NCBI GenBank assembly: GCA_022711595.1
Contig: JAKLET010000012.1
Span: forward strand, 1-64,000
Reading direction: 5' to 3'
Source of the DNA: Deltaproteobacteria bacterium
GTDB taxonomy: Bacteria > Desulfobacterota > Syntrophorhabdia > Syntrophorhabdales > Syntrophorhabdaceae
DNA: 64,000 nt
The translations under genes and the position numbers were made by a program. Positions 1 to 64,000 of the stretch are shown piece by piece (position 1 is the stretch's first letter; every line of letters starts with the position of its first letter). A model generated the notes under the pieces. It was not told where the DNA came from and searched no databases. It worked only from the letters and a program-made list of their open reading frames with translations.

Positions 1-2
1 GT

Positions 3-467
3 TCGATGGGACTTGTGGCTGACAGCATTGATATGCTGGCTGACAGCATCGTCTACGGCCTTTCATTGCTTGCGGTGGGAGGGACCGCCGCGCGTAAGAA
101 GAAGATCGCGGGTGCGGCTGGTTATTTCCAGATGGTACTGGCCGCCCTGGGTTTCATTGAGGTTGTCCGCCGCTTTATGGGACATGGGGGAATCCCGGAC
201 TTTCACACGATGATCGGCGTGTCCCTCCTGGCCCTTGCGGGTAATGCCGCCTGCCTGTACCTGCTTCAAAGATCAAGGAGCCGGGAGGTTCACATGCAGG
301 CGAGCGTGATCTTCACGTCCATGGATGTCATCGCGAACATCGGTGTCATTGCGGCGGGCGCGCTGGTGTATGTTACCGGGTCGAAGGCCCCCGATCTGGC
401 AGTGGGAACGGTTGTGTTCGCGCTGGTGAGCAGGGGAGCGTACAGGATCCTTCAACTGTCGAAATGA
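3..467 (+). CDS. Cation diffusion facilitator (CDF) family transporter, 3' part only
   Basis: The frame is already open at the window edge, so this is the 3' end of a gene that began upstream. The visible part opens with LVADSIDMLADSIVYG, the second-helix motif of CDF transporters whose aspartates bind the exported divalent metal. A later HMQASVIFTSMDVIAN segment resembles the fifth helix, which carries the second metal-binding pair. About five membrane helices are visible and the protein ends right after the last one, so the usual cytoplasmic C-terminal dimerisation domain is absent. Inner-membrane metal/proton antiport is inferred; the metal cannot be told. Confidence 0.72.
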   Translation, partial: SMGLVADSIDMLADSIVYGLSLLAVGGTAARKKKIAGAAGYFQMVLAALGFIEVVRRFMGHGGIPDFHTMIGVSLLALAGNAACLYLLQRSRSREVHMQASVIFTSMDVIANIGVIAAGALVYVTGSKAPDLAVGTVVFALVSRGAYRILQLSK

Positions 468-557
468 TAATGGCCGCTTTTTCCTGCCCACCTGGGGAAG
501 GGGGCGCGCGGGGAGAGTATTAAGATTATCTGAAATAGACACGGGAGGTTATGGCCC

Positions 558-1070
558 ATGCACGGAAAGATAATGATCGCATTGCTTTTATTCATTGCCG
601 GATGCACGGGGATACCCGAAAACATCGAACCGGTAAAAGGGTTCGATGTGAACCGCTATCTGGGGACGTGGTACGAGATAGCGAGGCTGGACCACTCATT
701 TGAGAGGGGTCTCACCATGGTTACTGCCGAGTACAGCCTGCGGGATGACGGCGGTATCGATGTTGTGAACCGGGGGTTCGATCCTCGGAGGAAGACATGG
801 AAAAAGGCTTTTGGAAAGGCATATCTTGTCGCAGGTCCCGGCACCGGCAGGTTGAAGGTGTCCTTCTTCTGGCCTTTTTATGGCGGTTATAATATCATCG
901 ACCTCGATAAGGACAAATATTCTTACGCCCTCGTGTGCGGCCCCGGGAAAAACTACCTGTGGCTGCTTGCAAGGCAGCCGAAGATGGAGGAGTCCACGAA
1001 GGCCCGCTTGATCATGAAGGCCAAAGTCCTGGGATTTGATACGGACAGGCTGATCTTCGTGGAACATTAA
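558..1070 (+). CDS. blc: Outer-membrane lipoprotein, lipocalin family (Blc-like)
   Basis: A 170-residue protein with a lipoprotein signal (LLLFIAGC, cysteine at residue 16), then the lipocalin signature GTWYEIARLDHSFERG near residues 36-51. A run of alternating beta strands and the typical bacterial lipocalin end with NYLWLLARQP follow. Bacterial lipocalins of this type sit in the outer membrane and bind fatty acids or lysophospholipids, probably for membrane repair; that role is known for the family, not shown here. The start is supported by GGGAGG about ten bases upstream. It stands alone between the transporter and pcnB, all on the same strand. Confidence 0.88.
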   Translation: MHGKIMIALLLFIAGCTGIPENIEPVKGFDVNRYLGTWYEIARLDHSFERGLTMVTAEYSLRDDGGIDVVNRGFDPRRKTWKKAFGKAYLVAGPGTGRLKVSFFWPFYGGYNIIDLDKDKYSYALVCGPGKNYLWLLARQPKMEESTKARLIMKAKVLGFDTDRLIFVEH

Positions 1071-1158
1071 GGTTCCTGTCCACGCTCTGAAAATCCTCCA
1101 AACCTGTCTTAAGCGGTTTTGGCCCGCGCTGCTCTTTGATTTTTTGACCGGTTATGTT

Positions 1159-2502
1159 ATGTTGATGCGCATGGAGCCAAGGATCGTTCCCCGGAAAGAG
1201 CACCGCATTTCACGAAAGCAGATGAGCCCAAATGCCCTGCGCACGCTTTACCGGCTCCATTCACGCGGATTTATCGCCTATCTGGTGGGCGGGTGTGTCC
1301 GTGATCTGCTCCTGGGGCGGCAGCCAAAGGACTTCGACATAGGCACGAACGCCACGCCCGGCCAGATCAAAAGGCTTTTTCGCAACTGCCGCCTCATAGG
1401 CCGCCGTTTCAGGTTGGCCCACCTGCGTTTTCAGGACGAGATCGTGGAAGTGTCCACATTCAGACGGGCCGCAGTTCCTTCCGACAATGCGGACATTGAA
1501 GATGAAGACCAGAACAAACGACGTCCTTACCATGTCAAGGATGAGAACGGAATGGTTCTCATTGACAACATATTCGGAACACCCGAGGAGGACGCTCTCC
1601 GCCGCGACTTCACCATTAACGCACTTGCCTACAACATAGCGGATGCTTCGGTCATCGATTACAGCACCGGCCTTTCCGACCTCAGGCAGCGGCTGATCCG
1701 CTCTATCGGCGACCCGCGTGTCAGGTTCACGGAAGATCCAGTGCGGATGCTGCGTGCCGTCCGCTTTGCCGCATCCCACGGTTTTGAAATAGAGAACGAT
1801 GCCTGGGAAAATATTTGCGAGCTCTCTTCCACTATCTCGCGTGTTTCACCATCAAGGCTTTATGAGGAGATACAGAAGCTGTTTCTCCTTGGCTCTGCCG
1901 GGCCGGCCTTCATTCTTCTGGACAAGAGCGGGCTTCTTGCCGCGCTTTTCCCCGGTCTGGCTGCCTGGATCCGGGAAGATGATCGCCGCTTTCAATTGCT
2001 GGCCGATAACCTGGAATGTCTCGACCAGTTGTATCGGAGAGGCACACCTTCGTCACCCGCATTCTTCCTGTCGGCGCTTTTCGGCCCCGGCATAGAGGAG
2101 GATGCGTTCAAGCGCCACCGTGATGGCATCCCGCATCGGCAGGCTATGGATGAAATGTGCGCAAATTTTATGAAAGAGATCTCCGGGACCGCGCACATCC
2201 CGGGGAAAGTAGGCGGTCGTTTGTGCGCCATCCTGACCCTCCAGAGTTCCCTGCACAGAATGCCGCCGCGGAAGCCCGCTTCCATAGCCGGCAGGCCAGA
2301 GTTCATGGACGCCCTGGCGTATCTGCGTATGGCGGCGCAGGCGAAGAACGAATATCGAACCCCCCTGGAGTGGTGGGAGACGTACCTCCTTGAGACCCCT
2401 CCCGCCGGGTCTACAGACTTGCCAACCGATGAAGCCCCGGAAAAAAAACGAAAAAGGAGACGGCGCAAACCCCGCCGGGCCCGCAAGACCGAGAATCCGT
2501 AA
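1159..2502 (+). CDS. pcnB: Poly(A) polymerase / CCA-adding-type nucleotidyltransferase (PcnB)
   Basis: The nucleotidyltransferase head is clear: VGGCVRDLLLG followed by the metal-binding pair in KDFDIGTNATP, then LFRNCRLIGRRFRLAH, which is characteristic of PcnB rather than of dedicated CCA enzymes. RNA-binding head and arginine-rich tail follow (C-terminal EKKRKRRRRKPRRARK). The enzyme adds 3' poly(A) tails that promote RNA decay in the cytoplasm. Three in-frame ATGs (1159, 1165, 1171) and an upstream TTG (1144) compete; homology to the E. coli N-terminus begins just after 1171 and no strong ribosome site separates them, so the exact start is uncertain. Confidence 0.9.
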   Translation: MLMRMEPRIVPRKEHRISRKQMSPNALRTLYRLHSRGFIAYLVGGCVRDLLLGRQPKDFDIGTNATPGQIKRLFRNCRLIGRRFRLAHLRFQDEIVEVSTFRRAAVPSDNADIEDEDQNKRRPYHVKDENGMVLIDNIFGTPEEDALRRDFTINALAYNIADASVIDYSTGLSDLRQRLIRSIGDPRVRFTEDPVRMLRAVRFAASHGFEIENDAWENICELSSTISRVSPSRLYEEIQKLFLLGSAGPAFILLDKSGLLAALFPGLAAWIREDDRRFQLLADNLECLDQLYRRGTPSSPAFFLSALFGPGIEEDAFKRHRDGIPHRQAMDEMCANFMKEISGTAHIPGKVGGRLCAILTLQSSLHRMPPRKPASIAGRPEFMDALAYLRMAAQAKNEYRTPLEWWETYLLETPPAGSTDLPTDEAPEKKRKRRRRKPRRARKTENP

Positions 2503-2612
2503 AGCGTAAGGTGTAAAGCGTAAGGCGTAAGGTGTAAAGCGTAAGGCGTAAGGCGTAAAGTGTAAGGCGTGGTATGATCCGGACACATGGATTACACTTC
2601 ACGCTTTACGGC
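2503..2612. repeat. Degenerate 7-nt tandem repeat with inverted partner; likely convergent terminator
   Basis: Directly after the pcnB stop come about nine degenerate copies of a GTAAGGC/GTAAAGC heptamer (2503-2570). An inverted copy at 2592-2610 is complementary to 2547-2565 with only G-T mismatches, giving a long imperfect hairpin. The gap lies between convergent genes, so it may act as a bidirectional terminator. The same heptamer recurs at 17071-17100. Confidence 0.75.
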
Positions 2613-2632
2613 CTTTCCTTACTGTTTTTGTT

Positions 2633-4090
2633 TTACTCCTGCATGGGAGGCTCTTCGCTTTTTGTTTTTTCGACAGGGAGCGCACCTTTGGTGAGATCGT
2701 CTGCCTTACCGACCCAGCCGCCGCCCATCGCCTTGTATATATTGACGATGGCTATGAAAGTGGCGGCGCGCGTGGTCACCGCGCTCAATTCGGCGGGGAA
2801 AAGTTGCTGCTGCGCGTTCAACACCGTGAGGTAAGGCGTGTAGCCGCCCTTGTACTGCAGGTCTGCCAGCCTCGCGTATTCCTTGAAGGAGGCCACTTTT
2901 TTCTGCTCGGCGGCCAGCTGCTGCTGAACCTTCTGGTGCGTGACAAGTGCGTTCTCCGTATCGGCGAAAGCTGCCTGTATCGTCTGCTCATAAGTGAAGA
3001 GCGCGGCCTGCTGCTGGGCGTTTGCCTGCTTGACCTGGCCCAGGATATTGCCTGCCGTGAAGATCGGCCCCGTGACGGTGCCTACGTAATTCCATGTGAA
3101 GCTTGGTCCGAGGAAGAGGTTCGAAAGGTCTTCGCTTGAGCCCCCTGCCGCACCGGTCAGGGAGATGCTGGGAAAGAACAGTGCCCTGGCAGCACCGATC
3201 TGGGCGTTTGCCGCGATGAGGTTATACTCGGCCTGCAGGATGTCAGGCCGCCGTGCGAGGAGGTCGGAAGGCAAACCTGCCGGGACGGGCGGCAGACCGA
3301 GTTCGGCAAGCTTTTTACCCCGCGGTATAGACCCGGGGTTGCGGCCGAGGAGCATGCAAATGGCATTTTCCGTCTGGGCGATCTGGACCTCGATCTGCGG
3401 GATCTGCGCAGCGGCAGTTTCATATTGTGAGCGTGCCTGCTCGACGGTCATCCCGGACACCTGGCCGTATTTGTGCTGCAGCTCGAAGATCCTGACGGAT
3501 TCCGCATAGGTCTTCAGGGTATCACCGGCGATCACAAGCTGCTCGTCGAGCGCGCGCAATTGGATGTAAGAATTCGCCACCTCGGCGGTGAGGGAGAGGA
3601 CCACGCCCCGCCTGGCCTCTACGCTTGCCAGCATATTTGCCTGAGCTGCCTCAGTCAGGCGCCTTAAGCGGCCCCATAGATCGATCTCCCAGCTGGCGCC
3701 TCCCAGGGCCTGAAAATTATTGTATGGATTTGTCGACGGTGTCATCGTCACGTTGTTCTTGGATATTTGATACCTGCCCGAACTTCCGCTGTAACTGAGC
3801 TGGGGGAAGAGGGCCGAGCGTGTCGACATCAGGAGCCCGGCGGCCCGATCGACGTTCGCGGCGGCGACCCTGACGCTTTTGTTGTTGGAAAGCGCTGCGG
3901 CAACAAGCTGATCAAGGACTGGGTCGTCGAACTGCTTCCACCATTCGCTGTCGGCGGCCTCGCGTTTCCCGCCGGCTTCCTCGTATCGGTATGCCTGTGG
4001 GACATCGATGACGGGGCGCTTGTAATCAGGGCCGACGGCACATCCGGAGATAAGGAAGACGATTGAAAGAAGGAGCAGCCTTTTGCACAT
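2633..4090 (-). CDS. RND efflux outer-membrane factor, NodT/OprM family lipoprotein
   Basis: A 485-residue outer-membrane channel. The chosen start gives a lipoprotein signal MCKRLLLLSIVFLISGC followed by AVGPDYKRP, the hallmark N-terminus of the NodT/OprM family. Two OEP repeats with long coiled helices follow, e.g. LGGASWEIDLWGRLRR and LLARRPDILQAEYNL. The protein trimerises into a periplasm-spanning tunnel and docks to the pump encoded just upstream, whose stop codon is one base away. A longer frame to 4225 exists but would place charged residues before the signal peptide. It is the last gene of the three-gene efflux operon. Confidence 0.93.
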   Translation of the reverse strand: MCKRLLLLSIVFLISGCAVGPDYKRPVIDVPQAYRYEEAGGKREAADSEWWKQFDDPVLDQLVAAALSNNKSVRVAAANVDRAAGLLMSTRSALFPQLSYSGSSGRYQISKNNVTMTPSTNPYNNFQALGGASWEIDLWGRLRRLTEAAQANMLASVEARRGVVLSLTAEVANSYIQLRALDEQLVIAGDTLKTYAESVRIFELQHKYGQVSGMTVEQARSQYETAAAQIPQIEVQIAQTENAICMLLGRNPGSIPRGKKLAELGLPPVPAGLPSDLLARRPDILQAEYNLIAANAQIGAARALFFPSISLTGAAGGSSEDLSNLFLGPSFTWNYVGTVTGPIFTAGNILGQVKQANAQQQAALFTYEQTIQAAFADTENALVTHQKVQQQLAAEQKKVASFKEYARLADLQYKGGYTPYLTVLNAQQQLFPAELSAVTTRAATFIAIVNIYKAMGGGWVGKADDLTKGALPVEKTKSEEPPMQE

Positions 4091-4091
4091 G

Positions 4092-7000
4092 TCAGTTCCC
4101 CTCCTTGTTCGGCGCCGCTTCTTCCACGGGTGCATCGGGAGGCTTCTTCTCCGGCGGCTCTTTCTTTTTCTTTTTCCCTGAACGTTCGGCCAGTCCGTCA
4201 AAGATATAGAAGAACAGCGGGACAAAGAGCATCGCCAGCGTTGTTTCGCCGATCATGCCCCCGATGATGCCCGTGCCGATGGAGTGGCGCGCGTTGGCAC
4301 CCGCGCCGGTGGCGATGGCAAGGGGCAGCACACCGAAGATGAAGGCGAGAGAGGTCATGATGATCGGACGCAGGCGTTCTTCGCCTGCCTGGATCGTGGC
4401 GTCCATGATGGACAGTCCCTGTTTGCGCAGATCCGATGCGAAGGCGACGCGGAGCACGGCGTTCTTTGCCCCCAGGCCGATGAGCACCAGCAGGCCTATC
4501 TGGAAATAAACGTCATTTTCGAGGCCGCGCATCCAGTTGAAGAACAGGGCGCCAAGGATGCCGAAGGGCACGGCAGTCATGACGGAGCCGGGCATGACCC
4601 ACGATTCGAACTGGGCCGCGAGGATGAGAAAAACGATGACAAGGCCGAAGATGAAGGCGGACGAAGATGTCCCTCCCGATTGCTTTTCCTGGAATGCCAT
4701 GCCGGACCAGGCGAAACCATATCCCTGGGGAAGCACCTCGTTGGCCACTTCCTCCATCGCCTTTATGGCCTCGCCCGAGCTCTTGCCGGCCGCGGCGTTG
4801 CCGGTGATCTGGGCTGCCGGGAAGCCGTTGAAGCGCGGCATCAGGTCGGGTCCCATCGTGTAGTGGGTCGTTACCACGGAAGAGAGAGGCACCATTTCTT
4901 CGTTTCTCGATCTGGTGTAAAGCTTGGTGATGTCCTCGGGGCCTCGCCTGTAAGGCGAATCGGACTGGAGGGTGACGTTCCAGACCCGGCTGTACTGATT
5001 GAACTGGCTTACCACAATGGAGCCGAACTGTGCCTGCAGGGCGCTGTAGATATCCTGAACGGGCACATTGAGGAGCATCGCCTTGGACCGGTCCACGTCG
5101 GCCCTGATCTGCTGTGATGAAGCCCTGAAGGTCGAATTGAGGCCGCTGAGATCCGGCCGCGTGCGGGCCTTTGCAAGAAATTGCTGGGTGACTTCATAAA
5201 GGCGTCCCGGATCTCCTGCAACCTTGTCCTGGATCCAGAACTCGAACCCTCCTGTTGTGCCGATCCCGGGTATCGCCGGAGGTGCTATGGGTATGACGAC
5301 CCCCGTTTCTATCTTTGCCGCCTCACGGGCTACTGCCATGATGACGGCCTTCGCGTTCTCCTCTTTGGCGCGTTTCAATGATGAATAGCGTTCCTTGAAG
5401 TCCTTGAGCGTGACGAAGAACGTGGCCGCGTTCGGTTTGTACTGGCTGTCGATGAGGCTGAAGCCGTTAACGATGGTCCTGTCGGCCACCGCGGGATGTT
5501 TCGCGAATATCTGGTCCACGAGGTCCGAGGTCTGTGAGGTCCGCTTCAGGCTGGCCGCGTCGGGCATGATGATCGTTGCCATCAGGTAGCCCTGGTCTTC
5601 ATTGGGTACGAAGCTTGTCGGTATCGCGTGGAAGAGGTAAAGGAGAACCCCGATGAGAAAGGCCAGGACACCGAAGGCGATGGTCATCCGTTTTATCATG
5701 AGCACCACGGCCTCACCGAAGCCGACGGTGAAACGGTCAAAGCCGTGGTTGAACCAGGCGAAGAAGCGGTTCAAATAACGGAAGATGCCCCTCTGGGGTG
5801 GAGAAGTGTGTTTCAGCATTATGGCACACATTGCCGGTGTGAGGGTGAGGGCCACAAACCCGGAGAGGGCGACGGAGATGACGATGGTTATCGCGAACTG
5901 CTTGTAGAGCTGCCCCGTGGTGCCGGGGAGAAATGCCGCGGGGATGAAGACCGAGGCCATGACCAGCACGACCGCGATGAGCGAGGTGCCGATCTCTTCC
6001 ATGGCCTTGATCGTGGCCTCTTTCGGGGGCAGACCTTTCTTGACCATGTTGCGCTCCACGTTCTCCACGACGACGATGGCGTCATCCACGACCATCCCGA
6101 TGGCAAGAACGACACCGAAAAGGGTCAGCAGGTTGATAGAGAACCCGAGAGCGAGCATGCCGCAGAATGTGCCTATAAGGGAAACGAATATGGCGACGGT
6201 GCAGATGATCGTGGGGCGGAAGCTCTGGAGAAAGAGATAGACGACGAAAATGACCAGCAGGACCGCCTCGAAGAGGGTATGGACGACCTCCTCGATGGAG
6301 ATACGGACAAAATCTGTAGTGTCCAGGGAGATCTTGTAGTCCATGCCGTCGGGCATCGATTTTTTCAGCTCCTCCATGGTCTTTCGGACGGCCTTGGAGA
6401 CATCGAGCCCGTTGACCCCGGGCTGCTGGTAAACCCCGATGGGGGTTGCGCTGATCCCGTTTATCTTATTGTCGTCTATATATTGCTTGCGGCCCACTTC
6501 GGCGCGGGCCACGTCCCCGATCTTGACAATGGCGCTGCCGTCCCGGCTTGCCCTGAGTATGATGTCCTCATACTGTTTGGGGGTCATGAAGGGCGCCTGG
6601 GTTACCACGGGCAGGGTCAGCTGCACCTTGTCATCGCTCGGCTGCTGGCCTACCTGTCCCGCTCCCCAGAGCGCGTTCTGCTTGGCCACCGCCTGCTGGA
6701 TATCGCTTGTGGTGATCCCGAGGGAAGCCATCCTGTCGGGGTTCATCCAGATGCGCATGGCCTGGTCGGGCACGCCGAAGATCTGTGCCTGGCCGGCACC
6801 TTCGACCCTCTTGATCGCGTCCAGTACGTAGACGTTGGCGTAATTGTTGACGTAGTCCGCGCTGTAGCGGCCGTCTTTATTGAAGACCGACAGGATCATC
6901 AGTACATTGGAGGCCTTTTTCTGTACCGAGACCCCATATTGCTGCACCGCGTCGGGAAGCTGCGGCGTTGCGAGATTGACCCTGTTCTGCACCTGGACCT

Positions 7001-7313
7001 GGGCGATGTCGGGGTCGGTGTCCAGGGTGAAATAGACCGTCAGGGTCATCTGGCCGGTGTTGGAACTTGTCGATGTCATGTAGAGCATGTTGTCGACGCC
7101 GTTGACCTGGGCCTCTATGGGGGCGGCGACGGAATCGCTCACGGTCTTCGAGTCGGCCCCGGGATAGGTGGTTGTCACCTGGATCTGCACCGGTGTGATG
7201 GTGGGATACTGGGACACGGGCAGGGATTTCATCGACACAAGGCCGGCAATGACGATGATGATTGCCACAACTGTCGCAAAAATGGGCCTCTCGATGAAGA
7301 ACCTGGAGAACAT
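4092..7313 (-). CDS. HAE1-family RND multidrug efflux transporter (AcrB/MexB-like)
   Basis: At 1073 residues it has the usual length of the hydrophobe/amphiphile efflux-1 family. It begins FSRFFIERPIFATVVAI, the conserved first helix, and carries the proton-relay aspartate pair in GMVVDDAIVVVENVER in the fourth helix near residue 405. Two large periplasmic loops and twelve helices are evident. The C-terminus has a lysine- and proline-rich tail (GKKKKKEPPEKKPP). It exports drugs, bile-type compounds or solvents using the proton gradient. It sits between adaptor and outer-membrane factor genes with gaps of a few bases, a complete tripartite pump. No adjacent regulator is seen. Confidence 0.96.
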   Translation of the reverse strand: MFSRFFIERPIFATVVAIIIVIAGLVSMKSLPVSQYPTITPVQIQVTTTYPGADSKTVSDSVAAPIEAQVNGVDNMLYMTSTSSNTGQMTLTVYFTLDTDPDIAQVQVQNRVNLATPQLPDAVQQYGVSVQKKASNVLMILSVFNKDGRYSADYVNNYANVYVLDAIKRVEGAGQAQIFGVPDQAMRIWMNPDRMASLGITTSDIQQAVAKQNALWGAGQVGQQPSDDKVQLTLPVVTQAPFMTPKQYEDIILRASRDGSAIVKIGDVARAEVGRKQYIDDNKINGISATPIGVYQQPGVNGLDVSKAVRKTMEELKKSMPDGMDYKISLDTTDFVRISIEEVVHTLFEAVLLVIFVVYLFLQSFRPTIICTVAIFVSLIGTFCGMLALGFSINLLTLFGVVLAIGMVVDDAIVVVENVERNMVKKGLPPKEATIKAMEEIGTSLIAVVLVMASVFIPAAFLPGTTGQLYKQFAITIVISVALSGFVALTLTPAMCAIMLKHTSPPQRGIFRYLNRFFAWFNHGFDRFTVGFGEAVVLMIKRMTIAFGVLAFLIGVLLYLFHAIPTSFVPNEDQGYLMATIIMPDAASLKRTSQTSDLVDQIFAKHPAVADRTIVNGFSLIDSQYKPNAATFFVTLKDFKERYSSLKRAKEENAKAVIMAVAREAAKIETGVVIPIAPPAIPGIGTTGGFEFWIQDKVAGDPGRLYEVTQQFLAKARTRPDLSGLNSTFRASSQQIRADVDRSKAMLLNVPVQDIYSALQAQFGSIVVSQFNQYSRVWNVTLQSDSPYRRGPEDITKLYTRSRNEEMVPLSSVVTTHYTMGPDLMPRFNGFPAAQITGNAAAGKSSGEAIKAMEEVANEVLPQGYGFAWSGMAFQEKQSGGTSSSAFIFGLVIVFLILAAQFESWVMPGSVMTAVPFGILGALFFNWMRGLENDVYFQIGLLVLIGLGAKNAVLRVAFASDLRKQGLSIMDATIQAGEERLRPIIMTSLAFIFGVLPLAIATGAGANARHSIGTGIIGGMIGETTLAMLFVPLFFYIFDGLAERSGKKKKKEPPEKKPPDAPVEEAAPNKEGN

Positions 7314-7316
7314 GCC

Positions 7317-8747
7317 CTACCTCCCCTGCTTGTCGCTGCCAGGTTTGCCGGGCTGTCCCGGTTTCGCGGCAGGTGCCGGGGGTGTCACGGGAGCCTTGCC
7401 GCCCGTTGCCTTGTCCGATACGGTAGGTTTCGCGGCAGGCGTGGGGGGTGTTGCCGTGGTCTTGCTGCTTTCCGTCTTGTCTGGCCCGGCTGGTTTTGTA
7501 TCCGCCGCCGGGGGAGTCGCGGCAGGCTTGTCCCCTGAGGCCGAGTCCGCTCCGGAAGGTTTTTCACCGGCAGCAGGCGGCGCCGCGCCGGCTGAGGATC
7601 TTATCTTTACCGGTTCACCCTGACGGATACGCAGGGTCCCGTCTACGACCACCTGTTCGCCTGGGCGCAGACCGCTGTCGATGAAAACATCGTTGCCAAA
7701 CCAGTCACCCACTGTCACCGGGCGGAACTCGGCTTTTCCGTCAGGGGTTATCACCCACATAAAGTGTCCCTTGGCCCCCTGCTGTACCGCGCGTTGGGGG
7801 ACAAGTATGGCGTTTCGCCGGACAGCGCCTTTCAGGCGGGCACGGACATACTGGTTCGGGCGCAGCACACCTTTCTCGTTCTTGACGCTGGAACGGATAA
7901 GGAAAGTGCCGGTCTTCGCGTTATAGGACGGGGCCGCGAAGGTGATCCTGCCTTTTTCGGAAAAGATGGAGCCGTCGACGAGGACTATCTCGACCTCATA
8001 GTCATCATTTTTTGGGGGGACTATCTGGCCGCTTGCGATCTTGTCGCCGTACCTCTTCATATCGTTCTCGGAAATGCTGAAGTTCACCCACATGGGTGAA
8101 AGGACGGAAACGGTGGTAAGCTGGTTGTTCACCTGGCTGACGTACGCGCCGTCCTGCACCAGGGCGGAGCTTGTGATGCCGTTTATGGGAGATGTTATGG
8201 TGCAGTAGGACAGGTTGAGCCGGGCCATTTCAAGCTGGGCCTTTGCCTGTTCCACTGCCGCCGCCGTGGACTCATAAGAGCCCTTGGCGTCGTCAAGGTC
8301 CTTTTGCGACAGGGCGTTCTGCTCCGCCAGGGGTTTTACACGCTCCAGGTTCATACGGGCAACCTCGTGGGCGGACTTTTGCCTGGCAAGAGCCGCAACG
8401 GCGGAATCCAGCTGGGCCTGGAATGGTTTCTTGTCCATGACGAACAGGACGCTTCCCTTTTTTACAACGGTCCCTTCCGTGTAGACCCTCTTTTCAAGGA
8501 AGCCATTGACCCGTGCCCTTATCTCCACTTCGTGCGAGCTCTGGGTCTGGGCCACAAACTCAGCGACGACCGGAGTATCGGCGGGCACGATCTTCATGGC
8601 CGTGACCTCCACCTCCCCGCCCTGGGGCGGTGCTTTCTTTTTACAGCCTCCAGGAGAAGACAGAACGATCAAAATGGCCGCAAGCATGAAGACCGCCCGG
8701 ACCATGTGGTTTGAAAGGAGGGATTTAAGGGATTTTACATTGATCAT
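7317..8747 (-). CDS. RND efflux periplasmic adaptor subunit (AcrA/MexA-like)
   Basis: First gene of the efflux operon. After an N-terminal membrane segment come the split lipoyl domain (QSSHEVEIRARVNGFL and later NGITSSALVQDGAYV), a helical hairpin and the beta-barrel domain, the standard order for membrane-fusion proteins. The last ~95 residues are an unusual low-complexity tail rich in Pro, Ala, Lys and Thr, absent from typical AcrA; it may span peptidoglycan or be disordered. The start at 8747 is chosen because AAGGGG lies about ten bases before it; an in-frame ATG at 8780 is the alternative. The cysteine near residue 35 lacks a good lipobox. Confidence 0.93.
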   Translation of the reverse strand: MINVKSLKSLLSNHMVRAVFMLAAILIVLSSPGGCKKKAPPQGGEVEVTAMKIVPADTPVVAEFVAQTQSSHEVEIRARVNGFLEKRVYTEGTVVKKGSVLFVMDKKPFQAQLDSAVAALARQKSAHEVARMNLERVKPLAEQNALSQKDLDDAKGSYESTAAAVEQAKAQLEMARLNLSYCTITSPINGITSSALVQDGAYVSQVNNQLTTVSVLSPMWVNFSISENDMKRYGDKIASGQIVPPKNDDYEVEIVLVDGSIFSEKGRITFAAPSYNAKTGTFLIRSSVKNEKGVLRPNQYVRARLKGAVRRNAILVPQRAVQQGAKGHFMWVITPDGKAEFRPVTVGDWFGNDVFIDSGLRPGEQVVVDGTLRIRQGEPVKIRSSAGAAPPAAGEKPSGADSASGDKPAATPPAADTKPAGPDKTESSKTTATPPTPAAKPTVSDKATGGKAPVTPPAPAAKPGQPGKPGSDKQGR

Positions 8748-8870
8748 TAAAAGATACCCCTTTTTCTTATGGATGGGCATAGTGCCGTAAGCCCTTAAGA
8801 ATTAACTGCTTAGTATACCCTTTAGTATTTTATTAAGGCAAGTAGCTTTTTGTAAAGGGTTAAACGATCC

Positions 8871-9014
8871 ATGGCCGCGATGAAGATGAAAGAAGCGGAC
8901 CTCTTTGTCAATCTTGCCGTCCATGGCCGCGAGCTCTTAGCCCGCACCGTTTCAGCGCGCGCCCGCGCCCGGTGGGGAAAGGAAAGATGGCCCCCTGGTA
9001 TGAGAATGGCTTGA
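8871..9014 (+). CDS. Possible 47-residue small protein
   Basis: In the 330-base gap between the efflux operon and the LprI-like gene there is a short frame beginning MAAMKMKEADLFVNLAV and continuing with an Arg/Ala-rich helix. AAAGGG lies upstream at suboptimal distance. The sequence is amphipathic and its codons resemble those of neighbouring genes, but the length gives little statistical support and I do not recognise the family. The element CCATGGCCGCGA occurs both at its start and at 8922 inside it. It could equally be non-coding leader sequence. Confidence 0.25.
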   Translation: MAAMKMKEADLFVNLAVHGRELLARTVSARARARWGKERWPPGMRMA

Positions 9015-9074
9015 ATACCGGTGCCCTTTGAACATATAAATGAAATAGATCAAAAAGGGGAGGAGGGATAGAAT

Positions 9075-9494
9075 ATGATATTTCGATGCCTTGTTATTTT
9101 TCTGGTCCAATTGACCGTTGTGTCTGCAGTTGCCGGGCAGGCCCGCGCGGTCAAGTGCGACCCTGCGGGAAACCAGCAGGAAATGAACGTGTGTGCCGAA
9201 GATGAGTTCAAGAAAGTCGATAAAGAGTTGAACAGGGTATATAATGCCCTGTTGCAAAAGGAAAAGGGCGACCCGCTGTTCATCAGGAAACTTCGTGAAT
9301 CCCAGCAGGCATGGATAAAGTTCAGGGACGCCGAACTGGCTGCTACATATACCTGCGAAGGTTCTGAATCAATGTGCTGGGGCAGCATGTATCCGTTGTG
9401 TTACTACGGGTACAAGGCAAGGCTGACCAGGGAACGCACGAAAAGGTTGAACAAATACCTGGCGGACGGAAGGCCCGCGGACGATTGTCATTGA
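9075..9494 (+). CDS. Secreted LprI-type (DUF1311) lysozyme-inhibitor-like protein
   Basis: A 139-residue exported protein: signal peptide ending near VAGQARA, then the DUF1311 pattern of cysteines with VCAEDEFKKVDKELNRVYNAL, SQQAWIKFRDAEL and a C-terminal cysteine cluster. LprI-family proteins are periplasmic and some inhibit lysozyme; the substrate here is unknown. It starts 14 bases after a GGGGAGGAGGGA purine run and is followed by a convergent signalling gene. It is not in an operon. Confidence 0.82.
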   Translation: MIFRCLVIFLVQLTVVSAVAGQARAVKCDPAGNQQEMNVCAEDEFKKVDKELNRVYNALLQKEKGDPLFIRKLRESQQAWIKFRDAELAATYTCEGSESMCWGSMYPLCYYGYKARLTRERTKRLNKYLADGRPADDCH

Positions 9495-9560
9495 ACCAAA
9501 AAGCCACAGCAAAGCGGTTTCTTTTGCGCGCGTTCATCTGCGGCAGAAGAAAAGAACGGT

Positions 9561-11642
9561 TCAGGCAATCGAGACCGTTTTCAAGACATCTTTCGTGATC
9601 TTCTGTATCTCAGAAACGGCGAGAAATGAGTCCTTCAATAATTGTTTCTGCCTGGTGTGAAGGTTTGCCGGGTTGATGCTGTTGCTGAAGTCCCGGCCCT
9701 GGTCCAGGTTGTTAAGGTTGTTGTGGATCTTGATGGCCAGGAAGGTCTCAAAGGCCTGTTCGATGAATTCCGACCGGTCGGCGGGGATGACACCCTTTTC
9801 CGCCAGCTTCCTGATCCTCTCGAGGGTGTTGACCTCGGCGATCTCGGCGTGGAAAGCGAGGAGCTTCACGCAGGTGGTCAGCGGCAGGAGCCCGTGTGTC
9901 TTGATATTAACCGTATTCTTGTACTTGCCGTTCTTCTCGACGAGAAAATTCTTGAAAAAGCCGAGGGGAACCGGGATGTCGACGATGGGCTGGGCGAGCA
10001 TTCTCAGGGCGGCCGTATTGCTCCGGAATTCGCCAATGACGTGGGACCTGAGGGTTTCCACGAGCGGTTCGCTGCCGTGGACTGCCCTGAAATCGAGGAA
10101 GGTGTAAATGTCGACGAGATCTTCCCCTTTTTCCGCGCTCACTTGTATCCAGCCTCTCGTTTTGCCCTTCCACGATGCAAGGTCGCCGAAATACCGGGGG
10201 TTCGTGGCCATGATGTTCCCCTTGCACAGGGGGAAGCCGCACAGGTTGAGCCCGTTCACGATCATCTCCGACAGGGCCTTGAAGTATTCCTGTGTTGCCG
10301 ACCCGTCGTTGCCGCCCGCGGGTGTTTCGAAGAGGATGGCGTTGTCCTGGTCGGTGAGCAGGGTCTGCTCTTTCCTCCCTTCGCTGCCCAGGCCGAGCCA
10401 GGCGAAGGGAACGGGCGATTCCCCCATTGCCCCCTCCGAGAGCCTGATGACCTTTTTAACCATCCTGTCGTTGAGCTCGCTGACGATCTTGCATGCGTGC
10501 GAGGCGACGGCACCGTCCACAATGAGCACCCTCAGCACGTTCTCCACATCCTGCCGCAACAGGTTGAGTTCGTCAAAAGTTTTTGCGTCCTCTATGTTCC
10601 GTATGAGGGAAAGCACCTCCCTTCCCCGGAATTTGAGAAGGTCCAGGCTTGTCAGGACTCCCTCGATCCTTCCCGCGCTCATTACGATGAGGGTTTCCCT
10701 GCCGCGTTTCATCATTTCATGGAGGGCGTCAAAAAAATACTTGTCGCCTTCGATGATGCTGCAGTCTCTTTTTATAGCGGCTCCGATGGTCTGCCCGGGA
10801 CTTTCGTGCCTGATGAGGGAGGCCTCGACCAGTTCCTTCAGGCCAAGGGTCCCCAGCAGCCCCCCGTTGCCATCGACGACCACGGCCGTTCTGATGCCTC
10901 CGCCGATGAGCTTGCGGGCGGCCTCCTCCATGGAATCACCCGGTGAAAAGAAAAACTGCACGGGAGAGATAAGGTCTTTCACCCGCCTGGTATAGAGGAA
11001 GGGTTCCACCTGGGCGATCGTCCCGGTACCGGCGGCAAGGAGCCTGGTGAATATCTTTTTGGACTGGCGGATGATCAGTTCATTGAAATAGGCGGCGAGC
11101 CGGGGATGCATCTGTGTCATCGCGGCGAAGGCGTTTTTGTCCTGGGCCAGGCAAAGTGTCTGCTCGATGGCGACCACGGTGGAAGGATGGATGCCGTCGG
11201 ACAGGAGGGCTGTGGCGCCGCAGAAATCCCCTTCGCCGAGAAAACCGATGACCTTTTCTTCGCCGTCCTTTTCCATGAAGATCCGGGCCAGACCGTTTTT
11301 GAGGATGTAAAAGCACTCTCCCGACGTCCCTTCCTTCTGGATCGTTTCTCCCGCTGCAAACTGTTTCCATTCCATGGTCTCGCAGATCTCCCCGCGGCCG
11401 GCGCCGTCAAGACCGCTGAACGGTTCGATGTTTTCCAGGAAAACGGCCTTGTCTGAGAAACGCTCCGATTCGAGGTCGGATTGGAGGTCCAGCGCTCCTT
11501 TGAGGTCAGCGTCCTCCACCGCGCCGATCTCCAGGAGGATCTCACCTATAGGTTTGCCGCTGCCGGCCTGGATCTTCAGCGCCTTTTCGATGTGCTCCTC
11601 CTCGACGCAGCCCTGTTTTTTCAGAATGTCACACACTTTCAT
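9561..11642 (-). CDS. cNMP-binding / CBS / DUF294 nucleotidyltransferase-like signalling protein
   Basis: A 693-residue multidomain cytoplasmic protein. Residues 1-55 resemble the MshEN/GspE N-terminal domain that binds cyclic di-GMP in other proteins (KPIGEILLEIGAVEDADL). Residues ~70-190 form a cyclic-nucleotide-binding barrel (GECFYILKNGLARIF, FGEG-like GEGDFCGATALL). Residues ~215-340 are a CBS pair. Residues ~390-510 are DUF294, related to GlnD nucleotidyltransferases, with GLGSEGRKEQTLLTDQDNA containing the metal-binding DxD. The last ~140 residues are DUF294_C. The architecture suggests a second-messenger-gated nucleotidyltransferase; target unknown. It is monocistronic. Confidence 0.88.
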   Translation of the reverse strand: MKVCDILKKQGCVEEEHIEKALKIQAGSGKPIGEILLEIGAVEDADLKGALDLQSDLESERFSDKAVFLENIEPFSGLDGAGRGEICETMEWKQFAAGETIQKEGTSGECFYILKNGLARIFMEKDGEEKVIGFLGEGDFCGATALLSDGIHPSTVVAIEQTLCLAQDKNAFAAMTQMHPRLAAYFNELIIRQSKKIFTRLLAAGTGTIAQVEPFLYTRRVKDLISPVQFFFSPGDSMEEAARKLIGGGIRTAVVVDGNGGLLGTLGLKELVEASLIRHESPGQTIGAAIKRDCSIIEGDKYFFDALHEMMKRGRETLIVMSAGRIEGVLTSLDLLKFRGREVLSLIRNIEDAKTFDELNLLRQDVENVLRVLIVDGAVASHACKIVSELNDRMVKKVIRLSEGAMGESPVPFAWLGLGSEGRKEQTLLTDQDNAILFETPAGGNDGSATQEYFKALSEMIVNGLNLCGFPLCKGNIMATNPRYFGDLASWKGKTRGWIQVSAEKGEDLVDIYTFLDFRAVHGSEPLVETLRSHVIGEFRSNTAALRMLAQPIVDIPVPLGFFKNFLVEKNGKYKNTVNIKTHGLLPLTTCVKLLAFHAEIAEVNTLERIRKLAEKGVIPADRSEFIEQAFETFLAIKIHNNLNNLDQGRDFSNSINPANLHTRQKQLLKDSFLAVSEIQKITKDVLKTVSIA

Positions 11643-11826
11643 AATGGCCCTCTTCTCACTCGCCCGCCTCTATTTTAAAGGATATTCCACTTTTTGCATT
11701 CTCCTTTAATTCCGAAGAACATTCAACAATATTCTCTTTGAAGCCTTGAACTGCTGAAGCGGCGCCTGATCGTTCAAACCTCATCTTTGCTGTTCAGACG
11801 CTTGAAGTATTCAAGACATTTTTCCA
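11643..11826. repeat. Intergenic region with 9-nt-periodic repeat
   Basis: The divergent gap between the DUF294 gene and the DUF4126 gene contains TTGAACTGCTGAAGCGG and further TTCAAACC/CTTGAAG words at about nine-base spacing, a degenerate member of the 9-nt repeat family seen at 15186, 25951, 31501 and 59924. No clear promoter could be picked out. Confidence 0.45.
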
Positions 11827-11853
11827 TTGACGCCGACATGGATTGAGAAGAAA

Positions 11854-12453
11854 ATGAAAGCTATGGATATAACGCGCGTGCATGCGGAGATGGTCATTGC
11901 GGTACTTACTGGTATAGGATTGAGCGCGGCGTGCGGCTTCAGGATATTTCTTCCTCTTCTTGCACTTAACCTTGCTTCCATGTACGGATATGTCAATCTC
12001 GCCCCCGGATTCGAGTGGATCGGGGGATATCAGGTCACGATAGCCTTTTCTCTGGCGACGGCCCTGGAGATCATCGCGTACTATGTTCCCTGGCTCGATA
12101 ACGTGATGGACACTATCGCCTCACCCGTCAGCATCATTGCGGGTACCATAGTGACGGCATCGCTGGTGACCGACCTGCCGCCTTCACTGAAGTGGACCAT
12201 ATCGATCATCGCGGGCGGCGGGATCGCCGGCCTCCTGCAGGGGGCCACCGTCGCGCTGCGGACGAAATCGTCATTGTTCACCGGCGGTTTGGGAAATGTC
12301 ATCGTTGCCAGCTTTGAACTTGCGGGATCGCTGATCGTGTCGCTTCTCGCCATTGTCATTCCCGTTGCCGCAATCGTTGCCGCCATATTATTTGTCGTCT
12401 ATTGTCTGTTGCTGGCCCGCCGTGTTTTCCTCGGAAAGAAAAGTAAAGGGTGA
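11854..12453 (+). CDS. DUF4126 family inner-membrane protein
   Basis: About 199 residues with five to six hydrophobic helices. The sequence ACGFRIFLPLLAL near the N-terminus followed by glycine-rich membrane segments (SIIAGGGIAGLLQG) is typical of the DUF4126 family of unknown function. The ATG at 11854 is preferred over a TTG at 11827 because GAGAAG lies just upstream. It is divergent from the DUF294 gene and followed by a long non-coding gap. No catalytic residues are evident. Confidence 0.78.
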   Translation: MKAMDITRVHAEMVIAVLTGIGLSAACGFRIFLPLLALNLASMYGYVNLAPGFEWIGGYQVTIAFSLATALEIIAYYVPWLDNVMDTIASPVSIIAGTIVTASLVTDLPPSLKWTISIIAGGGIAGLLQGATVALRTKSSLFTGGLGNVIVASFELAGSLIVSLLAIVIPVAAIVAAILFVVYCLLLARRVFLGKKSKG

Positions 12454-12853
12454 TTCAAAAGAATGGTCTGAATCACTTGAATGCTTCTTTTGTCTTTAGC
12501 GCTCAGCAGCCTGACAGCGGTTCAGGTATTCAAGCTGCTGCAGCCGTCTTTTTGCTTTAATCCCTGAAAACCCTGACTGAGCTTATGCTGTCATTCCACC
12601 AGGTCCCGCCGAGTTTTTTCTGTGTCAGTGAATCGCTGGATTTATTTTATACAGGCACTTTTTCCGCCGAAATTTATATGCTGATAGTATCTGGATGTTG
12701 TCTTGTGTCCGACAACTATGCAGGAAATACTGTCGTTGAGTCCGCTGCCGCCAGGCCATTCTTTGATAAGGACAATCATAGAATATAAGCGATGCGGGGT
12801 CAACGTCCGGGACATGATCCGGTCGTTCCAAAGAATCATGAATACCCGTTATA

Positions 12854-12868
12854 AAGTATAATATACTT
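12854..12868. promoter_or_regulatory. Perfect 15-bp palindrome, probable operator of the XRE regulator
   Basis: AAGTATAATATACTT is a perfect 7-1-7 inverted repeat. Its right end overlaps the first two bases of the -35 box of the promoter for the XRE gene, an ideal place for autorepression. Binding by the adjacent regulator is inferred. Confidence 0.6.
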
Positions 12869-12895
12869 GACAACATGTTCAGTAAAATATACAAT
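12867..12895 (+). promoter_or_regulatory. Sigma-70-type promoter of the XRE / membrane protein operon
   Basis: TTGACA at 12867-12872 and TACAAT at 12890-12895 are separated by exactly 17 bases, near-consensus for housekeeping sigma. The start codon of the XRE gene is about 33 bases further on. Confidence 0.7.
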
Positions 12896-12927
12896 AAGAA
12901 ATATAAATTATACATCTGGTGGTGAGT

Positions 12928-13158
12928 ATGGGCAAATCAGCGGCGCCGTTAAAGATCGTCAACCGATTGCATGTCTTCCGGGCGGAACACCATTTGACCC
13001 AGGAAAGGCTCGCGAAAGAGATCGGGGTAACACGGGCGACAATCGTCGCGATCGAGAAAGGTGATTATAATCCCTCCCTGGGACTTGCCTTTCGTATCGC
13101 CCGGTATTTCAACACCGACATTAATGCCATTTTCACAGTTGAGGAGGAGAACAAATGA
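12928..13158 (+). CDS. XRE-family helix-turn-helix regulator
   Basis: A 76-residue one-domain regulator. The helix-turn-helix spans LTQERLAKEIGVTRATIVAIEKGDYNPSLGLAF, split as two recognisable halves: the scaffold helix TQERLAKEIGV and the recognition helix TRATIVAIEKG. Its stop codon overlaps the start of the next gene (ATGA), so the two are translationally coupled. Such short regulators paired with a membrane protein are common in Firmicutes and deltaproteobacteria. A GGTGAG sits just before the ATG. It probably controls its own promoter through the palindrome upstream. Confidence 0.9.
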   Translation: MGKSAAPLKIVNRLHVFRAEHHLTQERLAKEIGVTRATIVAIEKGDYNPSLGLAFRIARYFNTDINAIFTVEEENK

Positions 13159-13721
13159 AACGGCTGGATGTGATTATTTTGCGGATATTCTTGTGCGGAC
13201 TCCCCGTCCTGGCCGGGATTGCCGTGTTTAACCATTTTTCCGGCGTCAGGGCGCTGTACAATATGAGCGGTTTTCTGTTTGCCATATGGATGATCCTTTC
13301 CGTTTACCTGGGGATCCGCCTGGTGGTGTCCGGGGATTTTCGTGACAGGGTGCTGGTCAGATTGACATTTATAAGGGAGAGGGATGAACGCGAGGTGCTT
13401 TTGACGGGAAAAGCAACAAAAACGGCATTGATGACCTCAATGGCAGTCCTTATCCTGCTGTTCTGCCTCTCGTGTTTCCAGGTGTCCTTTTTTAAACTGC
13501 CTGCAGATAAGGCCATCGACGGGAAAACCCGCGGTTTTTCACTGGGACTGAATTTCTCGTTGTTCAATGATCAAGGGAAAAAAATATCCGAAGAAGTTTC
13601 GGACCGGTACAATGTGTTTTCCTATAACGGATTGCCGTTGTCCAGCTCAACGGTGATCCTTCTTTTGATCGCATGGCAGATCATTTCCTATAATTGTGTA
13701 ATGAAGCGCCTGACGCGATAA
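13155..13721 (+). CDS. Membrane protein partner of the XRE regulator (DUF2178-like)
   Basis: 188 residues with two N-terminal helices (residues 10-30, 38-60), a short charged cytoplasmic loop containing RERDEREVLLTGKATKTAL, a third helix, a ~60-residue extracytoplasmic stretch and a C-terminal helix. The DERE-type loop is typical of DUF2178 membrane proteins encoded beside small XRE regulators. Function is unknown; sensing or anti-regulator roles are guesses. The start overlaps the stop of the preceding gene by four bases. Confidence 0.6.
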   Translation: MKRLDVIILRIFLCGLPVLAGIAVFNHFSGVRALYNMSGFLFAIWMILSVYLGIRLVVSGDFRDRVLVRLTFIRERDEREVLLTGKATKTALMTSMAVLILLFCLSCFQVSFFKLPADKAIDGKTRGFSLGLNFSLFNDQGKKISEEVSDRYNVFSYNGLPLSSSTVILLLIAWQIISYNCVMKRLTR

Positions 13722-13924
13722 AAGTTTGTACAGTATTTATGTCAACCTGGTGTGAAATATTTCGATGAAGATCGGCTATTATGGTTTACATGCATTGATT
13801 GTGTCCATAATAATATATTTATGAATAATTGCCAATCATTAGTGATTTATAAAAAATTAATTACATCATCATATAATGTGCTATAATAATACCCAAAGAA
13901 TTATTTCATAGAATGGGGTGATCG

Positions 13925-14932
13925 ATGGCCATTATAGCGTATCTTTTTGAATTGCAGGATGAAAAGGACACAGTCAGCCAGAGGGCCGCTATTGACGAAC
14001 ACGCCGGAAAGATGAATCTTCGTGTAGACAGCCATATTACTGTCAAGGTTCCCGCACGCAAGGGCGAAAGGAAACGTTGGACGGAGGGGCTGTTTGCGAA
14101 TATGAACAACTGGGACGGGGTGATCGTGGCAGACCTCTGCCTGACCGGATCCAGTGTTGCCGAGGTTGTCGATATTGTCAGCACCCTGTCCGGCAGAGGA
14201 ATACGGCTCATTGCCGTCAGACAGGGCATGGACCTTGGCGGGTCCGCTGATGCTCGTTCGAAGGCCATGGCATCTGTATTCGAGATGCTTTCCAGGCTTG
14301 AAAAAGAGTTTATTTCTGCACGGATCAAGGGAGCCCTTGCAGGCAGGAAAAAGGCCGGGACAGTGCTGGGAAGGCCAAAGGGGAGTATCTCTGCTTCAAA
14401 ACTGGACGATAAAAAGGATATTATCATCGAATATCTGTCGAAAGGGGTCAGTAAGGCATCCCTTGCGCGTATACTTGAGACCTCACCTTCGAACCTGTTG
14501 AGTTATTTGAGGACAAGAAAGATCGAGACGACAAGGAAGGTCAGACAGCGAAAGCCGTCTGAGCCGGCAGTGAGAACAGGCGGTCTGTCCGAAAGTAATG
14601 CGGAAAAAAAGAGTTCAGGGAATGACGGGGCACCGTATCCTGCAGGACAGCAGCGCGTACCGGCGAGAGGCATCGAGGAAACCCATGATGTCGTTCTCTG
14701 CAGGCACTGCGGCAAGAACATCCTTGACCCCAGGACAACAAGCTGTGCCGGCGGGTATGTCGACTACCAGGACAATGAATCCCATCCCCGCGTCCCTTAT
14801 CCAAAGGATGAGAAAGAGCGTTGTCCCAGGTGCGGCGTCGAACCCGGGGGATACCATCATGACGGGTGCTACATGGAGCGTTGTCCCAGGTGCGGCGAAA
14901 GGCTTGTTTCCTGTGCGTGCAAAAAGGTCTGA
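13925..14932 (+). CDS. Serine-recombinase homologue without catalytic residues, fused to zinc ribbons
   Basis: 335 residues. Residues 1-135 align with the catalytic domain of small serine recombinases (Mpi/resolvase type): the end of strand one, the DTVSQRAAI helix, and EFISARIKGALAGRKKAG before the linker are all recognisable. However, the catalytic serine (in RVST) is replaced by leucine in YLFELQDEKD, and the arginine pair of the SRLGRS loop is replaced in ADLCLTGSS. Residues ~140-195 are the helix-turn-helix (VSKASLARILETS). Residues 250-335 contain several CxxC zinc ribbons (CRHCGKN, CPRCGVEPGGYHHDGC, CPRCGE). It is probably a DNA-binding protein, not a recombinase. GGGGTGAT precedes the ATG; the 200 bases upstream are unusually AT-rich. 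Confidence 0.8.
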   Translation: MAIIAYLFELQDEKDTVSQRAAIDEHAGKMNLRVDSHITVKVPARKGERKRWTEGLFANMNNWDGVIVADLCLTGSSVAEVVDIVSTLSGRGIRLIAVRQGMDLGGSADARSKAMASVFEMLSRLEKEFISARIKGALAGRKKAGTVLGRPKGSISASKLDDKKDIIIEYLSKGVSKASLARILETSPSNLLSYLRTRKIETTRKVRQRKPSEPAVRTGGLSESNAEKKSSGNDGAPYPAGQQRVPARGIEETHDVVLCRHCGKNILDPRTTSCAGGYVDYQDNESHPRVPYPKDEKERCPRCGVEPGGYHHDGCYMERCPRCGERLVSCACKKV

Positions 14933-14936
14933 TCTT

Positions 14937-15149
14937 TCAGGGCGGCTGTTTTTTTAAAAAGTGCTGGCACTCGATCCCGGAGCTCAGGTAGACCTCCCGA
15001 GAGGGAATGAGCCGGGATTTAAAGCCCATTGCCTTGCATCCATAAGGGAAACTCTGTTCATAGGTGATGTAGAAATGACCGCACGAAAAGCAGTTGATGC
15101 CTGATTTCCCGCTCTTTTTACCCGTATCGGAAGGGTTTTTCATATTCAT
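14937..15149 (-). CDS. Small cysteine-rich protein, unknown function
   Basis: About 70 residues with the pattern CFSCGHFYITYEQSFPYGC then CKAMGFKSR...C near the end. The pattern (two CxxC-like pairs, aromatic residues, PYGCKAMGFKSR) recurs in short deltaproteobacterial proteins sometimes labelled uracil-DNA-glycosylase-related, a label I cannot support from the sequence. It likely folds round a metal. It converges on the zinc-ribbon recombinase homologue with only four bases between stops. Start choice between 15149 and 15143 is uncertain. Confidence 0.6.
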   Translation of the reverse strand: MNMKNPSDTGKKSGKSGINCFSCGHFYITYEQSFPYGCKAMGFKSRLIPSREVYLSSGIECQHFLKKQPP

Positions 15150-15185
15150 GATTTCTTCGAGTAAAAAAGCAGTTTTTTGATTATT

Positions 15186-15245
15186 GCCTTGAGCGTTCAA
15201 ACGATTCGAGCAGTTCGAGCGGTTTTAACGCTTTTTTTCGCTTCA
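15186..15245. repeat. 9-nt-periodic intergenic repeat
   Basis: GTTCAAACG, ATTCGAGCA, GTTCGAGCG and GTTTTAACG follow one another in perfect 9-base phase (15188-15226), then a T-run and CGCTTCAATCCGC. It belongs to the same degenerate family as sites near 25951, 31501 and 59924, and lies in the gap between two minus-strand genes. Confidence 0.65.
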
Positions 15246-15263
15246 ATCCGCTTTTTCGTATCG

Positions 15264-15710
15264 TTACTTGAGATAACCCTGGTCGTAAGTCTTAAAAGGT
15301 TTGGACCTGTTGTGTGCATTGTACATGAGTTGGTCCGCCGAGTACCACTTGCCGGTTTTTTTGTCAAAAAGCAACAGTACACAACTCCAGTCGGTCGCGT
15401 CGGCCGGGTTTGCCCCTGATGCAGCGTTAAACCTGATTACGGCCGTTCCGACACAGGTGCCGTTGATGATGGGAAGGTCTTTTTCGCCGTAGCCGACAGG
15501 CGGGGCGTGCTGTCCAGTTTTCGTGTTCTGGGAACCGGTCTTGCTGGTGCACTGGCACCGTGTTTTAGCCAAAGAGTATTGGGCGGGCATATTGTAGAGC
15601 GCGATGGGCACGTTGAAGGTGAAGTCCTCGGCGAAACACAGCCCGGTGCTGCCAAGCATCAGGATGCAAACAAGAACGTAATGTTTTATATGCGTGATTT
15701 CTTTAAGCAT
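15264..15710 (-). CDS. Secreted protein of unknown function
   Basis: 148 residues with a clear signal peptide (hydrophobic HYVLVCILMLGSTGLCFA). The mature part has four cysteines, probably forming disulfides, and a segment AVIRFNAASG...WSCVLLLFDKKTGKWYSADQL. I do not recognise the family. AAGGAGGATCT precedes the ATG. It lies 15 bases downstream of another small secreted protein on the same strand, so the two may be co-transcribed. Confidence 0.65.
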   Translation of the reverse strand: MLKEITHIKHYVLVCILMLGSTGLCFAEDFTFNVPIALYNMPAQYSLAKTRCQCTSKTGSQNTKTGQHAPPVGYGEKDLPIINGTCVGTAVIRFNAASGANPADATDWSCVLLLFDKKTGKWYSADQLMYNAHNRSKPFKTYDQGYLK

Positions 15711-15725
15711 AGATCCTCCTTATGC

Positions 15726-16052
15726 TCATTTGACCCCGGTTATGGTGAGCGTTTGAGTGTTGACCGTTACCGGTGAGAACTTTCCCGGAGCGGCGGCGCC
15801 TGTTATCGTGAGGGCCGCGGTGTTGACCGTTACCGGCGAGAACGGCTGGGTGGCGGAGGGCGCACCGGTTATGGTAAATGTCTGTGTATTGATGACCCTG
15901 CCGGCAGAAGGGACGGCCGCGGACCGGGTAGTCCCCGGGTTTGCGGGATTCTTCGCGGCGGGCGCTGATGACCTGGTGGTCAACTGAGCGCCGCATTCGA
16001 GCGAGGCAAACAAAAGCACCGCTGATAACAAAAGGACCGGTCGAAACTTCAT
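15726..16052 (-). CDS. Secreted protein with three short internal repeats
   Basis: 108 residues: a signal peptide (LLLSAVLLFASLECGA), a Ser/Ala/Pro-rich linker, and three copies of a ~21-25-residue unit of the form VNTxxLTITGA...FSP at residues ~53-107. The unit is also repeated at DNA level at 63-base spacing. Such Thr/Val-rich beta units suggest a surface or periplasmic repeat protein. The gene ends within the third unit, so it may be a contracted form of a longer array. It heads a likely two-gene unit with the secreted protein at 15264. Confidence 0.6.
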   Translation of the reverse strand: MKFRPVLLLSAVLLFASLECGAQLTTRSSAPAAKNPANPGTTRSAAVPSAGRVINTQTFTITGAPSATQPFSPVTVNTAALTITGAAAPGKFSPVTVNTQTLTITGVK

Positions 16053-16125
16053 CTCACCTTCAAGGTCACTGGACTTGGAACAGACACATTATTTACATAC
16101 AATTCTGTTTAATTTGCAAGAGGTT

Positions 16126-16641
16126 TTAAGTGGTCCGTTTCCGGTAGAATCCCATCAGTTCGAGGTATTGCTCTCTGATATCGCGGATCAGCAGTATGTC
16201 CCTTTCCTCAATGGTGCGTATGACCCTGGCCGGGGTCCCGACAGCAAGCGACCGAGGGGGGATGATACTTCCCGGGCTCACCACGGATCCCGCACCGACA
16301 ATAGATCCTTCGCCGACCTGTGCGCCGTCAAGGACGACGGCGCCAATACCTATGAGGGCGCCTTTTTTAATCCGGCAACCGTGGGCGACCACGCGGTGAC
16401 CCAGTACCGCGTCGTCCTCAAGAACCACGGGATGACGGTCTTTCACCACGTGGAGCACGCAGGCATCCTGAATGTTGCACCGCGCGCCGATGCGGATGAA
16501 ATTGGTGTCACCCCGGATGATGCTCTGGAACCAGATGTTCGCTCCGGGCCCGATCTCAACGTCGCCGATAATCGTGGCATTGTCGACGATGAATGCCGCC
16601 GGGTCGATCTTCGGATGTTTTCCGTTGAAATCAAGTATCAT
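16126..16641 (-). CDS. Gamma-carbonic anhydrase family protein (left-handed beta helix)
   Basis: About 171 residues made of hexapeptide repeats (e.g. IGDVEIGPGANIWF, IGIGAVVLDGAQVGEGSIVGAG). The metal-site histidines are in place: one in CVLHV and two in GHRVVAHGC, as in YrdA/Cam-type proteins. Members are trimeric zinc or iron proteins; some hydrate CO2, others act in acyl-CoA-linked roles, so activity is not certain. The ATG at 16641 follows AAGGTGAG; a GTG four codons upstream is less likely. It overlaps the 3' end of the HxlR gene by 11 bases and is probably co-transcribed with it. Confidence 0.88.
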   Translation of the reverse strand: MILDFNGKHPKIDPAAFIVDNATIIGDVEIGPGANIWFQSIIRGDTNFIRIGARCNIQDACVLHVVKDRHPVVLEDDAVLGHRVVAHGCRIKKGALIGIGAVVLDGAQVGEGSIVGAGSVVSPGSIIPPRSLAVGTPARVIRTIEERDILLIRDIREQYLELMGFYRKRTT

Positions 16642-16966
16642 GGGTCTTCTCACCTTTTTCCTTTCCGCTGTGTTCTTTTCCCCAGTCCTTGAGTCCCTTG
16701 ATGATCCTGCCCAGTGTCCTGCCCCGCTGGGTCAGTGAATACTCAACCTTCGGCGGCACTTCCGGGTAGACCTTCCTTTCTACAATACCTTCCTGTTCAA
16801 GAAATTTAAGCCGCGCGGACAGGGTCCTGGGGCTGATCCCTGCGAGGGATTTTCGAAGTTCGCCGAAACGCCTGGTGCCGGAGAAAAGATCTCTCAGTAT
16901 GAGCATGGTCCAGCGCCCGCCGATGATGTTGAGCGTTGTTGTCACGGGACAAGTCTTTTCATCCAT
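16631..16966 (-). CDS. HxlR-family winged-helix regulator
   Basis: 111 residues. The HxlR signature is complete: the N-terminal cysteine in KTCPVTTTL, GGRWTMLILRDLFSGTRRFGEL, the recognition helix SPRTLSARLKFLEQEGIVER, and the wing PPKVEYSLTQRG. Some family members sense electrophiles through that cysteine. It is divergent from the acetoacetate-decarboxylase-like gene and overlaps the carbonic anhydrase gene, so either may be a target. ATG 16966 is supported by CAGGTG upstream. Confidence 0.92.
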   Translation of the reverse strand: MDEKTCPVTTTLNIIGGRWTMLILRDLFSGTRRFGELRKSLAGISPRTLSARLKFLEQEGIVERKVYPEVPPKVEYSLTQRGRTLGRIIKGLKDWGKEHSGKEKGEKTHDT

Positions 16967-16986
16967 ACGTTTCACCTGTTGGTATA

Positions 16987-17038
16987 TTTAGTATAACTAT
17001 ATATCAATAATGTAACTACTTGTTTTAGTAAACTATAT
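16987..17038. promoter_or_regulatory. Repeated TAGT-ACTA dyads, likely HxlR operators
   Basis: TTTAGTATAACTATAT (16987-17002) and TTTAGTAAACTATAT (17024-17038) are near-identical direct repeats, each containing a small dyad TAGT-N-ACTA. They lie directly upstream of the HxlR start codon in the divergent intergenic region, where an autoregulated winged-helix dimer would bind. Confidence 0.55.
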
Positions 17039-17070
17039 CGTGATACTGTCTGTCAATGGGGTACAGGAAC

Positions 17071-17100
17071 CGTGAAGCGTAAAGCGTTAGGCGTAAGGTG
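17071..17100. repeat. Short run of the GTAAGGC heptamer repeat
   Basis: GTGAAGC, GTAAAGC, GTTAGGC and GTAAGGT follow in 7-base phase. This is the same unit as the array after pcnB, here in a divergent promoter gap rather than between convergent genes. Confidence 0.6.
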
Positions 17101-17155
17101 ATCCGTACAGATACGTGACACTATTTATATCATTCATAGATTCAGGGGAGGTTTT

Positions 17156-17968
17156 ATGGGAACAGAAAAAGAATTTCCATTGAAAGGCTACTCGCTTCCA
17201 ATGAGCCCGCAGGGTAAGTCGGCAGTGATCGATCCGCCGCCGTGGCATTACGGGGGAGATGTGCTTCACCTCACCTTCAGGGCCGACGAAAAGAAGATGC
17301 GCGGACTTATACCGCCGCCGCTCGAGGCCGGGCCGAACCCGGGGGAAGGCGTTGTGTGGTTCACCGAATGGGTCTCGGCGAGCGAAGATCGCCCTGACCT
17401 CAGTTTTGTCAATCCCGAACGCTCACAGTACAAGGAATGCATAGTCATGGTCAGCTGCCAGTTCCGCGGAGTGCCCGGCTACTATGTTCCGTACATATGG
17501 GTGGACAACGATTTTACCCTTGTCAGGGGGCTTTTCCAGGGGTTCCCGAAGAAGCTCGGCAATATCTATATGACCAGGCTTCACGATATGACCCCCAGGG
17601 TGGGAGGCAAAAAACCGGGCGCGAAGGTCAAAGGCATATGCGTGTCACACGCGGAGAGGATAGTGGAAGGATCGATGGTGTTCAAGAGGAAGGCGGAGCC
17701 TTCCGAGGCACCTCCCGTGAAATTCTATCTCAGACGCCATTTTCCCGGGATCGAGGATATCACCAGGCCCGACATACACGAGATCACCTCCAGTAAGGTC
17801 GTTGACCCGAAGGTCGCCGATGTTTGGGTCGGGGACGGGGACGTGAAGTTCTATGGGTCCGAGTTCGAGGAGGTTGCGGACCTGGGTCCCGTGGAGGTGA
17901 CGGGGGCCTTCTATTTCGGCCTTGGGATAACCATAATCGGCGGAGAGATACTTCATAGATATAAATGA
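17156..17968 (+). CDS. Acetoacetate decarboxylase family protein
   Basis: 270 residues. The family core is visible: YVPYIWVDNDFTLVRG followed by LFQGFPKKLGNI, where the second lysine of PKK is the Schiff-base lysine of acetoacetate decarboxylase. The C-terminal part ends in strand-rich GAFYFGLGITIIGG. Classical enzymes decarboxylate acetoacetate to acetone; relatives act on other keto or enol acids, so the substrate is open. GGGGAGG lies six bases before the ATG. It is divergent from the HxlR regulator. Confidence 0.85.
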   Translation: MGTEKEFPLKGYSLPMSPQGKSAVIDPPPWHYGGDVLHLTFRADEKKMRGLIPPPLEAGPNPGEGVVWFTEWVSASEDRPDLSFVNPERSQYKECIVMVSCQFRGVPGYYVPYIWVDNDFTLVRGLFQGFPKKLGNIYMTRLHDMTPRVGGKKPGAKVKGICVSHAERIVEGSMVFKRKAEPSEAPPVKFYLRRHFPGIEDITRPDIHEITSSKVVDPKVADVWVGDGDVKFYGSEFEEVADLGPVEVTGAFYFGLGITIIGGEILHRYK

Positions 17969-17979
17969 TGCAACATGCC

Positions 17980-18021
17980 AGAGGCAAACCCCGGGTATTG
18001 GAAGAGCAGGGGCTTGCCTCT
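17980..18021. terminator. Bidirectional hairpin between convergent genes
   Basis: AGAGGCAA (17980-17987) pairs with TTGCCTCT (18014-18021), with an inner CCCC/GGGG pair. It lies between convergent stops and probably terminates the decarboxylase-family transcript; no strong T-run is present. Confidence 0.55.
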
Positions 18022-18070
18022 CATGCAAGGTCTGAGAAAGAACCGTCCTCCCGTTCTTACCCGCATTTGC

Positions 18071-18535
18071 TTACGGCGGAGGTACCTTTATCGGTTTCAG
18101 GTTGGGCCTGGGTCTCACAACTTTGATCTTGCCGTTGCGGATGAGGTTCTGGACCGGGGGTGTCGACAGTTCGGAGTTGGTTATGCTCGCAGTCGCTCCG
18201 GGAGCCAGATCGAGCCTGTTGTTGCCCGGAAAGGGTATCAGGAGCCTCTGGCCCGATACGTTCTTGATCATGACCCTGTTGGAGGACTTGTCCTGGGGTG
18301 ATACGACCTTGATCTTGCCGTTGCGGATGAGGTTCTGGACCGGGGGTGTCGCAAGCTCGGCGTCTGTGATGTCCGCGGTCGCGCCGGGTACGAGGTCGAG
18401 CGTTTTGTTTCCCGGGAAAGGGATCAGGAGCCTCTGGTCCGACATGTTCTTGATCATGACCGCATCGGCAAAGGCCGAGAGCATAAACACGCCGACAAGG
18501 ACCATCGCAAAACAGAACAATGTTTTTCTGATCAT
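18071..18535 (-). CDS. Secreted protein with two tandem ~60-residue domains
   Basis: 154 residues: signal peptide (FCFAMVLVGVFMLSAFADA) then two near-identical domains, residues ~26-82 and ~88-140, each of the form VMIKN-S-QRLLIPFPGN...LDL-PGATA-IT...TPPVQNLIRNGKIKVV. The C-terminus is basic and proline-rich. I do not recognise a named family. An exact 43-base DNA repeat (18123-18165 = 18309-18351) shows that the duplication is recent or maintained by gene conversion. AGGAGGAA precedes the ATG. It is monocistronic. Confidence 0.65.
   Translation of the reverse strand: MIRKTLFCFAMVLVGVFMLSAFADAVMIKNMSDQRLLIPFPGNKTLDLVPGATADITDAELATPPVQNLIRNGKIKVVSPQDKSSNRVMIKNVSGQRLLIPFPGNNRLDLAPGATASITNSELSTPPVQNLIRNGKIKVVRPRPNLKPIKVPPP
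18123..18351. repeat. 43-bp exact direct repeat within the two-domain secreted protein gene
   Basis: The 43 bases at 18123-18165 are identical to those at 18309-18351, 186 bases (62 codons) apart. Recombination between them would delete or add exactly one protein domain in frame. Confidence 0.9.
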
Positions 18536-18881
18536 ATGTTCCTCCTTCTGTGTTATGCAGGGCGGGGCCGTTAAGTTAAAAGCGCCCCTATCCCTTATAT
18601 TCCAATTTTATCCGCGATTTCTAAATATTCAACTTTATTTATTGAATATGCGATCGTGACCGATGGACATTGCGGCGGCTGTGCGGTCTCACCCGGCTCC
18701 ACCCGGGCGCATCCCGTGGCCGGTCTGTCTTCGCTTCAGGCGGCCGCGCGGCCCAACGACAGTCTTGAACGCCGGAACTGATGGAAGTTAATAAACAATC
18801 AACAGCATTGTGCTTTCATTGACAGCGCGTATGGTGTATAAAAAGGAGACCAGCATACTGACAGAATAAGGCGTAAAGTGC
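18536..18881. other. Intergenic region with an inverted repeat
   Basis: No gene is convincing in these 346 bases. ATATTCAA (18625-18632) and TTGAATAT (18642-18649) form a perfect 8-bp dyad with a 9-base AT-rich spacer, a possible operator. The stretch 18660-18780 is markedly GC-rich and contains CACCCGG twice. AAAAGGAG at 18841 is too far from the next start codon to serve it. Confidence 0.4.
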
Positions 18882-19733
18882 GTGAATACATACCTTGACA
18901 TAAGAACGCTTGTTTTCATTTCCGGCGTGTTGAGCCTCGTTCTCTGGTTTGCCATGTTCTATATCTATCTGGCACGCAAGACATATCCCGGCTTCGGGCA
19001 ATGGCTCTACGGTACGTTGTTCAACGCCGCGGGCATGCTGCTCATATGCCTGAGGGACTTTGTCCCCGACTTCTTTTCCATCGTGGGCGCCAATATATTC
19101 ATTATTCTTTATCTCGTGTTCCTGACAAGCGGCATCAATGCCTTCCTTGGCGGCAGGCAAAGGATATGGCCGCATGTCTTGCCGGTGGTTTTCCTGACCA
19201 TCACAGCGATCTATTTCACTTACGTTGCACCAAGTCTGAGTGCCCGTATCATCATCATCTCAAGTCTGCTGATCTTATACGGTGTTTATTTCGGTGTGCT
19301 GGTCGAGCGGAAGGTCCCATTGCTGCTTGGCGGAAGGAACTGGTTTTTGACCACAACCATTTATGCCTTCGTGTGCTGGCTGATCGTGCGTATTATTTTG
19401 ACAATTATCCTGGAAAGACACTCTGCAGGTTTCATGTCCGCCTCGGCAATCCAGGGAGCGAGCTTTGTTATTTTCGCAGTGCTGAATGTGGCAGTCACCA
19501 TAGGCTTGATCACACTCAATTTCCAGAGGGTTGAACTTGACCTGCGGAAGTCTGCGGAAGAGATCAGCACGTTGAAGGGTATTATCCCCATATGCGCTAA
19601 CTGCAAAAAGATCAGGGATGACCAGGGTTATTGGAACCACCTCGAAAAATATATCAGGGAACACGCGGACGTTGAATTCAGCCATGGCATTTGTCCGGAG
19701 TGCAGGGAAAAGCTTTACCCCGGGTTTAAATAG
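18882..19733 (+). CDS. Seven-helix membrane protein with C-terminal zinc-finger-like tail
   Basis: 283 residues. Residues 8-220 contain seven hydrophobic helices without recognised motifs. Residues ~233-283 carry a tail with CANCKKIRDDQGYWNHLEKYI and a second pair in HGICPECREKLYP. This cysteine module (CxxCKKIRD, then HGICPxC) is common at the C-terminus of PAS-domain sensor proteins in deltaproteobacteria, where no catalytic domain follows. The protein is therefore probably a membrane sensor with a redox- or metal-responsive output. It begins with GTG; no better start is present. Confidence 0.65.
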   Translation: MNTYLDIRTLVFISGVLSLVLWFAMFYIYLARKTYPGFGQWLYGTLFNAAGMLLICLRDFVPDFFSIVGANIFIILYLVFLTSGINAFLGGRQRIWPHVLPVVFLTITAIYFTYVAPSLSARIIIISSLLILYGVYFGVLVERKVPLLLGGRNWFLTTTIYAFVCWLIVRIILTIILERHSAGFMSASAIQGASFVIFAVLNVAVTIGLITLNFQRVELDLRKSAEEISTLKGIIPICANCKKIRDDQGYWNHLEKYIREHADVEFSHGICPECREKLYPGFK

Positions 19734-19784
19734 CGCGATGCGGATATGCTGAATTTACCAGGATCCTGCCAACACGCCCGGTGT

Positions 19785-19818
19785 ATGCCTGCGGTGCATG
19801 CAAGGTAAACGCAGGCAT
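19785..19818. terminator. Hairpin between convergent genes
   Basis: ATGCCTGCG (19785-19793) and CGCAGGCAT (19810-19818) pair perfectly across a 16-base loop. It lies between the stops of the seven-helix protein and the AcfC-like protein; it lacks a long T-run. Confidence 0.5.
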
Positions 19819-19836
19819 TGCGGGATAGGCCCGGTT

Positions 19837-20493
19837 CTATTCCCATCCCCATTTTTGAAAGATCCCGCGGGCCCTGTCGGACTTGAGGAAACCGATGAAG
19901 GCCTCCGCCCCGCCCCGGCTCTTAGACGAGACGGTGATCGCGACGGGTGTTGCCCGGAATAGCCTGTCATCCTGCGGAAACCGGACGAAATCGGAAGAAT
20001 CCTTTAATTTGACATGCCAGGACCTGTAAGTGATCCAGGCGTCTATCTGCGTCTCCAGCGGCCACGCTTCGAATGCCTCCTTGCCGGTCAGGACCGAAAG
20101 GGATATGTTCTCCCTGATGCCAGCCGCCTTGTCTTGAAGCGCTTCCATTTTTTCGAGCTCAACGTTGAGAACACGGATGCCCTTTCGTCCGAGGTCGGTG
20201 AGCGCACTGATGCCGGCCGGATTTCCCTTCCTCACTATGATGCCCACCTCCCTCGTATAGAGGTTTGTCACCGTGGTTTCATCCACGATGCCGGGATAGG
20301 CGGCGACGAAGTCGCTCATCATGTACTCGGCGCCGCCGTAAATAAGATCGCCGCTTTCCCGTGCCCGGTCTATCCATTGGCCGGGAGTTCCCATGGTGAC
20401 AACGGCCTCGATGCCGACTGTCTCCTGGAAGGCGTGCGCGCATTCCATCATTGGCGTGTAAGGGCCTCCAGGCCCGAAGATATGAAGCGGCAT
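19837..20493 (-). CDS. AcfC-like substrate-binding-domain protein, no signal peptide
   Basis: 218 residues of periplasmic-binding-protein fold resembling AcfC/ModA types: LHIFGPGGPYTPMMECAHAF at the start, then YGGAEYMMSDFVAA, and GIIVRKGNPAG. Homologues are normally secreted, but here the ATG lies directly before the first beta strand and is preceded by GGAGAC, so no export signal exists in this frame; an in-frame TGA lies two codons upstream. The protein may act in the cytoplasm as a ligand sensor, or the true start may lie in another frame after an error. Ligand unknown, perhaps an oxyanion. No transporter genes adjoin. Confidence 0.72.
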   Translation of the reverse strand: MPLHIFGPGGPYTPMMECAHAFQETVGIEAVVTMGTPGQWIDRARESGDLIYGGAEYMMSDFVAAYPGIVDETTVTNLYTREVGIIVRKGNPAGISALTDLGRKGIRVLNVELEKMEALQDKAAGIRENISLSVLTGKEAFEAWPLETQIDAWITYRSWHVKLKDSSDFVRFPQDDRLFRATPVAITVSSKSRGGAEAFIGFLKSDRARGIFQKWGWE

Positions 20494-20646
20494 TTTTCAG
20501 GTCTCCTTCCGTGATCGATCTGTCTGTCATATCATAACAACAAGATAATTTACAAGGATGATCAAGCCTTATCTTGACTTGGGCTGATGATGGCAGGTAT
20601 ATTTGGCCGTACTATTTAATCATCCCGTTTTTTTTGGAGGTTTACT

Positions 20647-21312
20647 TTGAGTGACTTCGATCAGGAACGTAAGAATGAAATTCTGGACGAGATTATCATG
20701 TCCCGCCGGACGGTGCGAAATTTTGCACCCGATGCGCCGGCACGGGAACTTGTCCTGCAGGTCATTCAGGCCGGTCTTTACGCGCCGTACGCAAGGGCAG
20801 CGGTGGAGAGCTTTGAGGATGGATATTTTCGCCGCTTCTTTATCGTGTGCAATGGCACCGGGAATATGTCGGCGATATCATCGATGATGAACAGAATGGC
20901 CTGCGAGAAATATGCGCAGCTTGAAAGGCAAAGAAGCGGCGACCCGTCATTTAAAGAGCGCAGTCGATCATGGGCCCAGCGGCTCAAGTGGTTTAAGGAC
21001 CTGGGCCATGTCCCGGGAGTGACGACGTCGCCGTACTATATCCTCATCGCCGAACACAGGGGCATACCCGACCTGGGGCAGCGCTCCCTTGCCCATTGCC
21101 TTGAAAATATGTGGTTGAAGGCTACGGCTCTCGGCCTTGCCTTTCAGATCACAACAATGGCCTCGGATATGGGAGATGACGAAGAATTCTGCGGTCTGCT
21201 CAAACTTGAACCGGGCGAATGGGACCTCATGGGCTGTGCGCTGGGTTACGCCAGGAAAACACCCGGCCCGTCAAAGCGTCCGCCCGTGGATGAAGTGACC
21301 ACGTGGCTATAA
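20647..21312 (+). CDS. Nitroreductase family flavoprotein
   Basis: 221 residues. The nitroreductase FMN-binding motif IIMSRRTVRNFAPD is near residues 16-29, a dimer-interface helix follows, and LENMWLKATALGLAFQI is the conserved core helix before the C-terminal strand. Members reduce nitro, quinone or enone groups, or act in dehalogenation and flavin chemistry; the substrate here is unknown. The start is TTG, supported by a strong GGAGG seven bases upstream. It is monocistronic. Confidence 0.85.
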   Translation: MSDFDQERKNEILDEIIMSRRTVRNFAPDAPARELVLQVIQAGLYAPYARAAVESFEDGYFRRFFIVCNGTGNMSAISSMMNRMACEKYAQLERQRSGDPSFKERSRSWAQRLKWFKDLGHVPGVTTSPYYILIAEHRGIPDLGQRSLAHCLENMWLKATALGLAFQITTMASDMGDDEEFCGLLKLEPGEWDLMGCALGYARKTPGPSKRPPVDEVTTWL

Positions 21313-21383
21313 CGGTGAAAATAGTCAATAGTTGATTAAAATTTCTTTGTTTTCCACTGAGGAACCGAAACTCCTTGACTATC

Positions 21384-21500
21384 TTAATCCGTGACGATGT
21401 TTTTCAGCCTTTCCATGTCGAAGACCTCTATCATGTGCCGCTTTTTCCTATCGGTGAGATCGATCTCAATCCGGTCAAGGGCTGCGAAGAGCGCCTGCAT
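21384..21500 (-). CDS. Possible 38-residue protein or gene remnant downstream of glnA
   Basis: Downstream of the glutamine synthetase terminator a minus-strand frame encodes MQALFAALDRIEIDL then DRKKRHMIEVFDMERLKNIV. It reads like real protein (amphipathic, charged helices) and the frame stays open a further dozen codons upstream to a TGA. It may be the tail of a decayed gene or a short protein. I cannot assign it. Confidence 0.25.
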   Translation of the reverse strand: MQALFAALDRIEIDLTDRKKRHMIEVFDMERLKNIVTD

Positions 21501-21546
21501 GCTGTGGATGCAAGGATCATCATGGATGTGTCAGTCCCCTGACCGT

Positions 21547-21594
21547 TTTAAAAAAAGAAGGACCAGCCCCGAGCAAACGGGATTGGCCCTTCTT
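21547..21594 (-). terminator. Rho-independent terminator of glutamine synthetase
   Basis: Read on the minus strand, AAGAAGGGCCAATCCC pairs with GGGGCTGGTCCTTCTT across a short loop, followed by a T-rich run (TTTTTT). It begins 19 bases after the stop codon of the glutamine synthetase gene. Confidence 0.85.
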
Positions 21595-21612
21595 CGAAGC
21601 TCATTATCACTT

Positions 21613-23709
21613 CTACAGCTTGAAGAGAAGGTCTGAGTAGGTCGGGACAGGCCACATGTCCCTGGGGATCATCATCTCCAGGCTGTCGACATCGGCGCGA
21701 AGCGCCTGCATGACCGTAAAGACGTTGTCGCGGTAACTCTCGGCCTTCTTGACCGTGTCATCGATCTGTTGCGCCTTTTTCACCGCCGTTTCGAGCTTTG
21801 CGAGGTTCTTGTATGCGGATGTAAGGGCCGCGCTCAGTTTTTTGAGCATGTCTCTGGGGGCGGCGGCCGGGACCTCGACGGACTCGAGGTCGTCGATGGA
21901 ATCGGCAAGGAAGGTGGCATATTCCAGGACGGAAGGCAGGAACTGTTTCCTGGTCATGTCAATGGCCACAAGGGCCTCGATGTTGATCTGCTTTGCGTAA
22001 TGCTCTACGTAGATATCGAAGCGGGAATGGAGCTCTTTACGGGAAAGGACATCATATTTTTCAAAGAGCTTATAAGCCTTTTCGGTGGTGAATGCCTTCA
22101 GTGCATCAACGGTGTTTCCCACGTTGGGGAGCCCTCTTTTATCAGCTTCCTTTACCCACTCGTCGGAATAGTTGTTCCCATTGAAGATCACCCGGTGATG
22201 TTTCTTGTAGGTGTCCTTGATGATCGCGGCAGCTTCAGCGTTCTTGTCTTTTGCTTTCTCAAGGCGGGCGGCAATCGCCTCAAGCGCCTCCGCGGCGATG
22301 GTGTTGAGGGTGACATTTGATCCAGCTATCGATTGCGCCGATCCGACCATCCTGAACTCGAATTTGTTGCCGGTGAAGGCGAATGGAGATGTCCTGTTGC
22401 GGTCAGTGTTGTCCCTTGGGATGATGGGAAGCGTATCAACACCCACGCTGACGAACTGTTCGTCCTTGGAGGAGATCTTTTCGCCTTTCGAGATCTTCTC
22501 GAGTATTTCCGTCAGTTCTTCACCCATAAAAATTGAAATGATGGCCGGGGGTGCTTCGTTGGCACCCAGGCGATGATCATTGCCTGCTGTAGCACAGGTG
22601 GCCCTGAGGATATCGGCATGGGTGTCGACGGCCTTGATCATCGCGCTCAGGAACAAGAGGAACTGAACGTTTTCACTGGGTGTGCTTCCCGGTTCCAGCA
22701 GATTTGCGCCGTCATTTGTGGAAAGGGACCAGTTGTTGTGCTTTCCGGACCCGTTGATGCCGGCGTAGGGCTTTTCGTGAAGCAGGCATACAAGGTCGTT
22801 GCGGAAGGCAACCTTCTGCATGGTCTCCATGACGAGCTGATTATGGTCCGTGGCGATGTTCGTGGTATCAAATATAGGTGCCATCTCATATTGCGCCGGT
22901 GCGACCTCGTTATGTTTCGTCTTTGACGTGATGCCCATCTTCCAGAGTTCGATATCAAGGTCGTGCATGTAGTCGGAGACCCGGTCCTTGATGGCGCCGA
23001 AATATTGATCCTCAAGCTCCTGGCCTTTGGGCGCAGGCGCCCCGAATATGGTCCGGCCGGCCAGCAGCAGGTCGAGGCGCTCCATGTAGAATTTCTTGTC
23101 AACCAGGAAATACTCCTGTTCGGGGCCGACAGTGGCTGTGACCTGCGTAGAGGTTGTGTTGCCGAGCGCCTTTAAGACGCGAAGCGCCTGTTTGCTCAAG
23201 GCCTTCATGGACCGCAGCAAAGGTGTTTTTTTGTCGAGGGCCTCGCCACGGTAGGAGTAAAATGCCGTGGGGATCGTGAGTGTCACGTTGCCGCTTTCGT
23301 CCTCCTTCAGGAAGGCGGGTGATGTACAATCCCAGGCCGTGTAGCCGCGCGCCTCGAAGGTTACCCTCAGGCCGCCGCTCGGAAAGGACGACGCGTCCGG
23401 TTCGCCCTGGACCAGCTGTTTGCCGGAAAACTCCATGATTATAGAGCCGTCGGGGGCGGGCGAGATGAATGAATCGTGTTTTTCTGCCGTAATGCCGGTT
23501 AGCGGTTGGAACCAGTGGGTGTAATGGGTCGCGCCTTTTTCAATGGCCCAGTCCTTCATGGCGTTTGCCACCACGTCAGCAACGTCGGGGCGAAGAGGGG
23601 TACCCTGCTCGATCGTTTTCTTCAGGGCCTTGTATACCTCCTTCGGCAAACGTTGTTTCATGACCTTATCGTTAAAGACATTAGAACCAAATATTTCTGT
23701 TAATTCCAT
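21613..23709 (-). CDS. glnA: Glutamine synthetase type III
   Basis: 698 residues, the large size typical of GSIII rather than the ~450-residue GSI. The family's N-terminal extension leads into [29 protein letters not shown] provides metal-binding glutamates, [10 protein letters not shown] is the glutamate-binding loop, and [13 protein letters not shown] follows. It makes glutamine from glutamate, ammonium and ATP in the cytoplasm. The ATG at 23709 is set by AAGGAGGATATC upstream; the longer frame to 23769 is unlikely. It is monocistronic with its own terminator. GSIII is usual in Bacteroidetes, cyanobacteria and some deltaproteobacteria. Confidence 0.96.
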
Positions 23710-23808
23710 GATATCCTCCTTATACAAGTTTCTAACCGGACAAAGCCGATGTATTATCACACCTTCCATCAGATCGGGAAAGGTTCATTCAGTCCAAAAC
23801 CCTGACGT

Positions 23809-24210
23809 TTAAGTGAACTTCTTTGTTCGGTAAGCTTGTAATTTCCTCGAGGCCGTTGAGGGGAGATACACATCAATGTGTATAACCATTATAATGTACT
23901 GCTGTCGGAGATACAAGTAAAATTTCAGAACCGTCGGTAACGGGCACGTTAAACGCGAAGCACCGCCGGTTACGGTCTTGTTTATTCTGTTCATGCCGGC
24001 CTTCTTTTCTTCCTTCAGCGCCGTTCCCAGCCTGTCGGCCTGAACCAGCCGGGTGTCAATGGTCAGGCGGCGAAGGGCGTCAACCTGCTGCGGGTCATGG
24101 GCAACGACATATTCAAATGTCTGCCTGTTCTGTGCCGTCGGGGCGTATCTGCCCGCCTTTTTCAGCATATCCTGCCCCGCATTATGAGCGTTTTGCACGG
24201 GATCTATCAA
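23809..24210 (-). CDS. Uncertain open frame between dehydrogenase and glutamine synthetase genes
   Basis: A 133-codon frame beginning at a TTG that overlaps the stop of the 2-hydroxyacid dehydrogenase gene. The first ~85 residues (e.g. FEYVVAHDPQQVDALRRL, DRLGTALKEEKKAGMNRI) look protein-like; the C-terminal part does not. It might be a short coupled gene or a remnant of one. No family recognised, no clear ribosome site. The rest of this 500-base gap shows no other feature. Confidence 0.3.
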   Translation of the reverse strand: MIDPVQNAHNAGQDMLKKAGRYAPTAQNRQTFEYVVAHDPQQVDALRRLTIDTRLVQADRLGTALKEEKKAGMNRINKTVTGGASRLTCPLPTVLKFYLYLRQQYIIMVIHIDVYLPSTASRKLQAYRTKKFT

Positions 24211-25295
24211 TAGTACGGAAGCTGTTCGTCAAAACGCTGTTTGCCGTTTCGGTACCATGCGGCGACGTGCTTGATGGCCTCGACGGCCTTCGTCCGTGCC
24301 GCGATATCCGAATTAAAGGCCTGATGGGGTTGGACATAGATGTTGGAAGAACGGTCGATGGAACGCTCGACCAGTGTTTTTGCCGCCAGCAGGTCCGATC
24401 CGGTTACGGGCTCACCGTTGAGGAGGCGCGCGAATTCCGATTCGCCGGTGAAAACGTCAAGGCCGATCCCGGTTATCTTTCCCGACCGGTATAGCTCAAG
24501 AAGGCCGGATTCCGGGGCGATCTCTCCCCGCGTCACGTTGATGAAGATGAGTTTTTTGGCCGCCTTTGACAGGTACTGCCTGGAAAAGTATCCGACGTTG
24601 TAGAACCTGCTCCGTTCGTTTTTTGTCAGGTTCATCGCGTTGACGATTATATCGCTTGAAACGATAGCATCCTGTTTCGAAACGAAACGCACCGATCCGC
24701 CGTAGATGCAGTCGAGTTCTTCCTGTCTGATATCCACACCCTGAACGGTGAGCCCGTTCGCCTCGGCAAGCTCATAGACCCTTTTGCCTATCTTGCCGAC
24801 ACCGAAGACGGTGAGAACCCTGCGGTCGTCGAGTTCCATGAAGGCCCTGGAATCCTTTCTTTCGAATGTCACAGTGTTGTTTGTGTAATGGTTGAGCTCG
24901 CCCGCCGCTGCGTAAAGGAACTTGATCGCCGTCTGAGCTACGGAGTTCACGCAGTACTCGCGCAGGGATGCGATGTTCGCCTTATCTGCAAGGTCTTCGA
25001 AATGGTCGTACCCGGCGCTTCTCGTTATAATACTTTTTTTACCCTTCGCAAGGTAACTGTCAGGAAGGATGGAATGTGTTTTTGTGGTTATGATCTCCGG
25101 CAGGACCTCTTCGGGATTGTCCCTCAAAAAGTCCTGCACGTTTTTCGGTGTGATAAGGCAGGTATGGTTTTCAGGGATATCCCCCGAGCGTTTTGCCTTT
25201 TCGATCTCTTCCTCGAGGTGCTTTGCCTCCGGGCCGAGGGCCTCAAAGTGTACGATGTCATACTGAACGGCGCTCTCTGACAGGGTTTTTTCCAT
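24207..25295 (-). CDS. D-isomer-specific 2-hydroxyacid dehydrogenase family protein
   Basis: 362 residues. The NAD-binding fold is shown by VLTVFGVGKIGKRVYEL with the acidic residue at GVDIRQ. The catalytic triad is intact: arginine in INVTRGEI, glutamate 29 residues later in DVFTGES, and histidine in YVQPHQAFNS, though the Glu-His stretch is about seven residues longer than in lactate dehydrogenase. It oxidises or reduces a 2-hydroxy/keto acid; which one is not clear. The N-terminal substrate domain is divergent (ITRSAGYDHFEDL). Monocistronic or coupled to the weak frame downstream. Confidence 0.85.
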   Translation of the reverse strand: MEKTLSESAVQYDIVHFEALGPEAKHLEEEIEKAKRSGDIPENHTCLITPKNVQDFLRDNPEEVLPEIITTKTHSILPDSYLAKGKKSIITRSAGYDHFEDLADKANIASLREYCVNSVAQTAIKFLYAAAGELNHYTNNTVTFERKDSRAFMELDDRRVLTVFGVGKIGKRVYELAEANGLTVQGVDIRQEELDCIYGGSVRFVSKQDAIVSSDIIVNAMNLTKNERSRFYNVGYFSRQYLSKAAKKLIFINVTRGEIAPESGLLELYRSGKITGIGLDVFTGESEFARLLNGEPVTGSDLLAAKTLVERSIDRSSNIYVQPHQAFNSDIAARTKAVEAIKHVAAWYRNGKQRFDEQLPYY

Positions 25296-25500
25296 ATCTT
25301 TCTCTATTTCTCCGATATTGTGTCGTATATTAACCGCACCGTTTTGGGTGCATCGGGTCAGCGATCATTTTTTTATTTATTTTCCCGCAATCCCTGCACC
25401 TTTTCAACTTAATTCTCTCCACGTGAGGTCGTTTTTTTTCTTTCTGTCAATTTGTTAATCCAGTATATTACTGACAGTTCACAATGACCGGAGAAAAAAA

Positions 25501-25827
25501 ATGAAGACCATCGCCCTTCTCACTGTTTCCAATGTTTTCATGACATTTGCCTGGTACGGGCACCTCAGGTTTAAAGATTCCTCCCTGTGGAAGGTGATCC
25601 TGGCAAGCTGGCTCATCGCCTTCGCAGAGTATTGTTTCCAGGTTCCGGCGAACCGGATAGGGCATTACCAGTACTCGGCGGCACAACTGAAGATCATCCA
25701 GGAGGTCATAACCCTTGTCATCTTCGCGGTCTTTTCCGTGCTGTACCTGAAGGAAGAGTTCAGGTGGAATTACCTCGTCTCTTTCCTGATGATGGCAGGA
25801 GCGGTTTTCTTCATGTTCAGGGAATAG
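25501..25827 (+). CDS. DMT-superfamily DUF486 membrane protein
   Basis: 108 residues with four membrane helices. The DUF486 signature is intact: SNVFMTFAWYGHLRF, AFAEYCFQVPANRIGH and KIIQEVITLVIFAVFSV. These small proteins resemble SMR/DMT transporters and may function as dimers, but the substrate is unknown. GGAG lies eight bases before the ATG. The 200-base upstream gap contains CTGTCA/TGACAG inverted words (25446-25475) that could be a regulatory dyad. Confidence 0.9.
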   Translation: MKTIALLTVSNVFMTFAWYGHLRFKDSSLWKVILASWLIAFAEYCFQVPANRIGHYQYSAAQLKIIQEVITLVIFAVFSVLYLKEEFRWNYLVSFLMMAGAVFFMFRE

Positions 25828-25950
25828 ACAAAGAAAACACAGGGTAGCAGCGAAGACCTGATTGCCGGAACATTAAAGGCAAAAACCAAAAACCCTTGCA
25901 GCACTCTTTCGCAGGGCTTCCCGGCGGTCCCGGAGCGGGACGATGGGAAC

Positions 25951-25990
25951 ATTTCAAGCAGCTGAAACGGTTCAAACAGTTCAAACCGTC
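25951..25990. repeat. 9-nt-periodic intergenic repeat between convergent genes
   Basis: GCTGAAACG, GTTCAAACA and GTTCAAACC run in 9-base phase directly before the stop of the minus-strand cache-domain gene. It belongs to the family found at 15186, 31501 and 59924. Confidence 0.65.
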
Positions 25991-25991
25991 T

Positions 25992-26798
25992 TTACGGTTG
26001 CCTGCCTTCTGTATTTATGACGACACGCCAGTAGCTGTCGTAAAAGGGAACGGTCTTCCAGAAGGCCGTTTTTTTCAGGACCTTTTCGGTTCCCGGCTGA
26101 ATGTACCTGTAAGTTCCGGACCCTTCTTTTTCACTGACGATCCTTTTGCCGAGTTCCCGTAATTCATGAAACCCCTTGTATTCGGTGCTTTTGAGGACGT
26201 TGAGACGTATCTGTCCCGGGTCCGAGCAGTAGATGTTTGTTCCATCGGGCTGAAGGACATTGATGCCCAGGCCTTTTTCCGGCTTGGAACCTTTCAGCGC
26301 TTCCCCGACGACCAGTTCCGGAGAGACGAGCAGGTGTACGGAACCGACAAACTCACTTTTCTTGTTGAACACAGGATAGACGAAGACAATACCTTGATAT
26401 TTTTCGATGGACGTGAAAAGCTCGCTGAAAAGGGGGCTCTTTTTTTTATAAAAACGGACCATCGCAGGCGTGTCCTTGATGTTTGTACCTTCATATCTCC
26501 TGTATTTTTCAGGTTCTATTATTTCCATGGCGCCTTTTGCGTTTACAAAGGAACAATCGATTGCATAGGTCTTTCCTGCGCAGAGGTCCCTGACGGCTTC
26601 CCTCATCCCGGTACCGGCAGCGTCCCCTTTGTCAAAACTTCCGGCAGCTTTCGAAATATCACGGTCTATGCTTTTGAGGAGGGACGAGATCCGCCTGGCA
26701 GTATCGTCAAGAAATGCTTCGGCCGGAGCGGCCGCGAAGCAGATCGTTGAAGCCGACAGCAGGAAAAATGCCGACAGAATAAAAACCACTTTTTTCAT
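25992..26798 (-). CDS. Secreted cache-domain sensor-like protein
   Basis: 268 residues: signal peptide (VVFILSAFFLLSASTICFA), then a single extracytoplasmic domain of dCache type. YEGTNIKDTPAMVRFYKKKSP, the central GIVFVYPVFNKKSEFVGSV and the C-terminal TEKVLKKTAFWKTVPFYDSYW match the ligand-binding half of chemoreceptors and kinases. No transmembrane helix or output domain follows, so it is a free periplasmic (or lipid-free) cache protein. A ligand such as an organic acid is likely but not identifiable. The ATG follows GGGAGGACAT. The sequence of the cache domain resembles the one in the frameshifted kinase at 35893. Confidence 0.78.
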   Translation of the reverse strand: MKKVVFILSAFFLLSASTICFAAAPAEAFLDDTARRISSLLKSIDRDISKAAGSFDKGDAAGTGMREAVRDLCAGKTYAIDCSFVNAKGAMEIIEPEKYRRYEGTNIKDTPAMVRFYKKKSPLFSELFTSIEKYQGIVFVYPVFNKKSEFVGSVHLLVSPELVVGEALKGSKPEKGLGINVLQPDGTNIYCSDPGQIRLNVLKSTEYKGFHELRELGKRIVSEKEGSGTYRYIQPGTEKVLKKTAFWKTVPFYDSYWRVVINTEGRQP

Positions 26799-27070
26799 AT
26801 GTCCTCCCGGTGCGAGCTGTTGTTTTTCCCTATTTTCCCGATAACAACAATGTGTTGTCAATGATTATTTCATTGGGGCAGGGGAAGGCGGAGGAAAAAG
26901 AGGCTCGCCCGGTCCGCTATCGAGGGTGACCGGATGACATTGCGCGCCACCGGCGGCATACTCTGAAATGTTAATTGATTTGTGGTATAGTTAAAAACCG
27001 AAAGCGGTACAAGAAAAAATGACCTCATTTTTATATCGTTAAAATCGAGATACCTCAAAAGGAGTGACGA

Positions 27071-28012
27071 ATGCCTTTTACGCTCTGCCATCGTGTTATG
27101 GAAAATATTTCGAAGGTAATAGTGGGAAAGAGCCAGTCCATCGAGCTTCTCATGATCGCCGTTCTCGCGGAGGGGCACGCGCTTATCGATGATGTTCCGG
27201 GATTGGGAAAGACGCTTCTTGCCAAGTCTCTGGCGAAAAGTATCGGGGCCGGGTTCGAGCGGGTGCAGTTCACGCCCGATCTTCTCCCGTCGGATATCAC
27301 CGGTTTCAACGTATATGATCAGCAGTCGGGCCGGTTTGTTTTTCAGCCGGGGCCCGTCATGACGAACGTACTGCTTGCCGACGAGATAAACCGCACTATC
27401 CCGAGGACCCAATCGAGCCTTCTGGAAAGTATGGAAGAGCGTCAGGTGACTGTGGATGGCAAGACCTATCCCCTGCCTCTTCCCTTCTTCGTAATGGCAA
27501 CACAGAATCCCATCGAACTGGAGGGTACTTTCCCCCTGCCCGAGGCACAGCTTGACCGGTTCCTTCTCAAGGTCCGCCTCGGCTATCCCGAAGAGGAGGA
27601 AGAGGTGGTCATCCTGGAGCGGTTCCGGGAGGAGGATCCCCTTGCCGGATTGGAACCGGCAGCGAAAACACAGGACATCCTTGAGATGCAGAGCGCCAGG
27701 AGGAAGATCCATGTTTCCAGGCCGGTGGCGGAGTATATTACGGCAATCGTCCGGGCGACAAGGAACAATCCGGCACTGCGCCTGGGTGCAAGCCCCCGCG
27801 GTTCCCTTGCCCTTATGAGGGCGGGTCAGGCCCGCGCCGCCCTGGAAGGGCGCGATTATGTGCTGCCCGACGATATCAAATACCTTGCCCTTTACGCACT
27901 TGCCCACAGGCTTATCGTGAGTGACGAGGAGAGGCTCCGGGGCCAGACGGCGGAGCGCGTCCTGGGGGAGATACTCGGTCAGATACCGGTGCCCGCTGCC
28001 CGGGAGGTTTAG
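27071..28012 (+). CDS. MoxR-family AAA+ ATPase
   Basis: 313 residues. Walker A is VPGLGKTLLAKSL near residues 42-54, Walker B VLLADEINR near 104-112, and the MoxR-specific QNPIELEGTFPLPEAQLDRF follows. The C-terminal lid contains SPRGSLALMRAGQARA. MoxR ATPases act as chaperones that assemble or activate protein complexes, usually together with DUF58 and VWA proteins. First gene of a three-gene operon with gaps of 3 and -4 bases. AAAAGGAG precedes the ATG. Confidence 0.95.
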   Translation: MPFTLCHRVMENISKVIVGKSQSIELLMIAVLAEGHALIDDVPGLGKTLLAKSLAKSIGAGFERVQFTPDLLPSDITGFNVYDQQSGRFVFQPGPVMTNVLLADEINRTIPRTQSSLLESMEERQVTVDGKTYPLPLPFFVMATQNPIELEGTFPLPEAQLDRFLLKVRLGYPEEEEEVVILERFREEDPLAGLEPAAKTQDILEMQSARRKIHVSRPVAEYITAIVRATRNNPALRLGASPRGSLALMRAGQARAALEGRDYVLPDDIKYLALYALAHRLIVSDEERLRGQTAERVLGEILGQIPVPAAREV

Positions 28013-28015
28013 ACA

Positions 28016-29203
28016 ATGAACGGACAGGCCGCTGACAGGCCCGTACGCGGGGTGTCAAGTCTCTTCATGACCCACCCAGGCTTACTGGCCATGATGTTTT
28101 TTCTGCTTATCGCCGTGATCAACCGTCAGATAGAGCTTATCGTGCTGTGCATTCTCACGCTGGCCATAGCCGGATGCGCGAGGCTCTGGGCCGCCTTCAG
28201 CGGACGGAACATGGAGTTCAGCGCCCGTCTTTCCCCGCAAAAGACATTTCCCGAAGAAGAGGTGTCACTCGAGATCAGCTGCGAAAATAAAAAATTGTTG
28301 CCTGTGTCGGTTCGCGTCGTTGTTCCCGTCGACAAAGGGCCCGGCCCTGAAACCGGGGATGTCCTTAACGGAGAGAGCGGCCTGTTGTCCTATGAAGAGG
28401 CAAGCTTTTCCTGGCGTTTTTCGGCCGGATACAGGGGTGTCTACGACGTAGGGCCCGTGGAGAAGGTGACGGGAGACCTTTTTGGTTTTTTCGACCGCGA
28501 ATTCCAGACCGGCGAAAAACTGGAACTCATCGTTTACCCCAGGATCCTCCCCGTCAGGCCGCTGGAGATATTGCGGCGTGAATTTTTCGGTGCGCCCGGC
28601 GTTAAAAGTCCCGTCAACGATCCTGTCTATATCATGGGCACAAGGGAATACCTGGGAGGCAGGCCGGCGAAATACATTCACTGGAAGGCAAGCGCCCGTC
28701 ATAACAAGCTCCAGGAAAAGATATTCGAGCCGACGGAGCAGGAAAAGGTCCTTTTTCTCATAGACGCGGCCGGTTATGTCCGTGAGAATGCGAGGCCGGA
28801 GTTCGAGAAGATGCTCGAAGGGGTTGCATCGTTTGCGGCCGGACTTGACCGCCGCGGTGTTTCTTTCGGGCTTGTCGCCAATTGCCTGATGCGCCCGGCT
28901 GGGCTCCCTGTGCTGCCCGTGGCCTATAGCAGGGACCAGTTGCCGCGGCTTCTCGAAACGGCAGCGAGAATGAAGATGGAGGCGGCGAGCGGTCTTCCGG
29001 ACATACTTGGCGGGATCATCCTTCCTGCAGGTATAAGCTGTGTCTTTTTTTCTCTTTACCGCGATCATCTCTGCGAGGTGTTCTCGGAACATTTCAAAGA
29101 TAAAAAAGTTCCCTTTATGCCCGTAATTTCCAGGCCTGCAGGAAGCGGGGGTGCCGGTAAAGGGCCCGGCACAGTCATTGATATCAATGAGGTGTTCCTG
29201 TGA
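28016..29203 (+). CDS. DUF58 domain-containing membrane protein
   Basis: 395 residues: two membrane helices (residues ~17-60), a beta-rich segment, then the DUF58 core GTREYLGGRPAKYIHWKASAR followed by a VWA-like region (VLFLIDAAGYV). DUF58 proteins are regular partners of MoxR ATPases in bacteria; their biochemical role is unsettled. The stop overlaps the next start (GTGA). Confidence 0.9.
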   Translation: MNGQAADRPVRGVSSLFMTHPGLLAMMFFLLIAVINRQIELIVLCILTLAIAGCARLWAAFSGRNMEFSARLSPQKTFPEEEVSLEISCENKKLLPVSVRVVVPVDKGPGPETGDVLNGESGLLSYEEASFSWRFSAGYRGVYDVGPVEKVTGDLFGFFDREFQTGEKLELIVYPRILPVRPLEILRREFFGAPGVKSPVNDPVYIMGTREYLGGRPAKYIHWKASARHNKLQEKIFEPTEQEKVLFLIDAAGYVRENARPEFEKMLEGVASFAAGLDRRGVSFGLVANCLMRPAGLPVLPVAYSRDQLPRLLETAARMKMEAASGLPDILGGIILPAGISCVFFSLYRDHLCEVFSEHFKDKKVPFMPVISRPAGSGGAGKGPGTVIDINEVFL

Positions 29204-30612
29204 GACAGGTGGTGCCTGCAGGGCCGAAAAGACTGCTTTTCCTGATGACGGGCGTGATGGAGATGAGCTGGATATACGGCTGGGCCGTTTTCTCGGGCCT
29301 CATGCTGATACAGCGCCCGCTTCCGGTGACAGGCGGGCTTGTTGCGATGGCGCTGGCTTTTTTTCTAACCAGGATATCTGTCGGCAGGGGTTGGCGTGTC
29401 ATATGGATCGTGCTGCTTCAGTGCGCGGGATTTGCATGTGCTTCTCTCGTAATGCTCCACGGAGGTTTTTTCGGGTCCCACCCTCTTTTGGATGGAAAAT
29501 GGGCAGCGCTCCTTTTCCGTGAAACGAAGGACGCGTTCACATATTTTTCAATTGTCATCCACCTTCTCTGGTCCGCTCTTCTCTGGTGGGCAGGTTTGGG
29601 CCTTGCGCGCAGGCCGCTTTCATACATTTCTGTTTGCAGGCGTTTTGATGCCGGTCTGGCGGCTTTTTTCGTGCTTTTTCTATTCAAGCTCATACTGGCG
29701 GTCAAGGGCGCGGCCACACCCGCCTCATCCGTGGATATGTCCCTGGCGGCCGTTTTTCTCATTTGCGGACTTTGCGCTATAGGGTTTGCCGGAAGAGAAA
29801 GCGGCGCAAAGAAGACGTACCTGGCGGGTAGGAGACACCGCGGGATATTTATTGCCTTTGCGTGTGCCGTGGTTGTTATTGCCGGTTGTTTGGCTTCTCT
29901 CTTCCTGTCGCAGGGACAGCTCTTTTCCGAGGTGGGGCGAAAGGTGTTCTACGGGGCAGGGAACTTTATCGGCCCGATCTTCGTGAACGTTGTGCGCTTT
30001 TTCCTGATGCCCAACCGTATGCGCCGGGAACCTGCTTCGGGCGGCAAAAGTCCTTCCGGACCGGATATCCTCGGGGCCGCCGGTGAGGGCGGATGGATGG
30101 GGGCGGTGGGGCCGGTCCTTGTCTGGGTCATAACGGTGCTCTGCATACTGGCATTGCTCTTCGCCTTTTCCTGCTGCATGCTTTTTCTTTTCAGGCGTCT
30201 TGCCGCGAAGGGCAGTCTTCAAAAGCGGCCTGAGGGCGGCATCATAAAAGATCTCCTTGATCTTCTGAACAGATGGCGCCGGGCGTTTTTGGACCTTATC
30301 GGGAGGGTCCGGGGAAAAAGACGTATCCATAACGCCGGGTCTCTCTATGCAGCCCTTCTTCGGTGGGGCCGGCGCAGCGGAATGGAGCATTCCGTCTGGG
30401 AGACGCCGTCGGAGTTCGGAGCAAGGCTGAAGATGGCATTTCCCGGCCTTGCCGTCGAGATCGACGCGCTTGTCGAAGGACTGAACAGAGAGGTATACGG
30501 CGAGATCATCCTCGGCAGGGGACAGTTTGGCATGCTCAGGTCGTCCTTGAGAAGGATGGGCAGTCCCAGGTGGTGGCCACTGAGGATCAGGTCTTTCTTC
30601 ACAGGCAGATGA
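29200..30612 (+). CDS. Multi-helix membrane protein with C-terminal DUF4129 domain
   Basis: 470 residues with about eight membrane helices (residues 12-245 and 300-335) and a cytoplasmic C-terminal segment, SLYAALLRWGRRSGM...VWETPSEFGARL, that matches DUF4129. In many operons of this type the protein also carries a transglutaminase domain before DUF4129; I see none here, so the catalytic part is missing or encoded elsewhere. It starts with GTG overlapping the DUF58 stop. Third gene of the MoxR operon. Confidence 0.78.
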   Translation: MRQVVPAGPKRLLFLMTGVMEMSWIYGWAVFSGLMLIQRPLPVTGGLVAMALAFFLTRISVGRGWRVIWIVLLQCAGFACASLVMLHGGFFGSHPLLDGKWAALLFRETKDAFTYFSIVIHLLWSALLWWAGLGLARRPLSYISVCRRFDAGLAAFFVLFLFKLILAVKGAATPASSVDMSLAAVFLICGLCAIGFAGRESGAKKTYLAGRRHRGIFIAFACAVVVIAGCLASLFLSQGQLFSEVGRKVFYGAGNFIGPIFVNVVRFFLMPNRMRREPASGGKSPSGPDILGAAGEGGWMGAVGPVLVWVITVLCILALLFAFSCCMLFLFRRLAAKGSLQKRPEGGIIKDLLDLLNRWRRAFLDLIGRVRGKRRIHNAGSLYAALLRWGRRSGMEHSVWETPSEFGARLKMAFPGLAVEIDALVEGLNREVYGEIILGRGQFGMLRSSLRRMGSPRWWPLRIRSFFTGR

Positions 30613-30731
30613 CCTGGACAGGGAAGATCCAGCCTGACGGACAGGGAAGCACCATGGCGCAAGGAACTGCCATTATCTATTGACCTTGCGGATTTCCGGG
30701 TATAAAAGAATCATTATAAGGAGGGAGAGAT

Positions 30732-31415
30732 ATGACGACAAGAACAGGCAGCTTTATTATTGTGCTTGCGGTATTCGCCCTGCTCGCCGGTTGTGCGAGC
30801 ATGCCTCAGACGGCGCTGGAAGACAAAGAGGCATCCTTGAAGGTCAAGCCAAGTTCTGAATTCCATAATACGTTGATCTACGTAAGACCAGGCGTCGATG
30901 CGAACAAATACAAGAAATTCTATATTGATACCGTGCAGATCTACCGGGGTCCGGATGCCCAGTTCGGCAATGTCACTGAGGAGAAGAAACAAAAAATGGC
31001 CGGTTTTATCCGTGACGAGTTCGTAAGGGTGCTGAAGAAGGATTTCGAGGTGGTTGACAGGCCGGGGCCGGGCGTGCTGCGCATCAGGTTCATCCTGGCG
31101 GGCATCCAGGAGACAGTGCCTCCACTGGCGGCGGTGACCCATGCACTGCCTGCGGGACTGGTCATGAACCTCGGTCTGAGCGCTGCTCACATGAAGGGGT
31201 CCTTCATAGGTTCGGTGGTCTTTGGCGGGGAGTTCTTCGATGGCGAGACCGGAAAGCTTGAGGCTGCGTTCCTTACGAAGAATTCCCCCAACGCGATGGA
31301 TATCACCACTGTCTTCACCGGTCTTGACGCCGCGAAACAGGCAGTGACCGACACGGCGGAAAAGTTCAGAGAGGTAATGGTGAAGATGCAGAAGGAAAAA
31401 AAGCAGGTCAGGTGA
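30732..31415 (+). CDS. DUF3313-type lipoprotein
   Basis: 227 residues with lipobox LLAGC (cysteine at residue 22). The mature protein has alternating strands and helices, with FYIDTVQIYRGPDAQF and GVLRIRFILAGIQETVP matching the DUF3313 pattern of outer-membrane-associated lipoproteins. The role is unknown. GGAGGG precedes the ATG and a promoter-like TTGACC...TATAAA stands about 30-60 bases upstream. It converges on fbp across an inverted repeat. Confidence 0.8.
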   Translation: MTTRTGSFIIVLAVFALLAGCASMPQTALEDKEASLKVKPSSEFHNTLIYVRPGVDANKYKKFYIDTVQIYRGPDAQFGNVTEEKKQKMAGFIRDEFVRVLKKDFEVVDRPGPGVLRIRFILAGIQETVPPLAAVTHALPAGLVMNLGLSAAHMKGSFIGSVVFGGEFFDGETGKLEAAFLTKNSPNAMDITTVFTGLDAAKQAVTDTAEKFREVMVKMQKEKKQVR

Positions 31416-31424
31416 AACGTAAAG

Positions 31425-31540
31425 ACAGTTCCAGCCGTTTCAACGGGAAAGGCAAAGGCCGTTTCAGCCGTAAGAACCCTGAAGCTTTTTTTAGTTTTTT
31501 CTGTTGAAACGGTTGAAACAGTTGAAGCGGCTGGAACTGT
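31425..31540. terminator. Long inverted repeat built from 9-nt units between convergent genes
   Basis: A 20-base arm at 31425-31444 pairs with 31521-31540 with a single G-T mismatch. The right side consists of GTTGAAACG, GTTGAAACA and GTTGAAGCG in 9-base phase; the loop has two T-runs. It sits between two convergent genes, 7 bases from the stop of fbp, and should terminate both. Confidence 0.8.
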
Positions 31541-31546
31541 TTCTCT

Positions 31547-32527
31547 CTATCTTTTGAGCGCTTTCGCGATGTCTTCTATAAGAGGTTTTGATCCCACATA
31601 GAGGGCTGTTCTCTGATGGTGGTCCTTCGGCTTTATGCTAAGGATGGGTGTGCCGTGTTCGTCGACGGCATCCCCGCCTGCCTCCCTGCACATGAAGGCA
31701 ACCACGGACGCCTCGTACATCAGGCGCAGCTTCCCGTCAGGCCTGTTCTTTTTCGGGTCGGGGTGGTTGACGATAGCGGGATACATGAACATCCCGCCCC
31801 GGGTGAGGATGCGGTGAAAGTCTCCCGCCAGGGCGCCCAGGTAGCGGAAGGTGTATTTCCGTTCATTCTTTTTTACCCATTCCTGGACCCCTTCCCTGTA
31901 TGTATAGCGGTTTGTAGCGTTGAAAGAGAGCTCCCAGGTGTTTTGAGAGTCAGGGAGCATCAATCTGACGGGTTTGACATAGTTCATCGTTTCGTCGATG
32001 TGGAAGCGCCACGTCCCGGCTTCACGGAATGCAATGGTCAGGGTACCTGTGGGAATGACGAACATGCCCGCCGCTATGTATTCCCTGCCTGCTCTCAGGT
32101 GGAGGTCTTCGGGGCCTTTGAGATTGCGCTTTGCGATGCCGAAGAGAAAGCCCACCGGAAGTCCGTGAGAGACGTTCGATGAACCGTCGAGAGGGTCGAA
32201 GTAGATGAAGTAACGGCCGCCTTCCTCGTTGATGGGTATGATGTCCGCCGATTCCTCGCTGACGGCGTGAATGACGCGGCCTGTTGTCCTGAGGTAATGA
32301 ATGACGATCTCATGAGCAATGACATCCATGCTCATGACATCCTCGCCCTGCACATTTATCTTGTTTGCGTAGCCGAGGTTGCCCTTGAGCGCTCCCGTGA
32401 GATAGTAGTGTTCGATGTGTTTTGCCGCACTGAGGATGGCATCCATGAGGATAAGAAAATGGTAGGTGCGGTTGTGTTTTTCCTGGTGGTGGAGGAGGAA
32501 ATTCATGAAGGTCTGTTCAAATTCCAT
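31547..32527 (-). CDS. fbp: Class I fructose-1,6-bisphosphatase
   Basis: 326 residues. Diagnostic motifs: FDPLDGSSNVSHGLPVG (metal and phosphate site), SEESADIIP earlier with catalytic acidic residues, and GKLRLMYEASVVAFMCREAGG near the C-terminus. It hydrolyses fructose 1,6-bisphosphate to fructose 6-phosphate for gluconeogenesis, fitting growth on acids or aromatics. ATG 32527 follows GAGAGG; a TTG one codon upstream is also in frame. Monocistronic. Confidence 0.95.
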   Translation of the reverse strand: MEFEQTFMNFLLHHQEKHNRTYHFLILMDAILSAAKHIEHYYLTGALKGNLGYANKINVQGEDVMSMDVIAHEIVIHYLRTTGRVIHAVSEESADIIPINEEGGRYFIYFDPLDGSSNVSHGLPVGFLFGIAKRNLKGPEDLHLRAGREYIAAGMFVIPTGTLTIAFREAGTWRFHIDETMNYVKPVRLMLPDSQNTWELSFNATNRYTYREGVQEWVKKNERKYTFRYLGALAGDFHRILTRGGMFMYPAIVNHPDPKKNRPDGKLRLMYEASVVAFMCREAGGDAVDEHGTPILSIKPKDHHQRTALYVGSKPLIEDIAKALKR

Positions 32528-32629
32528 CAATGGCCTCTCTTTGAGGAGTCGGCACCGGAATGCCGTGCCTGTGAAGTATATGCGTATTAGGCGGTTGAAG
32601 TCAAATTGGGAGAACAGGACATGGGAAAG

Positions 32630-32712
32630 ACCGCATATGGTTTCTCTGGTTTCTTTCGGTTATCTGACAAACCAGAAGCCGGTTCACCGGTTATTTTTGT
32701 TCTCCTGGTCAT
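32630..32712. repeat. Degenerate GGTTTCT-type intergenic repeat
   Basis: The divergent gap between fbp and the serine-hydrolase homologue contains GGTTTCTCTGGTTTCTTTCGG and, inverted, CAAACCAGAAGCC, capable of a short hairpin. The words resemble the GGTTTATCCGGTTTC units at 55431. No clear promoter is separable from them. Confidence 0.45.
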
Positions 32713-32784
32713 TGGAATTTGGTAAATTTGATATTATTTGCTGTACAAGGCATGTCATGCCAATGAAAAGAGGGGGTTTGACAG

Positions 32785-34026
32785 ATGGTGAGGGAAAAGA
32801 GACCGTACTGCGGATCGGTTTGCATTGTATGCTCCATGCTGGTCATTGCGTTCCTGTTTGCCGCCCCGGACGCGGCCGCTCAGAGGATGAAGCTCGAAAC
32901 AACCAGGGTGATGCCCAGATCGCAGGAATCGCTTAACTCAACACTTGCACCGTACCTGGAAAAATACGGCCTGCCGGCTATCGGCGCCGCGGTGGTTAAG
33001 GACGGCAGGATCATCGCCATGGGCGCGGCAGGAACAAGAAGGGCCGGACAGAATATCCCGGTGACCACAGGTGACAGGTTTCACCTGGGTTCCGATACCA
33101 TGGCGATGACGGCACTGATTGCCGCCATGTACGTTGAGGAAGGCAAACTTCGCTGGGATTCCACAGTGGAGGGGATATTCCCCGAGTTGAAAAAGGTGAT
33201 TACCCCGGGCATGGGCTCAATAACCATGGAACAGCTCCTTTCCCATACCAGCGGAATGCCGGGCGACGACGAACCCTTCTTCAGCCGGCTTATCGCCGAG
33301 TCCCTCAGCCGGGAGAATGACAATCTGAGCGACACGCGTTACTGGATGCTTTCGAAGTGGGTGAGCCAGCCAATTGCCGCGGCACCGCGAAAGCGATTCG
33401 CTTGTTCAGATATGGGGTACATAATGGCGGGCGCCATGCTCGAACGAATTGCCGGAAAGTCATGGGAGGAACTCGTGATAGAGAAGGTTTTTAACCCGTT
33501 GAAGCTTCGTTCCGCCGGACTCGGCCCGCAGTCAACCCTGGGCATGACCGACGCGCCCTTGCCTCACAGGGTCGTGGATGGAAAGGTGAAACCGATGCTT
33601 TCCGGTGTCTTCGCGGACAAACCTCTCGTTTTCGGACCGGCAGGTACCGCGCATATGTCGCTGCAGGACTTCACCAGGTGGGCGGCATGGAACGCAGGCA
33701 GAGGAAAACGGGGACCGCACCTTATCCGTCCCGAAACGTTCGTGAAGCTCACAACACCCGTTATCGAGGTCCCTGCAGGGAAGGGTGCTGTCCCGGGGAT
33801 GCCTTTGGGCGGCCGCTACGCTCTTGGCTGGGGTGAGGCACAATTCGCCTGGGCGAATGAGCCTCTTGTTTTTCACTCAGGCTCGAACGGTATGAACCTT
33901 GCCCACATCTTCCTTCAGCACAGGAACGACTTCGCCATGGTGCTGGTGACCAACATGGCCGGTAAAAAGGCCGAAGAGGCATTTGGCGCCCTCGCGGAAG
34001 AACTCTACAGGCGGTATGGAAAATAA
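32785..34026 (+). CDS. Secreted class-C beta-lactamase-fold protein lacking the catalytic lysine and tyrosine
   Basis: 413 residues with signal peptide (VCSMLVIAFLFAAPDAAA). The fold is that of class C beta-lactamase/serine hydrolases: GSDTMAMTALIAAMYVEEGKL, LLSHTSGMPGDDEP, LGWG, and FHSGSNGMN near the C-terminus. In active members the first motif is GSxTK (SxxK); here the lysine is methionine. The YSN motif is CSD (FACSDMGYIMAG). Two of the three catalytic elements are therefore gone while the scaffold is well kept, pointing to a non-hydrolytic binding role, or a changed mechanism. It starts at ATG or GTG-near 32785; monocistronic. Confidence 0.82.
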   Translation: MVREKRPYCGSVCIVCSMLVIAFLFAAPDAAAQRMKLETTRVMPRSQESLNSTLAPYLEKYGLPAIGAAVVKDGRIIAMGAAGTRRAGQNIPVTTGDRFHLGSDTMAMTALIAAMYVEEGKLRWDSTVEGIFPELKKVITPGMGSITMEQLLSHTSGMPGDDEPFFSRLIAESLSRENDNLSDTRYWMLSKWVSQPIAAAPRKRFACSDMGYIMAGAMLERIAGKSWEELVIEKVFNPLKLRSAGLGPQSTLGMTDAPLPHRVVDGKVKPMLSGVFADKPLVFGPAGTAHMSLQDFTRWAAWNAGRGKRGPHLIRPETFVKLTTPVIEVPAGKGAVPGMPLGGRYALGWGEAQFAWANEPLVFHSGSNGMNLAHIFLQHRNDFAMVLVTNMAGKKAEEAFGALAEELYRRYGK

Positions 34027-34258
34027 AAACAGGTGATGGGCCAAAGGAGAAACTGATCCCCGCGTCCTGTTGGCGTTTATCATTAAAGCATTATAAAGAG
34101 CGATAAATAATTAAGTGAGTGTTTTTTCAATAATTTTGTGGTAATATAACTCAGCTGCTTACAGCCTCTCAGCTCTTCCATGATTCAACATGCCAAAAGA
34201 GAAATGGTCGAACGCCGGGCGGACGAAGCCGCCAAATACTATGTTTTTTGGAGAGTAC

Positions 34259-35485
34259 ATGCAAGATACAACATTTTCAACATTGAACCTGTCTGCCGGG
34301 GTGCGCAGGGCGCTTGACACCATGGGTTTTGGCCAGCCGACCCCTATACAGGCGCGGTCTATACCTCTTATCCTTGATGGCAAGGATATCATAGGCCAGG
34401 CACAGACAGGTACGGGGAAGACCGCCGCCTTCGGAATTCCCATGATCGAACTTATCGAGGCCAAACAAAGGGAAACAGAGGCACTTGTTCTGTGCCCGAC
34501 CCGTGAACTGGCGGTCCAGGTGGCCGGTGAACTGAAGAAGCTGGCACGTTTCAGAAAGGATGTCACGATTGTTCCCGTTTACGGAGGACAGGCGATACAG
34601 ACACAGATAAAGAGCCTGAGGAGAGGTACTCATGTTGTGGTGGGAACGCCGGGACGCATGATCGATCACATGAGGCGCAAAACGATAAAGCTCGGCACCG
34701 TCACCAAGGTTGTTCTTGATGAAGCGGACGAGATGCTCAACATGGGCTTTCTCGAAGACATCGAAACTATTCTCGGAGCCACGTCTGTGAGCCGCCAGAC
34801 CCTTCTTTTTTCAGCCACAATGCCCGAGAGCATCCGCAGGCTGGCAGGAAAGTATCAGAAAAATCCGTCGGTCGTCAAGGTCGTCGGAGAAGAACTGACC
34901 GTTGCCGGTGTCGAACAGGCCTATATCGAGGTCATGCAGGGTATGAAGCTCAACATGCTCTGCAAGCTTGTGGACACCTATCATTTTTCTTCATCTCTTA
35001 TCTTCTGCAACACAAAGAAACGCGTCGATGAGATCGCCAGGAATCTCAAAATGATGGGCTACGAGGCTGACTGCCTGCATGGCGACATGAACCAGTCAAA
35101 ACGTGACCGAGTTATGGCGGATTTTCGCAAGGGCCGTTCCGCCATCCTTGTGGCGACGGACGTTGCGGCGCGGGGAATAGACGTAAGCAGGGTCGAGGCA
35201 GTGATCAATTACGATGTCCCCCTTGATGATCAGTATTACGTGCACAGGATCGGAAGAACAGCCCGGATGGGTAAGAGCGGGCATGCATTCACCCTTGTCC
35301 TGCCCACAGAGATGGGTAAACTCAGGGGTATCCAGGCCTATGCGAAGACTGAGATAAAACGCCATGCGGCGTTTTCCATCAAGATCGGCGGTGCTGCAGC
35401 CGCAGACACGGCGGCTGTGACCGGAAAAGGAACATACCGCCGGTCCGGAATGCGCAGACCGGTCAGGAAAGGACGCTTCAAATGA
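34259..35485 (+). CDS. DEAD-box ATP-dependent RNA helicase
   Basis: 408 residues. Q motif FGQPTPIQARSIP, motif I AQTGTGKT, motif II VLDEADEML, motif III SAT, and motif VI HRIGRTARMG are all present; the C-terminus is short and basic (RRSGMRRPVRKGRFK), like cold-shock type helicases. It unwinds structured RNA in the cytoplasm. GGAGAG stands before ATG 34259; the frame could extend to 34190. The 230-base untranslated leader with AT-rich tracts is typical of cold-induced helicase genes, though no cold-box could be confirmed. Confidence 0.94.
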   Translation: MQDTTFSTLNLSAGVRRALDTMGFGQPTPIQARSIPLILDGKDIIGQAQTGTGKTAAFGIPMIELIEAKQRETEALVLCPTRELAVQVAGELKKLARFRKDVTIVPVYGGQAIQTQIKSLRRGTHVVVGTPGRMIDHMRRKTIKLGTVTKVVLDEADEMLNMGFLEDIETILGATSVSRQTLLFSATMPESIRRLAGKYQKNPSVVKVVGEELTVAGVEQAYIEVMQGMKLNMLCKLVDTYHFSSSLIFCNTKKRVDEIARNLKMMGYEADCLHGDMNQSKRDRVMADFRKGRSAILVATDVAARGIDVSRVEAVINYDVPLDDQYYVHRIGRTARMGKSGHAFTLVLPTEMGKLRGIQAYAKTEIKRHAAFSIKIGGAAAADTAAVTGKGTYRRSGMRRPVRKGRFK

Positions 35486-35507
35486 TGGCTCCGAGAGAGG
35501 GGGAAAT

Positions 35508-35747
35508 ATGCTGGTGGGAAAACTCGCAACCGGTATTCGTGAACGGCTTGTTGTAGAAGTACTGGATAAGTTCAAGGGTACGAGGTCTATCGATTGCAGG
35601 ATCTACAAGGTTGTCACTGATGGTGAGCTCATGGCCACAACAGAGGGCGTTACCATCAGCCCCGATCAGGTCGGGAGCCTTGTAGAGCTTTTGAGAGAGG
35701 CCATGAAGAAAGCAAAAGAAAAAGAAACAAACGGCGATAACCAGTAA
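35508..35747 (+). CDS. PC4/YdbC-like transcriptional coactivator-type ssDNA-binding protein
   Basis: 79 residues. The strand-rich core SIDCRIYKVVTDGELMATTEGVTISPDQV divides into the PC4 pattern of four strands, with the TxxGVTI strand followed by a helix (LVELLREAMKKAK). PC4-like proteins bind single-stranded DNA or RNA as dimers. It begins 22 bases after the helicase stop with its own AGGGGGA ribosome site, so both probably form a nucleic-acid operon. Confidence 0.72.
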   Translation: MLVGKLATGIRERLVVEVLDKFKGTRSIDCRIYKVVTDGELMATTEGVTISPDQVGSLVELLREAMKKAKEKETNGDNQ

Positions 35748-35892
35748 TCCGGGCGCTCATTTCGGCCATTTTACCACGATCGGTGTTCTGCAATGTTACA
35801 CTTGACGGATGGTGCATCTTTTTCTATCATTCAGTAGTACCCGTGTGAAAGCCTTGTCTTAAGTGTCTTTAGCATGGGTTACGGGATGCACC

Positions 35893-38044
35893 ATGAGATA
35901 CAAATACTGGCTTATCCTTTTTGTCCTTGTCCTCGCCGTGTGCGCAGCGCTTTTCACGCTCTTCTACAATGAAGTAAAAAAAGATGCCATCAAGAACCTC
36001 AACAACCATCAGCTTGTTATTGCCGAGCAGACAAAAAAAAGGCATCGAGGGGTTCTTCCGCTTCCATACGGACATGCTTGTCAAGAACGCGTCATACAAA
36101 CATATCATCAACCTCGACAGTGAAGGTAAAAGAAATATGGAGGTCGTCTACAACGCCTTTTCAGATAATGTCGCAGGCGTGACCCGTGTGGATGAGAAAG
36201 GGCGCATCGAATATACCTTTCCCTATGACGCGAAAAGCATCGGCCGCGACATCTCCTTCCAGTCACACATCAGGGAGATCATGAAAACCCGCAGACCTGT
36301 CATGAGCGATGTCTTTACCGCGGTGCAGGGGTTCAGGGCCGTTGCGCTGCACGTTCCCGTTTTTGAAGGGACAACGTTCAGGGGGACTATCGGTTTCCTT
36401 ATACGTTTTGAGAATATCGCGAGAGAGTATCTCGAGAACGTACGGATCGGCAATGACGGGTATGCGTGGCTCATCAGCAAAGAGGGGATTGAGCTATACT
36501 GCCCCGTTCCCGGGCACATCGGCCATTCGGTATTCGAGAATTGCAAAGACTTCCCTTCCATCATCGCCATGGCGCGAGAGATGACCCTGGGTAAAAAGGG
36601 CATCACGGTCTACGAGTACGATATGGTCAGGGACAGAAAGACGAAGACAAAGGTGAAGCACGCTGTGTATCTTCCCATAAATGTGGTCAACACATACTGG
36701 TCCATTGTCATTGCAACGCCGGACACTGAAGTGCTGGGGGCAGTGAGCAAATTCAGGACGAAACTTGCGGTAATCTTCGGCCTTCTCCTTCTCTTCGGTA
36801 TCCCTTCTTCTTATTTCGGAGCAAGGGCCTGGAAGATCCTGGCGGAAGAAACGAAACGCAAAGAGACTGAAAGGGCGCTCAAGGAAAGCGAGGAGCGCTA
36901 CAGGACGCTTTTTGATTCATCCGTTGACTCCATTATCATCATTTCGCAAGAGCTTACCCCGATCGATCTGAACCCTGCGGCATTGAAGCTGTTCGGTTTT
37001 TCAAGTAAAGACGAGTTCATGAAGCGTACCGTGGTGAGCGGTTCACCTGAATATCAACCGGATGGTGTCCCGTCTTCTGTCAAGGCAAAAGAGATGATCA
37101 ATATTGCCCTCGAGAAAGGGTCGCACGTCTTCGAGTGGACCCATAAAAAAGTGGACGGGACAGAGTTTCCCGCGGTTGTCCTCCTTTCCAGAATGATCGT
37201 TGACGGCCGCGTTGCCATCCAGTCGTCAGTTCGGGATATCAGTGATCAGAAGCGTGCGGAGGAGCGGCGCCTGGAGATGGAAAAGAGGGTCCTCCATTCG
37301 CAAAAGATGGAAAGCCTCGGCGTCCTTGCCGGCGGTCTTGCCCATGTTCTCAACAATATACTCACTGTGATCCAGACAAACCTTGAGATCGCCGTGATGG
37401 AGATAAAACAGCCGTCACAGGGCTGTACCCCTTATATCAAGGGCGCAATCGACGCAACTCGCAACGCGGCCGAGCTCACGGACCAGATCCTCGCATATGC
37501 CGGGAAATCGGTGGTCCCCATGGTCCGGACGATCGATCTGAACGCGATGGTGGAAACGGGCCTGATGTTGTGCAAAGCGTCGATACCTCAAAAAATCTCC
37601 CTCGATTTTCGCAGGGATGCGCACCTGCCCCAAGTAACCGCCGATGCGGGCCAGGTCCAGCAGGCCATTGTAAATCTCGTTACGAACGCTGCAGAGGCGA
37701 TCGGGCAGACGGAAGGATCGATAACTGTCAGCACCGGCATTGAGGACTATGACGCATTGCGCCTGGAAGAAAGCAGGATCAATGAAAGGCCGGATCCCGG
37801 GCGTTTCATATTTTTTGAAGTTGCCGATACAGGGTGCGGGATGGACGCATCGGGCCAGCAGCTCATGTTCGATCCTTTCTATACGACGAAGTTCACCGGC
37901 AGGGGGCTTGGCGTACCGGCTGTTCTGGGCATCATCAGGCGCCACAGGGGGGCGATATTCGTCCGGAGCGCCCCGGGGCTGGGAACGACTGTCAGGGTCC
38001 TGCTTCCCGTTGTCGAACACGGTCAGGATATGGCGGGAATTTGA
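35893..38044 (+). CDS. Cache-PAS sensor histidine kinase, frameshifted at a run of eight A
   Basis: The N-terminus (membrane helix YWLILFVLVLAVCAALF, start ATG 35893) lies in one frame and the rest in the +1 frame; the switch falls at A8, 36033-36040. With seven As one continuous protein of ~716 residues results. Order: helix, extracytoplasmic cache domain, second helix (~residue 290), PAS (SEERYRTLFDSSVDSIIII), HisKA, HATPase (N box VTNAAEAI, G1 DTGCGMD, G2 GRGLGVPAVLG). The phospho-acceptor histidine is present in GGLAHVLNNIL, but the next residue, normally an acidic D or E, is valine. It may be decaying, phase-variable, rescued by slippage, or a sequencing error. No response regulator adjoins. 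Confidence 0.8.
36033..36040 (+). other. A8 homopolymer at the frameshift site
   Basis: Eight consecutive As; loss of one base restores the full kinase frame. Such tracts are prone to replication slippage, transcriptional slippage and base-calling error. Confidence 0.8.
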
Positions 38045-38119
38045 TGCCGGGGAGGCCCCTTCGCCGTCATCGGAAGACGGGAAGGGTTATGCACAGAAAA
38101 TAAAACGTGCCCGGGTTTA

Positions 38120-38449
38120 TCAGGGGCCTTTGATCTCCAGCCATTCCGTAAGGTTCTTATTGATGGCAAGAAAGCCGATCTGGACGTCCCTTGTGTCCGC
38201 TTCCTCAATGGCGTTGGAGAGCACGATAAAAGCCCTGTTGTCGTTGATGACATCACTGACACGTGAAAGGTTGTCCGGAACAAAGATGTCACCGATATAT
38301 TTTTTTCCTCCAGCCTTAAGGCGTACCTTGATGAGCTTGCCTTTTCTGTCCTTTGAGTCGCTGGGGACCTCGCTGCGGCAGTAGCGGCAGATCACCGCAA
38401 CGGCCTTGATCTCTTCCCCGCAATACCGGCACTGCTTCATGTCTTCCAT
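38120..38449 (-). CDS. Zinc-ribbon protein with DUF6812-like domain
   Basis: 109 residues. Residues 4-28 form a zinc ribbon (CRYCGEEIKAVAVICRYC). Residues ~45-105 form a beta-rich domain IGDIFVPDNLSRVSDVINDNRAFIVLSNA, matching a pattern seen in DUF6812 proteins, where it often stands alone. Function unknown. GGAGGGACGAGA precedes the ATG. It converges on the sensor kinase. Confidence 0.7.
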   Translation of the reverse strand: MEDMKQCRYCGEEIKAVAVICRYCRSEVPSDSKDRKGKLIKVRLKAGGKKYIGDIFVPDNLSRVSDVINDNRAFIVLSNAIEEADTRDVQIGFLAINKNLTEWLEIKGP

Positions 38450-38601
38450 TCTCGTCCCTCCTCATATTCTTCGCCGCCGTACGGTTTTTCCCGCCACCGT
38501 ATTCAATCCTATTTTCCGGTAATTTCCGTCAATATGCAACCTCATTTTTCCGGCCTGTTCCAATGGATTGCAATGGGATGCCGCTGCCGTTGTTTTCAGG
38601 G

Positions 38602-39744
38602 TTACAAAGAAAGGGAGCGGATGCCGTGATCCGCCATGCCTTTTCGTAATTCGTTGAGAACATTTTTATACTGCATTTGTTTGTTGGTCAGGCGGGCGAA
38701 GGCGTTTACGACCCTGTTCCTTCGATAGAAGAACTGCGGTGAGAGGAAGAATATGTCGGCGCACCACTTCGCATAGGTGAAGTCTTTCACTATCCGCCTG
38801 TTTATCTCTTTTGTGAATTTTTTAGAAAGACCGCCGCGTTCTTCAAGTTCATCGGCAATGGTGTCGGCCGCAATGGCCCCGCTCAATACGGCATAGTATA
38901 TTCCCTCTCCGCTGAACGGGTCGGTAAGACATGCCGCGTCTCCGGCCAGACAGGCCCTGTGCGTGTTCAACAACCCCGGTCCCTTGCTGAAAGAAACGAA
39001 CCACCCCTTCCTGGATCCTTCCCTGGCGTCACGCAGAAATTCGAAGCGTTCCATGAATTGCCGGTAAATAAGCGCAAGGCCGGGTATACGCTCAAGCGTG
39101 GCGGCGATCCCGACGGAAAAATGGTCTTTTTTCGGGAAGACCCACCCGTATCCTTTTGGTATGAAACCGAACCCGAAAAAGGCCCTGTCTGCGTATTGTT
39201 CAAGGACACCGGCATCACGGGGATAAAGCTCGGCTTCGATACCGGCCCCGCCGGGCCCTCTGTACAATCCCATGTTTCTTGCAACAACGCTTTTAGCGCC
39301 GTCCGCCCCCACGACGACAAGGCCGGTTATGCTGTCGCCGCCCGCGGTGCGAACCGTTATGTGGTTCTCAGATTCTTCTACCGATATGACGTTTGTCCCT
39401 TCCATAAGGACCGCCCCGGCGGAAGTGGCCGCCTCAATAAGGCGCATATCAAAGTCCACGCGGGAAATCATCTGCACCTTCATGCTGTCGGGATAGAAAG
39501 TGCAATCTTCCTGCTCATCGCGGGAAAAAAATGTAACACCCCTCACGACCTGTTCAACTGCCATGAGATGATCAATGTCCAGGATTTTCGCTATGGCCGG
39601 TGTTGTGGCTCCGCCGCATGGCTTATACCGCGGGAGCGCCTCTTTCTCAATGAGAAGGGTCTTCAGACCATTGAGGGCCAGGCGGCGCGCGGCAGTTGCC
39701 CCGGCCGGTCCCGCCCCTACCACTATGCAGTCATATCGATCCAT
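38602..39744 (-). CDS. Geranylgeranyl-reductase-family FAD-dependent oxidoreductase
   Basis: 380 residues. FAD-binding GxGxxG in YDCIVVGAGPAGATAARRLA, the family-specific RYKPCGGATTP with its cysteine, and the second FAD motif GDAACLTDPFSGEGIYYAVLSG. Members reduce isoprenoid double bonds in quinone, chlorophyll or archaeal lipid synthesis; in anaerobic bacteria menaquinone side chains or polyprenols are plausible. No electron-donor gene adjoins. Monocistronic. Confidence 0.87.
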   Translation of the reverse strand: MDRYDCIVVGAGPAGATAARRLALNGLKTLLIEKEALPRYKPCGGATTPAIAKILDIDHLMAVEQVVRGVTFFSRDEQEDCTFYPDSMKVQMISRVDFDMRLIEAATSAGAVLMEGTNVISVEESENHITVRTAGGDSITGLVVVGADGAKSVVARNMGLYRGPGGAGIEAELYPRDAGVLEQYADRAFFGFGFIPKGYGWVFPKKDHFSVGIAATLERIPGLALIYRQFMERFEFLRDAREGSRKGWFVSFSKGPGLLNTHRACLAGDAACLTDPFSGEGIYYAVLSGAIAADTIADELEERGGLSKKFTKEINRRIVKDFTYAKWCADIFFLSPQFFYRRNRVVNAFARLTNKQMQYKNVLNELRKGMADHGIRSLSL

Positions 39745-39859
39745 TTAGAAGACAATGGTCAGATTCCAATAATCAATGGAATTCTGCGTGGTCCATTGCA
39801 CCGTCTTTGTTTGATCATTGCCTTTTGCCCGGTCATTGGGGTTTGGGTTGTTTTTCATT

Positions 39860-40342
39860 TTATTCACCATCTGTATCTTCTATCGTATAACCCTTTTTTG
39901 CCAGGCAGGTAAAAACTGATTCAGCATAACGCTGCCGCAGGGCATACATAGGATCGGAAACGGCGTTTTCATTATTTTTCATAGCCTTTCTTTGTTGTTT
40001 CTTCCTCGCCAGAAAGGCCCCGGCAGCGGCCCCTGTGGGTCCTCCGGTGGCCATCCCTCGGGCGGCGCTGCGTATGACCGGATTTCGTATTATCCTGTTA
40101 TGGTCAGAGGCATGAGACTTGACCGCGTCATCCTTGCCCGGGTCATACCCAGATTCCTTTATGGCCAGGTCGTGGCATTCACGCTCATCAGCGATCTGCT
40201 GCTGCCGGGATTGTCCCATATCGGGTTGTATGGTGACCGTCGCGGCTGCCTGCTCACCGATAGCGAAAAACCCCCATGCGGCGAAAGCAATGATGGATAC
40301 CCTTAAAAAAATTCCAGAACTGTTCTTCGGCTTTTTTGCCAT
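39860..40342 (-). CDS. Secreted glycine-zipper protein
   Basis: 160 residues: an N-terminal hydrophobic segment (VSIIAFAAWGFFAIGEQAAA), a charged middle with ERECHDLAIKESGYDP, and a glycine zipper GMATGGPTGAAAGAFLA, then a C-terminal helix with a single cysteine. Similar glycine-zipper proteins insert into or bind the outer membrane. The precise role is unknown. The gap to the reductase gene holds ATTGGAATT-type words. Confidence 0.6.
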   Translation of the reverse strand: MAKKPKNSSGIFLRVSIIAFAAWGFFAIGEQAAATVTIQPDMGQSRQQQIADERECHDLAIKESGYDPGKDDAVKSHASDHNRIIRNPVIRSAARGMATGGPTGAAAGAFLARKKQQRKAMKNNENAVSDPMYALRQRYAESVFTCLAKKGYTIEDTDGE

Positions 40343-40477
40343 AAATGTGTTATAAACAAATCGTATGAAACGATTATAAAGTACCGCCTGTTTTTTTTCA
40401 AGACCCCTTTCTTGCTAACATATACGACAGATAAAATAATAATCTGAGATATAAGACAGTATAAATCTGTCGCATAC

Positions 40478-40496
40478 GATAGGATACGGTACCCCT
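40478..40496 (+). promoter_or_regulatory. Upstream activator element, copy 1 (GATAGGATACGGTACCCCT)
   Basis: This 19-base word is identical to that at 41198-41216 and sits 41 bases upstream of the -24 GG of the sigma-54 promoter in both places. A partial palindrome TCGCATACGA directly precedes it. It is a plausible binding site for a sigma-54 activator. Confidence 0.7.
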
Positions 40497-40535
40497 GATA
40501 TTTATAACTCATGGATATACTTAGCTAAAATACTC

Positions 40536-40551
40536 TGGCATAGGTTTTGCT
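40536..40551 (+). promoter_or_regulatory. Sigma-54 promoter of small-protein gene 1
   Basis: TGGCATAGGTTTTGCT fits the -24/-12 consensus (TGGCAYR-N4-TTGCW) with GG and GC exactly ten bases apart. The start codon is about 123 bases downstream. Confidence 0.85.
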
Positions 40552-40673
40552 TTGAGTGTAGCAGGAGTACGCAGTCATGATATATGTTGTGGTTCTTTCG
40601 GCAGCAGTTAAATTTCCAGCACATGCGGAACGCTTGAACGGGTACGGTTTTCGTGCCTAAAGGGGAGGATATT

Positions 40674-40991
40674 ATGGCAAGAGAATGGTCACTGCAAACG
40701 GTAACTAACCTTAAATTCAGAGAGATGGAGAAGATGTTGATAGAGGTCTTCGGTTGTATACCTGTGGATTTCAAGAGGGTCATCAGGCTTGATATCCGCA
40801 AGGGAAGACCGATGGCCCTGCCCGAGGTAAATCTCGGCTCGATGGAAAAGACGATCATGGAGATCTTCGGGTGCATTTCTCCCGATAAGCATGTGATCGA
40901 GTTCGACGCGGGCAAAAACAAGAAGAAGACCATCGTGAAGATTGTCCATGATGAAGGCGAACACATTCATTATATGGCACATAGCGCCTGA
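40674..40991 (+). CDS. Sigma-54-controlled 105-residue protein with internal repeat, copy 1
   Basis: I do not recognise this family. Residues ~17-44 and ~55-82 are diverged copies of one unit: MEKMLIEVFGCIPVD then a strand RVIRLDI, and MEKTIMEIFGCISPD then HVIEFDA. Each unit has one cysteine in FGCI, so the protein could bind a metal or form a disulfide. No signal peptide or membrane helix; about 12 kDa, basic patches at the unit ends. AGGGGAGGAT precedes the ATG. A sigma-54 promoter lies upstream and a 12-bp hairpin terminator downstream, so it is a single-gene unit. It is about 85% identical to the next gene. Position before the reductase operon suggests a linked role, not proven. Confidence 0.8.
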   Translation: MAREWSLQTVTNLKFREMEKMLIEVFGCIPVDFKRVIRLDIRKGRPMALPEVNLGSMEKTIMEIFGCISPDKHVIEFDAGKNKKKTIVKIVHDEGEHIHYMAHSA

Positions 40992-41039
40992 TGCCGAATA
41001 ATCACCAGGTGCGATTTTTCGATAAATAACACATTCACG

Positions 41040-41077
41040 ACACGGCGGTGACTAAAGGAAACACATCACCGCTGTGT
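41040..41077 (+). terminator. Hairpin terminator after small-protein gene 1
   Basis: ACACGGCGGTGA (41040-41051) pairs with TCACCGCTGTGT (41066-41077) over 12 bp with one G-T pair, followed by CTTATTT. It separates the two duplicated units. Confidence 0.65.
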
Positions 41078-41197
41078 CTTATTTGCCGGTATAATCCAAT
41101 AAGTCGATCAAACAATAAGGCATGGTATTACATAACTGTCAATAGCAACAGATATTATCAATACTGCAATATATGTCAGCTTATAACTGTCACATGT

Positions 41198-41216
41198 GAT
41201 AGGATACGGTACCCCT
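41198..41216 (+). promoter_or_regulatory. Upstream activator element, copy 2
   Basis: Identical 19-base word to 40478-40496. Here it is preceded by the perfect palindrome TCACATGTGA (41190-41199). Spacing to the -24 element is the same 41 bases. Confidence 0.7.
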
Positions 41217-41255
41217 ACATCTTCTAACTTATTAATAATACAAAATAAATGTGTG

Positions 41256-41271
41256 TGGCATGCGCTTTGCT
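41256..41271 (+). promoter_or_regulatory. Sigma-54 promoter of small-protein gene 2
   Basis: TGGCATGCGCTTTGCT matches the -24/-12 consensus with exact GG-N10-GC spacing, about 73 bases before the start codon. Confidence 0.85.
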
Positions 41272-41343
41272 TTAACTAATTCCGGGCGCAGAGAGTGAAA
41301 CGGATTAGAAAAGGTTATTTAAGACCAGCTTCAGGAGGACAAC

Positions 41344-41661
41344 ATGGCACGAGAATGGTCGCTGCAAACGGTAACCAACCTTAAGTTCAGGAAATTGGAA
41401 AAAACGCTGATCGAGGTCTACGGTTGTATACCCGTGGATTACAAGAGGGTCATAAAGCTCGATGTGGGAAGAGGAAGACCGATGGCCCTGCCCGAGGTAA
41501 ATCTCGGCTCGATGGAAAAGACGATCATGGAGATCTTCGGGTGCATTTCTCCCGATAAGCATGTGATCGAGTTCGACGCGGGTAAAAAAAGGAAGAAGAC
41601 CATCGTGAGACTTGTCCACGAAGAAGGCGAACTTTTCCAGAGAAGCGTCCCCTGTGCGTGA
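41344..41661 (+). CDS. Sigma-54-controlled 105-residue protein with internal repeat, copy 2
   Basis: Paralogue of the preceding gene with the same internal duplication (MEKTLIEVYGCIPVD... and MEKTIMEIFGCISPD...). The stretch from GRPMALPEV to FDAG is identical in both proteins, and 110 bases of DNA are identical (40803-40912 = 41473-41582), showing recent duplication or gene conversion; the C-termini differ. Copy 2 has a third cysteine near the end (VPCA). AGGAGGACAAC precedes the ATG. It ends 160 bases before the benzoyl-CoA-reductase-type operon, with which it is co-directional. Unknown function. Confidence 0.8.
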   Translation: MAREWSLQTVTNLKFRKLEKTLIEVYGCIPVDYKRVIKLDVGRGRPMALPEVNLGSMEKTIMEIFGCISPDKHVIEFDAGKKRKKTIVRLVHEEGELFQRSVPCA

Positions 41662-41664
41662 TTG

Positions 41665-41680
41665 TGTGAAAAGCTTCACA
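41665..41680. promoter_or_regulatory. CRP/FNR-type palindrome upstream of the reductase operon
   Basis: TGTGA-N6-TCACA is an exact match to the half-site arrangement used by CRP-family regulators. Its centre is about 16 bases upstream of a TTGACA box, close to a class-II-like position. The cognate regulator is not in the window. Confidence 0.55.
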
Positions 41681-41687
41681 TAACTCA

Positions 41688-41716
41688 TTGACAAAGGCGG
41701 CCCCTTCGTTTAAAAT
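41688..41716 (+). promoter_or_regulatory. Sigma-70-type promoter candidate for the reductase operon
   Basis: TTGACA (41688-41693) and TAAAAT (41711-41716) with a 17-base spacer. The first start codon is 105 bases from the -10 box. Confidence 0.6.
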
Positions 41717-41718
41717 TG

Positions 41719-41744
41719 AGCGCCGAAGAGACCGGGCGCTTTTA
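41719..41744 (+). terminator. Hairpin with T-run in the leader of the reductase operon
   Basis: AGCGCC (41719-41724) pairs with GGCGCT (41735-41740), then TTTTA. It may terminate the small-protein transcript. If the promoter just upstream is real, the hairpin lies at the extreme 5' end of the operon mRNA. A second stem, CCCCGGT/ACCGGGG (41778-41804), lies closer to the start codon. Confidence 0.5.
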
Positions 41745-41820
41745 TGTAAGGCTGACCCGGTTACAAGTATACATTACCCCCGGTAATCCGAAACGGAACC
41801 GGGGCGGATAAGGAGCTAAG

Positions 41821-42981
41821 ATGACAGAAATGCGAGACGGTAATGGTTTGGCAACCGCCGAAAAGCTCTACACCCAGTACGGGTCAAGGGCCAGGGAATT
41901 GAAGGCAGCAGGTAAAAAGATTATTGGATACCTCTCCGCTCTTGGTCCCGTTGAGATAATGACGGCGGCAGGAGTGGTCCCGTTCAGGCTGAAAGGCAAT
42001 GTTTCTGAAGCGATCAGCAAGGGGGATGCATACATGGAAAGCATTGTATGTCCCTTTGTGCGTAATGTTTTTGACCTTGCGGTCAAGGGGAAATACGATT
42101 TTCTTGACGGCATGGTCCTGCCCCACCAGTGTGACTCGATCGACCGTACGAACGAGACCTGGAGCTACACTTTAAAGCTCCCTTACTGGCATTTTCTCAA
42201 CGTTCCTCACGTCACCGGCGATCCCTCGATCACGTTCATGAAAGAGATCCTGCGCATCTTTATCGGTACCCTTGAAAAGTTCACCGGCACAAAGATCACC
42301 GATGAGGCCATAGCGGCGGCGGTGAAGGCGCACAACGAGAACAGGAAGCTCATGAGGGACCTCTACGATCTGAGGAAGTCCAATCCTCCTGCAATATCCG
42401 GAACGGAAATGATGAAGGTCCTTGTTGCCGCGATGAGCCTCCCCGTGGAAGAGTCGAGCGCTCTCATCAAGGCGGTGACCAATGAGGTAAAGGCGAAGGG
42501 CGCCGCGGCGAATGGCAAGGGAAAACGCATCATGATCATCGGTGACCAGATCGACGACGTTGCCATTATCGACGCCATCGAATCCACCGGGGCCTGCCTG
42601 GTGATGGATGACCTTTCTCTTGGCGCCAAGATGTACTGGCAGGATGTCGATGCGACACCCGATCCGCTTCAGGGCATTGCCGAGCGCTATCTCAGAAAGC
42701 TGAAGATCCCCACGACCTTCGTAGGGTCAGCCGACACATACGCGGGTATCCTTGAAGAGCGTTTCGGGCACATGAAGAAATATGTGAACGAGTTCAAGGT
42801 GGACGGTGTCATTCTCTTCATCTACAAGTATTGCGACCCCTACGGATTTGAGGTACCGGCAATAAAGAGCTTCATCGAATCAGCGGGAACGCCTGTGCTC
42901 TACCTGGAGGATGAGTATTCCACTTCTTCCCTGGCGAGGGTGAAGACCAGGATCGAGGCATTCCTCGAAATGATCGCATAA
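41821..42981 (+). CDS. Benzoyl-CoA reductase-type (2-hydroxyacyl-CoA dehydratase family) iron-sulfur subunit, BcrC/BzdN-like
   Basis: 386 residues, the length of BcrC/BzdN. The three cluster-ligand cysteines of the family are visible: VCPFVRN, PHQCDSIDR and YKYCDPYGFE. The C-terminal Rossmann-like half includes RIMIIGDQIDD. Together with the next gene it should form the catalytic heterodimer holding 4Fe-4S clusters. Class I benzoyl-CoA reductases reduce the aromatic ring using low-potential electrons and ATP; dehydratases of the same family act on 2-hydroxyacyl-CoA. The presence of two different ATPase genes downstream favours a reductase. AAGGAG precedes the ATG. First of four co-directional genes. 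Confidence 0.82.
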   Translation: MTEMRDGNGLATAEKLYTQYGSRARELKAAGKKIIGYLSALGPVEIMTAAGVVPFRLKGNVSEAISKGDAYMESIVCPFVRNVFDLAVKGKYDFLDGMVLPHQCDSIDRTNETWSYTLKLPYWHFLNVPHVTGDPSITFMKEILRIFIGTLEKFTGTKITDEAIAAAVKAHNENRKLMRDLYDLRKSNPPAISGTEMMKVLVAAMSLPVEESSALIKAVTNEVKAKGAAANGKGKRIMIIGDQIDDVAIIDAIESTGACLVMDDLSLGAKMYWQDVDATPDPLQGIAERYLRKLKIPTTFVGSADTYAGILEERFGHMKKYVNEFKVDGVILFIYKYCDPYGFEVPAIKSFIESAGTPVLYLEDEYSTSSLARVKTRIEAFLEMIA

Positions 42982-43001
42982 CCGAGAGAGAGGAGAATCA
43001 C

Positions 43002-44333
43002 ATGGCTGAAGAAAAAAAAGGAAGAGCAGTTGCGACATCCACGGCGGCGAGCATACCGAAATTCGTGCGCGGTAACCTGTCTGCAACACTTAAAGCTAAA
43101 GAAGAAGGAAAGAAAGTGGCCGCGGCCTTCATCGCTGACGGTCAGGATGAGATCATGCGTGCGATGGATATCGTGCCTGCCTGGGGTGAGAGCTATTCGG
43201 GAGTCTGTTCGGCGAAACGCCAGGCCGAGCCATATCTCCAGAAGGCCGAGTCGGATAATTTCTCCAGGTCCCTCTGCACATATGCAACCTGTAACATCGG
43301 CTTCGATATGATCCGCGAAGAACAGGGCGGGACTATGCCCGAAGGGGCGCCGTGGGGCGGCATGGCAAGGCCTGACATGATCCTCGGCAACGGGCAGCTT
43401 CTGTGCGACCCGCGGTTCAAGTGGCCCCAGGCGACACAGCATTACCTGCAGGATGTCCCCGTTTTTGTTACCAACATGTACTACCCGCCGTGGGACCCGA
43501 ATATTGATCACCACGAGCAGGAACCGATCTACGTCAAATATATCACCGAAGAGCTCCGCGAAACAGTAAAGTTCTGTGAAAAGATAACGGGTAAGAAAAT
43601 GGATTGGGACCGCCTCGCGGCAACGGTCGAACTTTCAGACAAAACCTGGGACCTTTTCATCGACACCTACGAACTGCGCAAGCACATCCCGACACCGATG
43701 GATACCGGCGACGCCATGAACACCATGGTCCCGCTGACCTTCAATCTCGGGACACAGGAGGCATATGATTTTTATGTCAACCTCAACGCGGAGCTGAAAC
43801 AGAAGATCGCCGACGGTGTGGGCGTGGCCGATCCTGAAAAATACAGGGTCATCTGGGCCGCGGGCCTGCCGAGCTGGTTCGCGCTGGGAGATTTCCAGTA
43901 TTTCAACGGCAAGGGCGTTGTGTTCCCCGTGGAAGTGACCTATCGCGGCTGCGAGAAGATAGAGCGCCTTGACCTGCCGAAGACGAACGATCCCCTGGAA
44001 CATATCGCCTGGAGATGGGTGCGTTACTGGACACATTGGTATGACGCGGCAAAAAAACGTTCCGGCTCCACTCCCAAGGTCGAGCGGATCATTGAGTATA
44101 TCGAGGATTATAAGTGCGACGGCGCGGTCTTCCATTCCGCCTTCTCATGCAGAAGCTGGCACGCCGGCATCATGCAGCAGGCCGCCACGCTGAAAAACGT
44201 TTACAAGGACATCCCCATCCTGATCATGGAGGGTGATATTGTTGACATCAGCTCCTATAACGAGGCAGACACCCATAACAGGATAGACGCCTTCATTGAG
44301 ACTCTCGCGGCTTACAAGAAGAGACAGGGCTAA
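43002..44333 (+). CDS. Benzoyl-CoA reductase-type iron-sulfur subunit, BcrB/BzdO-like
   Basis: 443 residues, longer than the partner subunit as expected for BcrB/BzdO. Family cysteines are seen in RSLCTYATCNIG and HSAFSCRSWH. The conserved ADGQDEIMRAMDIVPAWGE near residue 45 and the C-terminal IPILIMEGDIVD segment also fit. It pairs with the upstream subunit to form the substrate-binding module. The gap from the preceding stop is 20 bases with GAGAGGAG before the ATG. Confidence 0.82.
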   Translation: MAEEKKGRAVATSTAASIPKFVRGNLSATLKAKEEGKKVAAAFIADGQDEIMRAMDIVPAWGESYSGVCSAKRQAEPYLQKAESDNFSRSLCTYATCNIGFDMIREEQGGTMPEGAPWGGMARPDMILGNGQLLCDPRFKWPQATQHYLQDVPVFVTNMYYPPWDPNIDHHEQEPIYVKYITEELRETVKFCEKITGKKMDWDRLAATVELSDKTWDLFIDTYELRKHIPTPMDTGDAMNTMVPLTFNLGTQEAYDFYVNLNAELKQKIADGVGVADPEKYRVIWAAGLPSWFALGDFQYFNGKGVVFPVEVTYRGCEKIERLDLPKTNDPLEHIAWRWVRYWTHWYDAAKKRSGSTPKVERIIEYIEDYKCDGAVFHSAFSCRSWHAGIMQQAATLKNVYKDIPILIMEGDIVDISSYNEADTHNRIDAFIETLAAYKKRQG

Positions 44334-44371
44334 ATCAAGAGGTCTTAAGGAAGTACATAGGAGCAGTACGA

Positions 44372-45211
44372 ATGGATTATTTTGCCGGTGTCGATATCGG
44401 GTCCACCATGACAAAGGTGGTCATCATGAGCGACAGGATAGAAGCATCGCTCATAGGGCCTACGGGTCCTGAACACCGGAAACTTGCGAACAGAGTGATG
44501 GAGGAGGCGCTCGGCAAGGCGCGCCTTACCTTTGAAGACCTGAAATACATAGTTGCGACTGGATACGGCAGGATCAACGTTCCCTTTGCAGACCGACAGA
44601 TCACTGAAATCACCTGCCACGCGAAAGGCTTGCATAGCCTCCTCCCCACTGTAAAAACGGTCGTCGACGTCGGCGGCCAGGACAGCAAGGGTATCAAGAT
44701 ACAGAACGGCAAAGTGATGAACTTTGTCATGAACGACAAATGTGCCGCCGGTACGGGGCGCTTCCTTGAGATCATTGCCGATTCCCTTGGTGTGCCCCTC
44801 GAAAAGATAGGTGAGATATCACTGGCCGCTGAAAGAATAGCGGCAGTGAGCAGTACCTGCACGGTCTTCGCGGAACAGGAGATCATATCACGCCTTGCCA
44901 GCGGAGAGCCTATTGCCAATCTTATTGCGGGAATTCACGACGCCGTCGCCACCCGGATCAGCTCGCTGGTAAAAAAACTGAATGTGGAGCCTGATATCGC
45001 TGTTACCGGCGGAGGGGCCAAGAACATCGGTCTTGTCAGGGCACTGGAATCGAAATTCGGATGCCCGCTCCTGGTACCGCCGGAGCCTCTTATAACGGGT
45101 GCCCTCGGCGCCGCGCTGATGGGAAAGGACATATGCGACAAGTACGCCGCAGAAGGGCAGAAGCCCACCCGAAGCAGCCGAGGCCTCGAGGAGGCGACAT
45201 TCTTCAAATGA
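44372..45211 (+). CDS. Benzoyl-CoA reductase-type activator ATPase subunit 1
   Basis: 279 residues of the acetate/sugar kinase-Hsc70-actin fold (BadF/BcrA/D family): phosphate-1 motif DYFAGVDIGSTMTKVVI, phosphate-2 VVDVGGQDSKGIKI, and the adenosine motif TGGGAKNIGLV. Cluster cysteines shared by the ATPase dimer are in NDKCAAGTGRFLE and SSTCTVFAEQE. It couples ATP hydrolysis to electron transfer into the catalytic subunits. Its short length, like that of the next gene, resembles the Bzd-type enzyme rather than the Bcr/Bad type, in which one ATPase subunit is much longer. Confidence 0.85.
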   Translation: MDYFAGVDIGSTMTKVVIMSDRIEASLIGPTGPEHRKLANRVMEEALGKARLTFEDLKYIVATGYGRINVPFADRQITEITCHAKGLHSLLPTVKTVVDVGGQDSKGIKIQNGKVMNFVMNDKCAAGTGRFLEIIADSLGVPLEKIGEISLAAERIAAVSSTCTVFAEQEIISRLASGEPIANLIAGIHDAVATRISSLVKKLNVEPDIAVTGGGAKNIGLVRALESKFGCPLLVPPEPLITGALGAALMGKDICDKYAAEGQKPTRSSRGLEEATFFK

Positions 45212-45222
45212 GGTTTTATTAG

Positions 45223-45996
45223 ATGGCTTTTGTACTCGGTATAGATGTTGGATCAGGTTTTTCGAAGGCCGTTGTTCTGGAGGGCGGCGTTATACGGTCC
45301 TTCGCCCTCATGCCTTCAGGAGGCGATTACCGGGAAGCCGGCCGCATGATATCACAGGAGACCCTCCGGAAGACAGACCTGACCATGGACGACATTGTTT
45401 ATACCGTTGCTACCGGCTATGGCGGGAACATGGTCGATCTTGCCGATCAGACCGCCACCGATATCTCGTGCAACGCGATGGGCGTGAATCATCTTTTCCC
45501 CTCCGTCAGGACCGTCATTGATGTGGGCGCCCAGTACTCAAGGGCGATCCGGCTGGACGATGCCGGAAGGATCGCGAACTTCATAATGAACGAGAAGTGC
45601 GCCGGGGGGAGCGGAAAGTTCCTTCAGGTTGCCGCACGGATACTTCACATAAACGTGAGCGATATCGGGGAACTTTCCCAGAACGCTTTAAAGCCCGTCG
45701 AGTTCACGACGGGATGTGCTGTCTTTGCCGAATCGGAGGCGGTATCGCGTATCTCCGAAGGGGCTTCTCCTGCCGATATCCTTGCCGGAATCCACAATGC
45801 CATGGCTTCCAAGATCGTCACCCTTGTGACCCGTGTGGGTCTTGCCCCGGACTGCGCCGTGACGGGGGGCGGTGCTAAAGACATGGGCCTGGTCAGGGCT
45901 ATCGAGACCGAGCTGGGCAAAAAGGTCTTTGTACCCGATGAACCCCAGATCACCGCGGCGCTGGGCGCGGCGCTCATAGCCAGCCAGCAGCTTTAA
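45223..45996 (+). CDS. Benzoyl-CoA reductase-type activator ATPase subunit 2
   Basis: 257 residues, paralogue of the previous gene. GIDVGSGFSKAVVLEGG, VIDVGAQYSRAIRLDD and TGGGAKDMGLVRAIE are the three nucleotide-binding motifs; cluster cysteines are in NEKCAGGSGKFLQ and TTGCAVFAESE. Two distinct ATPases in tandem point to a heterodimeric activator, as in class I benzoyl-CoA reductases; 2-hydroxyacyl-CoA dehydratases normally use one homodimeric activator. Spacing to the preceding stop is 11 bases. Last gene of the operon; no ferredoxin or ring-hydrolysis genes follow. Confidence 0.83.
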   Translation: MAFVLGIDVGSGFSKAVVLEGGVIRSFALMPSGGDYREAGRMISQETLRKTDLTMDDIVYTVATGYGGNMVDLADQTATDISCNAMGVNHLFPSVRTVIDVGAQYSRAIRLDDAGRIANFIMNEKCAGGSGKFLQVAARILHINVSDIGELSQNALKPVEFTTGCAVFAESEAVSRISEGASPADILAGIHNAMASKIVTLVTRVGLAPDCAVTGGGAKDMGLVRAIETELGKKVFVPDEPQITAALGAALIASQQL

Positions 45997-46102
45997 ACGG
46001 TTCCGGGCGTTTCCCTGTTCCATCGGTCCACTCTCCCTCTTTTCTTGACAAACGCCGGTCATACATGAGAAATCCATAGGTATCACATTAAAAGGAGCTG
46101 TT

Positions 46103-46651
46103 ATGAAAAAGGGTGCATTGATCTTCTTCGCGGTTATGTTCATGGTCGTCGTATTTGCCTGTATGCCCGCCGGCGCCGTCAAGCCCTGCGATATTTACAC
46201 AAAGGCCGACGCGGAGGCCTTCTTCAAGGAGAAGGTCTCATCACAGAGGGCCGATAAGACCGCGGCGCCCGCCGGCAACAGCTGCAGCTACTTTTACAAG
46301 AAAAAGGGCGGCACGTTCAGCATGAAACTGAGGGTTTCCTCGACAGATGAGATCAAAAACGAAGGTATCTTCAATTCCGCCAAAGATTATTTTGAAAGGC
46401 AGAAGAAGGCCCGCATAAAGAGCGGCAGCGCTCAGAAGAGTCTGAAGATGGTCCCGGGAGTGGGCGACGAAGCCTTCTGGAGCGGCAGCTCCCTCTGGAT
46501 CGTCAAGGGTGATAATCTCATAAATATCGCGGTCCGCACCGAACTCACCGGGAGTTTTAAGAACAGGGACGCAATGGATAAGGCACGTGAGGAGCAGGAC
46601 CTCGACCAGTCCAAAAAGGTTGCAGAGAAGTTCCTGTCGAAGATGAAATAA
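46103..46651 (+). CDS. Secreted protein of unknown function
   Basis: 182 residues with signal peptide (FFAVMFMVVVFACMPAGA). The mature domain has two cysteines (PCDIYTKADAEAFF, GNSCSYFYKKKGG), then VPGVGDEAFWSGSSLWIVKGDNLINI, a pattern shared by several lipoprotein/secreted families of DUF3558-like type. I cannot name a function. AAAAGGAG precedes the ATG. It lies 21 bases upstream of the next secreted protein gene, so they are probably co-transcribed. Confidence 0.65.
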   Translation: MKKGALIFFAVMFMVVVFACMPAGAVKPCDIYTKADAEAFFKEKVSSQRADKTAAPAGNSCSYFYKKKGGTFSMKLRVSSTDEIKNEGIFNSAKDYFERQKKARIKSGSAQKSLKMVPGVGDEAFWSGSSLWIVKGDNLINIAVRTELTGSFKNRDAMDKAREEQDLDQSKKVAEKFLSKMK

Positions 46652-46680
46652 GACCGGGACCGCTAAAAAGGATGACCACC

Positions 46681-47640
46681 ATGAATATGCTGAAAAGTTA
46701 TGTGCTGTGCCTTCTGTTCATTGCGGTGTTTTTTTCAAACACCCTGGCAGGGGAACGGGTGCAGGCGAAACCGGATGATCTATCTCCCCCTGTGCGGGGA
46801 TTGAGGATCACCGGCATCGAGATGTTGAAAGAACAGGTGTATGCCCTGGTTTCAGTCGAATTCCCAAAGGAATGGCCGAACCCGAAATTCACCGTGGAAG
46901 TGAGCGGGAAACCGATGAGGTCGCGGATCCAGTCCGGCGGTTTTTCGACGGACCGAGCAGTCTCCGGCATCCTTTTTGTCCCGGGAAAGGCAGGCAGCAA
47001 GTCGGTGACGGTCAAGATCGTTGCGGATGGGAAAAAGGCCGAGGCAAAGACCGTCCTCGACTGGAAACCGGGACCTTTCCTGACAATCTTGCAGCATACA
47101 GGTGACCGGGAGATGATCTTTGCAAAAGAGAAATTCACTCTCCTGGCGGCCAACATCAATGATGTGATGGTGCTTTTGAACGGCAACGATGTCTATTCAA
47201 AAGTGTCAGGCGGTGACATGACCCTGCGTTCCTTCGAACCGGTATGGAAGAAAGGCAAGAACACCCTCACGGTAATTGCGAAGGGCCCCGGGGGAAGCGC
47301 CAGCGCCAGGAACTACACCTTTTTCTACCTCGGCGGCGGCGGAGCCCTTGCCGTGGATGAAACGGCGGTTCTCTGTTACGGCCGGGAAGGGAGCAAGAGC
47401 GGTCCTTTCTACGACCTCTTTGTTGAAGGGGACACCGTTACCCCGGGAAAGGAAGCGGCCGCACAGGTCTATGCCCTGGACAAGGAAGGCTGGCTTGCCA
47501 GCGAAACACGTCTCACCCGGGAGTTCAAGGGCAGGCAGGCGGGGACATCAAAGATACGCGTCATGGTAAAACATCATTTCCTGGGGAGCATGGAACAGGA
47601 GAGGGAGATGACGATAACAGTAAAAGAAAGTAACAGGTAA
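46681..47640 (+). CDS. Secreted beta-sandwich protein of unknown function
   Basis: 319 residues: signal peptide (YVLCLLFIAVFFSNTLAG), then at least two immunoglobulin-like beta domains, e.g. GKAGSKSVTVKIVADG, KKGKNTLTVIAKGPGGSASA and TSKIRVMVKHHFLG. No cysteine pairs or catalytic motif. It could be a periplasmic scaffold or surface protein. The ATG at 46681 has AAAAAGG nine bases upstream; ATG 46672 is an alternative. Confidence 0.6.
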   Translation: MNMLKSYVLCLLFIAVFFSNTLAGERVQAKPDDLSPPVRGLRITGIEMLKEQVYALVSVEFPKEWPNPKFTVEVSGKPMRSRIQSGGFSTDRAVSGILFVPGKAGSKSVTVKIVADGKKAEAKTVLDWKPGPFLTILQHTGDREMIFAKEKFTLLAANINDVMVLLNGNDVYSKVSGGDMTLRSFEPVWKKGKNTLTVIAKGPGGSASARNYTFFYLGGGGALAVDETAVLCYGREGSKSGPFYDLFVEGDTVTPGKEAAAQVYALDKEGWLASETRLTREFKGRQAGTSKIRVMVKHHFLGSMEQEREMTITVKESNR

Positions 47641-47860
47641 TAGGTTATAGGTTATAGGCCATGGGAAAGGAAAGAAAGTTATTCACATGGCCACTTTTTT
47701 TGTTTTTCCTATAACCCATTATCCATCACCCATCACCCATTACCCATCACCCATCACCCATCACCCATCACCCATCACCCATCACCCATCACCCATCACC
47801 CATCACCCATCACCCATCACCCATCACCCATCACCCATCACCCATCACCCATCACCTTTC
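47639..47860. repeat. Heptamer array (CCCATCA, about 19-20 copies) with inverted GGTTATA arm
   Basis: After the stop at 47640 come three TAGGTTA units (47641-47658). The segment 47708-47721 is complementary to 47639-47652 and leads into an almost pure array of the heptamer CCCATCA up to about 47856, ending eight bases before the rhodanese stop. The site is between convergent genes and can form a hairpin at its left end. The same GGTTATA and CCATCACC words reappear at 51399-51548. Confidence 0.9.
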
Positions 47861-47863
47861 TTG

Positions 47864-48760
47864 TTAAGGTTCTGTCGGTGCGTTGGGATCTTTCATCCAC
47901 TCTTCCGATGAACCGTCGTAGCTTTTCACGTTCTTGTAACCGAGTACGTCACTCATGATAAAGACCCAGACACTGCACAGTCTCCCCGTATCGCAGTACA
48001 CGATGATCTCTTTCGAGGTGTCGGTGCCGACTGCTTTCGCGGCAAGGTCGGAGAGTTCCTTCCTGTTCTTGAATGTTCCATCCTTATTGTATGCTGCCAT
48101 GGCGGGGAGATTGACCGCACTTTTTATTCTGCCCGCTTTTGCTACGAAATCAAGCTTCTGTTTGCCTTCGTAAAAATCGGCCCCCCTCGCATCGACAATG
48201 ACTGCCTTGCCGATGGCACCGATCACATGACCTTTTTTAGCGAATATCGCTTCGTTGACCTTTACCTGATATTTTGTCTGTTTCGGTTTCACCGCATCCG
48301 TGGAAAGGGGTTTTTTGTCGGATTTCCACTTATCGTAGCCTCCGTCCAGGACCGCCACATTCTCAATCCCGGCGTACCTGAGCGTCCACGCGACCCTGGT
48401 GATGCCGGAACGGTTCGGGGGAAGATCGGCATCGCCCACGACAACTACGAGGGAGTCAGGGCTTATACCGGCCGAACCTATTATGTCCGCGAGATCATCG
48501 AGGGGTGGAATTTCGTTTCTCAGGCCGGTCTTCATCACGGCCCAGGTATTGAAAAAGACATTGACGGCCCCGGGTATATGCCCGGTTTTATAGTCCTCGA
48601 CCTTCCTGATATCGACGATCACAAGTTTCGGGTTGTTCATGTTCTTTGCCAGCCAGTCGGTAGATACCACGGGCTCTATGTCCCTCGCGGCGGACACAAA
48701 AGGAATGAGCAGCATTGATATGAAAACAAAGATAGTACAGTATAAAACTCCTCTTTTCAT
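47864..48760 (-). CDS. Secreted two-domain rhodanese (sulfurtransferase family)
   Basis: 298 residues: signal peptide (VFISMLLIPFVSAARD), an N-terminal rhodanese domain (VDIRKVEDYKTGHIPGAVNV, then VLDGGYDKWK) and a C-terminal domain with the active-site loop YCDTGRLCSVWVF, containing a candidate catalytic cysteine, and GSSEEWMKDP. It may transfer or bind sulfur, or selenium, in the periplasm. It lies 12 bases downstream of the probable selenocysteine cytochrome gene and is surely co-transcribed with it. From memory, Geobacter outer-membrane conduit clusters also pair a rhodanese-like protein with a multihaem cytochrome; this was not checked. Confidence 0.87.
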   Translation of the reverse strand: MKRGVLYCTIFVFISMLLIPFVSAARDIEPVVSTDWLAKNMNNPKLVIVDIRKVEDYKTGHIPGAVNVFFNTWAVMKTGLRNEIPPLDDLADIIGSAGISPDSLVVVVGDADLPPNRSGITRVAWTLRYAGIENVAVLDGGYDKWKSDKKPLSTDAVKPKQTKYQVKVNEAIFAKKGHVIGAIGKAVIVDARGADFYEGKQKLDFVAKAGRIKSAVNLPAMAAYNKDGTFKNRKELSDLAAKAVGTDTSKEIIVYCDTGRLCSVWVFIMSDVLGYKNVKSYDGSSEEWMKDPNAPTEP

Positions 48761-48772
48761 CGGGTGCCTCCT

Positions 48773-50038
48773 TTATTTTATTGGCTTTGGAGTATAAAGC
48801 AAAAGCTCGTTCGCTTTTGAACCGTTCTTGAGAAGCTTGTCTTTGGTGAGAAAGTCCTGTTTTTCAACGTGGCAGATCTCGCAGGAGCGCGTCCGCTCGG
48901 TCCTTTTCTTGATATTGTGCGTCGCCGCGTCCCAGTAATTTGGGAGCGCGTCGTACTTTTCCATGGCAATCCCCGCAGCCTTAAAGGTGTTTCTGACAGT
49001 GGGGATGACCCGAAGGGTGGTGACGGTCTTTTTATCTCTCGGGCTCAGGCCCAGGATAAAGCCGGGCTTTGATGTGGCGCCTTTTCCCAGGTGGCAGTCA
49101 TAGCAGTTCCTGTAAGTGCCGCCGGAGTGACAGGCATAGCAGCTCACCCTGTTATTATGCTGTGCGTGGGAGGTTTTCGCCTTTTCCGTTTTTTCGTCGC
49201 CGATTTTATGGCATCCCGTGCACGACGGTTTTTCCTTCACCTCTTTCTTGGTTTTATATACCGATGCGGTACCGTGGAACTCAGCTTTTTTGTGACAGTC
49301 AAGGCAGGTCATGCCCTTCTGGTAATGGACGTCGGCCGAGCCGCCGTAATCACCGGTGTATTCGGGGTATACCCGGCCGCCGTGGCACATGGCGCAGGTC
49401 TTTCCGTCATCCTTTTTAACGAACTGGTGGTTCTTGATGAACCCCGTGGTGATGCCGCCTATCTTCGGAGACATAACGTGGCAGTCGCCGCAGGAGGCGT
49501 GGCAGCTTCTGCATGATTTCTGGAAGACCTTTTCGTCGAATATCTTCTGTTCCTTGGAGGAGAACCTGCCCGAGACGCCGTGCCTGAGGCCCGCGGTTGT
49601 GAAGTGCAGCGAATCTTTATATGTTTTTGCGACATTGTCGTGGCATTTTCCGCATATCTTGAGGTCTGACGAGGGCCTTTTCACGAACCCGGCATGGGCC
49701 TTTTCCCTTGATACGCCCTTTTCATCGCCTTTATGGCATGACGCGCACCCATCAACGAAATGCGGGTCTGCATCGATGAGTTTTTTATCCACAAGGAATG
49801 CCTTGTATTTGAGTTCCGCCGGCACCGACGGAGGGGCTCCGGCTCACCCCTCACCCTCTTCCATGATCACCCTGGGAGGTTTATGGAGGGATTTGAGCAG
49901 CTGGTCGTTGGTGTGGCATTTCACGCAGCTTGATTCAGCTCCGTATGTTAAAAACGGGAGCACAAAAGTGCCCGCAAGGAGAAAAATGCTGATCAATGGG
50001 AAAAAACTGGTATATCTTTCCAGGCGGGGATTTTTCAT
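48773..50038 (-). CDS. Eleven-haem c-type cytochrome with in-frame TGA, probable selenoprotein
   Basis: The reading frame from ATG 50038 (AAGGTG upstream) encodes a signal peptide (FPLISIFLLAGTFVLPFLTYG) and one CVKCH haem site, then meets TGA at 49846-49844 and continues in the same frame, with no indel, through ten further CxxCH sites (CASCH, CGKCH, CRSCH, CGDCH, CAMCH, CLDCH, CTGCH, CYACH, CYDCH, CEICH). Read through, it has 421 residues with position 65 as selenocysteine (EEGEG-U-AGAPPS). A SECIS-like hairpin follows the TGA. The protein is secreted and probably carries electrons in the periplasm or at the outer membrane. A rhodanese gene follows 12 bases downstream. Conventional callers would split it at 49844 and 49825. 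Confidence 0.85.
49816..49846 (-). promoter_or_regulatory. In-frame UGA with bacterial SECIS-like hairpin
   Basis: After the TGA (49846-49844) the mRNA reads CCTCCG-TCGGTGC-CGGCGG (49834-49816): a stem with one T-C mismatch and a seven-base loop containing GGU. The GGU is at nucleotides 18-20 after the UGA; in E. coli fdhF it is at 19-21. Loop GGU at that distance is the SelB-recognition hallmark. This is a hand-folded prediction. Confidence 0.65.
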
Positions 50039-50141
50039 GGACACCTTAAGAAAGGTTAGCGATGCGGGGAGATTTTGTCAAGAGCCGCCGGAAAGATCCA
50101 GAGTTGAAAGGCACGAGGCACGAAAAAAAACAAGATCAGGA

Positions 50142-51323
50142 TCAGAATTCGGAGAAGAGAGCGGAGAAGTCTATCCCCCCGATCACTGTTTCCCTGTATT
50201 TTTCCCCTATTGACCGGCGGGCCTCCATGAGATCGGCCGACTTGACCCCGTTTTCCAGAGAACAATACGTCTCGACGTAGGCGGTGAGGTCGTCTACAAC
50301 CTTTGCCATCTTTCCGTCGCGCGGATTGAAACGGTCTTCGTTATATTCACGGGATATCGTGTCCGTTTCGATCTTGAGGGTTTTGCCTTCAATCGTGACA
50401 ACGCTGGAGAATTCATCTTCCGTGAACATTTTCATCTCCCGGTGCCATTCGCCGGGTATGAGATTGAAGACCTCCTTGTCCATTTGTTCTTTTTCGTATG
50501 CCTTGATGAGCGAGTCGAGGCCTTCGATGGAACGCTTGACGGGAGAGATGATATCCCTGGTAAGCACCTCCGGCAGGTCGTGGAAAAGACCGGTGAAATA
50601 ATTATTGAAACATCGTTTCGGGCAAGCCCCTAACTTGAGCGAAAAAAGGTAGGAAAGAATGGCCACGATCAGCATGTGCCCGAGGACCGACGTTCTGGGT
50701 ATCATGTTTATATGGCTCCAGCGGTATTGGAAACGAAGCTGTCCGCACAAATCCATGAAATTCCTGTATTTCTCGTACAGGGCAAGCTGCTGGATGCCGG
50801 CCAGGTCATAATAGCGCTCCTGCTTTTGCTGGAGGAAACCCTTGATGGCAGGTATCTCATAACCGGAGGGGTTTGCCCTTTCGATAATGTCGAATTCCCA
50901 GCGGGTGGCGTAAAAGTGGGCCGCGCCGAGCACCCGCTTGTTTATGGTGTTGTCCGTGCTGGAGAAATAATGCCTGAAGCGACCGACGAAGTCCTGCCCC
51001 AAGGGGGAGATGACAGGCTCCAGTTTTTTGTAGACCCACTTCGTCAGTTCCTCGTACTTTTTCCGGTCTTCCTTGATCCTGTTGAATATCTGGGGCTTCA
51101 GGTCCGTTATGACAAGTCTCTCGAGGAACTCGAAAAGCCCGCCTTCGATCACTTCCAGCCAGTTGAACCCTTTCTTCGATTCCTCAAACTTGCCCAGGAA
51201 ATAGGCGATGGTCATTTTATGCGCCTGTTTGTCCAGTTCCTTGAGCTCAACAGGCCGTATCTTGTCATTCCAGCGCTGCATGGCAGCGGCACTGAATATC
51301 TCCAGGATGAATTCCTTGGTCAT
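50142..51323 (-). CDS. HD-domain protein (YfbR-like HD family)
   Basis: 393 residues. Two repeats of the HD fold can be argued; the clearer one has SVLGHMLIVAILSYLFSL with a metal-ligand histidine, then YFTGLFHDLPEVLTRDIISP with the HD pair and following acidic residues. This matches HD-type phosphohydrolases acting on nucleotides; the substrate is unknown. It is monocistronic, with a 270-base repeat-rich region upstream. Confidence 0.82.
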   Translation of the reverse strand: MTKEFILEIFSAAAMQRWNDKIRPVELKELDKQAHKMTIAYFLGKFEESKKGFNWLEVIEGGLFEFLERLVITDLKPQIFNRIKEDRKKYEELTKWVYKKLEPVISPLGQDFVGRFRHYFSSTDNTINKRVLGAAHFYATRWEFDIIERANPSGYEIPAIKGFLQQKQERYYDLAGIQQLALYEKYRNFMDLCGQLRFQYRWSHINMIPRTSVLGHMLIVAILSYLFSLKLGACPKRCFNNYFTGLFHDLPEVLTRDIISPVKRSIEGLDSLIKAYEKEQMDKEVFNLIPGEWHREMKMFTEDEFSSVVTIEGKTLKIETDTISREYNEDRFNPRDGKMAKVVDDLTAYVETYCSLENGVKSADLMEARRSIGEKYRETVIGGIDFSALFSEF

Positions 51324-51398
51324 GTTTCCCCTTTCTTTCCATTATTTTAAAAAATATAGAGGAAGAAAGAAAGGGGAAACGGCTGATGGGAAGAAGAC

Positions 51399-51548
51399 AG
51401 GTGATGGGTTATAGGTTATTGGTTATGGGAAAAACTATCAGGTTTGTCCGGTTGAAAATATTCAAGTCTTTAACTGAAGAAACTGAATAAACCGGAAAAA
51501 CCATACAAACGGATTTTCCAACCATCACCTATAACCTATAACCTATAA
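51399..51548. repeat. Inverted pair of GGTTATA / CCATCACC repeats with nested 9-nt words
   Basis: Left arm 51399-51429 (GTGATGGGTTATAGGTTATT...) is complementary to the right arm 51522-51547 (CCATCACCTATAACCTATAA...). Between them lies a second pair, GGTTTGTCCGGTTGAAAAT against AACTGAATAAACCGG, with 9-base periodicity. This makes nested long hairpins, and shares units with the 47.7 kb array. Confidence 0.75.
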
Positions 51549-51551
51549 ATC

Positions 51552-51579
51552 AAAAAGGCTGCCCGGAGGCAGCCTTTTT
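51552..51579. terminator. Bidirectional intrinsic terminator
   Basis: AAAAA, then GGCTGCC-CGGA-GGCAGCC, then TTTTT: a perfect 7-bp GC-rich stem with A- and T-runs on both sides. It lies 19 bases after the stop of the DUF35 gene on the minus strand. Confidence 0.92.
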
Positions 51580-51597
51580 GATTGCATTGCGTTTTCG

Positions 51598-52005
51598 TTA
51601 TGCCTTTGCTATTTCGAAGGATACCTGGCCGTCATCGTACTTGAGGGGCCGCACTGTTACATCCATACCAATCTTGGGATCGCTGAAATCTTTTGCGAGG
51701 CGGGCGAAAGCCTTGACGCCTGCGCCGAAATCGACGACCGCCATGGTATAGGGCGCATCTGCTTCGAAACCGAAGGGGGCATACATAGCCGTGGTGAAGG
51801 TTTCGAGGGTGCCCTTCTTGGGCAGTTCAAACCAGTCCATCTCCTTTGAGAGGCAGGCGGCGCAATCGGCCCTTGGAGGGAAATATTTCGCTCCGCACTG
51901 TTTGCAGACTGTGCCTTCCACCTTGCCCTCTGCGAGGAGGTCGACGAACTTTCCTGTTTTCGTGAAACTGGTGAAGCTTTTTCTTCCAAATTTATCGAAT
52001 CCCAT
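51598..52005 (-). CDS. DUF35 OB-fold / zinc-ribbon acyl-CoA-associated protein
   Basis: 135 residues. Zinc ribbon CKQCGAKYFPPRADCAAC at residues ~35-52 and OB-fold with ETFTTAMYAPFGFEADAPYTMAVVDF. DUF35 proteins accompany thiolases and HMG-CoA synthases and bind CoA substrates or stabilise the thiolase complex. The thiolase gene lies one base upstream, and such a pair also forms benzoylsuccinyl-CoA thiolase (BbsAB) in toluene degraders. ATG 52005 follows GGGAGG. Confidence 0.88.
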   Translation of the reverse strand: MGFDKFGRKSFTSFTKTGKFVDLLAEGKVEGTVCKQCGAKYFPPRADCAACLSKEMDWFELPKKGTLETFTTAMYAPFGFEADAPYTMAVVDFGAGVKAFARLAKDFSDPKIGMDVTVRPLKYDDGQVSFEIAKA

Positions 52006-52006
52006 C

Positions 52007-53188
52007 TTAGTCCCTCCCAAAAATTGTGACGTTTCCGTAGAGGCCTACTCCGCCAATATTGTGGTTCAGGCCGATCTGAGGATCTTTGACCTGCATCGGT
52101 CCCGCTTCGTCCCTGAGCTGAAGGACTATCGTACGGATCTGCGATCCGCCTGTGGCTCCGATGGGGTGGCCTTTTGAGAGGAGACCGCCGTCTACGTTAA
52201 CGGGGATCTTGCCTTCTTTATATGTTGCCTTTTCGCGGATAAGCTGTTTGCCGTCACCCTCCGGTGCGAATCCGAGACCTTCGTACGCCATGATCTCTGC
52301 GATGGTGAAGCAGTCATGGACCTCGGCCACATTGATGTCTTTTGGGCCCACGCCGGCCATCTTGTAGGCCTGATTCGCTGCCGCTTTCGCGACCTGGATA
52401 CCCTTGGAGAAATCGGGCCGCGATGCCATATTGACAACCTCTGACGCCGCGCCTATACCAAGGATCCATACCGGTTTCTTTGAGAATGCCCTGGCCTTCT
52501 CGGCATTCGCGAGAATGATGCATGATGCGCCATCCGCATTTGCGCAGCAATCACCCACGCGAAGCGGCGATGCGACAGGCCCGGCCATCTTTGCATCGGG
52601 GTTGCCCGGATCGAAATCCTCGGGTTTTACACCCTTGCGATAGACGGCCCTTTCATTGATCTGGCCATATGTGGCTGCCTTTACCCTTACATCCCTGAGG
52701 TCATCAAGGGTGAGTCCGTTCTTCGCCAGGTATGCCTGGGCATAGAGTGCGTAATAGGCGGGCATCATGGTGCCGAAGGGGGCTTCCCACTGGATGTCGC
52801 CGCCGCGCCCCATTCTTTCCTGGGATTCGGCAGAGGTGATCTCTGACATCTTCTGGAAACCGAGAACGACAACGATGTCATGGAGACCTGCCTTGATCAT
52901 ACTGTAGCCGAGCTTGACGCCAACGGTGCTTGAAGAGCATACCGTCTCGACATAGAATGTCGGCTGAGGGACAAGGCCGAGGTATTCAGCGAGCACGCCC
53001 GCGGGAGATCTCTGCTTGTCATACTCAGGAGCGGAGCAGAACACTGATGCATCCACGTCCTTGGCAGTGAGGTTTGCATCCTGCATTGCTTCTCTGAAGG
53101 CTTCGAAGGCCAGTTCCCTGATGGAGCCTTCATAGCCCCTGACAAAGTACGTCTGGCCAACGCCGATAACTGCAACATCTTTTGCCAT
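52007..53188 (-). CDS. Thiolase family protein (SCP2-thiolase / acetyl-CoA acetyltransferase-like)
   Basis: 393 residues. Active-site cysteine in YVETVCSSSTVGVKLG, histidine in EVHDCFTIAEI, and the C-terminal SKGHPIGATGGSQ and glycine-rich NHNIGGVGLYGN. It belongs to the archaeal/SCP2-like thiolase group, which works together with DUF35 proteins. It cleaves or forms a beta-ketoacyl-CoA; the substrate is not clear. AAGGAGGAAT precedes ATG 53188. It may belong to a transcription unit that starts at ruvX/mltG, 10 bases upstream. Confidence 0.92.
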   Translation of the reverse strand: MAKDVAVIGVGQTYFVRGYEGSIRELAFEAFREAMQDANLTAKDVDASVFCSAPEYDKQRSPAGVLAEYLGLVPQPTFYVETVCSSSTVGVKLGYSMIKAGLHDIVVVLGFQKMSEITSAESQERMGRGGDIQWEAPFGTMMPAYYALYAQAYLAKNGLTLDDLRDVRVKAATYGQINERAVYRKGVKPEDFDPGNPDAKMAGPVASPLRVGDCCANADGASCIILANAEKARAFSKKPVWILGIGAASEVVNMASRPDFSKGIQVAKAAANQAYKMAGVGPKDINVAEVHDCFTIAEIMAYEGLGFAPEGDGKQLIREKATYKEGKIPVNVDGGLLSKGHPIGATGGSQIRTIVLQLRDEAGPMQVKDPQIGLNHNIGGVGLYGNVTIFGRD

Positions 53189-53198
53189 ACATTCCTCC

Positions 53199-54200
53199 TT
53201 ATTGTTTTGATGTCCTGGATCTCTGAAACATGGTGACATTTTTGTTATGTTCAACCAGGTCTTTGGAAAAGACATGGGTGCCGTCGTTCTTTGATACAAA
53301 GTACAGGTAATCCACCGGGGCCGGATTCAGGGCGGCCACAATGGAAGGCGCGCCGGGGCTGCATATGGGCCCCCTGGGATATCCTTTGAAGGTATAAGTG
53401 TTATAAGGGGTATAGGTAAGAAGATCGACCTTTCTGATGGGGGAGCCGAATCCCTTCGTACCGTATATTACCGTCGGATCACAGTCAAAGGACATGCCTT
53501 TGAGCAGCCTGTTGTGAAAGACCGCCGAAACGAAAGGCCTCTCCCCGGCTGTCCTGGTCTCTTTTTCGATCATCGATGCCAGGGTAAGCGTTTTATGTAT
53601 GTCCATGTTGAGAGAGCGCATCTTCTCTTTTATATCGTTCCTGTCGAAAAACCTGAGCGTCCGCCGTGCTATGTGTTCGATGAACTTTTCCCTTTCGATC
53701 TCCTTGCTGTAGAAATAGGTGTCGGCAAAAAGGTAGCCTTCCAGGGAATCAGAGGAGATGCCGATGCCTTCAAGGTATTTTTTATCCGTAGAGAGCTTCA
53801 GGAATTCGTCTTTCGGCATGATCCCGCTTCGTTCGATATTGTTTGCTATTGTGTATAAATTGTGACCTTCAATTATCTTCAACGTGTAGATATTTCTTTT
53901 GCCCAGTCCCATTTTCATCACTATCTCAAAGGTGGACATATCCCGCCGGAGCTCGTATTCGCCTGCCATGAGCCGTCCCCTGAATGTGAGGGCGCTGAGC
54001 ACGAAAAGCGCCCTGGAATAGATGAGGCCCCTGTCATTTAGAGCATCGGCTATACCGTACAGACTTGTCCCGTTCTTTACGACAATATTAAGGGATGACG
54101 GGTCGGAATCCCTGGGGATAGCGGCGAATATCAGCGTCTGGGAAAACAGGAAAATGACGACTGCGATGGCTATGGTTTTTTTATCGCGTATTGCGAGCAT
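53199..54200 (-). CDS. mltG: Endolytic transglycosylase MltG
   Basis: 333 residues. One N-terminal membrane helix (TIAIAVVIFLFSQTLIFAAI), the LysM-like region, and the catalytic region LTLASMIEKETRTAGERPFVSAVFHNRL with the catalytic glutamate in EKE, followed by CDPTVIYG and YNTYTFKGYPRGPICSPG. MltG cuts nascent peptidoglycan glycan strands. It overlaps ruvX by 20 bases. The start at 54200 gives the usual length. Confidence 0.94.
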   Translation of the reverse strand: MLAIRDKKTIAIAVVIFLFSQTLIFAAIPRDSDPSSLNIVVKNGTSLYGIADALNDRGLIYSRALFVLSALTFRGRLMAGEYELRRDMSTFEIVMKMGLGKRNIYTLKIIEGHNLYTIANNIERSGIMPKDEFLKLSTDKKYLEGIGISSDSLEGYLFADTYFYSKEIEREKFIEHIARRTLRFFDRNDIKEKMRSLNMDIHKTLTLASMIEKETRTAGERPFVSAVFHNRLLKGMSFDCDPTVIYGTKGFGSPIRKVDLLTYTPYNTYTFKGYPRGPICSPGAPSIVAALNPAPVDYLYFVSKNDGTHVFSKDLVEHNKNVTMFQRSRTSKQ

Positions 54201-54597
54201 CGAGGTATCCCTGGAGAATGATCTGTGAAGCAATGATATCCAAATAAGGTTTCCTTTTCTTGTGGCGCACCTCGGCCATATCAAAGACCCTGTGCGCCTC
54301 GTTGGTGCTGAAACGTTCATCCCAGAGGGTGACAGGGATATCCACCGATTCCCTTATCCGGTCTGCGAGCCCCATTACGGCCTGTGCCCTTTTGCCGATG
54401 GCGCCGCTCAGGTCTTTCGGCAGACCGATGACGATTTCGCCCACGTCGTATTCTTCCACGATCAATTTAAATTCCCTGAGATCGTCTTCAAGAGTATTGC
54501 GCCGGTAGAGCTTTAGTCCCTGGGCGATCGAAAGTGTAGGGTCGGACAAAGAAACACCTATCTTTTTGTCCCCCACATCCAATCCGAGTATGCGCAT
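54181..54597 (-). CDS. ruvX: Putative pre-16S rRNA nuclease / Holliday junction resolvase YqgF
   Basis: 138 residues with RNase-H-like fold: ILGLDVGDKKIGVSLSDP at the start, GEIVIGLPKDLSG in the middle, WDERFSTNEAHR and the final acidic LDIIASQIILQGYLD. Family members process the 16S rRNA 5' end. It overlaps mltG, a frequent neighbour. ATG 54597. Confidence 0.94.
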   Translation of the reverse strand: MRILGLDVGDKKIGVSLSDPTLSIAQGLKLYRRNTLEDDLREFKLIVEEYDVGEIVIGLPKDLSGAIGKRAQAVMGLADRIRESVDIPVTLWDERFSTNEAHRVFDMAEVRHKKRKPYLDIIASQIILQGYLDARNTR

Positions 54598-54810
54598 CAC
54601 GTTATTATAGCAGTTTTTGCTTTAGTTTCAAGAACAAAACAAGCCGGCACAGGTACGGTTGTGTCCTGAAGAGGACTCTTTAAGCGCAGAGATGTCAGGC
54701 ATAAGTCGTGAGCTGCCACGCTCCGCTATGTGCGCTTCACGGGGTCCGAAGCGTTGCATTTTTCAGTGAGACACTCGGCTGGCGATGCGTTGCGCGCGCC
54801 TGTGTCTGCC

Positions 54811-54838
54811 TTGACAAGTCGCTTTTGTCTGCTATACT
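54811..54838 (+). promoter_or_regulatory. Sigma-70-type promoter of the GNAT gene
   Basis: TTGACA (54811-54816), 16-base spacer, TATACT (54833-54838), 43 bases before the start codon. The 285-base divergent gap holds no other feature that I can name. Confidence 0.65.
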
Positions 54839-54881
54839 CCAAAGTAAGAAAACAATAAAATTCTTCGGGAGGTTTGGCTTT

Positions 54882-55325
54882 ATGGATTCTCTGGAACCGG
54901 TTAAGTTGAGAGTTCTCACATTGAAAGATCTGGATGCGGTAACGGAAATCGATGAGTTGCTTTTGGGAACCAGGAGGAGGGCCTACTGGGAAGCAAGGCT
55001 TGAAAGGATAGAAACATCGGGTGTCCCGTCGCTTTCGGCCGAGGTCGATGGCGAGGTCATAGGGTTTATTCTGGGGAGTGCAAGCGGATGGGAGTACGGC
55101 ATACCGGAAAGCGTGGCCTGGATCGATACCCTTGGGGTCCGGAAGGAATATCAGAAAAAGGGGATCGCGCGCCTGCTCTTTCAGGAGATGTCCTCCATGT
55201 TCAAGAAGGTCGGCATCGAAACGATCTATGTTTTTGTTAACTGGAGGGACTGGGACCTCCTGCAGTTTTTTGACAAGATGGGTTTCAAGAGGGGGGACAT
55301 GGTCAACCTTGAAGTGAAGATCTGA
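54882..55325 (+). CDS. GNAT family N-acetyltransferase
   Basis: 147 residues. The acetyl-CoA binding motif is in TLGVRKEYQKKGIARLLFQEM, with the C-terminal strand IYVFVNWRDWDLLQFFDKMGF, as in RimI-like enzymes. It acetylates an amine, possibly a protein N-terminus; substrate unknown. GGGAGG lies before ATG 54882. It has its own promoter and terminator. Confidence 0.9.
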   Translation: MDSLEPVKLRVLTLKDLDAVTEIDELLLGTRRRAYWEARLERIETSGVPSLSAEVDGEVIGFILGSASGWEYGIPESVAWIDTLGVRKEYQKKGIARLLFQEMSSMFKKVGIETIYVFVNWRDWDLLQFFDKMGFKRGDMVNLEVKI

Positions 55326-55381
55326 AAGCGGTTCTGAAATGGGCCGACTTTTGCCGGCCCGGTGGTATACACCACAGAAGA

Positions 55382-55418
55382 CCGGGGCTTAAAAGGATCC
55401 AGCAGCCCCGGCCTTTTT
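55382..55418 (+). terminator. Rho-independent terminator after the GNAT gene
   Basis: CCGGGGCT (55382-55389) pairs with AGCCCCGG (55404-55411), followed by CCTTTTTAT. A weaker GGGCCG/CGGCCC stem lies just upstream. Confidence 0.88.
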
Positions 55419-55430
55419 ATGTTATAAAGT

Positions 55431-55512
55431 TTATCCGGTTTCTATAGTTTCTTTGGTTTATCCGGTTTCTTCAGTTTTTTTGTTATTTACAACCAAACAA
55501 ACCAGACAAACC
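55431..55512. repeat. 7-nt-periodic GGTTTAT/CCGGTTT repeat with inverted partner
   Basis: TTATCCGGTTTCT occurs twice (55431 and 55459) with GTTTCTTTGGTTTATCC between, in 7-base phase. The segment 55491-55512 (AACCAAACAAACCAGACAAA) is roughly complementary. The gap is between convergent genes, as for most members of this repeat group. Confidence 0.65.
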
Positions 55513-55522
55513 CTCCACACCG

Positions 55523-56992
55523 TCAAAATTTCAGATAGATGAAAGGCTGGATGTCGGTGAGCCTTACCTGCAGCGCGATCCATATGGAGAAGGCGAGCAG
55601 GACTGACTGAGCGGGCAGCGGCATGACCATGACGGCGCTTGCGGCCTGCCGCTTGAAGCGAACAGGCAGGAAGTGCGCGATATAGCCCGCGCAGATGAGA
55701 GCGGCGACGTTCGTGTAGCCGGCGATGAACGCCGTGACGAGCCCGAGATCGAAAATGTTCCCGGCCTGCGATATCACATGAAGGGCCGTGGCAAAGGAGT
55801 CCGCCCTGAAGAATATCCAGCAGAAGCATACAAAATGGAAGGTGATGATTGCGCTCATGGCCTTGCCGGGGAACGTGCCGCGATGCGGCATATAAAGCCT
55901 GAACAGCCGGTGCGCAACGAGTCCAAGTCCGTGCAGGCATCCCCACATAACGAACGTCCATGATCCGCCGTGCCAGAGGCCGCAAAGGAGCATGGTGATC
56001 ATAATGTTCACACATTGCCTGAAAACACCTTTTTTATTACCCCCGAGGGGAATGTAAAGGTAGTCCCTGAACCAGAAGGAGAGCGACATGTGCCACCGTC
56101 TCCAGAACTCGGTGATGTTGGTTGACCGGTAGGGGGACCGAAAATTATCCGGCAATGTAAATCCGACCAGAAGGGATATACCGATGGCAAGGTCGGTATA
56201 TCCCGAAAAATCGGCATATATCTGGAGCGCGTACCCGTAAACTGCGCAGAGGTTCTCCACGCCGGAATACTGCAGGGGGTTCTCGAAAACCCTGTCGACG
56301 AAGTTTGCGCTGATGTAGTCCGCAATGACCATCTTCTTGAACAACCCCGACATGATAAGAAAAACGGCCCTTCCCGTCGGATCGGTGCCCGCATTCGTTC
56401 TACCCGATATCTGCGGAAGGAATTCTCCTGCGCGGGTGATGGGGCCCGCGAGCAGCCTGGGGAAGTAAGAGGTGAAGAAGGTGAACTCGAGCAGGGAACC
56501 GGCAGGCTTCGTATCCTTCCGGTAGACATCGATCAGGTAGCCAGCTGCCTGAAAGGTGTAGAATGAGATGCCCAGGGGGAGGAAGATATCCGAGACATCG
56601 AAGGGCCTGGCCCCGAGATCATCGAGAATGGAAAGAAAAAAACCGGCGTATTTGAAATAGAGAAGCGGAGCGAAGCCCACGATGAGGCCTGCGGCAAGAA
56701 TGGACCTGCGTCTCGAAGGCGACCGGCTCCTGTGGATCAGCGCGCCTGCGCAGTAGTTCCAGACTGCAGAGGCCGCGAGGACTGAAAAGTAAAAGCCGCT
56801 TGTTTTGTAATAGAAGAAGAAAGAGAAAAGAGTGAGATAGACGAGCTTTGCCTCTTTGTTCCTGCTGGCAGGCCTCAGAAGTACAAGAAAGGCGAAAAAA
56901 ACTATCAGGAAGAACCCCGATGTGAACGAAAGGGGCTCGGCAGGGTTGTAGAGGAACAGACCTTTCAGCCTGTCGATGTCAACGGGAACCAT
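55523..56992 (-). CDS. MBOAT family membrane O-acyltransferase (AlgI-like)
   Basis: 489 residues with about eleven membrane helices. The family motifs are present: FKYAGFFLSIL, GISFYTFQAAGYLIDVYR, FFTSYFPRLLAGPI, FWRRWHMSLS and the catalytic histidine in GLWHGGSWTFVMWG. Such proteins carry acetyl groups across the membrane to partner SGNH enzymes that modify polysaccharides or peptidoglycan. The start overlaps the stop of the SGNH gene by 14 bases. Last gene of a three-gene operon. Confidence 0.93.
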   Translation of the reverse strand: MVPVDIDRLKGLFLYNPAEPLSFTSGFFLIVFFAFLVLLRPASRNKEAKLVYLTLFSFFFYYKTSGFYFSVLAASAVWNYCAGALIHRSRSPSRRRSILAAGLIVGFAPLLYFKYAGFFLSILDDLGARPFDVSDIFLPLGISFYTFQAAGYLIDVYRKDTKPAGSLLEFTFFTSYFPRLLAGPITRAGEFLPQISGRTNAGTDPTGRAVFLIMSGLFKKMVIADYISANFVDRVFENPLQYSGVENLCAVYGYALQIYADFSGYTDLAIGISLLVGFTLPDNFRSPYRSTNITEFWRRWHMSLSFWFRDYLYIPLGGNKKGVFRQCVNIMITMLLCGLWHGGSWTFVMWGCLHGLGLVAHRLFRLYMPHRGTFPGKAMSAIITFHFVCFCWIFFRADSFATALHVISQAGNIFDLGLVTAFIAGYTNVAALICAGYIAHFLPVRFKRQAASAVMVMPLPAQSVLLAFSIWIALQVRLTDIQPFIYLKF

Positions 56993-58235
56993 AAACGGTA
57001 AGACCTTCTATGAGGGCGTCCGCAAGGAGGCTTCCCTGCAGGGCGTAGCCCGATTTTGTAAAGTGCACCATGTCGCCCTGTGCGAGGGAAAACTTTTTCC
57101 ATTTCTGAAAAGAGCCTTGTCCGCCCATGACGTTATAGAGGTCCCAGAACGCATGGCCTTTTTCCCTGGAGTATATGATTACCGCGCTGCGTGCGGAGAA
57201 GATGTTTTGTTTTAATCGCCTATTTCGCGGACTGCCGAAGTCCGGCAGTATCGTAAAAAGGATGTCCGTATCAGGGCAGGCCGTTTTAATGGATCCGGCA
57301 AGCAGTCCTATGCGGGAGTAAATTTCCTGGGATGAAAAACCGCGGTCTGTCGCATCATTGGTGCCAAGGGACACTATGACAAGGTCGGGTTTGAGGTCCC
57401 TCAACTGGGATGCGAAATACACCGACTCGTTGAAGTTTTTAAAAGTTGCGCCGTTGACCCCTGCCATATGATAGAGGACCCCGGCCGTCCCGTTTTCGAG
57501 AGAAATTCCATAAAACCTCGCATAGCGCTGATCATCGCCGGTCCGAAGCGCGGCCACGGTAACGCTGTCATAATGGGAGGGCAAGAAAAATGTGGTCCCT
57601 GACGGGTGATTTTCCTGCCGGACGGCGTTTTCATCGATCCCGCCGGTATTGTTCCCGGTTACAGCAAAAGGGAACGCATCATGGTTATTGTCGTGGAAAA
57701 CGGTTATCCTGTCGAAGGCATGCCGCCTGTTTGCGGCGCCCGTGAGGGACAATCTGATCGCTGCCCCCTCCTGGTTCGTTTCGAGGGTGAAACCGCTTAT
57801 GCCCATGGGAAGGGTTACCACCCTGGAGGCGTTTCTCTCAAAGCGCCAGACCGCATTGCTGTACGACCTGTAGTCGACTGGTCCGTTGGTTTTCGCCAGC
57901 TGGTAAGGGAACACCAGTCCCCTGCCTGCGTTGCCGAAGATACCCTGAAGGCGCTCTCTCACGACGGCGGTCATAAAGTCTGCCTGTATGTGGGAATCAC
58001 CTATGTGAACGATGGTGACAGAGCCTGTCCTGTCTGTCTTCAGGGCGCGGAGCTTGCCGTAGAAATTGTCGAGGCCGGGCCTGTCATTGAGGATCCTGTT
58101 GTGACGGATCTTGATGAACGGGTAATCCTTGAGGCCGCCGTACGGGCGCTGGGCAAAAACAGCCGGTGTCGCCTGGAATAAAAGGCACCAGAAGATGATC
58201 GCGGCGGCGATGGGCCTGCAGATATGTTTCATCAT
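56979..58235 (-). CDS. Secreted SGNH/GDSL hydrolase-type protein, O-acylation partner
   Basis: 418 residues with signal peptide (IAAAIIFWCLLFQATPAVFA). SGNH block I is VTIVHIGDSHIQADF, block III GTNDATDRG, and block V HFTKSGYALQG with the catalytic histidine. This form, with a middle jelly-roll-like insert, accompanies MBOAT proteins. It probably transfers acetyl to a cell-envelope glycan. Overlaps the preceding gene by four bases (ATGA). Confidence 0.87.
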   Translation of the reverse strand: MMKHICRPIAAAIIFWCLLFQATPAVFAQRPYGGLKDYPFIKIRHNRILNDRPGLDNFYGKLRALKTDRTGSVTIVHIGDSHIQADFMTAVVRERLQGIFGNAGRGLVFPYQLAKTNGPVDYRSYSNAVWRFERNASRVVTLPMGISGFTLETNQEGAAIRLSLTGAANRRHAFDRITVFHDNNHDAFPFAVTGNNTGGIDENAVRQENHPSGTTFFLPSHYDSVTVAALRTGDDQRYARFYGISLENGTAGVLYHMAGVNGATFKNFNESVYFASQLRDLKPDLVIVSLGTNDATDRGFSSQEIYSRIGLLAGSIKTACPDTDILFTILPDFGSPRNRRLKQNIFSARSAVIIYSREKGHAFWDLYNVMGGQGSFQKWKKFSLAQGDMVHFTKSGYALQGSLLADALIEGLTVYGSR

Positions 58236-59737
58236 CTGGCCGCCCTGATGTTCTTTGCCGGAGATGTTTTTGAACTTCCCGAATGTTCGCGGCGCGCCTT
58301 GAATGCTTCGTACTCTTCAAGAAGGGCCTTTGTGAGGAGATCAGCGATTTTCTTTGCTCCCCGCGGGTTGAAATGGGTGAGGTCTTTTGAAGCGAGAGGC
58401 CTTTGCCCGGCCGCCCAGTCCGCCATCGAATTTTCTCCTCCCATGGCGTTGAAAAGGTTCCAGAAACCTGCGCCGGTTTCACGGGCAATATTGTATTGGG
58501 CCTCGACAAGAAGCGGAATGGATGGTTTCGTGACGGTTTCCATATTGTCGCGGTGACCGATGTCGTTGACGCTGATCACAAGAAAACTTGCCCCGGGGAA
58601 GGCATTCTTTAGATGACCGAGGACGGCGGCCATCTGTTTCCTGTACCAGTTGAACTCCTGTTTCGTGGTGAACCCGGCCACATTGATGCCGTAATGGACT
58701 ATTATCAGCCGGTACCGGAGAAACCGGTCAAATCCCGAATAGATCTGTCCTGGTATCCTGTCAAGGGTGAGGCCGGAATACCCCCGGATGGCAAAATTGT
58801 CCACATAGACCCCGCGGGTGTCTTCAAAGCTCAATCCGTATACAGGGGCCTGCCCCCTGGCAAAGAAATCTATTCTGACCTTGTTTACGGGGCCGTTATT
58901 GCTGATGACAGCCTCCTGTACGACGTCGTCTCCACAAAGGTCAATAGTGTGTTCCACTTCTCCGTCGAGGGTGTATTTCGCGAACGCGGGTTCATTTGAC
59001 GGGCCGTAATAGAGCTTGACGACCCGGAAAGGGTGTGTGTTTTCAGAGAGGGCGCTTGCGGTGTATTCCGTCCAGCTGTGTTTAAAGCGTTCGGTCTTAA
59101 GGCCTCCGAAAGACCCCGTTACGGCCTGATCGCTCCTGGGAAGGAAGGTGAACCCGGATATGCCCAGCTTCGCCTCGTTTTTTGGCCTCGGGTGCAGGGC
59201 CAGCACCTGCCAGTTATCGGAGAACCGGTGATGAATGGTGCCTCTGGCCACGGCCGTTGCGGAAGTGACGGGAACGAAGCCGACGCCGCTTCCGCCGAAT
59301 GACTTTTGAAGGTTTTTCCTGAGATCGTGGGTAATGAGATCGCCTTCAATTATGGAATCTCCGAAATAGGCGATCCTGACTTTCCCGCCGTCTTTCTCGG
59401 TCCTGCGCAATTCCTCGAAAAAACTGTCCAGCGAACCGCTCTGGCCTCCCGCGAAGGAAATGATCAGCGTGTTTGAAGCGGCCGCTCTTTCATTCTGCCC
59501 GGTTTCACGAACCTCGTGTACCCCCGCCGGAGATGTCCCGTTTTTAGCCGCCAGATCGTTGTTGATGGACCTTTTACAGTCTTTTTTATTCGGGAGAACG
59601 TCAGAGAACAGATCGATCCTTTTGATCTGGACCGGGCCCACGCTGCCCCCTATCTTGAAGATGGAGAGAAAAGCGAGGACCGCTATGACAATTCCAACAA
59701 TGAAGAGCGGCCGGTTGTTCAAGGGATCCAATCGCAT
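58232..59737 (-). CDS. Membrane-anchored SGNH/GDSL hydrolase-type protein, O-acylation partner
   Basis: 501 residues: one N-terminal membrane anchor (PLFIVGIVIAVLAFLSIF), a ~100-residue linker, and an SGNH domain with VRIAYFGDSIIEGDL (block I), INVAGF in place of a classical GxND block, and HFNPRGAKKIADLL (block V). It is a diverged paralogue of the following gene. A membrane-bound and a soluble SGNH protein with one MBOAT suggest a relay for O-acetyl transfer to a surface polymer. First gene of the operon. Confidence 0.85.
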   Translation of the reverse strand: MRLDPLNNRPLFIVGIVIAVLAFLSIFKIGGSVGPVQIKRIDLFSDVLPNKKDCKRSINNDLAAKNGTSPAGVHEVRETGQNERAAASNTLIISFAGGQSGSLDSFFEELRRTEKDGGKVRIAYFGDSIIEGDLITHDLRKNLQKSFGGSGVGFVPVTSATAVARGTIHHRFSDNWQVLALHPRPKNEAKLGISGFTFLPRSDQAVTGSFGGLKTERFKHSWTEYTASALSENTHPFRVVKLYYGPSNEPAFAKYTLDGEVEHTIDLCGDDVVQEAVISNNGPVNKVRIDFFARGQAPVYGLSFEDTRGVYVDNFAIRGYSGLTLDRIPGQIYSGFDRFLRYRLIIVHYGINVAGFTTKQEFNWYRKQMAAVLGHLKNAFPGASFLVISVNDIGHRDNMETVTKPSIPLLVEAQYNIARETGAGFWNLFNAMGGENSMADWAAGQRPLASKDLTHFNPRGAKKIADLLTKALLEEYEAFKARREHSGSSKTSPAKNIRAAR

Positions 59738-59923
59738 ACCCGTATTGAATAATATTTTGTATTTATCAGAAGAACTATTTTTTTAGTTTGATTCAGGTTA
59801 ACGCGCACACGTTGTCGGCGCTTTCTTGAGATACATTATCATAACAGCCGAGGCAAAACCAGAGAAAATGGCCCACCGCACACACGGCTCACGTGTCTGA
59901 AAGGTCTTTGCGTTTGCCTTTAA

Positions 59924-59957
59924 CATTCAAGCCGTTCAAGCGGTTGCAACGGTTTTT
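59924..59957. repeat. 9-nt-periodic intergenic repeat at the rodA 3' end
   Basis: ATTCAAGCC, GTTCAAGCG and GTTGCAACG follow in 9-base phase and end within the rodA stop region. Family member of the sites at 15186, 25951 and 31501. Confidence 0.65.
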
Positions 59958-61062
59958 AGAACATATAGCGCCGCGTGCTGATGTTGAGGAGCAGCCCTAC
60001 CGACGCGAGCATTGAAAGAAGCGATGACCCCCCGTAACTGATGAAGGGAAGGGGAATGCCGACAACAGGGGCAAGGTGTATGGCCATCATGACATTGATG
60101 GTGAACTGTACGTATATAATGGAGGCAATGCCGAAGGCTATGATCGAGCCAAGTTCGTCGTGGGCGTCCATTGAGATCTTCAGGCATCGGTGGATGAAGG
60201 ATATAAACAGCGCAAAGAGGACGATGGATCCGACGAAGCCCCATTCCTCGCTGAAAACGGTAAAGATGAAGTCCGTGTGATGTTCGGGGATGAACTGCAG
60301 CTTGTGCTGGGTCCCGGACATGAACCCCTTGCCAAAGAACCTCCCCGACCCCACGGCGATGATGGCCTGTTTGGCGTGGTAACCGAAGCCCGCCGGGTCG
60401 GCATCTATGTTGATGAAGCTCAACACCCTCATCTTCTGGTAAGGCTTCATAAGGTAATTCCAGGCAATGAAAGGGGAAATTGCGCCCACGGAGAAAAGCA
60501 CCGCGTATGTGGATTTCTTGAGGCCAACAAACCACAGCATGGCAAAACAGACCAGTATGATAACGATGCCGGTGCCCAGGTCCGGTTGTTTTACGATCAG
60601 GATGAAGGGGATCATGGTATACAGAAGCGGTTTGCCTATGTCTTTCAGGCTAAGAGGTATGTTTTGCCGCTTTTTCTCATAGAGCATATTAGCGAGGAAA
60701 ACGACCAGAATGGGCTTCATGAACTCCGACGGCTGGATGCTGAATCCAAAAAGACTGATCCACCGTTTCGCGCCGCCGGCGGCAAGGCCGATGACAAGGA
60801 CGAGTATGACCAGGAGCAGCCCCCCCAGGTATATCCAGCGGGACTGACTGGCTATTATTCGATAGTCGTAGTACATGACGACAAGGATGAGGATAAGGCC
60901 CATGGCAAAGGCTATAAGCTGTTTGATCATGAAATTGTAGGAGCCGCTGGAGAATGAGCTTGTGGCGCTTACAAGGTTCATAAGCCCTATCCCGAAAATG
61001 AGCAGGCCGTTTATGATCAAGTACCAGTCAAGGTGGTAGAACCTTCGTTTATCTATTCTCAT
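59956..61062 (-). CDS. rodA: Rod shape-determining peptidoglycan glycosyltransferase RodA
   Basis: 368 residues with about ten membrane helices, SEDS family. Typical segments: GLMNLVSATSSF, QPSEFMKPILVVFLANM, KQPDLGTGIVI (with the catalytic aspartate), QHKLQFIPEHHTDFIFTV and PFISYGGSSLLSML. It polymerises lipid II together with PBP2. It overlaps mrdA by 14 bases in the mre operon, last gene before a 220-base gap. Confidence 0.96.
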   Translation of the reverse strand: MRIDKRRFYHLDWYLIINGLLIFGIGLMNLVSATSSFSSGSYNFMIKQLIAFAMGLILILVVMYYDYRIIASQSRWIYLGGLLLVILVLVIGLAAGGAKRWISLFGFSIQPSEFMKPILVVFLANMLYEKKRQNIPLSLKDIGKPLLYTMIPFILIVKQPDLGTGIVIILVCFAMLWFVGLKKSTYAVLFSVGAISPFIAWNYLMKPYQKMRVLSFINIDADPAGFGYHAKQAIIAVGSGRFFGKGFMSGTQHKLQFIPEHHTDFIFTVFSEEWGFVGSIVLFALFISFIHRCLKISMDAHDELGSIIAFGIASIIYVQFTINVMMAIHLAPVVGIPLPFISYGGSSLLSMLASVGLLLNISTRRYMF

Positions 61063-62854
61063 TGCTTTTTGCTTCCTTTATCACTGTTTTCACCTTGAAG
61101 AGCGTTTCGGTGATGTCCTTTGCCACGGGTGCGGCCGCGGAAGCGCCGTGGCCTCCGTGTTCAACAAGCACGGCCATTGCGATCGATGCGTCCTCGGCCG
61201 GGGCGTATGCGATGAACCAGGCATGGTCGCCGAGCTTGACCTTTTCCGAACCTGCCTGTGCGGTACCGGTCTTTCCGCTCATGGCAACATTCTGAAGCTT
61301 ACTGCGCCCTGCAGTGCCTCCCGGTTCATTGACGACGCCGCGCATCCCGTCCTTGACGATCTGGACCACGCCTTTTTTTAATTTTGGATCAGCATTGACG
61401 ACAGGTTCGAAGGTCTTGACCACTTTGCCCTCCGTCGATACGATGCGGTTGACGATCTGGGGCTTGAAGTTCTTGCCGTCGTTCGCGACGAAGGCGGACA
61501 GCTGGGCAAGCTGAACAGGCGTCAGCCAGACGGCCCCCTGACCGATGGACACTGAGACAGTTTCCCCTTCATACCAGGGCTGATTGTAGCGCTTTTTCTT
61601 CCATTCGGTTGACGGAATGAGGCCCTTTTGTTCGTTCGGGAGGTCTATGCCTGTCACGCGGCCGAGGCCGACAATGTCGGCAAGCTCATGGATCCTGTCG
61701 ACGCCGACCCTGAGGCCCACGTTATAGAAAAAAACGTCGCAGGACTCGACGATGGCCCGGTGAACGGCGACACTTCCATGACCGCCTTTTTTCCAGCATT
61801 TGAATACGCGGTTGCCGTAGGCAAAACCGCCGCCGCAGCCGAAGGTTGTCCGTTCGTTGATGACGCCGAGGTCAAGGGCCTTCATGGCCACGAGCACCTT
61901 GAAGGTCGACCCCGGAGGGTATCCTCCCTGGATGGCCCTGTTCTGGAGAGGATGCGCCTTGTCCAGGGCTATCTTCTGCCAGTCTTGTTTTATTATCCCC
62001 GATGCAAATTTGTTCGGGTCGAACCCTGGCCGGCTGGCGAGAACGAGGACGCCCCCTGTTTTCGGGTTGACCGCGACAGCGGCGCCCTTTCTGGTTTCCA
62101 GGGCCTTGTCGGCGGTGAGCTGGAGCTCGAGGTCGAGGTTAAGATGGAGACTGTGCCCGGGAATGGGGTCTATGATGTCCAGGGTCCTCACCTCACGGCC
62201 TATGGCGTCCACCTCGACGCGCTTTTCCCCGTCCACACCTCTTAGCTCATTCTCATAGGACCTTTCGAGGCCGTATTTTCCAATGTAATCGCCGGGCGAG
62301 TAGTCTTTGTGTTTTTTCTTGTTCTTCAGCTCTTCGTCGCTTATCTCCGAAACGTAGCCGAGGACGTGGGCAAGCGATGCGCCGTAGGGATAGTTGCGTT
62401 TCGGCTCGATCTGGATGGAAACGCCTGGTATGTACACCCTGTGCGCCTCGACCCTGGCGACCTCGTCCATGGGGATGTCCGACTTGATCTTGATGGGAAA
62501 TGACGGCGGCATCCCGCTCGCAGCCTTCATCTTTTCGATGACATCTTCACGGTCCCAGTTCAGGAGCCGCGCGAGGCCGTCCACGCTCTGGCTGAAATCC
62601 TTGATGTCTTCCGGTGTCAGGTAGATGTTGAATGAGGGGCGCGTGTCGGCGAGCACCTTTCCCGTCCTGTCGAAAATGATCCCCCGGGGCGCCGGGATCT
62701 TTTTTACCCTGATGCGGTTCTGTTCGGAGAGCTTGCGCATCTCCGAACCGCGCATGATCTGGAGGTCCCAGAGCCTGATGAGAAGGACCGTCATGGTGAT
62801 TACCAGGACGAGGGTACACCATTTGAATTTGCTGGAGAGGGGTTCTTCAGCCAT
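61049..62854 (-). CDS. mrdA: Penicillin-binding protein 2 (peptidoglycan D,D-transpeptidase MrdA)
   Basis: 601 residues. One membrane helix (VLVITMTVLLIRLWDL), the dimerisation domain (PRGIIFDRTGKVLADTRPSF), and a transpeptidase domain with SxxK in YPPGSTFKVLVAMK, SxN in SCDVFFYN and KTG in MSGKTGTAQ. The zinc-type insertion of some PBP2s is near FGCGGGFAYGN...CWKKGGHG. It cross-links peptidoglycan for elongation. Start ATG 62854 overlaps the mreD stop. Confidence 0.96.
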   Translation of the reverse strand: MAEEPLSSKFKWCTLVLVITMTVLLIRLWDLQIMRGSEMRKLSEQNRIRVKKIPAPRGIIFDRTGKVLADTRPSFNIYLTPEDIKDFSQSVDGLARLLNWDREDVIEKMKAASGMPPSFPIKIKSDIPMDEVARVEAHRVYIPGVSIQIEPKRNYPYGASLAHVLGYVSEISDEELKNKKKHKDYSPGDYIGKYGLERSYENELRGVDGEKRVEVDAIGREVRTLDIIDPIPGHSLHLNLDLELQLTADKALETRKGAAVAVNPKTGGVLVLASRPGFDPNKFASGIIKQDWQKIALDKAHPLQNRAIQGGYPPGSTFKVLVAMKALDLGVINERTTFGCGGGFAYGNRVFKCWKKGGHGSVAVHRAIVESCDVFFYNVGLRVGVDRIHELADIVGLGRVTGIDLPNEQKGLIPSTEWKKKRYNQPWYEGETVSVSIGQGAVWLTPVQLAQLSAFVANDGKNFKPQIVNRIVSTEGKVVKTFEPVVNADPKLKKGVVQIVKDGMRGVVNEPGGTAGRSKLQNVAMSGKTGTAQAGSEKVKLGDHAWFIAYAPAEDASIAMAVLVEHGGHGASAAAPVAKDITETLFKVKTVIKEAKSNENR

Positions 62855-63345
62855 TATTTTCTCTCCAGGAAGCTTTCGTTCATGAATTCGATGAAGGTAA
62901 AGAGCAGAATGGATACAAAGCCCGTAACGATGGCGTTGGGCAGGGCGTAGAAGATTATATTGAAGGCGCCCCGTGTCTCTCCGCGTGCCAGGATGGAGAG
63001 CGCGAGAAAAAGGAGGGATTGGACGATGACCGCGCTGCTGCAGACATAGGCGAAGCTGTATTTCGAATCGATGAAGATTTTATTCCGCATCGCGGCCGCT
63101 ATAAGAAAAACGGAAATGTTTACAAACAGGAGGGACCCGTTGGGGGCGCTGGACAGCCCTTCCTGGACAAAGCTGATGCAGAGCGTTGTTACAAGCCCGG
63201 AACGGGCGCCAAGGAAAAATGTTGCGTATAGGATGATGGGCATGCCGAGTTCAGGCTTGAGCACGTCAAGGGAAACCCGCTGCGATATCGCGGTCTCAAG
63301 GATCATGAGAAGGAGGCCGAGCATGATGTAAACGAAGGTCTTCAT
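62854..63345 (-). CDS. mreD: Rod shape-determining protein MreD
   Basis: 163 residues with five membrane helices, in the expected position between mreC and mrdA. The segment PELGMPIILYATFFLGARSGLV, split over two helices, and the following FVQEGLSSAPNG resemble MreD. It links MreC to the elongation complex. It starts one base from the mreC stop. Confidence 0.9.
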   Translation of the reverse strand: MKTFVYIMLGLLLMILETAISQRVSLDVLKPELGMPIILYATFFLGARSGLVTTLCISFVQEGLSSAPNGSLLFVNISVFLIAAAMRNKIFIDSKYSFAYVCSSAVIVQSLLFLALSILARGETRGAFNIIFYALPNAIVTGFVSILLFTFIEFMNESFLERK

Positions 63346-64000
63346 TATTTTTTTATAAGCAGGACTTCGTCGAGTTGCTTAAAGTTATTGAAGGGCATGA
63401 CGTCGATGTCGGCAAAGATACCGGCCTTGTTCTTGTTGGCGGTGATCACGATCCCCACGGGGATGCCCTTCGGATAAATACCGTCTTTGCCGGACGTGGA
63501 AAGCTTGTCGCCTATCTCGATGTCGTCGTTCTTTATGACATACTTCAGCTTCAGTGTGTTCTGTCCCGTACCTTCCAGGAGTCCCCTGGTGTTCTTGCCC
63601 TCGATGTTCACATCGATGGATGAGTTCGTGTCGTTGAGGACCATGACCTTTGAGTGCCAGAGGTCGACCTCTACAACCTGTCCTACGATCCCCCTGGGCG
63701 TGACAACAGGGGTTTTTTCCCGGATGTTATGCTTTTTGCCCTTATCGATAATTATGCATCGGAACCAGTTCTTCAGGTCTTCACCAATTACAACGGCCGC
63801 GATCATCGTGTTCGGTTTCTTCTCTGTAAAATTGAGGAGTTTCCTCAGCCGCGCGTTTTCGCGTTCCAGTTCCGCCAGCCTCTGGTTCTCCAGGAAGAGC
63901 TTGTCCACCTTTGATTTGAGCTCCTCGTTCTCTTTTTTTGCGCCCACAAGATTAAAATAGGAGCCAAGGCCGCCGCTTATGGCTTCGACAGGCTTGCTGA
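63345..64000 (-). CDS. mreC: Rod shape-determining protein MreC, 5' part beyond window
   Basis: The frame remains open through the window end, with KPVEAISGGLGSYFNLVGAK before the coiled coil, so at least 218 residues are visible and the N-terminal membrane anchor lies outside. Order: coiled coil (ENEELKSKVDKLFLEN), then two beta-barrel subdomains, e.g. TPRGIVGQVVEVDLWHSKVMVL and SGKDGIYPKGIPVGIV. It scaffolds PBP2/RodA in the periplasm. GTG at 63947 is internal, not the true start. Confidence 0.94.
   Translation of the reverse strand, partial: SKPVEAISGGLGSYFNLVGAKKENEELKSKVDKLFLENQRLAELERENARLRKLLNFTEKKPNTMIAAVVIGEDLKNWFRCIIIDKGKKHNIREKTPVVTPRGIVGQVVEVDLWHSKVMVLNDTNSSIDVNIEGKNTRGLLEGTGQNTLKLKYVIKNDDIEIGDKLSTSGKDGIYPKGIPVGIVITANKNKAGIFADIDVMPFNNFKQLDEVLLIKK

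Follow-up and report, generated by a model that had tools for sequence, protein, structure and literature searches.

A cytochrome frame broken by one TGA

The window, meaning the whole 64,000-nucleotide stretch of DNA analyzed here, carries on its reverse strand a gene for a multihaem c-type cytochrome, followed closely by a gene for a rhodanese (Table 1). An earlier reading made without database searches had described two open frames in the same phase, parted only by a TGA at 49846-49844, and translation of the window confirmed this exactly: a single frame of 421 codons runs from the ATG at 50038 to the TAA at 48773-48775 and is broken solely by that codon. The 421-residue read-through protein has 11 CxxCH motifs, of which only the first (C38) precedes the TGA. 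That reading had also placed the export signal and one CxxCH in the first half and ten CxxCH without a signal in the second, and the translation agrees; a second half made as a protein of its own would carry haem motifs but lack a signal for export. The interrupting codon falls at residue 65, in the context EEGEG-U-AGAPPSV.

Searching the genome for selA, selB, selC and selD, a check that the sequence-only reading had proposed, recovered all four genes over cut-off. Among relatives in the phylum, SelB was matched in 26 of 31 genomes that carry the TGA form, compared to 59 of 68 that do not; since nearly all of these relatives have SelB, its co-occurrence with the cytochrome is uninformative. 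The five TGA-carrying relatives with no SelB match at the strict threshold are draft genomes.

Table 1. Features of the cytochrome locus and selenocysteine genes elsewhere in the genome
Feature	Position	Strand	Details
11-haem c-type cytochrome gene	48773..50038	-	421 codons including in-frame TGA (Sec65), stop TAA; 94 distinct TGA-containing homologues
TGA codon, selenocysteine 65 (probable)	49844..49846	-	conserved column in homologues
SECIS-like hairpin UCCGUCG/CGGCGGA	49815..49832	-	nt 15 to 32 from U of UGA; loop GGU 49826-49824
Haem motif 1, C38-V-K-C-H42, 5' of Sec	49913..49927	-	invariant in 94 sequences
Haem motifs 2-11, C98 to H390, 3' of Sec	48869..49747	-	translation and alignment
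Signal sequence or anchor, about residues 1-33, periplasm export (predicted)	49940..50038	-	hydrophobic stretch in translation; model helix 12-30
AAGG, probable ribosome-binding site	50044..50047	-	5 nt before ATG; read from sequence
Periplasmic double-domain rhodanese	47864..48760	-	PF00581, E 5e-35; 12 nt 3' of cytochrome, same operon
selB	C40		381 bits, over cut-off
tRNA-Sec (selC)	C1		73.7 bits, over cut-off
selA	C12		573 bits, over cut-off
selD	G000:C23:186546-187457		374 bits, over cut-off; one in-frame TGA (probable Sec-SelD)

Conservation of the UGA and its hairpin

A protein scan of the genome's contigs and 99 relatives yielded 101 distinct homologues that span the Sec region. The Sec-spanning peptide used in the scan was back-translated as Cys and thus did not favor TGA. 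When these homologues were aligned at residue 65, as the sequence-only reading had advised, the codon was TGA in 94, Pro in five, Gln in one and Cys in one; every distinct sequence with the motif GEGUAGxPPxV has TGA (94/94). The carriers belong to Thermodesulfobacteriota (Syntrophaceae, Smithellaceae, Geobacteraceae and others), Spirochaetota and Bacillota and include a named isolate, Geobacter sp. OR-1 (L032). Across 395 genomes of the phylum, a profile search detected members in 48, nearly all with exactly one TGA, and distant subfamilies with the motifs GEGUGG...PL and AGUGVSAPQ also have the TGA. Nearly all members, distant subfamilies included, have Sec placed between haem 1 and haem 2, with the exception of a 17-haem fused form that has seven haems ahead of Sec. 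The CxxCH motifs 3' of the TGA are invariant or nearly so in the 94 sequences, which indicates that the segment after the TGA is translated and under selection.

This conservation bears on whether the UGA is a true stop, in which case the gene would be split, a pseudogene or the product of a sequencing error, with the second half encoding a separate protein. UGA does serve as an ordinary stop in this genome, as at the end of the gene upstream of the cytochrome (TGA 50144-50142), and the list of open reading frames has a GTG start after the in-frame TGA. Against this stand the sharing of the TGA by 94 distinct sequences and by distant subfamilies, the conservation of all ten downstream haem motifs throughout and the missing export signal of the second half. 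A true stop is thereby refuted in practice, and we give it next to no probability.

The stem-loop described by the sequence-only reading, with GGU in the loop 18-20 nt past the TGA, was found at that place and is conserved in homologues. The hairpin begins 11 nt after the UGA; counting the U of UGA as 1, its stem runs from pair 15-32 to pair 20-27. Loop positions 21-23 are mostly GGU, AGU or CGU, with U23 in 94/94 sequences and G22 in 90/94. At least five of the six pairs, in straight or one-bulge form, are formed in 83 of 88 distinct 36-mers, and pairing reaches 91% compared to 33-60% for slid versions of the hairpin. When codons were exchanged for synonymous ones drawn from the same gene, the hairpin usually became weaker: on average, a fraction of 0.085 of the recoded versions was at least as stable, compared to 0.49 in control windows from these genes. 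Of 87 Pro codons whose third base is the pairing partner of A32, 84 are CCT, against a background of 367 CCT among 1967 Pro codons (19%) in the same genes. In a distant clade the sequence is very different, yet an 8-bp hairpin with a GUU/GGU loop is present, with compensatory changes at pairs 15-29, 16-28, 17-27 and 18-26. Together, these comparisons indicate selection on the hairpin itself, over and above that on the protein sequence. In RNA folding, also proposed earlier, the hairpin forms in the window, but its energy in a single-sequence fold is unremarkable against dinucleotide shuffles (z = -0.08) and is not significant alone. No Rfam family matches the hairpin, and with both results the case for it rests on comparison across homologues. 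In a third subfamily with the motif AGUGVSAPQVRG (L217, L218, L219, L222 and L223), neither of the two pairing registers tried accommodates the hairpin.

The Pro and Gln members form one clade nested inside the Sec forms in a quick tree, with two Sec sequences as sisters, and Sec was therefore probably lost after a duplication. Both copies occur in the host genome, the Sec form in the window (C4) and a Pro paralogue at C26:31500-32705. Like the window gene, the paralogue is an 11-haem homologue followed by a rhodanese; unlike it, the paralogue has Pro in place of Sec (GAIGPAG) and, as in the other Pro paralogues, no hairpin, and what lies downstream is a short rhodanese and a multihaem/cytochrome b561-like membrane protein. 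The sequence-only reading had held that homologues lacking Cys or Sec at residue 65 would speak against selenocysteine. Such homologues formally exist in these paralogues, yet their clade probably derives from Sec ancestors. Cys occurs in a single, highly divergent member (L095, GGGGCGGS), which is also followed by a rhodanese. SelB over cut-off was not found in its genome, where the one match, of 205 bits and 403 aa, is EF-Tu sized.

The UGA could instead be read as a standard amino acid (Trp or Cys), with no selenium involved. However, the conserved hairpin with its GGU/GUU loop at SelB distance, the sel genes in the genome and the presence of Cys in a distant member whose genome has no SelB over cut-off all argue against it, and we consider it very improbable. 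Our findings strongly support the proposal that residue 65, between haem 1 and haem 2, is selenocysteine, on the strength of the TGA column, the hairpin, the sel genes and the Cys homologue. On this comparative evidence, the locus almost certainly holds one periplasmic 11-haem c-type cytochrome gene, whose UGA is read as Sec65 by means of SelA, SelB, SelC, SelD and the hairpin, and which leads a conserved gene pair completed by a periplasmic rhodanese.

Other cytochromes with probable selenocysteine

Selenocysteine in a multihaem cytochrome had been expected to be unusual. It is very probably present here, but precedents exist in ExtKL (found in 2007; PMC1914089; PMC6148476; PMC5877670) and in the Sec form of TIGR04315, which a selenoprotein inventory lists (PMC13188914). 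The Geobacter conduit cytochrome that the sequence-only reading had mentioned as possibly similar is ExtKL, but it belongs to another family and has its Sec elsewhere. ExtKL (NF040886, cyt_C_like_Sec) is likewise a periplasmic multihaem c-type cytochrome with an in-frame UGA and a rhodanese (ExtH) in its cluster. On the other hand, it has five haems and a predicted Sec after the last of them, in GHxIPDGUPTPNR, and only about 35 of its columns align with the window cytochrome. NF040886 has no match in the host genome, and this result, the short alignment and the different Sec position rule out homology to ExtKL. In the ExtKL family itself (L145-L158), which is over cut-off in 24 of 247 phylum genomes, a strict GHxIPDGUPTPNR-like Sec motif follows the fifth haem.

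The octahaem family TIGR04315 may share with the window cytochrome a haem core like that of octahaem tetrathionate reductase (OTR), and it likewise has a Sec/Cys column, which lies between haem 1 and haem 2 in that family. However, it has eight haems, and its Sec/Cys column aligns between haems 3 and 4 of the window cytochrome and not with Sec65. Members of the window cytochrome's family score far below its cut-off of 375 bits; seven of 58 give weak matches, the best at E 1.4e-4. Among phylum-wide members of TIGR04315 (L162, L165, L166, L170, L172, L175, L176 and L179), many have an in-frame TGA in (N/S)FU between haems 1 and 2, others have Cys there, and the Sec/Cys column is invariant in 19 sequences.

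No NCBIfam model is over cut-off for the Sec cytochrome family described here. The family is not recognizable in the available part of a 2026 inventory of 119 selenoprotein families (PMC13188914), where it may be listed under another name, and cytochromes are absent from the main text of deep-Sep. It is thus apparently uncatalogued as a selenoprotein family, with well over 100 distinct members in at least three phyla; a standard gene caller would split such genes into two truncated ones. When ExtKL and the Sec forms of the octahaem reductases are counted as well, Sec occupies several non-equivalent positions in multihaem cytochromes, in two cases close to a rhodanese gene, and the role of selenium beside haem thereby becomes a testable question.

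The rhodanese partner and a possible role in sulfur chemistry

The rhodanese of the window carries a signal sequence, and the catalytic loop of its second domain contains Cys256 (CDTGRLCS), a Cys that 71 of the 94 rhodaneses in the cluster share. In a tblastn search, 72 of the 90 loci with downstream DNA had a related rhodanese on the same strand no more than 1500 nt downstream, and cluster assignment adds three distant rhodanese loci. In the Smithella-type group the gene order is NrfD, an NrfC-like Fe-S protein, the 17-haem Sec cytochrome and the rhodanese; in seven sequences of this type (L063, L066, L072, L077, L078, L081 and L093), about six extra haem motifs are fused before haem 1 to give the 17-haem form.

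Residues 111-309 of the cytochrome align with the OTR family (hhalign 97.9% over 194 columns, a type of score that haem motifs inflate), while a control profile comparison to ExtKL covered 35 columns. The AlphaFold model, built without haem, has a pLDDT of 70, falling below 50 in the region of haems 4-7, with low confidence around Sec. Compared to the Shewanella octahaem enzyme (1sp3), it gave a Z of 7.3 over 249 residues, which alone could be chance. A Foldseek search with the model returned no match below E 1, and sequence matches in the PDB were at haem-motif level only. Nine non-motif His are invariant for the 11 haems, and Sec65, Lys241 and Met243 are further invariant ligand candidates.

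We tentatively propose that the periplasmic Sec cytochrome handles sulfane sulfur with the rhodanese, its haem chain moving electrons; the substrate is suggested by the neighboring genes only. We arrived at a sulfur role because of the rhodanese pair, the OTR-like core, the nine His for 11 haems, the NrfD/NrfC-like neighbors and the precedent of TsdA. In TsdA, a thiosulfate dehydrogenase/tetrathionate reductase, a haem-ligating Cys forms a covalent thiosulfonate and the haems carry electrons (PMC5146829). TsdA is dihaem and uses Cys rather than Sec, and it serves as a mechanistic model only, with no claim of homology to the window cytochrome. In the proposed mechanism, haems 3-9 would form the OTR-like core, and haems 1-2 with the Gly-rich Sec loop would be an N-terminal addition that may cover a haem lacking a conserved His ligand. 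Sulfane sulfur (persulfide, polysulfide, thiosulfate or S0) passed on or taken up by the rhodanese would be attacked or held by Sec65, and the selenosulfide formed at Sec65 would be reduced (or oxidized) by the haem chain, comparable to the haem-side Cys in TsdA. The NrfD and NrfC-like pair of some relatives would tie the system to the quinone pool.

Alternatively, Sec65 may be non-catalytic, either as a permanent axial haem ligand or as a redox switch adjusting a single haem's potential. Nine invariant non-motif His for 11 haems and an invariant Sec between haems 1 and 2 are consistent with this. However, the invariant Met243 and Lys241 are possible substitutes as ligands, the Pro/Gln paralogues retain their haem motifs without Sec and the Gly-rich Sec loop is predicted to be poorly ordered, and we find this reading rather unlikely. 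The same selenoprotein could also have a metal or an oxyanion of selenium or tellurium as its substrate, in line with the proposal for Geobacter ExtHIJKLMNOPQS, where the gene content is parallel, with a rhodanese (ExtH) and a Sec cytochrome (ExtKL) (PMC6148476, PMC5877670). The core also resembles ExtM and ExtN weakly at the HMM level, which points the same way, but the resemblance is far under cut-off and could be produced by haem motifs alone. Moreover, ExtKL is not homologous beyond one haem motif, and no porin-like gene recurs among the neighbor clusters, which leaves such a substrate doubtful.

Returning to sulfur, the position of the rhodanese next to the Sec cytochrome suggests a selenium-assisted sulfur reaction in anaerobic bacteria. 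More speculatively, the family might represent a novel type of selenium-dependent multihaem sulfur oxidoreductase from uncultured syntrophs and other anaerobes, in which Sec at a haem and a periplasmic rhodanese would shift sulfane sulfur between protein persulfide and a quinone-linked haem chain.

Two further features of the window were noted by eye. A tandem repeat coding for PITHHPS (47687-47911) overlaps the 3' end of the rhodanese gene, and in the segment 43002-45996 what resembles a 2-hydroxyacyl-CoA dehydratase/benzoyl-CoA reductase-type subunit precedes two related activator-ATPase-like genes.
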